Assembly (NCBI GenBank): GCA_016182105.1
Contig: JACOXZ010000015.1
Location: 1 to 36,623 of the forward strand
Direction of reading: 5' to 3'
DNA from: Candidatus Liptonbacteria bacterium
GTDB lineage: Bacteria; Patescibacteriota; Minisyncoccia; UBA6257; 2-01-FULL-56-20
Length of the DNA stretch: 36,623 bases
In this document: positions 1 through 36,623 of the stretch, in pieces
How positions within the stretch are numbered: position 1 is the first letter of the stretch
How the letters are laid out: every line of letters starts with the position of its first letter
Made by a program: the position numbers and the translations under genes
Notes under the pieces: model-generated
Seen by the model: only the letters and a program-made list of their open reading frames with translations
Databases searched by the model: none
Told to the model about the DNA's origin: nothing

Positions 1-436
1 TCACCCAGATGCAATAGTCCTTGTCGGCTTTGCGGTCCGAGGTGATGTCGTCAAGGTTATCCCAGTACTTCCAGGCAAGCATCAGGGACTTGATCCGGCC
101 AAAGATTTTCTCCGAGGTCATCCCCTCTGCGACCACAATGAGGCGGTCGAAACCATCTCGTTTCTCCGGAATCCGGAGACTTGAGAAGTCCTTAGCCAAA
201 TCGAAGTGCTTCTTGTAGAAATGCTCCCAGTCCACGATAAGTTCCTGCACGGAAGCATCGGTTTTCGCCGGCGGCATCAGCGCCTTGCGGAGCGCGTGCT
301 TCAGACTCCCCTTTTTGCCGATCCATCCCTGCATGACGTTGGTCGTCATATCGGGTGGTAGACTCTCGATAACCGCGGCGGCAAACTCTTTCATTTGACC
401 GGCGGTCGCTTCTTGGACAGTCTCATGCTTTTTCAT
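1..436 (-). CDS. Hypothetical protein, partial (C-terminus beyond window start); paralog of 15003-15683 and 21383-21880
   Basis: Manual translation from ATG at 436: MKKHETVQEATAGQMKEFAAAVIESLPPD...FDRLIVVAEGMTSEKIFGRIKSLMLAWKYWDNLDDITSDRKADKDYCIWV; matches the ORF at 15003-15683. SD-like AGAGGAA upstream. Confidence 0.8.
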   Translation of the reverse strand, partial: MKKHETVQEATAGQMKEFAAAVIESLPPDMTTNVMQGWIGKKGSLKHALRKALMPPAKTDASVQELIVDWEHFYKKHFDLAKDFSSLRIPEKRDGFDRLIVVAEGMTSEKIFGRIKSLMLAWKYWDNLDDITSDRKADKDYCIWV

Positions 437-518
437 GAGCAGTTCCTCTTGTTTTCAAAAGGTTTCCTTCCGCGGCCGGCGTTATTGCCGACCCGCGAGG
501 ATACCTTAACTGCCTATA

Positions 519-548
519 GTTATAGCATACTTTATGCCAAAAAGTCAA
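519..548 (-). promoter_or_regulatory. Sigma70-like promoter TTGACT-18nt-TATAAC
   Basis: Minus strand TTGACTTTTTGGCATAAAGTATGCTATAAC upstream of the partial CDS; similar to the promoter of the paralog at 21963-21992. Confidence 0.6.
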
Positions 549-690
549 ATGCGGAAAATAGCCCTTATATTCCTTAAAATCTGCCCCGCCATCTCCTCCT
601 CCGAAACCCCTTTAATAATCTCCGCTAATTTTCCATCTGTTTTCTCTGCACCCCCTCCTACTAAAATAATTCTGACGGCCGTCAGAATTA
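545..690 (-). pseudogene. TatD-family C-terminal remnant (no start, approximate upstream limit)
   Basis: Minus frame reads ...VRIILVGGGAEKTDGKLAEIIKGVSEEEMAGQILRNIRAIFRI*, resembling the TatD C-terminus in this window (VVKKLAEISGVSEDKLKERILINTRQVFSLP*). Confidence 0.5.
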
Positions 691-697
691 TTTTAGT
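660..697. repeat. Palindrome ACTAAAATAATTCTGACGGCCGTCAGAATTATTTTAGT
   Basis: Perfect palindrome; near-identical to 1292-1333. Confidence 0.95.
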
Positions 698-1275
698 AGA
701 TCTTTCAGCATCCCGGACTTCATGATACTAAAAATATCCACGTGAGATAAGAGTTGCTTAGCTCGCAACTCGTCCAAAAATTCTTTTGGGATCTTCCCCT
801 TGCCTAACCAAACGCTTTGCTGCCTTTTTTTAAACCCCATATCGGTAAGAACAGAGCGAAGCCATGCCCGTTTGTGCCGTTCCTTCTCCGGAATATCAAA
901 TATGACAACGTTCCATACCGCACTATGACCTCCGTTTTCGTCTGCCTCTTGGAGCAATGGAGCATACTGCCGCCGACGAAGCAGTTTAAGTTTCGATAAG
1001 CCATGCCTTGTAATGAGCCAGATCGACGACTTCCCCGATTTTTCTTTCTTAATAAAGCCCTCACGCTTCAGGTGGTTTAGCATGGAATAGAAACGTTGTG
1101 ACTCACGATAATCCTCCGCCCAGTCAGTCTTGAAACGTACTGATTTTCCACTTCGAGCTTTACGGTAGGAAGTAGCATAGTCCGATGTCAAAACATCAAG
1201 AAGCGTTGCGCTAGTTTCGGCCTGCGCTTGAAGTATCTCCAGAATTTTCTCAATTATTTTTTGACCATGTGCCAT
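688..1275 (-). CDS. PaaX-like / Cas2-like domain protein with N-terminal winged-helix-like region
   Basis: 195 aa; VWNVVIFDIPEKERHKRAWLRSVLTDMGFKKRQQSVWLGKGKIPKEFLDELRAKQLLSHVDIFSI resembles the PaaX C-terminal/Cas2 ferredoxin fold. Confidence 0.75.
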   Translation of the reverse strand: MAHGQKIIEKILEILQAQAETSATLLDVLTSDYATSYRKARSGKSVRFKTDWAEDYRESQRFYSMLNHLKREGFIKKEKSGKSSIWLITRHGLSKLKLLRRRQYAPLLQEADENGGHSAVWNVVIFDIPEKERHKRAWLRSVLTDMGFKKRQQSVWLGKGKIPKEFLDELRAKQLLSHVDIFSIMKSGMLKDLLK

Positions 1276-1291
1276 GTTTCTTCGTCTAGTT

Positions 1292-1333
1292 ACACTAAAA
1301 TTATTCTGACGGCCGTCAGGATAATTTTAGTGT
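1292..1333. repeat. Palindrome ACACTAAAATTATTCTGACGGCCGTCAGGATAATTTTAGTGT
   Basis: Near-perfect palindrome; second copy of 660-697. Confidence 0.95.
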
Positions 1334-1343
1334 AGAACCACTG

Positions 1344-2186
1344 CTATGGCAAGCTGAAAACCTGGCGCGTATTGATGAGAATACGCTCTTTTAGTTTATC
1401 TTCAGAAACTCCGCTTATTTCTGCAAGTTTTTTGACCACTTCTACGACATACGCCGGCTCGTTGCGTTTGCCGCGGTAAGGGACGGGGGCAACGTACGGC
1501 GCATCGGTCTCCGATAAAATCCGATCCATCGGTATCATTTTGATTATTTCGTCGTAATCTCGGGTAAAAGTAATCACCCCGCCGAAAGTGAAATAAAATC
1601 CCATTTTGATAAGCTCTTTGGCGTCGTCTTTGGTGCCGGTGAAGAAGTGGGTGATGCTAGTTTGTAGCGAGTAGTGGGTAGTTTGTAGAATTTCAATAAG
1701 ATCGCTAAAGGCGTTGCGGCAGTGGATCATAAGCGGTTTTTTTACTTCTTTGGCCAACTCGATTTGTTTCAAAAAAGCTTCTTTCTGCTTATTTTTTGCC
1801 TCTTCATCATTAACTCGAAAATAATCGAGTCCACATTCCCCTATCGCGACGACCTTGGGATCAAGCGCGAGCTTTTTATACGCCTCATAATCAAACTCTT
1901 CCCCGCGGCTTGAAAAACCTTTCGCGGCTTCCCCACCTCCTAACTCGTCTGTATCGTGGAACGACTTGCTCGTATGAATAGGGTGCAAACCAATAGTCGC
2001 AGAGAGGCCTGGGTATTTATGCGCGAGCTCGATTGCGGCTCTTGATGTATCAATCTGGGTCCCAACATTCACCATCGCCACACCGGCCGCCCGAGCGCGC
2101 TCGATTACCGCTTCGCGATCGTGGTCGAAGGCGGCGAACTGGACATGAGTATGGACGTCGAAGAATCTTGGCGTCGACTCTTGCAT
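1344..2186 (-). CDS. tatD: TatD family metal-dependent hydrolase
   Basis: FFDVHTHVQF, TIGLHP, IGECGLDY, LMIHCRNA, LSETDAPYVAP motifs. Confidence 0.92.
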   Translation of the reverse strand: MQESTPRFFDVHTHVQFAAFDHDREAVIERARAAGVAMVNVGTQIDTSRAAIELAHKYPGLSATIGLHPIHTSKSFHDTDELGGGEAAKGFSSRGEEFDYEAYKKLALDPKVVAIGECGLDYFRVNDEEAKNKQKEAFLKQIELAKEVKKPLMIHCRNAFSDLIEILQTTHYSLQTSITHFFTGTKDDAKELIKMGFYFTFGGVITFTRDYDEIIKMIPMDRILSETDAPYVAPVPYRGKRNEPAYVVEVVKKLAEISGVSEDKLKERILINTRQVFSLP

Positions 2187-3649
2187 TATAAGAGGCGGGG
2201 AAACAAAACCTCGCCTTTTTTTATTTCCAGAGTTTCTTCGGAAAGCCAGACTATATTTTGAGTGATTTTTTCGGCGGTTTTGGGCAGAAATGGTGAAAGA
2301 GCAGCAGATATATTGTCTAGAATAACGATCAAATTCAAGATCGCTTTCTTTTTTAGACCTTGATCCTTAATAGCCCAAACTTCATTTTTATTCACGTAAA
2401 AATCGCCAAAAGCGACTAAAGCCATTATCGCCTGCATAGCCTCGTTCAGCTTAAAACTATTTATTTTCTCTTCCACGGTTTTTTTTGTGAAATCAATTTT
2501 TTCCCTGACTTCAGCTTCAATATCTTTGAAGTCTGCGTTAAATTCCCCAAGCTGGAGCCCCAAGGTCAAAACCCTTGAGGCAAAATTTCCGAGGCCGTTT
2601 GCGAGATCGCTCTCGTAAACATCCTTGAATCGCTCCAAGCTAAAATCGCCGTCAGCACTCGAAGGAATCTCTTTTAATAGATAGTAGCGGAGCGGCTCAG
2701 CGCCGTATTTTTTTGAGAGCTCCACTGGATCAACAATGTTGCCCACGGTCTTGGACATTTTCCTGCCCTGAACCGTGATAAAGCCATGCGCAAAAATGCT
2801 TTTGGGAAGCGGGAGGCCGGCGGAAAGAAGCATCCCCGGCCAAATCCCCGCATGAAAGCGGAGAATGTCTTTGCCGATCAAGTGGACTTCGGCCGGCCAC
2901 CACTTCAAAAATTCTTGATCCGGGTAGTCGAGAGCTGAAAGATAATTGGTCAAAGCGTCAGCCCAAACATAAATAGTGTGAGTGTCATCCTCGGGAACTG
3001 GAATCCCCCATTCCAAATCCTTTCGCGGACGCGAGAAGCTCACATCCTCGAGACCTTCCCCTTGAATTAAAGAGAGAATTTCATTGCGCCGGCCTTCCGG
3101 GAGGATCAGAAGCTCGCCGCTCTTAATTAGGCTGCCGATTTTTGAAGAATACTTGGAGAGCCGGAAAAAATAATTTTCCTCTTCGATCACCTCCGGCTTA
3201 ACTTGGTGATCACGGCAGAGCCCGTCTTCCAAATCTTTCTCCGTTATAAATGCTTCGTGGCCGACGCAGTAAAGACCTCTGTATTTCTTTTTATAAATAT
3301 CGCCGGAGGAGACGAGTTTCTGCCAAATCGCTCTTACCGCCGGATAGTGCCGTTTCTCATCGGTCGTTCGAATAAAATCATCATAGGAGAGATTAAAAAT
3401 ATCTTTGAGCTGTTTGAATTTCTCGGCCATCATATCCACGAACTCGCGAGGGTTCATCCCCGCCGCCTCGGCCGCTCTTTTCACTTTTACTCCATGCTCG
3501 TCAGTGCCAGAGAGAAATAAAACCTCTTCACCCTTCAAACGATGGAATCTCGCAATTACGTCAGCCTGGATTTTTTCCAAAACATGCCCCAAGTGCGGCT
3601 CGGCATTCACGTAATCGAGCGCGGTAGTGATATAAAACTTTTTTCCCAT
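2186..3649 (-). CDS. metG: Methionyl-tRNA synthetase
   Basis: TTALDYVNAEPHLGH, FLSGTDEHG, KMSKTVGN motifs. Confidence 0.97.
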   Translation of the reverse strand: MGKKFYITTALDYVNAEPHLGHVLEKIQADVIARFHRLKGEEVLFLSGTDEHGVKVKRAAEAAGMNPREFVDMMAEKFKQLKDIFNLSYDDFIRTTDEKRHYPAVRAIWQKLVSSGDIYKKKYRGLYCVGHEAFITEKDLEDGLCRDHQVKPEVIEEENYFFRLSKYSSKIGSLIKSGELLILPEGRRNEILSLIQGEGLEDVSFSRPRKDLEWGIPVPEDDTHTIYVWADALTNYLSALDYPDQEFLKWWPAEVHLIGKDILRFHAGIWPGMLLSAGLPLPKSIFAHGFITVQGRKMSKTVGNIVDPVELSKKYGAEPLRYYLLKEIPSSADGDFSLERFKDVYESDLANGLGNFASRVLTLGLQLGEFNADFKDIEAEVREKIDFTKKTVEEKINSFKLNEAMQAIMALVAFGDFYVNKNEVWAIKDQGLKKKAILNLIVILDNISAALSPFLPKTAEKITQNIVWLSEETLEIKKGEVLFPRLL

Positions 3650-3660
3650 AAACCCTTGTC

Positions 3661-4932
3661 TTAAAACTTCAAGATTTTTTTGAAAGAGGCTTCGTTTTTG
3701 TAGGGACCGATTACAGCGAGATTCAACTTTTCATCCCTGAAAATCGCTCGGGCCGTCTCTTTCAAGTCTTCGGTTTTCACAGCCTGGACTTTCTTAATCA
3801 ATCGATCGGGAGTCACAATTTCTTTGGTCAAAATCTCCTGACTGCCATAAAAGCTGGCGAGTTCATCCGAGGTTTCAAGGCCTAGAATAATACTGCCGAT
3901 TAGGTGGTCTTTTGATTTCTGAAGCTCGGAGGCAGGCACTAATTCTTCTTTAACTCGGGAGAGCTCTTCTAGAATCGCCTTCACTACTTTTTCGATTTTG
4001 GCGTGATCAACTCCTGCCGAAACTCCAAAATAGCCGTGATCAAGAAGCAGATCGCATCCGGCTCGAATATAATAAGCCGCTCCTAATTCTTCACGGACGC
4101 GGTGAAAGAGCCGCGAGCTCATTCCGCCGCCTAAAACATCAGCTAAAACCTGGATGATATAGCGCCGCTTATCGAAAATATCAAAAGCCCTTGTCCCTAA
4201 AACCAGATGGGTCTGGTCTGACTCTTTAAACTTCAAAATAGACTGTGGGCGTGATTGGCTCTCGCTAGTCGTAGGCTTCACGGAAGTCGAACGGCGAGGC
4301 AGATGACTAAAAAGATTTCGTACTTCTCCTTCTATCTTTTTTTCATTAAAACTACCGGCAACGACAATGATGGTGGCTCCGGCTACATAACGATGATTGC
4401 GGTATTTGATAAAGTCTCCCTGGCTTAAATTCCTGATTACTTCCTTGCTGCCGGCGATATCCCAGCCAGCTGGCTGGTTGCCGTAAAGAAGAGAAGAAAA
4501 AAGATCATGGATTTTTCTTGAAGGCGTGTCTTCATAAAGATTGATCTCTTCGATTATCACGCCCCGCTCTTTTTCAATTTCGTCCTTTTCAAAAATCGGA
4601 TTTAAATAGAGATCCGAAACCAGCTCGAGAACCTGCGTGAGCTTGTGGCTTTGGGCTTTGGCCCAATAACCGGTATATTCGTAACTCGTAAAAGCGTTGT
4701 ACTCGGCTCCAAGACTATCAAGTTCGGAGGCAATCATGCCGGGCTTTGGACGTTTCGCCGTACCCTTAAAAACCAAATGTTCTAAAAAATGGGAAAGGCC
4801 GTTTATGTTTTTGGTTTCGTACTCCGACCCAGCCTCGACCAAAATCAGGACAGTCGTCGCCAAACTCTTCGGCTGGGGCACGAGGAGCACCCGTAAACCG
4901 TTAGATAAAGTTAGTTTTCGATAATCACTCAT
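3661..4932 (-). CDS. M16 family zinc peptidase
   Basis: HFLEHLVFKGT (HxxEH inverted zinc motif), GGGMSSRLFHRVREELGAAY. Confidence 0.95.
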   Translation of the reverse strand: MSDYRKLTLSNGLRVLLVPQPKSLATTVLILVEAGSEYETKNINGLSHFLEHLVFKGTAKRPKPGMIASELDSLGAEYNAFTSYEYTGYWAKAQSHKLTQVLELVSDLYLNPIFEKDEIEKERGVIIEEINLYEDTPSRKIHDLFSSLLYGNQPAGWDIAGSKEVIRNLSQGDFIKYRNHRYVAGATIIVVAGSFNEKKIEGEVRNLFSHLPRRSTSVKPTTSESQSRPQSILKFKESDQTHLVLGTRAFDIFDKRRYIIQVLADVLGGGMSSRLFHRVREELGAAYYIRAGCDLLLDHGYFGVSAGVDHAKIEKVVKAILEELSRVKEELVPASELQKSKDHLIGSIILGLETSDELASFYGSQEILTKEIVTPDRLIKKVQAVKTEDLKETARAIFRDEKLNLAVIGPYKNEASFKKILKF

Positions 4933-6348
4933 TTAACTCAAGATTGCTCGGATATCCTCCTCGAATCGCGCGGCCTGCTCGACAACTTTTCGACCGTAGA
5001 CACTCGTGCAAGTATAGCGGTTCCACCTTGTCCCGCAATAGTACTTCGCCGCCGCGTTCCTCTCGTTTTGGGCTGCGCCCGCGTCTCGCAAGTAAAGCGC
5101 GGCAGCCACAAAAGCATCAGCGTTATTCCAAGGGTTAGCGGGAGTTCGGCCAGTGATCTTCGTGATAGCTCCTTCATAAAGACGCCAAGTGGAAGGAATA
5201 AATTGAGCCGGCCCCATGGCGCCTCCGTAGACGCCGTCGGCGTTGGGACAAGAGATGTTCACCGAATCAGGGTTGATATTCAAGGCCTGAGTAATTTCCA
5301 AGAAAATCTTCTGATTTGAAGGGCTCATAGCGGTTTTATAGCTGCAGCGGCCGACATTTCTGCCTAAAGCTGATTCGCGGTCTAAAACAGCAAGAATCAA
5401 GGCAGGCCGGACGCCTGTGGCGCCCCCGGCCAATTTGGCGTACTCATAAGCTTCAGCGAAACTCAATTCACCGCCGCCCAAAAGTTCGAAGATACGGCTC
5501 CGAATTTGAGCCGCGGTCTCTTTGGTTTGCTTCAGTATTGCTTGATACTTCGATTCTTGACCTTTAGTAATTGCGAGAAGGTCATTCTTTTCTTTTCTTA
5601 CGGCATCGGTTTCACTTTTTTGAGCAGCCTGGTAAGCCCGAATGGTTACGGCGTCGGTCCGCGCAAGGGCAAGTTGGGTTTTTTCCTCGGTCAATTGATC
5701 TCGAAAGTCTGTAATCTTGACAATGGTCTCACGGACATTGCCCTGAAGAAGAATAATGTTGTTCAAGTCGCTAAAGAAATCAGAAAGTCTGGGATTCTTC
5801 AAGAAGACTTCGATCAAACTAACCTGTTCATTCTCGTAAAGATTTCTTAGGAGACTCGCCAAAACTTGCTTGTTGCTATCTATATTATTCTCGGTAACTT
5901 CAATTTTTCCTTGGGTCTCGCCGATTTTTCTGTCAAGATCGGCAAGCGTTAAGTTAATGGCTTTGATCTGAAGATTCAACTTCGAAATTTTATTATTTAA
6001 CTTGGCAACTTCATTTTTCAAACTCTTTCCTTGTTTTTGATAACTTAAGATCTGACTCTCATACTGGCTAATCTGATTTTCCAAATCGCGGAGCTGATTT
6101 TCTAGATTTTTTCTTTCCTCATCGCTTGTGGGATTCGCGGCCAAGGTCGGCCTCGTAGGCGCCGTAACCGAACCGAAGATGAGGCTGAGTATAGCAAAAG
6201 TTATGAAAAAGACCTTAATTAGCTTCGCAAACGGCAGCTCGTACCTCTTTCTGTAGCCCAGGTTTAAAAGCGGCGTCGGCTCTCGATAGACGCTCTGTCC
6301 ACGAATCTTAATATCTTCTAAAACTTTCGGTTTTAAAAGATTCTGCAT
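4933..6348 (-). CDS. Coiled-coil protein with C-terminal lytic transglycosylase-like domain
   Basis: Long coiled coil followed by GGAMGPAQFIPSTWRLY and ADAFVAAALYLRDAGA motifs of SLT/MltB-like domains. Confidence 0.85.
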   Translation of the reverse strand: MQNLLKPKVLEDIKIRGQSVYREPTPLLNLGYRKRYELPFAKLIKVFFITFAILSLIFGSVTAPTRPTLAANPTSDEERKNLENQLRDLENQISQYESQILSYQKQGKSLKNEVAKLNNKISKLNLQIKAINLTLADLDRKIGETQGKIEVTENNIDSNKQVLASLLRNLYENEQVSLIEVFLKNPRLSDFFSDLNNIILLQGNVRETIVKITDFRDQLTEEKTQLALARTDAVTIRAYQAAQKSETDAVRKEKNDLLAITKGQESKYQAILKQTKETAAQIRSRIFELLGGGELSFAEAYEYAKLAGGATGVRPALILAVLDRESALGRNVGRCSYKTAMSPSNQKIFLEITQALNINPDSVNISCPNADGVYGGAMGPAQFIPSTWRLYEGAITKITGRTPANPWNNADAFVAAALYLRDAGAAQNERNAAAKYYCGTRWNRYTCTSVYGRKVVEQAARFEEDIRAILS

Positions 6349-6358
6349 AAATTAGGAT

Positions 6359-7009
6359 TTATTCGGTCTTCTTGGTTTTTTCGGCAGATCTTTCGGCTTT
6401 TTTCTCTTCGACTTCAACCTTTATGGCCGTAACATCTGGGACTGCTTCTATTTTCTCCTCTTCCACAAGATGCTCGGTCACAGTCACTATCACCGTCTGC
6501 GGATCAGCTAAAATTCTAACCTTGGGAGAGACTTTGAGATCTTTCACATAAAAACTCTTATTTAAATCATCCAAGCCCTCAAGACTCAATGTAAAACGGT
6601 GAGGCAGATCGCCGGGCAGAGCCTCAACTTCAATCTCGGAGACGGCCTTGTTTAACACGCCTCCTTTAGATTTCTGAGCCGGGGCTTCGCCCGTAAATTC
6701 AATCTGAATCTTGGCTTTGATTTTTTCATCAAACCTAACTTCGTAGAAATCAACATGATCTATTTCCCCGCTTATATAATTAGTTTTAATCTCGTGGATT
6801 AAGACCGGCTTTTTTTCATCGTGAATCAGGAGATTCACTATCGTATTTTCGCCTGCCTCTTTAAAAACCTTTAGGAATTCGCGGGCGGAAACAGCGAGGT
6901 GAAGATTTTTTACGCCATGACCGTAAAGCTCGGCTGGAATGAGGCCTTCACGCCGCAGGCTTTTTGAAATCTTCCCCAATTTTTCTCTTGTCTCTACTAC
7001 TAAATCCAT
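6359..7009 (-). CDS. rplY: 50S ribosomal protein bL25 (Ctc form)
   Basis: LRREGLIPAELYGHG, HVDFYEV, GEAPAQKSKGGVL motifs. Confidence 0.93.
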   Translation of the reverse strand: MDLVVETREKLGKISKSLRREGLIPAELYGHGVKNLHLAVSAREFLKVFKEAGENTIVNLLIHDEKKPVLIHEIKTNYISGEIDHVDFYEVRFDEKIKAKIQIEFTGEAPAQKSKGGVLNKAVSEIEVEALPGDLPHRFTLSLEGLDDLNKSFYVKDLKVSPKVRILADPQTVIVTVTEHLVEEEKIEAVPDVTAIKVEVEEKKAERSAEKTKKTE

Positions 7010-7053
7010 ATGTTATCTAATAGTAACAGAAATTCCGCTCTTCGCAAGAAAAA

Positions 7054-8889
7054 TTATTTTTTGAGGAGTTCCCGAAAGACGGCTGGTGATAAACTGACTT
7101 TAGCGAGTTTTTTTAATTTCTCTTTCCCCTTTTTTTGTTTTTTCCAAAGTTTCATTTTCCGGGTCCGATCGCCGCCGTAGAGATAGCCGGTTACGTCTTT
7201 CCGCAAGGCCGGAATAGTCTCCCTAGCAATAATCCTACCCTTTGCTCTTGCTTGAAGGGCCTGGCTGAATTGAAGCGGCGGCAGAAACTTTTTTAATCGC
7301 TCCACAGTCAAGCGGGCTTCGTGCTCTATGTCTTTGCTCTTCGTAATCCTTGTTAAGGCCGGCTGAAGCTCGCCCGCAATTAAAATCTCGAGCTTCTCGA
7401 CTTCAGTCTCCTCCTCACCGTCTAATTCATAGCTGAAGGAAGCAAAACCGGCTGAAACAGATTTAAGACGATCGTCGAAATCTCGGATTAGCTCGGATAA
7501 GGGCATCCGGCCGTGAAGAAGAAGATTTAAGCCTAAATTTCTAATCTCGATAATCGCGAGGTCAAAAAGGCTTTTTAAATTTAAAATTTGGTTCAGATAA
7601 GATTCCGGCGTTAAAATTTCAACTCTAATCATCGGTTCAAAAACTTTATCGGGCTTCTCGGGAAAATCTTGGGGCTGTTTCACGACTCTCTCCTTACCCG
7701 CCTCAATCACTCTATAAGCAATAGTTGGGAAGCTTGTCAAAAACTCCAAATTAAACTCTCGCCGGAGACGGTCGCTTGTAATTTCGAAGTGAAGTTGGCC
7801 CAAAAAACCGACTTTTAATCCCCTACCTAGGGCATCATTAGATTCCGGCTCAAAACTTAAAGCCGCGTCATTTAAACGTAAGCGCGTGATGGCCTCTTTT
7901 AAATCTTCAAAACGGCTTCGACCGTCAGGATAAAAAGAGATAAAAACCACCGGTGCGGCTTCCCTGTAACCGGGAAGTGTTTTAACCTCACCCTTAGCAA
8001 TTGTATCGCCGATTTTAACCAAATCTGGTTCTTTAAGACCTGTTGCGAGATAGCCGATCTCGCCTTCGCGAAGAAGGCCTTTGGGCGTGAGGCGAGGCGC
8101 AAAATAGCCGGACTCTTTAATTTTGAATTTTTCCTCACGCGCGAGAAGACAAACCTCCTCACCGGTTTTAAATTCGCCCTCAAAGACCCTCACAAACGCC
8201 AAAATGCCTTTGTGGTCATCGTAGAGAGAATCAAAAATGAGGGCTTTGGCCGCCCCTTGGGTTTTTACCTCCCGTGGCGGAGGAACTTTTTTTATAACAG
8301 CGTCTAGGAGCTCTTTCACGCCTTGCCCTGTTTTTGCGGAAATTTTCAAAATCTCCTCCTTGGGCGTCTTAAGGATCTCGGCTAGAGACTCCAGAACTTT
8401 CTCCAGATTTTCGGGTTGAAGATCAATTTTATTCACGGCTCCCAAAATTTTGAGTCCAGCTTTTTCCGCTGACCGCAAATTAGAGAGTGTCTGGGCTTGA
8501 ATACCTTTTGCGGCATCCACAAGCAAAATCGCGCCTTCGCAAGCGGCTAAAGCCCGGGAGACCTCATAAGAAAAATCGCTGTGCCCGGGCGTATCAATCA
8601 GATTCAGGATGTATCCTGAATCTGCAATTTCTAAACGTTTAGGAATTGATGCTTGGGATTTGTTTAGAAATTCGTGCTTAGAGATTAGTGCTTGCGGATG
8701 GTATACCATCCGGACAGGCGCCATTTTTATCGTAATACCCCTTTCTCTCTCAAGCTCCAGTTGATCTAAATACTGCGGCCTCATCTCCCTCTCTGGCACA
8801 GCGCCTGTAATTTCCAAGAAACGATCAGCTAAAGTTGACTTGCCGTGGTCTATATGCGCGATTATGACGAAGTTACGAATGTTGCTCAT
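7054..8889 (-). CDS. lepA: Elongation factor 4 (LepA)
   Basis: IRNFVIIAHIDHGKSTLADR, LERERGITIK, LIDTPGHSDFSYEVSR, NKIDLQ; C-terminal DVTGYLYGGDRTRKMKLWKKQKKGKEKL. Confidence 0.97.
   Translation of the reverse strand: MSNIRNFVIIAHIDHGKSTLADRFLEITGAVPEREMRPQYLDQLELERERGITIKMAPVRMVYHPQALISKHEFLNKSQASIPKRLEIADSGYILNLIDTPGHSDFSYEVSRALAACEGAILLVDAAKGIQAQTLSNLRSAEKAGLKILGAVNKIDLQPENLEKVLESLAEILKTPKEEILKISAKTGQGVKELLDAVIKKVPPPREVKTQGAAKALIFDSLYDDHKGILAFVRVFEGEFKTGEEVCLLAREEKFKIKESGYFAPRLTPKGLLREGEIGYLATGLKEPDLVKIGDTIAKGEVKTLPGYREAAPVVFISFYPDGRSRFEDLKEAITRLRLNDAALSFEPESNDALGRGLKVGFLGQLHFEITSDRLRREFNLEFLTSFPTIAYRVIEAGKERVVKQPQDFPEKPDKVFEPMIRVEILTPESYLNQILNLKSLFDLAIIEIRNLGLNLLLHGRMPLSELIRDFDDRLKSVSAGFASFSYELDGEEETEVEKLEILIAGELQPALTRITKSKDIEHEARLTVERLKKFLPPLQFSQALQARAKGRIIARETIPALRKDVTGYLYGGDRTRKMKLWKKQKKGKEKLKKLAKVSLSPAVFRELLKK
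8601..8712. repeat. Palindrome-bounded insertion inside lepA
   Basis: GATTCAGGATGTATCCTGAATC (8601-8622) and CGGATGGTATACCATCCG (8695-8712) flank an AT-rich stretch that lengthens the LepA G domain. Confidence 0.75.
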
Positions 8890-8911
8890 TTAAATTTTCT
8901 TCAAGGTTAAG

Positions 8912-10846
8912 TCAATAATCAGTCGGCCGTCGGCCTGGAGGATCAGCTGTGTCGTACTCAAAAACCGGCAAATTATTCTCCTGCCACTTGAAGCCGACTG
9001 GCGCGCTCAACTCAAACTTATAGCTACTCGAACTTCCTGGCTGTTTCTCAAAGATAAATTGGTAAGCATCTCCGTCTTTGAAGGACGAGGGCAACGTCCT
9101 GGTATAATCAACTACTATCTTCGAGGATTTTTTAATCTCAACTCTAGACCACATTCCAAAAACATTTTTTTCCGACTCTTCAAAGGCTGTGAGTGACGGA
9201 TGATTCAGAAATTCTTTGGCGGTTGATTCAATTTTTACTACCAATGGATCGGGGAGATAGCCATTTTTTTCGTAATTCAGGGGCGGCTGAATTTTCTTCT
9301 CTAAGGCCCCGGAGGTGTTTTGAAGTCTAACCTCTTTGGGCGTAAAGATACGGAGATAATTTTGATTAGGCACCTTATACCACGAGTCCTTGGCAAGGTT
9401 CCCCAGATGTTCACGGACTAGGCTCAAGTGATTGCTCACAGTTCCTTCCTCGTCAAGCTGGCTTTGAAAAAGAAGGTTTTGCTTAATAAAAATGTCTGTT
9501 TTCCCGCCGCCAAGATTCGCATTCACAAGCGCCAGATAATCTCCTATAAAATTCCGGGGTAATTTATAGAGCCGGCCGGCTAAATTATAACTTTCAAAGA
9601 ACTTTTGAAATTCGGGGTTTTTGAAGTAAAACATCAAATCTTTTTCCCTAAGCCACTCCTCGACTAAACTAAAAATCTTTTGCTTCTGTTCCAGTGTGAG
9701 ATTCACGAGACCACTCACCACCTTCGGCGTGAGTTCCTGTAAAATTCCTTTGGGATAACTAAGATTAGCGTCCCGCCCAAGCTCTATCTGTTTTTGAATT
9801 TCGGTTAGGAAATTATTTGCATCAATGAGCTTACCGTTCTTCAGGGTAATTGGCCCGATAATCGAGAGAATATCGCTCACGACGCGTGCGGATATCCCAA
9901 CCGCGCCGTCAAAAACAACTGAATTTCTGGTATAAAATTTGGAAGCCTCCATAAATTCCAGAACCTTTAAGGCGGAGTTGTGAAAATCGAAAAACCAATT
10001 GGCGTCGGCTGCCTTCCACCGGCTCGCAATCGCTTGAATTGGCTTCGGTGGAACAATCTTAAGCTCCAACTCTCGGTCAACATCGTTAATGTCGTAAACT
10101 TGAACATCTTTCACGATTCCCTCCTTAAGCGTAAGCTCGGCAAAACTGCCGATGAAACCGCCGGAGGGTCTCACCTCGGATGGATTTTGGAGAAAGAGAG
10201 CCAGATAGCGATTCACGGGAGAATCGAGCCAGCTTATTAAAAAATTCAAAAAACTCTGAAGCTCTAGCGCCTGGGAATGTAGAGGTAAATAAAAGCCAAG
10301 ATCAATCGGCGCGAGATTCTTAAGTTCGACTATTGAAGATGTAAGCCGGGCGCTCTCGTTTAAAAGATCATCAAGCACGCCCTGAATCTTCTTCAATTCA
10401 GCAAGGAGTTCTCCTCCTTTTCCGGCAAAAATAAACTTAAAAAAATTGTCCCGGAGAAGGGTGATCTCCTGAACTAGGGCCAAAGCTTGAGTCGTAAGTG
10501 TCTGAAAGCTTAAGTAAGCCTTGCCGCTCGTTTTAAGAAGAGGAAGAAACTTGAAAGAAAAATCATCTAATGGGTTATTTAAGTTTTCTTTAAGATCGGA
10601 GAATTTTTTTTCCGCTTCGGGGGTGTTTAAAAGACGGAGATCAGAAATCCCTGATTCAAACTCTTGAAGATTGGAGGATAAATAATTTGCAAGTTTCTCT
10701 CTAGAATAATAAAAACCGACCACAAATACCCCACCCAAGAAAAGAAATACGAGAAGAGTCGCCCAGCCCAGACCCCGCCATATTTGCCTCTGAAGAGAAG
10801 GACGAACGCGGGGTTCTCCTGCCCCTTCTCTAAAATAAAGCTTCAT
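8912..10846 (-). CDS. DUF4012-like large membrane-anchored protein
   Basis: N-terminal TM, YLALFLQNPSEVRPSGGFIGSFAELTLKEG motif, NANLGGGKTDIFIKQNL. Confidence 0.8.
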   Translation of the reverse strand: MKLYFREGAGEPRVRPSLQRQIWRGLGWATLLVFLFLGGVFVVGFYYSREKLANYLSSNLQEFESGISDLRLLNTPEAEKKFSDLKENLNNPLDDFSFKFLPLLKTSGKAYLSFQTLTTQALALVQEITLLRDNFFKFIFAGKGGELLAELKKIQGVLDDLLNESARLTSSIVELKNLAPIDLGFYLPLHSQALELQSFLNFLISWLDSPVNRYLALFLQNPSEVRPSGGFIGSFAELTLKEGIVKDVQVYDINDVDRELELKIVPPKPIQAIASRWKAADANWFFDFHNSALKVLEFMEASKFYTRNSVVFDGAVGISARVVSDILSIIGPITLKNGKLIDANNFLTEIQKQIELGRDANLSYPKGILQELTPKVVSGLVNLTLEQKQKIFSLVEEWLREKDLMFYFKNPEFQKFFESYNLAGRLYKLPRNFIGDYLALVNANLGGGKTDIFIKQNLLFQSQLDEEGTVSNHLSLVREHLGNLAKDSWYKVPNQNYLRIFTPKEVRLQNTSGALEKKIQPPLNYEKNGYLPDPLVVKIESTAKEFLNHPSLTAFEESEKNVFGMWSRVEIKKSSKIVVDYTRTLPSSFKDGDAYQFIFEKQPGSSSSYKFELSAPVGFKWQENNLPVFEYDTADPPGRRPTDY

Positions 10847-10881
10847 CTTTAAACATTATTTTCATTATTGCTTTGTTAGTT

Positions 10882-10899
10882 AAATTTCTAACGGGATCC
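10882..10899. repeat. Single AAATTTCTAACGGGATCC half-unit
   Basis: Same 18-nt unit as the inner arms of the elements at 11715-11931 and 33677-33861. Confidence 0.85.
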
Positions 10900-10904
10900 A
10901 TGGA

Positions 10905-11714
10905 TTAGCGGTAATAAGCCCTGTTTTCAACCCGTAAATCCAAGTAGTCCAGTTTCTTGAATCCGGTTTTTTCTAAAAGGGATTGGATGACGGCTAGAGT
11001 ATTTTCCGCAGGAAAACGCAAACTGAAATAAATTTTCGGTCCATCGTAAGTATCGACTTCGACTTCTTGAAGCCCTAGGTTCTTGAGACTAATTTCTTTA
11101 ATGCTTAAGCTCGATTGGTTAATCACTTCAAAAATTGAGATGAGGTTTGGAATAAAACCTTCAGGCAGAATCTTCGAGCCCAAACGCAGATTTTCCTGGT
11201 AATAATCGTTTAGGGATTTTATCAGATTGCCCTCAACTTCAAAAAATCTTTTGAAAATCACGCCCTCGCGGTCAAACCAAAAGCATTCTGAGGGTAAATT
11301 TTTCTTGAGGCACAAAACACCGAAAGGTTCCCGTTCGGTCACGGTTAAAATAATGCTTCTCTCCCCATAATTTTTTTTGACTTGAAGACTTCCGAGAGTT
11401 GGCAAGGACGCCAAACTCTCATGCCCAACTTCCTTGGGCCAGGCTAAGAAATTTTCGAATCCCAAAAAGTTTCTTAAAAATGATCCTTGAAGAATGAAGT
11501 TTTTGACGAGCCCGATAACCTCTTCTTTTTTAATATCTTTATTACCTAAAACCGTTATCTTCTCCACATTAAAAAAAGACGACCGGAATATGAGCCATCC
11601 GCCGCCTAAAATCAGCGCAAAAAAAAATACGGAAACTGAAATCAGTTTAAAGTAAATCCGCTGTCGCCGCCGACGCCTCTGGCCTTCGTAGAAATAAGTA
11701 CCGGTCTCGATCAT
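10905..11714 (-). CDS. ftsQ: FtsQ/DivIB-type POTRA cell-division protein
   Basis: N-terminal TM, FFNVEKITVLGNKDIKKEEV POTRA-like, VTEREPFGVLC, CFWFDREGVIF, LDLRVENRAYYR. Confidence 0.8.
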   Translation of the reverse strand: MIETGTYFYEGQRRRRRQRIYFKLISVSVFFFALILGGGWLIFRSSFFNVEKITVLGNKDIKKEEVIGLVKNFILQGSFLRNFLGFENFLAWPKEVGHESLASLPTLGSLQVKKNYGERSIILTVTEREPFGVLCLKKNLPSECFWFDREGVIFKRFFEVEGNLIKSLNDYYQENLRLGSKILPEGFIPNLISIFEVINQSSLSIKEISLKNLGLQEVEVDTYDGPKIYFSLRFPAENTLAVIQSLLEKTGFKKLDYLDLRVENRAYYR

Positions 11715-11931
11715 CCCGTTAGAGATAGGATCCCGTTAGAAATTTAACAGTCATCGACTTTTCGAAATAAATTACTTTTCTTCTTTTAGTCATTGTTTTC
11801 ATATATTAAATATATTAATGGATTGCAAAATTTCTAACGGGATCCGTTAATATCACGCAAGACCTTTGGCTGGTGTAAGCTCATAATTACAAAACTGGAT
11901 GCAGTTCATAAGATGGGGCATCTCTAACGGG
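11715..11931. mobile_element. MITE-like intergenic element, copy A, outer TIR CCCGTTAGAGAT, nested inner IR GGATCCCGTTAGAAATTT
   Basis: Outer arms 11715-11726/11920-11931; inner arms 11729-11746/11828-11845; homologous to 33677-33861; flanked by ATCAT on both sides. Confidence 0.8.
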
Positions 11932-11935
11932 ATCA

Positions 11936-13078
11936 TCAGGCTAAAACCCTTTGGATCAATGGGTTCAAGCGCGTCAAAAATTCGTAGTGGACGGTGCCCA
12001 GTTTCTCCGCGACTTCAAAAGCTTTGAGCTCGGCTTCACGGTCTCGCCCGACTAAAGTCACGACATCGCCCGGCCGGCAGACGATATTCTGGACATTCAA
12101 AGTCGTAAGATCCATTGATACCCGACCAAGGACTTTTGCCCTTTTGCCGCAGACAATCGCCTCGCCGATATTCGAGAGACCGCGAGGAAAACCGTGCCAG
12201 TAGCCAACCGGCAAAACCGCAATTTTTGTCGATTGCTTGAGGCGTTCCGTGAGGTCATAGCCAACAAAACTCTCTGCGGCCGCCTGCTTCACTTCGCTTA
12301 AAACCGCCCTCCAGCTTAAAACCGGCCACAGGCGAATCTTTGGCAAATGGATTTCAAGTTCTTTTGACGGCCATAGACCGTAAAGACCGATGCCTATCCG
12401 AACCGCATCTAAGTGGTATTTTTTATCTACTAGAGTCGCGCCGGTTGCAGAGGAGTGTTTAATTAAGTTTTTATAGCCAGCCTTTTCAAAAAGACGGTTG
12501 GCTTTTTCGAATTTTTTGAACTGTACCTCGGTGTAGGTCGGATAATTAATGTCTTTGGCTGAAGCAAAGTGGGTATAAATTCCCTTAAAACTAGGTTTTA
12601 GGTGAGAGGTTTTAGGTTTTAGAAACCTAATAACCGCTGGCAGGTCTTCTAGATAAAACCCCTGACGATTCATGCCTGTGTCAATCTTTAGATGAAAAGT
12701 CGGCGGGTTTTTGGATTTTAAGAGGGATTTTAAGGCCTCGAAGCTCGAAACGGTGAGTGCAATGTCATTCGTCGTCCCTTCGGCGAGGCGCGCCGGAAAG
12801 GTCGGCCCCAAAACAAGAATCGGTTTTTTTATTTTTTCTTTTCGGAGGCGAAGGCCTTCAATAACACTATCAACGCAGAAACCGTCCACGCCCTCTTCCG
12901 CGGCTTTGGCGAAAATCGAGAGGCCGTGGCCGTAGGCATTGGATTTAACGACTGACCAAAGCTTTGCCTTGGGTCCGATGATTTTTCGAAAAGTGTCGCA
13001 GTTCCTTCTAATCGCGTTTTGGTCAATCTCTATCCACGTTTTAAAACCTTGTTCAGCTAATGCTCTCTTGGCCAACAT
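11936..13078 (-). CDS. alr: Alanine racemase
   Basis: WSVVKSNAYGHG (PLP lysine), KIDTGMNRQGF, GIYTHFASA, VLPVGYWHGFPRGL, VSMDLTTLNV motifs. Confidence 0.96.
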   Translation of the reverse strand: MLAKRALAEQGFKTWIEIDQNAIRRNCDTFRKIIGPKAKLWSVVKSNAYGHGLSIFAKAAEEGVDGFCVDSVIEGLRLRKEKIKKPILVLGPTFPARLAEGTTNDIALTVSSFEALKSLLKSKNPPTFHLKIDTGMNRQGFYLEDLPAVIRFLKPKTSHLKPSFKGIYTHFASAKDINYPTYTEVQFKKFEKANRLFEKAGYKNLIKHSSATGATLVDKKYHLDAVRIGIGLYGLWPSKELEIHLPKIRLWPVLSWRAVLSEVKQAAAESFVGYDLTERLKQSTKIAVLPVGYWHGFPRGLSNIGEAIVCGKRAKVLGRVSMDLTTLNVQNIVCRPGDVVTLVGRDREAELKAFEVAEKLGTVHYEFLTRLNPLIQRVLA

Positions 13079-14306
13079 ACTTTTGTAGAACTTTGGGGAT
13101 TTTTATTTTGCCGTCCAGAGTCTGATAATTTTCGAAAATCGCGATCAAGGTGCGGCCAATGGCAAAAGCCGTGGCATTCAGCATATGAAGAAATTCGGTT
13201 TTGCCTGCCTGACCGGCAGGCAGGCCGTCGCGGCGGCGGTACTTCACGTTTATGCCGCGGGCCTGGAAATCCGTAGTATTTGAAGCTGAATGCGTCTCGC
13301 GGTATTTTCCTTCGCCGGGAAGCCAAGTTTCGATATCGTATTGCCGTGCGTCCGCAAAACCCATTTCACCCGACGCGACCTCGACCACGCGATAAGGCAG
13401 TTCAAGTTCTTGCATCATCTTCTCCTGGAGCGAGAGGAGAAACTTGTGTTCTTTTTCCGACTCTTCGGGTCGGACAAACGCCATCATCTCGACTTTGTCG
13501 AACTGGTGGACGCGGATGATGCCTTTCGTGTCTTTCCCATACGATCCCGCTTCTCGCCGGAAGCACGTTGAAAACGCGGCATATCGCTTCGGGAGTTCCC
13601 CTTGATCAAGCACCTCGTCCATGTGGTACGGGCCGACGGAGTGCTCGGATGAACCGACAAGGTAAAGATTGTCTTCGGGAATGTGGAATGCGTCTTTATC
13701 CTCAACAAACTTTACCTTCCCCATTCCGTGCATCACCTCAGGCCTCACGAGGACCGGCGGGACTATGGGGATAAACTTCTCCTTGACAAGGGTCTTAATC
13801 GCAAGATCAACGAGCGCGAATTCAAGGAGCACGGCCTCATTTTTTAAATATCCGAACCGGCTCCCGGAAACTTTAGCGGCGCGCTCGGTGTCGATAAGGT
13901 CGAGATTATGCGCAAGGGTTAAATAATCTTTTGCAGGAAAAGAAAATTTTGGCTTGTTTCCTATCTCACGAAGCATCTTATTGTCCGCTTCGCTCTTTCC
14001 GACCGGGACGGATGGCAAGGGTACATTCGGAATTTGGAGCAAAACTGCTTCTCGTTCTTTCTCCGCTTCCGCAAGACGTGATTCCTTCGCTTTTATTTTC
14101 TCCTTTATCTTACTAGCTTCCTTTACTTTTTTTTCCGCACCGAGCTTTTTCTGTTCGTTCCGCAGACCGTCAATTTCGGTCGTAAGCGCCCGCCATTCCT
14201 CATCAAGCTTCAAAAACCGGTCCACGAGCTTCGGGTCGGCCCCTTTTGCGGCAATGCCTTTCTTCACTGTTTCGGGCTCTTTGCGGATGAGGTTAACGTC
14301 TAACAT
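13053..14306 (-). CDS. serS: Seryl-tRNA synthetase
   Basis: MLDVNLIRKEPETVKKGIAAKG, FRREAGSYGKDTKGIIRVHQFDKVEM, ATAFAIGRTLIAIFENYQ. Confidence 0.97.
   Translation of the reverse strand: MLDVNLIRKEPETVKKGIAAKGADPKLVDRFLKLDEEWRALTTEIDGLRNEQKKLGAEKKVKEASKIKEKIKAKESRLAEAEKEREAVLLQIPNVPLPSVPVGKSEADNKMLREIGNKPKFSFPAKDYLTLAHNLDLIDTERAAKVSGSRFGYLKNEAVLLEFALVDLAIKTLVKEKFIPIVPPVLVRPEVMHGMGKVKFVEDKDAFHIPEDNLYLVGSSEHSVGPYHMDEVLDQGELPKRYAAFSTCFRREAGSYGKDTKGIIRVHQFDKVEMMAFVRPEESEKEHKFLLSLQEKMMQELELPYRVVEVASGEMGFADARQYDIETWLPGEGKYRETHSASNTTDFQARGINVKYRRRDGLPAGQAGKTEFLHMLNATAFAIGRTLIAIFENYQTLDGKIKIPKVLQKYVGQESIS
13203..13225. repeat. In-frame palindromic insertion GCCTGCCTGACCGGCAGGCAGGC in serS
   Basis: 9-bp arms; encodes GLPAGQAG between conserved SerRS segments. 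Confidence 0.8.
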
Positions 14307-14321
14307 TTATATAATCCTACA

Positions 14322-14576
14322 CTATTCGTAAATATCTTTCCGATGGCCGATCACGAAGAAAACAGTGTTGTCCCGATCAAAATAAAAAAGCACGCGGTAG
14401 CGGCGTGTCACGCGAAACGAATAAGCGCCAGGGAGGTCCTTGAGACGCTTTACGTGAAGCCGTGAATCGAGCCAGCTCTCTCTGAAAATCTTTTCCTGTT
14501 TGTGGAAAATGCGCTGGACTTCCCGCGGAAGCTTTCGGAAAGCGTCGGCAAAATCCTTCGTCCTCCGAATGACCAT
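14322..14576 (-). CDS. RelE/ParE-superfamily toxin-like protein
   Basis: 84 aa; FADAFRKLP...RLKDLPGAYSFRVTRRYRVLFYFDRDNTVFFVIGHRKDIY. Confidence 0.8.
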   Translation of the reverse strand: MVIRRTKDFADAFRKLPREVQRIFHKQEKIFRESWLDSRLHVKRLKDLPGAYSFRVTRRYRVLFYFDRDNTVFFVIGHRKDIYE

Positions 14577-14582
14577 GCGAAG

Positions 14583-14771
14583 CTAACGGCTCCGAAAAGA
14601 TCGGGTTGCCTTATGATATGCCTTTTTTATCTCCTTCGCGTTTTCGTACTCTCCCAAGCTTTCCTCTGGAATAAGGAGTAAAAGTTTCCGCAGCTGGCCT
14701 TTAATGACCTTGAGTTCGCTTACAAGGTTTTCGAGTACAGCAGTCTGCTTTTTCTCAGTTATAGTAGCCAT
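14583..14771 (-). CDS. Putative antitoxin
   Basis: 62 aa, helical/charged, immediately upstream of the RelE-like ORF in a two-gene unit. Confidence 0.6.
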   Translation of the reverse strand: MATITEKKQTAVLENLVSELKVIKGQLRKLLLLIPEESLGEYENAKEIKKAYHKATRSFRSR

Positions 14772-14884
14772 ATGCTTATCTTAACGAAACTGTGAAAAAT
14801 ATCAAACTCAAAAATTTCCCTTAACCACTCACTTAATCCTACCAAAAAATAGGTGGTTTTGCTTGTCCCGCCATTCGGCGGTGG

Positions 14885-14916
14885 GGAAACCCCGACGCCT
14901 CAACAGTCGGGGTTCC
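14885..14916. repeat. Hairpin GGAAACCCCGAC...GTCGGGGTTCC
   Basis: Inverted repeat in intergenic DNA. Confidence 0.7.
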
Positions 14917-14943
14917 GACCTCACCTTTTGCAAGCGTCGGAAT

Positions 14944-14976
14944 AAAAAAAACCCCAAACATTTCTGTTTGGGGTTA
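14944..14976 (-). terminator. Rho-independent terminator
   Basis: AACCCCAAACAGAAATGTTTGGGGT followed by T-run on minus strand, after 15003-15683. Confidence 0.85.
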
Positions 14977-15002
14977 AAGAATAAAGCTACAAGTTACAAG
15001 AA

Positions 15003-15683
15003 TTACGAAACTACTGCACGAGAACGCATGTCGACGCTCTGACCGCCAGGGCCGGACCAGAACACGCCCACCTGGACGCCGCTCCAGTACACGCCCGGGA
15101 CGCTACCGCCAGAGTGACGCGAACCCGTGCAAAGGGTCGAGTTATCAACGTCCAAGTGCTTCCCGGTTTCATCGAAGAACTTAATCTCGTAGATGAACCG
15201 TTCTTCGAGCGTGATACTGGGGATGTTTTCCCGCTTCAGGTCGTTTGCGGATTTGTTCTTCAGCTCCTCGTCAGCCTCGACGCGGTTTCTCACCCAGACA
15301 CAATAGTCCTTGTCGGCCTTGCGATCCGAGGTGATGTCGTCGAGATTATCTGAGTACTTCCAGGCCGGCATCAGGGATTTGATCCGACTGAAGATTTTCT
15401 CCGGGGTCATACCTTCCGCGACCACGATCAGGCGGTCGAAGCCTTCTTCATGTTCGGGGATTCTTAGGGTGGAGAAATCCCTGTCCAGATTGAAGTGTTT
15501 TTCGTAGAAGAACTGCCAACCGGCAAGAAGTTTTTCACACTCACTCCCTGATATGCCACCGCGGAGAAATCCTTGAAGGCGGTTCTTGGTTATTTTCCTG
15601 CTCTCAATCTGAGCGAAGAATTCTTTGATCTGCGCAGGCGTCGGAGAATCCGAGGCCCAGGCAGTCGCATGCAACTTTAACAT
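15003..15683 (-). CDS. Hypothetical protein, copy 2 of accessory paralog family with variable C-terminus
   Basis: ORF 226 aa; shares KADKDYC.WVR.RVEADEELKNKSANDLKRENIP.ITLEER...KFFDETGKHLDV with 21383-21880; SD CAGGAGG upstream. Confidence 0.85.
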   Translation of the reverse strand: MLKLHATAWASDSPTPAQIKEFFAQIESRKITKNRLQGFLRGGISGSECEKLLAGWQFFYEKHFNLDRDFSTLRIPEHEEGFDRLIVVAEGMTPEKIFSRIKSLMPAWKYSDNLDDITSDRKADKDYCVWVRNRVEADEELKNKSANDLKRENIPSITLEERFIYEIKFFDETGKHLDVDNSTLCTGSRHSGGSVPGVYWSGVQVGVFWSGPGGQSVDMRSRAVVS

Positions 15684-15802
15684 CGCACACCTCCTGTCAT
15701 TATGGTTTCCGTCCGATTCCGTCGGAACAGCGGTATTACGCTATCAACTTTATCTAAAAGTAATTAAATCTCTAAATATATAATTTGTCAATATCATCGG
15801 AA

Positions 15803-15830
15803 TAAAAAAGCCCCAATTTACATTGGGGCT
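15803..15830 (-). terminator. Rho-independent terminator
   Basis: AGCCCCAATGTAAATTGGGGCT followed by TTTTTT on minus strand. Confidence 0.85.
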
Positions 15831-15836
15831 GGGACA

Positions 15837-16247
15837 CTATGAAAGAGCTCTACAATCGCAGGATCCATCAAGACAAGCTCTTATCTTGTTTGAGTTCTTC
15901 CCTGCAAAATGTGTCACCCCTGCTTCTTGCCAGAGTGAAAATTTGCCTTCATCGCCGGAATTGGAAATAACAAGGATATCAGGATAATTCTTCTGGCAGT
16001 AAGCGGCAATGTTCGGGCCAATGAAATCTCCACGGATAGTACCGTCAAGGATAATTACATGAGGCCGGTCGGTATTGATTATTTCGATTGCTCCCGCTTC
16101 TGAAAGAATGTCTTTAAACTCGCACCACTCGATAAGTGGAACATCCTCGCACACCATAGGGAGGCAATCTTCGTAACCAAGCTCCATACACTTATCGTCG
16201 ATTACCAAAACGCGGCGCTTTTTTTGAGCTTCAACCAATACTTTCAT
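15837..16247 (-). CDS. Stand-alone receiver (REC)-like domain protein
   Basis: RRVLVIDDKC...DRPHVIILDGTIRG...VISNSGDEGKFSLWQEAGVTHFAGK. Start moved inward to ATG at 16247 preceded by GGAGG; the track start at 16352 overlaps the promoter. Confidence 0.65.
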   Translation of the reverse strand: MKVLVEAQKKRRVLVIDDKCMELGYEDCLPMVCEDVPLIEWCEFKDILSEAGAIEIINTDRPHVIILDGTIRGDFIGPNIAAYCQKNYPDILVISNSGDEGKFSLWQEAGVTHFAGKNSNKIRACLDGSCDCRALS

Positions 16248-16257
16248 ATATCCTCCT

Positions 16258-16273
16258 TCCGCCAGCTGGCGGA
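16258..16273. repeat. Palindrome TCCGCCAGCTGGCGGA in 5' leader
   Basis: Perfect 16-nt palindrome between promoter and SD. Confidence 0.8.
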
Positions 16274-16323
16274 TTTGATTTTCAAATATCAGCTTTATAT
16301 CAAGAGTAATTGTAGCATAAGTA

Positions 16324-16352
16324 ATTATAGCATATCTTAGGTGCGGGGTCAA
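16324..16352 (-). promoter_or_regulatory. Sigma70-like promoter TTGACC-17nt-TATAAT
   Basis: TTGACCCCGCACCTAAGATATGCTATAAT on minus strand. Confidence 0.65.
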
Positions 16353-16415
16353 TACAAACAGAGAGATGACGAGAATCCTTCAAAATCGCTCGCAAAACCC
16401 CTATAATCAAAACCA

Positions 16416-18176
16416 ATGCTTAACCTCGAAAATATTCGCCATTCCCTAGCCCACCTCTTGGCCGCGGCGGTCTTGAAGAAATATCCGAAGACCAAGCTCG
16501 GCATCGGCCCGACAATTGAGGAGGGGTTTTATTATGACTTTCTACTCCCTGCCGGAAAGAAGTTCTCGCCGGACGATCTTAAGGAATTCGAGAAAACGAT
16601 GCGGGAGCTTATCAAACAAAATCTCCTTTTCTCCGGCAAAAAGGTAACGGCCGCGGAAGCGAAAAAGCTCTTTGCAGATCAGCAATTCAAACTTGACCTG
16701 ATCAAAGAATTTTCCAAAGAAGCAAAGCAACTTAGTGTTTATTATACGTGCCCACCTAAAACCTCTAACCTATCACCTAAAACCTGCTTTATGGACCTCT
16801 GCCGCGGCGGGCACGTAAAGAGCACAAAGGAAATTCACGCGGACGCCTTCCGGCTCACGAAGATCGCCGGCGCCTACTGGAGAGGCGACGAGAAGAATCC
16901 CCAGCTCCAGCGTATTTACGGAGTGGCTTTTAAGACTAAAAAAGAACTTGAGGACTATTTGAAACTCCAAGAAGAAATAGAAAAACGCGACCACCGGAAA
17001 ATCGGCGAGCGGCTGGAACTTTTTTCCTTTGAGGAAGTTTCTCAAGGCGCACCTTTCTGGCATGGTAAAGGAATGATAGTCTTCCGCGAGCTCGAAAAAT
17101 TCATCCGCGAAGAGCAGGACAAGGCTGGCTACGAAGAGACCTCGACACCCATAATGGTCAAAAAAGAAATTTTTGAGAAATCCGGCCACTGGCAGTTCTA
17201 CCGCGAAAATATATTCCACTTCAAAGAGGGCGATGACACGCTTGTTTTGAAACCCATGAATTGTCCGGAATCGACCTATATCTACAATTCCAGAACCAGA
17301 AGCTACAAAGACCTGCCTCTGCGGCTCTCTGAGATCGGCCGGCTCCACAGGAATGAGCGCTCCGGAACCTTGGGCGGGCTTTTCCGCGTGAGGCAAATTA
17401 CCATGGACGACGCCCACATCTACTGTCGGAGAGATCAGATCCAAAGCGAAATCTCGAGCCTTCTCAAACTCGCCCACAAGGTCTATAAAATTTTCGGTTT
17501 TGAAGAAAGATTTTACCTAGCCACTAAACCAGCTCACGCCTTGGGCGATGTGAAGCTCTGGCAAGAAGCTGAAAAAGCCTTGGTGATGGCCCTTAAAGAA
17601 AATAAAGTGAAATTCGAAATCGCTCCTAAGGATGGCGCTTTCTACGGCCCTAAGATTGATATCCACATCAAAGACGCCTTAGGCCGGGACTGGCAGCTCG
17701 CCACGATCCAGCTTGACCTCGTGATGCTCCCCGAGCGATTCAACCTCGCCTACATTGACGAGAAAGGCAAAAAACAGCGGCCAGTCGTGATCCACCGAGC
17801 CATCTTGGGGTCTTTTGAACGGTTCATCGGCATTCTTCTCGAGCACTTTGCCGGCGCTCTGCCTCTCTGGCTCGCGCCTGTGCAGGTAGCGGTGCTCCCC
17901 GTTGGCGAAAAATTCGAGAGCTACGGCCGAAAAGTTTATGACGAGCTCAAAACCGCCGGCATACGCGCCGAGCTCTCGACCGCAAACGAAACCCTCGGCA
18001 AGCGCATCCGTGAAGCGGAGATGCAAAAAATCCCCTACATCTTAGTCGTCGGCGAAAAAGAAGAGGAAGCGAAGAACGTAAACGTACGGCACTATAAGCG
18101 AGGGCAAGAGAGAGAGATTACGATTGGAAAATTCTTAGCCAAAATTAGAGAAGAAATTGAGAAAAAAGCTAGTTAA
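16416..18176 (+). CDS. thrS: Threonyl-tRNA synthetase (no N-terminal TGS domain)
   Basis: IRHSLAHLLAAAV, FMDLCRGGHV, LKPMNCPEST, RLSEIGRLHRNERSGTLGGLFRVRQITMDDAHIYCR. Confidence 0.97.
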   Translation: MLNLENIRHSLAHLLAAAVLKKYPKTKLGIGPTIEEGFYYDFLLPAGKKFSPDDLKEFEKTMRELIKQNLLFSGKKVTAAEAKKLFADQQFKLDLIKEFSKEAKQLSVYYTCPPKTSNLSPKTCFMDLCRGGHVKSTKEIHADAFRLTKIAGAYWRGDEKNPQLQRIYGVAFKTKKELEDYLKLQEEIEKRDHRKIGERLELFSFEEVSQGAPFWHGKGMIVFRELEKFIREEQDKAGYEETSTPIMVKKEIFEKSGHWQFYRENIFHFKEGDDTLVLKPMNCPESTYIYNSRTRSYKDLPLRLSEIGRLHRNERSGTLGGLFRVRQITMDDAHIYCRRDQIQSEISSLLKLAHKVYKIFGFEERFYLATKPAHALGDVKLWQEAEKALVMALKENKVKFEIAPKDGAFYGPKIDIHIKDALGRDWQLATIQLDLVMLPERFNLAYIDEKGKKQRPVVIHRAILGSFERFIGILLEHFAGALPLWLAPVQVAVLPVGEKFESYGRKVYDELKTAGIRAELSTANETLGKRIREAEMQKIPYILVVGEKEEEAKNVNVRHYKRGQEREITIGKFLAKIREEIEKKAS

Positions 18177-19089
18177 ACCAAAACTTCTTGTCATCGTGGG
18201 GCCGACCGGGAGCGGCAAATCCTCCTTAGCCGCGAAGCTCGCTAAAAAGTTCAGTGGCGAGATTGTTTCAGCCGATTCGCGGAAGATTTATCGCGGGATG
18301 GATATTGGCACTGCGAAGCCGCGGCTAGTGGCTAAGGGCAAATTGCTAATGGCTGAGGGTATCCCCTATCATTTAATTGACATCAGAAATCCTAATCGAG
18401 AATATACGGTTCAACATTTCAAGGCCGATGCCTTGAAAGCGATCCGCGAGATTATAAAAAGAGGGAAGCTCCCGATACTGGCCGGCGGCACTGGGCTTTA
18501 TATCAAAACCATTGTTGATAATTTAAAAATCCCTAAAGTTAAGCCGGATTTTGTTCTTCGACGAGAACTAGAAAACGAATTTAAGGAAAGAGGAATTCAG
18601 CCCTTGATTCAAGAGCTCGTAAAAATTGACCCAGGGGCCGCTTATATTGTTGATCCCAAAAACCCGAGGCGAGTGATCCGGGCACTTGAGATCGCTCTGG
18701 GAGAGAAAAAACTTTTCTCCGGTTCAAGGAAATCAGGGAAACCGCTTTTTCAAACTCTGCAAATCGGCCTGGACTGCGAAAGGCAAAAACTAAAAGTCAA
18801 AATAGAACGCCGGAGCAGGAAGATGGTTCAAGGCGGCTTGATCCAAGAAGTGGAACGCTTAGTGAAGAAATATGGCCAAAATGCGCGGGCATATGATGCG
18901 ATCGGCTACCGAGAAATGATTGATTATTTAAACGGCAAAATCTCGAAAGGTAAATTTTTTGAACTCTTTATTAAAAACACTTGGCAGTATGCCCGTAGGC
19001 AGATGACTTGGTTCAAAAAAGACCCTAGGATTTACTGGGTCAAAAGCGAAAAGGAGGCGATGAAACTCGCCGCTGATTTTTTGTTATAA
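18157..19089 (+). CDS. miaA: tRNA dimethylallyltransferase
   Basis: VGPTGSGKSSLAAKLA, VSADSRKIYRGMDIGTAKP, ILAGGTGLYIK; TTG start overlapping thrS end. Confidence 0.95.
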   Translation: MRKKLVKPKLLVIVGPTGSGKSSLAAKLAKKFSGEIVSADSRKIYRGMDIGTAKPRLVAKGKLLMAEGIPYHLIDIRNPNREYTVQHFKADALKAIREIIKRGKLPILAGGTGLYIKTIVDNLKIPKVKPDFVLRRELENEFKERGIQPLIQELVKIDPGAAYIVDPKNPRRVIRALEIALGEKKLFSGSRKSGKPLFQTLQIGLDCERQKLKVKIERRSRKMVQGGLIQEVERLVKKYGQNARAYDAIGYREMIDYLNGKISKGKFFELFIKNTWQYARRQMTWFKKDPRIYWVKSEKEAMKLAADFLL

Positions 19090-20490
19090 ATTCTTCTCAA
19101 AAATCTTGGCTAAAACCTCTGGATTGCCGCGGCCTTTAAGTTTAGCCATGGCTTGACCTACCAGAAACTGCAAGCTCGCGGTTTTGCCTTTTTTGTAGTC
19201 GGCGACAGCCGAGGGATTTTCTTTGATTACTTCTTGAACTACCTTTATGAGTTCCGCTTCGTCAGAAATTGTATGAAGCCCTTCACTCGTTAAAATCTCC
19301 TCCGGGTCAAGGCCGGTTTCAAACATTTTAGCGAGGATGTCCTTGGCTTGCCTGCTTCCGATTTTTCCCGACTCAATCAAAAAAACGAGATGAGCCAAGT
19401 GTTCCGGCTCGATCTTCAAGTCCGCGAAAACGAGTTTCTCTGCATTGATAAGTCCCATAAGATCACTCGTCAAATAATTCAAGATCGCTTTGGGGTCGGC
19501 TTTGGCGCTCAAAGCCTTAAGTTCGGAGACTGCTTCTTCGAAATACTCTGCGAGCGCCATATCCTCCACCAAAACGCCGACCTGCTTTTCATTTAGGCTG
19601 TATTCCGAGGCGAGACGGGTCCGCTTTTCTTTAGGCAATTCCGGGATGGAGATCTTCAAATTCTCGAATCCAAAAACGCTGGTCTCAAACGGCGGCAGGT
19701 CCGGCTCGGGAAAATAGCGATAGTCGTGGGCTTCCTCTTTTGTGCGCTGGCTCACGGTTCTTTTCTTATTTTCATCCCACCCCCTTGTTTCTTGCTCTAT
19801 TTCCCCGCCTTTTTCTAGAGCCTCTTTCTGTCTTTTTATTTCATACTCAATCGCCTCTCTCGCGAACCTGAAAGAATTGATGTTTTTAAGTTCGGTTTTC
19901 GTGCCCATGTTGATGCTGACATTTGCCTCTATGCGCATCTGGCCCTTTTCCATGTCGGCATCCGAAACGCCCAAATACCGCAAAATGAGCTGTAGTTCTT
20001 TCGCGAAGGCAATCGTCTCATCCGCGCTCTTAACGTCCGGCTCCGTAACAAGCTCCATAAGCGGCACTCCCGCCCGGTTGAAATCAACCAAGCTGGAATA
20101 TGTTTTTTCGTCGTGTATAAGCGTTCCCGTGTCTTCTTCAAGATGGATCCTCCTTATCCGCACGCCATTCAATTCCCCGCTCAGAACCAACGGTTGGTCA
20201 TACTGCGAAATCTGGTATCCCTTCGGGAGGTCGGGGTAAAAATAATTTTTGCGGTCGAATTTGCTGACTGGATTGATTTTCCCGCCGAGGGCTAGACCTA
20301 CCTTGATTACGTGCTCGACGGCCTGTTTATTTATCGTCGGGAGCGTTCCCGGGTGAGAGAGGCACACGGGGCAAACATTCACATTCGGATGTTTTTCGTC
20401 CGGGTCATTCAAGGAATCGCAGAACATCTTGGTGTGTGTTTTAAGCTCGGCGTGAATTTCAAGACCAATTGTGGGGCGATAGTTAGACAT
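19084..20490 (-). CDS. gatB: Aspartyl/glutamyl-tRNA amidotransferase subunit B
   Basis: PTIGLEIHAELKTHTKMFC, NVCPVCLSHPGTLP, DYRYFPEPDLPP motifs. Confidence 0.97.
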   Translation of the reverse strand: MSNYRPTIGLEIHAELKTHTKMFCDSLNDPDEKHPNVNVCPVCLSHPGTLPTINKQAVEHVIKVGLALGGKINPVSKFDRKNYFYPDLPKGYQISQYDQPLVLSGELNGVRIRRIHLEEDTGTLIHDEKTYSSLVDFNRAGVPLMELVTEPDVKSADETIAFAKELQLILRYLGVSDADMEKGQMRIEANVSINMGTKTELKNINSFRFAREAIEYEIKRQKEALEKGGEIEQETRGWDENKKRTVSQRTKEEAHDYRYFPEPDLPPFETSVFGFENLKISIPELPKEKRTRLASEYSLNEKQVGVLVEDMALAEYFEEAVSELKALSAKADPKAILNYLTSDLMGLINAEKLVFADLKIEPEHLAHLVFLIESGKIGSRQAKDILAKMFETGLDPEEILTSEGLHTISDEAELIKVVQEVIKENPSAVADYKKGKTASLQFLVGQAMAKLKGRGNPEVLAKIFEKNL

Positions 20491-20547
20491 AAACGTGCCT
20501 TATGATAAAACCATTATAACGCTTTTTCACTGTGATAAAAATAAAAA

Positions 20548-20569
20548 GGGGCGAGATTTCTCTCGCCCC
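20548..20569 (-). terminator. Rho-independent terminator
   Basis: GGGGCGAGAGAAATCTCGCCCC followed by T-run on minus strand. Confidence 0.85.
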
Positions 20570-20590
20570 AAGAACTCAAGGTTCTAAGTG

Positions 20591-21202
20591 TTACTTACGG
20601 ACGGCGGCGAATCGGTAGAGCGAACGCCACCTGTCGTCAAACCAGTACAAGCGCAGGTCACGCCGGCTGGGAAGCCCGTCGAGGCACGGGACGCGGCGCT
20701 CGCCGAAGTCCTGCCACACGGAACCAAGAGCGACTACCGGAAACTCGCGCTGCACATCGGGGTAGTTCACCCCGAAGGCAAGGAGTTCCGGAAGTTCGAG
20801 AGCTCGGAGTCCCTGCTTATCAAGTTCATGAAGGACTTCCTCAGACTTGATGTGATGATTGAAGTGAACGAGGATGACCTCTACGTCCGCCTCTCCCTTG
20901 CGAGTCGAAGAGAAATTATTGGCCGTGATACTGCCGCTACTCCAGTCGTATTTTCCGGCATTGACCGCCTCTTCAACTAAAAAATCATAGTTAACCGTAA
21001 GCTTGTATCTCTGGAACTTAGACTGGCTTGCCTCGACGATGAGTTCAGCAAATTCCGGCACTAAGGGACTGTCATCCTTTAGAGCCTCGTATATTGCCTT
21101 GTCGCTTCCGCCGCGCTTCCGAACCTCTTTATCGAGATTCACCCAGAAGCTCGAAATAAATCCAGCAGCGCCCACTACTGCAGACACACTTTTCTTTGAC
21201 AT
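20591..21202 (-). CDS. Hypothetical accessory protein, distinct family, with aromatic/Arg-rich C-terminal segment
   Basis: 203 aa, ends ALGSVWQDFGERRVPCLDGLPSRRDLRLYWFDDRWRSLYRFAAVRK; own promoter and terminator. Confidence 0.8.
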   Translation of the reverse strand: MSKKSVSAVVGAAGFISSFWVNLDKEVRKRGGSDKAIYEALKDDSPLVPEFAELIVEASQSKFQRYKLTVNYDFLVEEAVNAGKYDWSSGSITANNFSSTRKGEADVEVILVHFNHHIKSEEVLHELDKQGLRALELPELLAFGVNYPDVQREFPVVALGSVWQDFGERRVPCLDGLPSRRDLRLYWFDDRWRSLYRFAAVRK

Positions 21203-21281
21203 CTAGAACCTCCGTATTTACGGCTCGCCCCTCAGTCGCCTCAAGCGACCCCCAGGCTCGCCAATTCAAAAAACTAGATAA

Positions 21282-21311
21282 ATTACAGCATACATATTTG
21301 CTATTTGTCAA
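21282..21311 (-). promoter_or_regulatory. Sigma70-like promoter TTGACA-18nt-TGTAAT
   Basis: TTGACAAATAGCAAATATGTATGCTGTAAT on minus strand; nearly identical to 21963-21992. Confidence 0.7.
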
Positions 21312-21328
21312 CTCTAGCATAAAAAAAT

Positions 21329-21354
21329 GACCCCGGACGTTTCCGTCTGGGGCC
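21329..21354 (-). terminator. Rho-independent terminator
   Basis: GGCCCCAGACGGAAACGTCCGGGGTC followed by TTTTTTT on minus strand. Confidence 0.85.
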
Positions 21355-21382
21355 AAAGAATACAAGTTACAAGATACGAGGG

Positions 21383-21880
21383 TTAGGAAACTGCTGCACG
21401 AACACGGATACCGCCGTCCCGATTGTCGGGAAAGTACCAGAAGACGCTCACCTCGCCGTCGTGCCAGTACACGCTCGGCACGCTGCCATACGGAGTCCGA
21501 GAACCCGCGCAAAGAGTGATTTTTTGAACGTCAAGATGCTTGCCGGTCTCGTCGAAGAACTTTAGCTCGTAGAGCAGTCGTTCTTCGAGCGTGATGCCAG
21601 GGATGTTTTCCCGCTTCAGGTCGTTCGCGGACTTGTTCTTCAACTCTTCGTCAGCCTCGACGCGGTCTCTCACCCAGATGCAATAGTCCTTGTCGGCTTT
21701 GCGGTCCGAGGTAACTTCCCAATCAGCCGTTAGCTCATTTACGCCCGCAAACGGATTTTGCTTTTTCAAAAACAATTCCAGCTGTCCTGGCTGAATCGCT
21801 CCATGTTGGAGCTTCTGCGCCAGGTCTCCTAACATACCAAGCACGTTGCCCGGTACGTCGCCGATCATTCCTTTTTTCAT
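21383..21880 (-). CDS. Hypothetical protein, copy 3 of accessory paralog family with variable C-terminus
   Basis: 165 aa; same conserved central segment as 15003-15683; leader/promoter homologous to that of the CDS at 1-436. Confidence 0.85.
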   Translation of the reverse strand: MKKGMIGDVPGNVLGMLGDLAQKLQHGAIQPGQLELFLKKQNPFAGVNELTADWEVTSDRKADKDYCIWVRDRVEADEELKNKSANDLKRENIPGITLEERLLYELKFFDETGKHLDVQKITLCAGSRTPYGSVPSVYWHDGEVSVFWYFPDNRDGGIRVRAAVS

Positions 21881-21962
21881 GATCAGTTCCTCCTGTTTTC
21901 AAAAGGTTTCCTTCCGCGGCCAGCGTTATTGCCGACCCGCGAGGATACCTTAACTATCTATA

Positions 21963-21992
21963 ATTATAGCATACAAATTTGCTATTTGTCAA
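21963..21992 (-). promoter_or_regulatory. Sigma70-like promoter TTGACA-18nt-TATAAT
   Basis: TTGACAAATAGCAAATTTGTATGCTATAAT on minus strand. Confidence 0.75.
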
Positions 21993-22036
21993 TAGCCAAT
22001 TAAACACACTGGTTTGGGGCTAACTTTTTGGTTCAA

Positions 22037-22081
22037 GAGGGTTCATACGAACCCTCGAAGGAGTGGGACCCTCTCGCTCCC
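22037..22081. repeat. Tandem hairpin region (GAGGGTTCATACGAACCCTC and GGAGTGGGACCCTCTCGCTCCC)
   Basis: First is a perfect inverted repeat with a 4-nt loop. Confidence 0.6.
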
Positions 22082-22151
22082 ATGTTTCCCCCTTCAATAG
22101 ACTTAATTCTGCTTCTACCTTGAGTCTATCTTCTGCATTATCTGCTATAAA

Positions 22152-22397
22152 CTAGAGAAAACCTTTCTCTTCATCTGAAATATCAAGCTGATTTATTACT
22201 TCTTCGGATAAAGCCCCTATGGTTGCCAGTCGTGACAAACGAGGAAATTCAACGCCTCTCAATTCCTCTGATTTTTCCACGCGGCTGGCCATATAACCTT
22301 CCAGCTCTGCCTCCCTGATTTGCTCAACCCTCGCCATAATCTCTGCTTTACTTAGTTCAGAGCTTGGTTTTTCAAAACTTGGTTTTTCAAAGCTCAT
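22152..22397 (-). CDS. Small hypothetical protein
   Basis: 81 aa ORF directly upstream-adjacent to the rplK end; internal SFEKPSFEKPS repeat. Confidence 0.5.
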   Translation of the reverse strand: MSFEKPSFEKPSSELSKAEIMARVEQIREAELEGYMASRVEKSEELRGVEFPRLSRLATIGALSEEVINQLDISDEEKGFL

Positions 22398-22403
22398 ACC
22401 TTT

Positions 22404-22823
22404 TTATTCTACAGTAATCCCCATCGATCTCGCCGTGCCCTCAATAATCTTCTCTGCGGCCTCTAAATCATTGGCATTCAAATCCGCCATCTTCCGCTCG
22501 GCAATTTTTCGAATGTCGGCTTTGGTTACTTTGCCAACCTTTTGTTTTAGAGGATTCCCTGAACCCTTTTCAATGCCAGCGGCTTTCTTTAAAAGCGCTG
22601 AGGCTGGAGATGTTTTTAATTTAAAAGTAAAACTCCGATCTTCGAAAATTGTGATTTCCGCAGGCACTATGTCGCCTACCATTTCTTTCGTCCGTTCGTT
22701 AAACTGCTTGCAGAACTCTTGGATATTTACGCCATGCGGACCCAAAGCGGTGCCAACCGGCGGCGCGGGATTCGCCTTGCCTGCCTCGAGTTGAAGTTTT
22801 AAAATTGTTTTGATTTTCTTCAT
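22404..22823 (-). CDS. rplK: 50S ribosomal protein uL11
   Basis: [48 protein letters not shown]. Confidence 0.97.
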
Positions 22824-23285
22824 TTAGAAAGGTAAATCTTCGGGCTGAATCTCCTCTTTTCCTTCTTCAATATTTATCACCGGCACCTCCTCTGTGGGAA
22901 GCGGCTGACTGTCTGGAGCGGAAGAGCTGGAGGATTGACGGGGTGTTCCGCCTCCGCCGGGACGCGGCCCCAACTGAAGCCGCTCGCAGATAACCTCTGT
23001 GGTTTTCCTCTGCTGACCCTGCCTATCAGCCCAAGAGCGCGTCTGGAGCCGACCTTCAACCAAAACCATGCTGCCCTTAGTCAAGAATTGGCTCGCAATC
23101 TCCGCCTGTTTGCCCCATGCAACTACGTTATGATATTCAGCGCTTTCTTTGCGGCTTCCGGATTTATCAGTCCAAACGCGGTTCGTGGCGACCGCGAAAC
23201 TTGCCACTGACTGGCCGCTTGGAGTAGTCCGTAATTGCGGATCGGCTGTGAGTCTTCCTAATATGAAAATTTTATTGAGGTTCAT
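22824..23285 (-). CDS. ssb: Single-stranded DNA-binding protein
   Basis: MNLNKIFILGRLTADPQLRTTPSGQSVASFAVATNRVW; acidic C-terminal DLPF. Confidence 0.97.
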   Translation of the reverse strand: MNLNKIFILGRLTADPQLRTTPSGQSVASFAVATNRVWTDKSGSRKESAEYHNVVAWGKQAEIASQFLTKGSMVLVEGRLQTRSWADRQGQQRKTTEVICERLQLGPRPGGGGTPRQSSSSSAPDSQPLPTEEVPVINIEEGKEEIQPEDLPF

Positions 23286-23398
23286 CCCGTTAGAAGCAGA
23301 TCGCGATCTGCGCAGGTCCGCAGGTTTATTTTATTGTAACGACTATGCATTTGGTTGACATTTAGTTTATTTGCAACGCGATCGCGGCTTCTAACGGG
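23286..23398. mobile_element. MITE-like element, short variant, TIR CCCGTTAGAAGC/GCTTCTAACGGG
   Basis: 12-bp perfect TIRs at 23286-23297 and 23387-23398; TTCAT on both sides. Confidence 0.7.
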
Positions 23399-23405
23399 AT
23401 TCATT

Positions 23406-23804
23406 TTACTTCAAGATTTCTTCAATTTTCCGTTCGAGAGCTTCATTACTTAAAGGCACGCTGACCTGCGCGGGCGGCGTTACAACAGCCCCCTGTCTTG
23501 CCCTTGGCTCGGGCTTCGGCCGCACAAAGGGTGGGGTCACAATTAAAAATCTAAGGATTGTTGAAGTTGTAAGAAGATTTTTCTCAAGCGATTTCACTCT
23601 TTCTTTAGAAATCCTAAAGTGAAGGTAGCCGAAATAAGCTTCACTTTGCTTTTTTATTTTGTAAGCCAGGGGGATTTTTTTAAGCGTTCCTTCAAAAATG
23701 ATTTCAGCATCCTCATGCTTCAAAAGCTTTAAGACATCTTCCACATCCTTTTCCTGCCCCAAAAGAAAAGATAATTCATAGTCTTTGAGCTCAACCTCAT
23801 CCAT
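23406..23804 (-). CDS. rpsF: 30S ribosomal protein bS6
   Basis: YELSFLLGQEKDVEDVLKLLK, KKIPLAYKIKKQSEAYFGYLHFRI, EKNLLTTSTILRFLIV; position between ssb and rpoC. Confidence 0.85.
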   Translation of the reverse strand: MDEVELKDYELSFLLGQEKDVEDVLKLLKHEDAEIIFEGTLKKIPLAYKIKKQSEAYFGYLHFRISKERVKSLEKNLLTTSTILRFLIVTPPFVRPKPEPRARQGAVVTPPAQVSVPLSNEALERKIEEILK

Positions 23805-23840
23805 ATTTCAAGACTAGTTTAATAGCCCTCCTTTAGTCAA

Positions 23841-23977
23841 CCCCCACACTAATAGTGGTTTGCGAAGCTAACCGCATTCCATGGTTAAATTTAAACAACC
23901 TGATTTTTCCTAAAAATCCTGTTGCTTAGGTCTACTCCGGCTTCGTCTAGAATGCCTAACCACTATTAGTGTGGGGG
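23841..23977. mobile_element. MITE-like element with ~20-bp TIR CCCCCACACTAATAGTGGTT and TCAA direct repeats
   Basis: Left arm 23841-23860, right arm 23958-23977; TCAA at 23837-23840 and 23978-23981; internal hairpin CAACCTGATTTTTCCTAAAAATCCTGTTG. Confidence 0.75.
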
Positions 23978-26900
23978 TCAAACCTCGAGAAGCGCCCCCT
24001 CTGTAGGAACCATTGGAGCATCTTTCACTATTTGAGACGTATCCACGCTTTCGGGAATCTCTCCAGCCGGGATAAGTCGGCCGATGATAACGTTTTCCTT
24101 AAGGCCGCGCAGAGGATCAACCCGGCCTTCGATTGCAGCCTTAACAAGTACTCGAGAAGTATCTTGGAAAGAAGCTGCTGAAAGGAAGCTTTCTGTCGAA
24201 AGCGCAACCCTTGTAACCCCCAAAAGAATCTGCTCCCCGCGGGCTCCTTCGCCGCCCTGCTTTTTAATTTCCCGATTAATCTCTAGGAACTTTGATTTCT
24301 CTATAATTTCGCCCATCACCAAATCTGGCGCGTCGCCTGTAGCTTTAACCTTAACCCGGGAGAACATCTGGCGAACGATTACTTCAATGTGCTTGTCGTT
24401 AATCATCGCACCTTCCGAGATATAGATACCCTGAACCTCGTTTATGATGTAACGTTCAACCTCCCTGCTGCCTTTAAACTCAAGAAGCTCTCTAAGATCA
24501 ATGTTGCCTTCGGAGAGCTGATCGCCGCGCTCGACCTTATCCCCGACTTTAATAGAAAGGAGGACTGACCTCGGGACGCTGTACTCAATGTCCTTCTTGG
24601 ACTTCACGTAGGCCTTTTTCTTACCGTCTTCGGCTTTGACGATAATGGTCTTGAGCGTTCCTTTTTCTTCAATTTTCTCGACCACTCCATTAACTTGACT
24701 TAAAATCGCCTTGCCTTTAGGAGGCCGGACTTCAAAAATTTCCTCGACCCTAGGCAGACCATGAGTGATGTCGGCTCCGGCAATGCCACCGATATGGAAA
24801 GTCCTCATCGTAAGCTGGGTGCCGGGCTCGCCGATGGATTGGGCCGCGATTACGCCTACAGCCGCTCCGAGCTTTACCGGCTGGTTACTGCCGAGATCAA
24901 AGCCGTAGCAACGACTGCAGATGCCATAAATCGATTTGCAGGTGATGGGTGAACGGATTTTAACCGAGGGAATTTTCGAACCTTGGATGAGTTCGGCTTT
25001 CTTTTTATCAATCACCTCGCCTGCTCGGACAAGGATTTTATTGCCGAGCTTTACATCGAGAGCTGCTGTCCGCGAGAATAACCGATGAGAGAAAGGATGG
25101 CCGATTTTTTCGCCGTCAGAAGCCATTATCACAATGCCTTCTTTAGTACGGCAATCTACATCTCTCACCATCAGGTCTTGAGAGACATCAACCAACCGCC
25201 GAGTGAGATACCCGGCCTGTGCGGTCTTCAAGGCCGTGTCGGTTGTGCCCTTCCTCGCGCCGTGAGTGGAAATAAAGTACTCAAGAACGCTTAATCCTTC
25301 TTTAAGGGATGATTTAATAGGAAGCTCGATGGTCTCGCCTCTTGCGTTTTGCACCAAACCTTTCATGCCCATCATCTGAATCGGCTGGGCCCATGAACCT
25401 CTCGAGCCGGAATCAATAATTTGATAGATAGAATTGTTTTTAGGCAAGGTGGCGGAGACGAGTTTCGCGACTTCGCTTTTGGCTTTGACCCAAATGTCGA
25501 TCACGCCTGCTTGCCGTTCAATCCCGGTCAAAAGCCCCTGAATAAATTGATCTCTCACAAGCTCGACTTCAGATTCAGCTTCTTTCAAAACCCGCTGTTT
25601 TTCTTTAGGAATAATAAGGTCGGAGATCGCCCAGGTGATACCGGACTTGGTCGCGGCCTCAAAACCAAGGATTTTTAGGTTGTCCAAAACTTCTCTCATC
25701 TTATTGAAATCGCTGGTTTCACTCACGGCCTCGAGTATGCGTGAAAGCTTCTTGCGGTCAACCGCATCATTTACGAATTCATGAGTGTGAGAGAGGGCTT
25801 GGTTAAAAAGGAGCCGGCCAACGGTCGTGTTTTTACCTTGGGCAATCTCTCCAACCCGAATCGGCGTCTGAAGACCAATCACGCGGAGTTCGTAGGCTAA
25901 AACGGCCTCTTCTAGACCCAGGAAAATCTTTTTGGGCTCACCCACCACAGAGTCAATCAGGGTCAGATAATAAATTCCCAAAACAATGTCTTTAGTTGGA
26001 GTCGTGATAAGTTCGCCGGTTGCCGGTTTCAAAAGATTTCGTCCAGAGGCCATAATAACTTGCGCTTCTTTTTGGGCATATTCGGAAAGCGGCAGGTGCA
26101 CCGCCATCTGATCGCCGTCAAAGTCAGCGTTAAAAGCCGTGCAGACCAAGGGCGGAATTTGAATGGCAAGCCCCTCAATTAAAAGAGGCCTGAAGGCTTG
26201 AATGCTCAAACGGTGAAGGGTTGGGGCCCGATTCAAAAGCACCCGGCGATCCTTAATTACCTCCTCCAAGATTGCCCAGACTTCGTCCCCGCCTTGTTCC
26301 ATTATGCGGTTCGCGCTCCTTATGTTGTGAGCAAGTCCCTTTTTAATAACCTGGCTCAAAACAAACGGCCGGAAAAGCTCAAGGGCCATCCGTTTTGGGA
26401 GGCCGCACTCGTCAAGTTTGAGTTTGGGACCAACCACAATAACCGACCTACCTGAGTAATCCACCCTCTTTCCTAAAAGATTCTGACGGAAACGGCCCTG
26501 CTTGCCTTTTAGCATATCAGCCAAGGACCGGAGAGGCCGGCGTTGAGAGGAAAGCTGTTGGGTGCCGAAACGAGCGGAGTTATCAATCAAGGCGTCCACA
26601 GCTTCTTGGAGCATTCTCTTTTCGTTTCTCACAATCACTTCCGGTGCTCGGATTTCGATTAGTTTCTTTAAACGATTGTTCCTGTTGATCACGCGGCGAT
26701 ACAAGTCATTCAAGTCTGAAGTGGCATAGCGGCCGCCATCCAGCGCAACCATCGGCCGAAGATCGGGCGGAAGAATAGGAAGCACGGTCATAATGAGCCA
26801 CTCCGGCCGGCTACCGTTTTTTATCATTGCCTTGAACATTTTTAGCCGCTGGAGTTGCTTCACTTCCGAGATCGGGTTTTTCGCCTCCTCGAGGATCTTC

Positions 26901-28171
26901 TCGATTTTTTGAACTTCTTTTCTCAAATCCATCTTCTCCAAGATCTCACGAACGGCCTCGGCTCCCATGCCTGCTTTGAAAATATCGCCGAAACGCCTGG
27001 CTAAATTGAAATATTCGGATTCGCTTAAAATGTGTCCGGGTCGAAGATTCCCGAGGAAAACTCTGGTATCTGCGGCTGAAGCGGTTATCTCGCCTTTAAT
27101 CTTTTTGTCTTTGCTAACAATTTTGAGCTTACCTTTAAGTTCGCGGCTCAACTCCTCTAAAGAGCGCTTCCGCCCTTCTTCACTAACTTCGGTTACGATA
27201 TAAGCCGAATAATAAAGCACTCGCTCGAGCTTGATCGAAGAGGTATCAAGGATGAGACTTAAACGCGAAGGGACACTTTTGAAAAACCAGATGTGGCTAA
27301 CCGGCGTTGCAAGCGAAATATGGCCCAAGCGATCGCGTCTCACGATTGACCGGGTTACCTCGACTCCGCATTTATCGCAAACAACTCCTTTATAACGGAT
27401 TCGGCGGTACTTGCCGCAATAACATTCATAATCTTTAGTGGGACCAAAAATTCTTTCGGAGAAAAGACCGTCTTTCTCGGGCCTCTGGGTCCGGTAGTTT
27501 ATGGTCTCTGGTTTAGTAACCTCTCCGTGAGACCATTTCAAGATTTCTTCGGGTGAGGCAAAACCGATTTTAAGGGCCTTAAAATCGCCTCTACGCTCTG
27601 ACTCGGTGTCGCCCACCGGCTCAATGTTCAAGGCCATAGCCTTGAGCTCATTCACTAGTACGTTAAAAGAAGCCGGGATGTTAGGTTCCTTAATTTTCTC
27701 TCCCCTAATAATTGACTCATAGGCAGCTGAACGGCCTAAAACATCGTCAGATTTTATGGTTAGCATCTCTTGGAGCGTGTGGCGGCTGCCGTGGCCTTCT
27801 AGCGCCCAGACTTCCATCTCGCCGAAACGCTGACCTCCGAACTGGGCTTTGCCGCCCAGGGGCTGTTGGGTAATCAAAGAATAAGGACCAATTGAACGCA
27901 TATGAACCTTGTCCTCAACCAGATGGTTCAATTTCATAATGTACTGTACCCCAACCATAACCGGCCTGTGAAAAGGCTCGCCGGTGCGACCGTCGTAAAG
28001 CTTCGCCTTACCGTCTTCGGGGAGTCCCGCTTTTTTAAGTTCAGCGAGAATCTCTTCTTCCGCGATCGGCTCCAAGGCCGGGGTAATCGCCCGATATTGC
28101 AATCTCTCAGCTGCCCAGCCCAAGTGATTCTCCAAAATCTGGCCGAGGTTCATTCGGGAGGCCACTCCCAC
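23978..28171 (-). CDS. rpoC: RNA polymerase beta' subunit, N-terminally fused to the C-terminal part of beta
   Basis: First ~190 aa are RpoB-like ([44 protein letters not shown]); then RpoC ([44 protein letters not shown]). Confidence 0.95.
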
Positions 28172-30717
28172 TCGAGATAAGGCATGTCCTCGACTGGCCT
28201 CACTTGAGAGATGACTCCCTTGTTGCCATGCCGGCCAGCCAGCTTATCGCCGGCCTGGACCTTTCTCAATTCCGCAACTTGGACCTGTATTCTTTTAATG
28301 ATGCCGGGCTCTAAATTATCCCCTTTCTCACGATCAAAAATCTTCACGCCCACCACCCGACCCTGTTTACCGTGCGGCAAAGTGAGTGAGGTGTCTTTAA
28401 CGTCTCTCACTTTTTCGCCAAAAATCGCCCGGAGAAGTCTTTCCTCCGAGCTTAATTCAGCTTCGCCCTTGGGAGAAATTTTGCCGACTAAAATACTGCC
28501 AGGTCCTACCTCGGCGCCAATCCGCACAATACCCTCTTCGTCAAGGTTTTTGAGTTTCTCTTCGGAAACATTCGGTATGTCGGGAGTCGTCACCTCTGGC
28601 CCGAGCTTGGTGTCGCGAACATCTGAATAAAAATCTTCGATATGGATGGAGGTAAAAAGATTGTCGCGGACAACCCGTTCCGAAACGATAATGGCGTCTT
28701 CAAAATTAGCTCCTTCCCAGGAGATAAAAGAGACAAGCAAATTCCGGCCCAAAGCAAGCATTCCTCCGTCGGTTGAGGGACCGTCCGCAAGAAGCTCGCC
28801 TTTCTTAACTTTGTCGCCCTTACCCACGAGCGGCCGCTGAGAAATAGCTGTTGACTGGTTGGAACGTTTGAACTTCTCGAGGTTATAGATCTTCGGGCCA
28901 TTTGCGTATTTAATTTTAATATGTTTCGAGTCTGCCTCAATAACAACGCCCTCGCCCTCCGCTCTTATAAGATAGCCGGAGTCCAATGCCGCCCGCTCTT
29001 CTACGCCGGTTCCCACATAGGGCGCCTTGGGCATAATCGGAGGGACCGCCTGTCTCTGCATGTTTGAACCCATAAGAGCTCGGTTTGCGTCATCATGCTG
29101 CAGAAAAGGAATCAAAGAGGTGGCAACGCTCACAAATTGATGAGGCGCAATGTCGATAAAATCAACTTCGCCGGCCTCACAAGTTTCCGGCGAGCCTTTA
29201 ATCCTAGCCTCGATCTGATTCCCCTGGAGACGGCCGTCTTTGTCTCTTGGGGTGCCGGCGTGGGCGATTTTATATTTCTCTTCTTCTAAGGCGTCTAGCC
29301 AGACGATTTCGTCTGTAATCTTTCCGCTTTTTACTCTGGCATAAGGGGTCTCTAAAAAACCAAAATCGTTCACTCTCGCGAAGCTCGCGAGATAGTTGAT
29401 TAAACCAATGTTCGAACCTTCTGGCGTCTGAATTGGACAGATTCGGCCGTAGTGGGAACTGTGAACGTCCCGCACTTCGAAGCTCGCTCTCTCCCTTGTA
29501 AGTCCGCCAGGCCCCAAAGCCGAGAGACGACGTTTATGCTCAAGCTCGGCCAGGGGGTTAACCTGATCCATAAACTGCGAGAGCTGGGATGAAGCAAAAA
29601 ATTCCCTGACCACGGCTGTGACCGGCCGGAAATTTACAAGTTGGGCCGCGACTAGTGTCTCCTTGTCTAAAGTGGACATCCGGTCCTGAATGATACGGCG
29701 GAGTCTCGTTAGCCCTATCCGGAAACGGCCCTCGAGAAGTTCGCCAACGGTTTTAAGCCGACGATTGCCCAAGTGATCGATGTCATCAGGTTCGGCATCC
29801 GCGGTGTTATTCAAACGGATAATTTCTTTAATAATTCCCAAAAAATCCTCGAGGTCGAGAAGGCGCTTATCTTTCTTGGGGTTAAGCCCGAGTCGTTGGT
29901 TCATCTTGAAGCGGCCGACAAGTGATAAATCGTACCGATCCAACCGATGAAACATGCTGTCAATCAAGCTTTTGGCTGTCTGCGCCGTGGCTGGCTCGCT
30001 TGGCCGGAGCCGCCTATAAATCTCGAGGTAGGCATCGTCCGCATTTTTGGCAATATCTTTTTTCAAGGTGGCCTTAAGATACTTCAAAAGCCCTGTGTCT
30101 GTATCCTTAAAAGCCGAGGCTAAAAATTCTTCGGAAGCGCCAAAAATTCTTAGAAGATCCGTAACCGGTACTTTGCGGTGGCGATCAATTTTAACGCCGA
30201 TCGTCCCGTCAATATCGGTTTCAAACTCAAGCCAGCTCCCGCGGCTGGGAATAATTTTGGCGCCGAAAAGCTGCCGCCCCCTCCAAGGGACCGCCGTAAA
30301 GTAAACTCCGGCTGACCGGATAAGTTGAGAGACAACTACCCTCTCGACGCCGTTAATAATAAATGTGCCTCGGCTCGTCATCACCGGGAAGTCGCCGAAA
30401 TAAACTTCTTGGGTCTGCTCCTTGCCGGTCTTCTTGTTTTTGAGTAGCCCCCTAACTCGAAGAGACGCCTCGAAGGTCGCGTCTTTGTAGCGAGCCGTGG
30501 CCTCGTCATACTTCGGCTCATCAAAGTGGGGCTCTTTAAAATAAAGATCGAGTTCTTTGCCGGTATGATCGTGAATTGGAGAAGCTTCTTCAAAAACTTC
30601 TTTAAGCCCTTTTTCTAAAAATGAGCGGTATGATTTAAGCTGGACTTCGTTCAGGTTTAACGGCTCAAGGAGAGGCCTGGATTTTGAAAAATCTTTTACC
30701 GGTAAAGTTTTCTTCAT
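28150..30717 (-). CDS. rpoB: RNA polymerase beta subunit, apparently truncated by frameshift/deletion near 28170
   Basis: RpoB motifs to [27 protein letters not shown], then WEWPPE*; continuation is in the next ORF. Confidence 0.95.
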
Positions 30718-30722
30718 CCCTC

Positions 30723-30839
30723 ACTCTTCGGCGACCATGCACCAGTTTTCAAGGTGCAAGTGCAGCAATAAAATGACCTTTTAAGGCATAATTCTGTGCT
30801 TATATGCACGCGTTCACGAAAGAAGAAAGTCGCTGAAGA
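30723..30839 (-). promoter_or_regulatory. Candidate structured 5' leader of rpoB
   Basis: Outer 14-bp inverted repeat CACTCTTCGGCGAC/GTCGCTGAAGAGTG (one mismatch) enclosing GTGC-GCAC and GCACC-GGTGC hairpins. Confidence 0.5.
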
Positions 30840-30869
30840 GTGGGGGATCATAAAAAAAATAAAAATAAG

Positions 30870-30900
30870 ATAGGTGGAGGCAAAAAGAAAAGCCTCCTTA
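30870..30900 (-). terminator. Rho-independent terminator downstream of mltG
   Basis: GGAGGCTTTTCTTTTTGCCTCC followed by T-rich sequence on minus strand. Confidence 0.65.
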
Positions 30901-30913
30901 TAAAATACGGCTC

Positions 30914-31897
30914 TTATTTTCCTAGAAACTTCACCCTCTTGAGCTCGTGCTCTTCAAGGGTTTTGCTAAAAATGGTTTTTTTGGTTTTTGGATCGCTCAA
31001 ATAAAACCAAAAGTCTGAATCTTTAGGAGCGAGCGCGGAGCGAAGCGCCGAAACACCGGGGTTAGCTATTGGCCCCGGTGGCAATCCTTTATAACGATAA
31101 GTATTGTAAGGCGAGTCTACGGCAAAGTCAAGAGGGGTCAGGGGGTAGCAATTTCGGCCATTTTTAGCTCCTTCCCTCAAGATTTCCTTGACATAGCAGA
31201 CGGTGGCATCCACTTGAAGGGGCATACCTGCGGCAAGCCTTCTCTTCAAAATCCCGGCCACAAGGCGCTGTTCTTCGTGATCCGGCACCTCGGCTTCAAG
31301 CAAAGAGGCTAAAATTAGATTAGTCTCAAAATTTTTAGGATCTTTAGTAAGTAGTGGTTCGGCTTTCGATTTAAAATTGTCTAAAAGTTTAGCCACCACA
31401 TCCTCGACCCCGGAGCTTAAAAAAAATTTATAGGTGTCAGGAAAAAGCCGGCCCTCAAGTTTCTTGTCTTTCGCAAAAACTAAAAGCTCTCCTTCCAATA
31501 TCACTGCTTTCTCGCTTAAAATCCGATCAATATCATAAACGCTCGCGCCTTCGGGAATCACGATATCAACCACCCGCTTCGCGCCGTGAACTAAATAATC
31601 GAGAATGGTGATGCTCCCGAGGTTCGGGCTAAGTTCATAGACGCCGGGTTTTAGATCCTCCGCTCTTCCGCTAAGAAACGCCAAAAGCTCAAAAGCCAGC
31701 TTTGATCGAATAAAACCTTCCCCTTGAAGACGAAGTGTGATTTCACGAAAGCCTTCGCCGGGCATAACCCGAAAAGTTTTGGATTCTATCGAACGCCGAA
31801 CCGGACCTAAGCCATAAGCAAAGACCGTGAGTGACAAGAAAACCAAAACCAAGATACCCGCGAAAATTAAATTGTTACGATCTTTTGGCAATGGCAT
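30914..31897 (-). CDS. mltG: Endolytic murein transglycosylase MltG
   Basis: LILASLLEAEVPDHEEQRLVAGILKRRLAAGMPLQVDATVCY, SPYNTYRYKGLPPGPIANPGVSALRSAL. Confidence 0.95.
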   Translation of the reverse strand: MPLPKDRNNLIFAGILVLVFLSLTVFAYGLGPVRRSIESKTFRVMPGEGFREITLRLQGEGFIRSKLAFELLAFLSGRAEDLKPGVYELSPNLGSITILDYLVHGAKRVVDIVIPEGASVYDIDRILSEKAVILEGELLVFAKDKKLEGRLFPDTYKFFLSSGVEDVVAKLLDNFKSKAEPLLTKDPKNFETNLILASLLEAEVPDHEEQRLVAGILKRRLAAGMPLQVDATVCYVKEILREGAKNGRNCYPLTPLDFAVDSPYNTYRYKGLPPGPIANPGVSALRSALAPKDSDFWFYLSDPKTKKTIFSKTLEEHELKRVKFLGK

Positions 31898-32921
31898 TCA
31901 CAATAGCTAAGAGAAGAAAGCTTGTCAAAAGACTGGAGCCGCCGTAGCTAAGGAATGGGAAAGTGACGCCGATAACCGGCGTAAAGCCGATGGCCGAACC
32001 GAGATTTAAAAAGAATTGAAGGCCGAAAACAATGGCTACACCTAAGCAAATGAACTTCTCAAAATTCCGGTGAGCTATAATCCCTATCTTAAGAATACGA
32101 TAAATTAAGGCAAGGAATGCCGTAATAACGAGGATCCCGGCGAGCCAGCCCCATTCTTCGGTCAAGGCCGAAAAAATAAAGTCTGTAGCCGGTTCGGTTA
32201 AAAACCCGAGCTGGGTCTCTGTGCCTTGGCCGTAACCCTTGCCAAAAAAACCAGCTGAACCAATGGCGATTTTTGACTGAAGAAGACTGTAATTAATGCT
32301 TAAAACATTTTTTTCCGGGTAAAAAACGCCGATAATCCTCTCTTTTTGATAGTCCTTTAGAACAGACTGCCACATAAAAAGTCCTAGAACAAGGAAAATC
32401 GCCGAGGCAGCTAAAATCCGTTTAAGAGGGAGGCCGCTTACCAAAAGAAAACCGAACCAGATGCCGAAAAGAACCAGAACTGAACCTAAATCCGGCTGAA
32501 GAACGACGAGGGTTGAGGGCATGGCAAAATACAAAAAAGAGGTTAAAATATTTTTCCATCGGGCAATCGAGAGATGACGCCGGCTGAAATACTGGGCATA
32601 AAGAAAAATCAAGCTTACCTTAACAAGCTCCACCGGCTGAAAATTAAACGGCCCCAAAACCAACCAGCTTCTCGTCCCTCGAATAACCGGGCTACTCAAA
32701 TAAACAAAGACTAAAAGGCCAAGGACAAAGATATAAAAACCGGAAATGAGCCACCGGTAATTCAAGATCGTCCGCCAATCAATAAAGAGAAAAATTCCGA
32801 CCAAAAGCGAACCAAGCGCCGCCCAAATTAGCTGCAGAGAAAAAAGATGAGGGGATATTGAGGAAAGGGTAATCAGTCCAGCGATAATCAAAAATCCAGT
32901 TGGTGCTAAGAGAGAAATCAT
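31875..32921 (-). CDS. SEDS family protein (FtsW/RodA)
   Basis: Polytopic; NFQPVELVKVSLI, LQPDLGSVLVLFGIW, GYGQGTETQLGFLTEPATDFIFSALTEEWGW, FPFLSYGGSSLL. Confidence 0.95.
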   Translation of the reverse strand: MISLLAPTGFLIIAGLITLSSISPHLFSLQLIWAALGSLLVGIFLFIDWRTILNYRWLISGFYIFVLGLLVFVYLSSPVIRGTRSWLVLGPFNFQPVELVKVSLIFLYAQYFSRRHLSIARWKNILTSFLYFAMPSTLVVLQPDLGSVLVLFGIWFGFLLVSGLPLKRILAASAIFLVLGLFMWQSVLKDYQKERIIGVFYPEKNVLSINYSLLQSKIAIGSAGFFGKGYGQGTETQLGFLTEPATDFIFSALTEEWGWLAGILVITAFLALIYRILKIGIIAHRNFEKFICLGVAIVFGLQFFLNLGSAIGFTPVIGVTFPFLSYGGSSLLTSFLLLAIVNAIAKRS

Positions 32922-33676
32922 CTTCTGGAAAAAAAGAAGATACGCGTGGCTCTGGGATTGATATTTAAGACAGGAGGATGGTTGATTGAGAAAGCGCGGC
33001 TCTCATTGGGAAGAAGATTTTCCACCTCTGATTGGGAAGCGCCGGCGATTTGGCCAAATTTGCCGTAAAAAAGTCCGATGATTTTAAGAGAAGGCAAAAC
33101 AACAGTGTCTAAATTAACCACCCGGCCTTGAACTTCTATGCCGTCACTACTTAAAACCGTCTCATGATATTGAATATTGACTTTTGGCCGTGGAAAATCT
33201 TCAGCCTTGACCCACTTTTCATCTTGAATCTTAATCGAGGCCCGATATACTTCTTTGTTTGGAAGGTTTAGATTCGCTAGTAAAATATAGCGATCAACTT
33301 CGCCGGCATAGATGAAAGACTCGCCTGAAAAATTTTGGATCAAGCTTCCCTCTTCGTTATAAAGACTAAAAGTGTATATAAAACTTCTTGCGGCGTAATC
33401 AAGGTTTGGGTTTCTCGCTCGCGAAAGCAGGCTCAAATGCGACTCATCAGGACGGAGGATTCTTCCTTCCTCGAGAATTTCGATCGGCTTTACTTCGCTA
33501 CGGCAAACTTGAAGACAGGGTCCGCCGCAATCAACCCCCCTTTCACCCTGGTTTTTAACTTTATCAAAACAACTAGCTTCGGTTTTGAAAAAAATGAGAT
33601 ATACAAAAAAGGATATAAATAAAAATACTGCCAAATAAGAAGAAATGTAGATGACTTGCCTCGCGCGCCGGCTCAT
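32918..33676 (-). CDS. Hypothetical single-TM protein with CPR-type DCGGPC motif
   Basis: N-terminal TM; CFDKVKNQGERGVDCGGPCLQVC. Confidence 0.75.
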   Translation of the reverse strand: MSRRARQVIYISSYLAVFLFISFFVYLIFFKTEASCFDKVKNQGERGVDCGGPCLQVCRSEVKPIEILEEGRILRPDESHLSLLSRARNPNLDYAARSFIYTFSLYNEEGSLIQNFSGESFIYAGEVDRYILLANLNLPNKEVYRASIKIQDEKWVKAEDFPRPKVNIQYHETVLSSDGIEVQGRVVNLDTVVLPSLKIIGLFYGKFGQIAGASQSEVENLLPNESRAFSINHPPVLNINPRATRIFFFSRR

Positions 33677-33861
33677 CCCGTTAGAGATAGGATCCCGTTA
33701 GAAATTTAACAGTCATCGACTTTTCGAAATAAATTACTTTTCTTCTTTTAGTCATTGTTTTCATATATTAAAATGGATTGCAAAATTTCTAACGGGATCC
33801 GTTGATATCACGCAAGACCTTTGGCTGGATGCAGTTCATAAGATGGGGCATCTCTAACGGG
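33677..33861. mobile_element. MITE-like intergenic element, copy B
   Basis: Homologous to 11715-11931 with two internal deletions; TIRs CCCGTTAGAGAT/ATCTCTAACGGG; CTCAT at 33672-33676 and 33863-33867. Confidence 0.8.
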
Positions 33862-33901
33862 ACTCATGATAACTCATTATAACGAAATTGTTTCTGCCCA
33901 G

Positions 33902-33933
33902 CTAAAACCCCTCTTTGTAGAAGAGGGGTTTTA
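33902..33933 (-). terminator. Rho-independent terminator
   Basis: CTAAAACCCCTCTTCTACAAAGAGGGGTTTTAG hairpin after the 33960 ORF. Confidence 0.75.
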
Positions 33934-33959
33934 GTTCAAAAACATTCTCCGAGAGGTGC

Positions 33960-34754
33960 CTACGGAGTCGTCGAGGTAGCGCTTGACTCACCAAAAGCTT
34001 TCTTTAAATCAGCCCTGGCCGTTTCAATCGCTGCTTTAAAGTCTTTATGAGCCTTTTCAAAGGCGGCTTTTTTATCGGCCCTAAGCTTTTCCATTGCTTT
34101 CTTGAAATCTTCGTTAGCCTTCCGCACTGCCGCAAATTTTTCTTGCGCTGATTTCAAGCTAGAAATAAATGCGGTCCGCACGGTCTTCGGAGCCACGCCC
34201 GCCAGACAATCGCTTTTAGCTTTCTCGGCTGCCGCTCTGAAAGCGGCGGCGCGATCAGTAAAAGCTTTCTCTATCACAGTTTTCCTTGCTTCAAGAGCCG
34301 ACTTTACGCCGCTATGAAAGGCGTCGAGGCTGGCCTGAACAGCGGTTCGTCTAGCGTCAATTGCGCTCAAGACCGCTGTTTTGAAAGCGGCCACAACCTC
34401 CTTGAGGACTCGTTCCTCTTGATCGCTTTGGGCTTCAGTTTTTGCCCTTTCTTCAAGCTTCGCAAAGTGCTCGTCTAAATTTGCGTCTCTTTGAGTTCTA
34501 CGCTCTTCAAGGTCAGCTATATGCTTTTGCCAGCGCTCTTCGAGACGCGGGAGACGATCCCTACCTTCTTTAATAAGCTCTCCTCGTTGTTCTGAAACCC
34601 TTTGATCAATCTTTTGAAGCTTTTCTGTTATCCCGACGCAGAAGCCGCCCTCGCGCGAGGGCGTAGTCGTAGTTTGAGCCAAAACTATTGATCCCAATGC
34701 AGAAACCGAAACAAATTGCGCGCCAAAATAAATTAAAGCAATTCTTTTAAGCAT
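33960..34754 (-). CDS. Hypothetical exported Ala/Lys-rich helical protein
   Basis: Signal-like N-terminus then long charged helical repeats. Confidence 0.7.
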   Translation of the reverse strand: MLKRIALIYFGAQFVSVSALGSIVLAQTTTTPSREGGFCVGITEKLQKIDQRVSEQRGELIKEGRDRLPRLEERWQKHIADLEERRTQRDANLDEHFAKLEERAKTEAQSDQEERVLKEVVAAFKTAVLSAIDARRTAVQASLDAFHSGVKSALEARKTVIEKAFTDRAAAFRAAAEKAKSDCLAGVAPKTVRTAFISSLKSAQEKFAAVRKANEDFKKAMEKLRADKKAAFEKAHKDFKAAIETARADLKKAFGESSATSTTP

Positions 34755-34755
34755 T

Positions 34756-35058
34756 TTAGAATTGGCTCACGTTAAAAGATTGATCAAAACCATCAATGGT
34801 CGCATCGCTTTGAGAAGTAAGAGTTGGATCTGAATCAACCGGTGTCATATCTTCGTCTGACGAAACCTCCCTTAAAATTGCAGCGGTTGCCTCATCAATA
34901 TCTCCGGTAGGCGCCGCGACTGTAGGCGCAGGCGGCGTTTGAACAGCTGGGGGAGTCACCTCAGTAGGCTCAACTCCACGATTAAACACCCCGCTAAAAT
35001 AAAGAAGCCCGAAAGCGACAATCACGAAAACTAGAATCCACAAAATCGATTTTTTCAT
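34756..35058 (-). CDS. Hypothetical membrane-anchored protein
   Basis: N-terminal TM then Pro/Thr-rich acidic region; adjacent to 33960-34754. Confidence 0.65.
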   Translation of the reverse strand: MKKSILWILVFVIVAFGLLYFSGVFNRGVEPTEVTPPAVQTPPAPTVAAPTGDIDEATAAILREVSSDEDMTPVDSDPTLTSQSDATIDGFDQSFNVSQF

Positions 35059-35134
35059 GGTGTAAGATCAAACATTCGACCTTTTAGCCAATTATACAGG
35101 ATTTGGAAAAAACAAAAAAGCCGAAGCTTTCATA

Positions 35135-35251
35135 TGCCGGCAAAGCCTACTTTCCCCACAGCCGAGGCCGTGAGTATCATCAGCGCGATAGGCTTTTACT
35201 TCTCTGTTCGGAAAGGGAAGAGGTAGAACACTCATCGCTAAATCACCGGCA
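35135..35251 (-). rRNA. rrf: 5S ribosomal RNA
   Basis: Minus strand TGCCGGTGATTTAGCGATGAGTG...CCGAACAGAGAAGTAAAAGCC...GATGATACTCACGGCCTCGGCTGTGGGGAAAGTAGGCTTTGCCGGCA; 23S-5S order. Confidence 0.88.
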
Positions 35252-35287
35252 AATGAAAACTTCGGTTTTATAAAGTACAAGTATGGA

Positions 35288-35420
35288 GACTTTTTGTTTT
35301 CGAGAAGCTATCGGAGGCGCTGAAAGCTTGGTGTCGCCTGCGGCGACTTTCAGCGCCGAGATGCAGGCGCGCGGATGCCGCTGGAGCAGACGCGACGCCG
35401 GTTCTCGAAAATAAAAAGTC
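35288..35420. repeat. 23S-5S spacer inverted repeat
   Basis: GACTTTTTGTTTTCGAGAA (35288-35306) vs TTCTCGAAAATAAAAAGTC (35402-35420), enclosing GGCGCTGAAAG/CTTTCAGCGCC hairpin. Confidence 0.75.
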
Positions 35421-35550
35421 GTAATAAGTCAGTATTGGGATGGTTGGCGACGGTTCATTAGTACTCCTTGGCTAAAGCCCTTGCGAGCCTTACACCTAGA
35501 GCCTATCAAGGTCGTAGTCTTCAACCGAACCTGCACCTTGTCTTGGGGTG

Positions 35551-35583
<33 letters not shown>

Positions 35584-35684
35584 CGTCCGAACATAGCTAC
35601 CCGGCGCTTCAGCAGGTGCCAAAGCCGGTAGACCAGAGGTCCGTTCAGCCCAGTCCTCTCGTACTAGGGCCAACTCCCCTCAAG

Positions 35685-35820
35685 TGCTTACGCTCGCATT
35701 CGCTCGCTTATGCGATGCCAATCTACGAATGCATGCGAATGCCGCAAATAATTTTCGCAGAATTCGCATGGAATTCGCATTTTTCGCATCGCGGTGAGCG
35801 AAACGAAGTTGAGCGATTAC
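35685..35820 (-). other. ~135-nt palindrome-rich insertion in 23S rRNA around helix 94
   Basis: Between GCAGGCGTA and CTTGAGGGGAGTTGGCCCTAGTACGAGAGG; repeated GCGAAT/ATTCGC words. Confidence 0.7.
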
Positions 35821-35853
35821 GCCTGCAGCAGATAGAGACCGACCTGTCTCACG

Positions 35854-36525
35854 CTTACTGTAATCTCCTATTACTAAGAGTGTCGGACTATACCACCATC
35901 CAGCTGTAGTTTTCTAAACTACGGCCGGAGATCGACGTGTAGTCTCTACGGGGTTAATGTATGTCGTTTTCGCTTCTTCGAATAATTCAATTCACGAAAA
36001 TGATCAATTAGTTTTGCCATCGCAGAAAAATCATCTTTGTTTTTAACTTCCGCTTTTGAGTCAAGAATTTTAATCATCAAAGATGCTTGTTCTCGTTTAA
36101 GGATTAGATATGGTTTTACCATCTGAAGAAAAGTGCGAATTGCGTCTTCTCTTCCGATGGTGTATTCGAGAATCCCATCCTTACGTTCACGTATATATCC
36201 AAGATCAATAAGCGAGCAAATTTTGTTAAATTTCTCTCGCTCTTTTTGAGACTGAAATAACACTATATACGGAGCGATCTGAAAACCGTAACGATACGAA
36301 TCGTTAGGTTTCATCCTCACGTAAATACTGCCATCTCCGTCTAAAAATCCTGCAATATATGCTTTCTGCGTTGACGAAAGACTTTTCATACACAACTTCC
36401 CTCGGTATTATCCTAACATATGACAGGTTGACATACAATAGGACTTCACCGATATGAGTCGATTTATTCGAGCAACCTTACGGTCGCAAGCCGCCGTGTT
36501 TGATGTCTCCTCGGTTCAGTTGTTG
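35854..36525 (-). mobile_element. Group I intron in 23S rRNA at approximately E. coli position 2593
   Basis: Exons ...GGGTTCAGACCGT | CAACAACTG ... AGTAAG | CGTGAGACAGG; 5' exon ends in T, intron ends in G; core-like GACTACACG...GGTATAGTCC. Confidence 0.85.
35946..36395 (-). CDS. Single-motif LAGLIDADG homing endonuclease, I-CreI-like
   Basis: YIAGFLDGDGSIYVRMKPNDSYRYGFQIAPYIVLFQ...LGYIRERKDGILEYTI...LKREQASLMIKIL resembles I-CreI. Confidence 0.92.
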   Translation of the reverse strand: MCMKSLSSTQKAYIAGFLDGDGSIYVRMKPNDSYRYGFQIAPYIVLFQSQKEREKFNKICSLIDLGYIRERKDGILEYTIGREDAIRTFLQMVKPYLILKREQASLMIKILDSKAEVKNKDDFSAMAKLIDHFRELNYSKKRKRHTLTP

Positions 36526-36623
36526 ACGGTCTGAACCCAGCTCACGTGCCCTTTTAATTGGCGAACAGCCAAACGCTTGGGAGCTTCTTCACCCCCGCGC
36601 TAGGGCGAGCCGACATCGAGGTG

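Follow-up and report, generated by a model that had tools for sequence, protein, structure and literature searches.

The element that occupies the gap between alr and ftsQ (copy A) in the 36,623-nucleotide stretch of DNA analysed here (the window) is best explained, with a probability of roughly 70%, as a nested, non-autonomous and MITE-like member of a family of minimal insertion elements with a GIY-YIG nuclease. The short elements are taken as MITE-like relatives because their ends, their duplications, the empty sites of some of them and a 275-bp nuclease-coding copy in the same genome all agree. In the minimal insertion element, a GIY-YIG nuclease appears to take the role otherwise played by known transposases.

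Copy A and its relatives in the window

The source genome comprises 588 kb in 28 contigs and is 94% complete. The small genomes seen across the order, together with a LAGLIDADG insertion in 23S rRNA, suggest that it belongs to the Patescibacteria/CPR. Copy A lies on the minus strand, where its outer short element (11715-11932, class 2 ends GAGAT...ATCTC, oriented towards ftsQ) separates the upstream alanine racemase gene alr (11936-13078, minus strand) from a downstream ORF (10905-11714, minus strand) that was named ftsQ in the preliminary description and has no Pfam match. The outer arms (11715/11931) and inner arms (11732/11841), with the bounds CCCGTTAGAGAT/ATCTCTAACGGG, lie as that description placed them, and it had also correctly read the junction CTAACGGG|ATG and the end of the element at 11715, the base preceding the ftsQ ATG (11714-11712). 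At the far end, a single base (11932) stands between the arm and a repeated ATGA at the alr stop codon (11938-11936). The ATCAT noted on both sides is indeed present, although it is actually a duplicate of the ftsQ start region (ATGA) plus a T owned by the element, namely position 11932 (A on the plus strand). The gene-side target copy is the ATGAT formed by the first codon(s) of ftsQ (11710-11714, minus strand), and the upstream target copy ATGA (11933-11936, minus strand) overlaps the alr stop codon TGA (11936-11938). The inner element (11732-11841, minus strand) has the ends AAATTT...AAATTT and is flanked by GGAT and ATCC with no clear duplication. It replaces the hairpin GGAAACGC-AGA-GCGTTTCC of uninterrupted class-2 elements, and in copy A it sits at exactly that position. 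A solo 21-bp end fragment identical to the inner-element end, GTTAAATTTCTAACGGGATCC, is found just downstream of ftsQ (10879-10899, plus strand), and no partner for it was found nearby.

The same nested composite, with an internal deletion, recurs as copy B at another start codon (185 bp, 33677-33861, or 33677-33862 as a feature, minus strand; inner element 33694-33796, minus strand). Here the gene-side ATGAG (33672-33676, minus strand) belongs to the ORF at 32918-33676, and its upstream duplicate occupies 33863-33867 (minus strand), so that copies A and B are one and the same composite, placed at two start codons and flanked by a different duplication at each. A class-1 short element of 113 bp, AAGCCGCGATCGC...GATCGCGATCTGCTT, is located at the ssb start codon (23286-23399, minus strand), between the gene-side ATGAA of ssb (23281-23285, minus strand; SSB, 22824-23285) and an upstream duplicate ATGAA (23400-23404, minus strand). 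It contains an open frame, MNPVRSRDRVANKLNVNQMHSRYNKINLRTCADRDLLLTG*, which runs from the upstream ATG to a TGA overlapping the ssb ATG. Elsewhere in the window, the 3' part of a 23S rRNA gene with an insertion was seen at 35439-36623, with a LAGLIDADG_1 ORF at 35946-36395, a kind of insertion known from CPR rRNA; a small ORF at 14322-14576 has a weak match, under the curated cut-off, to a ParE-like toxin domain.

Start-codon placement, target duplication and empty sites

The window contains 11 occurrences of the end motif CCCGTTAGA where 0.32 would be expected, a count never matched in 100 shuffles, and the source genome contains 91 against 7 for the reversed control. The motif is therefore not confined to this locus, and the reading of copy A as a non-autonomous terminal-inverted-repeat element is supported. 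Almost every copy has an inverted partner at a distance of 94-122 bp, giving about 43 pairs in the source genome. Its non-nested pairs number 41. In 37 of these one end directly abuts an ATG, which in 36 cases begins an ORF of 40 codons or more, and the other four lie away from any ATG. The layout towards the gene is ATGNN-T-CCCGTTAGA ... TCTAACGGG-ATGNN in a fixed orientation; a T precedes CCC in 34/34 source-genome copies, and ahead of that T stands a repeat of the gene's initial 4-5 bases (ATGAA, ATGAG, ATGGG).

Given that repetition of ATG alone could reflect selection, the bases after it were taken as the test. Bases 4-5 of the duplication equalled those of the gene in 25/26 source-genome copies (shuffled mean 15.8; 0/5000 as good) and in 40/42 copies from eight other genomes (shuffled mean 19.4; 0/5000). 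The eight-genome set was picked by a pattern requiring both T before CCC and ATG after GGG and is thus uninformative on those two features, which are measured by the source-genome set; for full-length copies the test is powerless because their targets are nearly all ATGAA. As far as sequence comparison can tell, these results show that the 4-5 bp at the start codon (ATGNN) are a target-site duplication. A target consisting simply of ATGA was ruled out, as ATGGA, ATGGG and ATGCA starts are also used.

Filled and empty sites were compared among congeners, with the gene names pyrG, metG and eno taken from translated starts. A 290-bp copy is found in G132 and G130 at the start of a CTP-synthase-like gene (MKYIFVAGGVISGVGKG), where the filled junction reads ...GAAGGG-ATGAA-T-CCCGTTAGAG...TCTAACGGG-ATGAAGTACATA. 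The corresponding site in congener G131 is empty, reading ...CAAAAAACT-ATGAAATACATA with a single ATGAA, and both flanks are 82-84% identical. Short elements at metG and eno in G130 are absent from G132 and G131, respectively, with flanks that align nearly gapless; the duplication is clean at the empty-site comparison in pyrG only, the metG and eno junctions not being clean. Insertion of the elements is shown by such site comparisons. The identical placement in relatives expected of a conserved regulatory element was not found: comparable sites are empty in congeners, these being the sites of other carriers and not the alr-ftsQ site itself. The eno copy of G130 sits at an ATGAA on the antisense strand and not at a start codon, which suggests that ATG as such is the target and that selection has mostly retained insertions at start codons. 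In G132, the same place upstream of eno (L256/L263) harbours an element of about 130 bp from a different repeat family (CCCTCACATAACATGCA).

The full-length element, its nuclease and possible translation through it

The preliminary description had called for a search for a transposase with matching ends; what was found is a GIY-YIG nuclease gene within a 275-bp copy in the source genome (L051:3721-3995) that has class-2 ends and a duplicated ATGAA. This copy encodes an 85-aa protein whose sole Pfam match is PF01541 (55 bits), and the 24 bases at the start of the copy and the 23 at its end recur in class-2 short copies, with substitutions in some. Its ends (GAGAT) fit class 2 only, and classes 1, 3 and 4 share just CCCGTTAGA with it. 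Its ORF contains the inverted repeat GGAAACGCTTTAACC/GGTTAAAGCGTTTCC, and the short copies retain the hairpin described above. Full-length members in general measure about 275-290 bp, carry 13-16 bp terminal inverted repeats (TCCCGTTAGAG...) and have a single ORF for a single-domain GIY-YIG nuclease of 80-85 residues, and nothing else. The invariant residues Y5, Y15, G17, R25, H29, E49 and E61 are the expected catalytic set, there is a weak match to the group I intron endonuclease TIGR01453, and the nuclease is, by its dN/dS of 0.06-0.35, under purifying selection.

Relatives of the nuclease were found in 157/245 genomes of the order at E<=1e-10 and in 101/381 genomes of a phylum sample at E<=1e-15. 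The close set (62-100% identity) almost always displays ATGAAT|CCCGTTAGAG, the nuclease, ...RFLSLTG and the host ATG, the exceptions among readable close homologues being L101 (nested) and L108 (altered left end, no ATG). Distant relatives (45-60%) possess other ends, for example ACCCCGTTAGATA, ACCCTGTTAAATAA and ACCCTCCCAACTTTTGAAA, and full-length copies across many repeat families hold the GIY-YIG ORF alone in about 265-318 bp. Perfect inverted repeats of at least 13 bp were located in the expected place in 47/69 homologues versus 2.3% of control positions, a conservative control because it was drawn from the same loci; at housekeeping-type GIY-YIG loci of the same order, no flanking repeats above background were found. 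Both ends have been altered jointly in L106 (CCCGTACGAAAC/GTTTCGTACGGG; L106-type ends, CCCGTACGA) and in L092 (CCCGTTAAAGAC/GTCTTTAACGGG), which argues that one factor reads both ends. The host genes of the elements differ between genomes.

Several other arrangements were also seen. A second repeat family in the source genome, CCCCCACACTAAT...ATTAGTGTGGGGG, surrounds a truncated GIY-YIG ORF (L056, C21:61167-61295), and its ends are also found on a short copy (L033, about 2080-2180). Some very short hairpins, perfect or nearly so and with the same ends (for example CCCATTAGATAAATATCTAACGGG), at L047:1987-2010, L048:2593-2616 and L033:2232-2265 are perhaps remnants or terminators. The CCCGTTAGA/TCTAACGGG pair also surrounds complete tRNA genes at L240:361-465 (G037), L238:376-464 (G024), L239:381-469 (G021) and L035:9035-9140 (source genome), with no or almost no spare base in L238 and L239. 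In L240, and apparently in L238, a second tRNA gene is split in its anticodon loop by the whole unit, so that one tRNA gene lies within another.

Where a full-length copy is inserted at ATGA, the nuclease ORF terminates at the TGA within the host ATGA (ACG GGA TGA; ...LTG*); coupling of translation through stop and start codons that overlap as ATGA is known (PMC6728339). Among 84 short copies, which are related to one another, 39 keep the frame of the upstream ATG free of stops over 85% or more of the element, compared with 10 and 15 for the other frames and 11% for the other strand. This frame ends at a TGA overlapping the ATG of the gene in 20 copies and at the TAA of TCTAACGGG in 14. The earlier statement that the element has no ORF accordingly holds for copy A, whose frame stops at about 76 nt, but not for the many copies in which the upstream-ATG frame is open throughout; many other short copies likewise have earlier stops. 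To judge by these frames, ribosomes may be able to travel from the duplicated start codon across the element and on to the gene. Shine-Dalgarno capture was rejected: no Shine-Dalgarno-like sequence was found within the element beside the gene (0/105), and there was no enrichment before the upstream ATG (11/68, background 0.13). The preliminary description held that the junction supplies the translation-initiation context; the reading frames instead favour ribosomes that come in from the duplicated upstream ATG. A strictly conserved micropeptide is unsupported because indels with lengths not divisible by three are common, even though the upstream frame is the one most often found open.

Competing explanations and known systems

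We infer that the nuclease is responsible for catalysis and movement. It would recognise the paired ends, and perhaps the subterminal hairpin, and would cut the element and a target beginning with ATG(A/G), with staggered repair producing the duplication and short elements being moved in trans. Insertions at start codons would survive because the coding sequence remains whole. From the old start codon a ribosome would read through the element in a frame that closes at the new start codon or shortly upstream of it, so that translation may re-initiate on the host gene. Counted against this explanation are the ends of classes 1, 3 and 4, which are unlike those of the nuclease copy, and the inner element without a clear duplication. 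GIY-YIG homing enzymes usually leave 2-nt overhangs and not 5, which also counts against it. A further contrary point is that binding of homing GIY-YIG enzymes to the ends of their own element is not known (PMC1564403).

That terminal inverted repeats, a short duplication and deletion derivatives make up the classic MITE picture raises the possibility that these are ordinary MITEs served by a conventional transposase elsewhere, with the GIY-YIG ORF as a passenger. We regard this as unlikely, since full-length copies across many repeat families hold that ORF and nothing else, and a search for the Y1 family found no Y1_Tnp in the source genome despite copy numbers among the highest. A Y1/RAYT mobiliser is ruled out by the same absence of Y1 (PF01797) from the 94% complete genome. 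Spread of the homing type, in which the nuclease cuts targets only and repair of the break copies the element in as for free-standing homing endonucleases, would be in keeping with GIY-YIG being a homing-nuclease fold and with the TIGR01453 match. However, the targets are numerous unrelated genes that share nothing but ATG and hence offer no flanking homology for gene conversion, the ends are paired and co-vary, a 5-bp duplication is present, and Rfam yields no intron match, all of which make this route quite improbable.

The fixed start-codon position and orientation, the strictly kept ends, the strong fold of the short elements (z -4 to -8) and the frame open from the upstream ATG would also suit a conserved host regulatory leader or translation-coupling device that is not mobile. 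By contrast, the target bases are duplicated, congeners have empty sites, host genes differ among genomes, and the same composite stands at two unrelated genes (copies A and B). As the sole explanation such a device is already contradicted, and we give it very little credence. Further candidates were rejected as well: the elements have no group I/II intron RNA match in Rfam, and an integron attC was dismissed on inspection for its reversed polarity (GTTAGA...TCTAAC around about 100 bp, no gene). The short-element pattern was not found in IMG/VR (0), the nuclease was not found in plasmids (0) and had one weak match in phage, and a viral or plasmid origin was rejected on these results; two viral contigs encode relatives of the nuclease at 52%.

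Beyond copy A, we consider it fairly probable that the minimal insertion elements constitute a class of DNA transposons, widespread in the phylum, in which a GIY-YIG nuclease of 80-85 residues would be the whole transposition machinery, with the TCCCGTTAGA family targeting start codons and passing ribosomes to the host gene. If so, these elements of about 270-320 bp would rank among the smallest autonomous transposons known, their size possibly marking a lower limit for an autonomous element, and a repair/homing nuclease fold would join the enzymes of DNA transposition. Dense operons could be entered without gene killing, as the start codon is taken and duplicated and the element stays translatable. 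The class may also account for the abundance of tiny GIY-YIG ORFs in these reduced genomes, and perhaps for some of the rRNA/tRNA insertions that lack an ORF. In the part of the literature covered, we found no terminal-inverted-repeat element with a GIY-YIG protein as its sole gene and no published account of copy A, in line with its being called undescribed, and an earlier description may exist.

Among known systems, EN+ Penelope-like elements are transposable elements that use a GIY-YIG nuclease, but they are eukaryotic retroelements with a reverse transcriptase, of which there is none here (PMC3846280). The closest solved relatives of the nuclease are single-domain GIY-YIG proteins of the UPF0213/YhbQ type (PDB 1zg2 and 1ywl; E 5e-13 and 2e-8), whose loci in the same order, unlike those of the nuclease here, have flanking repeats not above background. 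GIY-YIG homing endonucleases and CPR rRNA insertions share the nuclease fold; in the nearest published report, PMC11270868, the CPR rRNA insertions that encode GIY-YIG proteins were like neither type of intron and were judged to lie outside spread by homing, and short (<200 bp) insertions lacking an ORF were found as well. Its main text mentions no inverted repeats and does not seem to report target duplications or start-codon sites, and in the elements described here no intron was recognised. REP/REPIN sequences with their RAYT (Y1) likewise have many short, hairpin-forming intergenic copies apparently mobilised by a separate small nuclease gene (PMC3116915), whereas here Y1_Tnp is absent, target duplications are present, and the GIY-YIG nuclease is encoded within the same repeats. 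MITEs and insertion sequences (Correia repeats, MITEAba12; reviewed in PMC10969869) are alike in being short terminal-inverted-repeat elements with target duplication, in having short copies with the ends of a full-length copy, and in that some carry signals for the next gene. The elements here differ from known insertion sequences in that their sole protein is a GIY-YIG domain of 80-85 aa and their target is a start codon. To our knowledge, known insertion sequences use DDE, DEDD, HUH, serine or tyrosine enzymes; in the full-length copies none of these transposases was found, and the GIY-YIG ORF is all that they carry. Taken together, and judged by sequence, the layout is that of an insertion sequence with its MITEs, and the enzyme fits no known transposase class.
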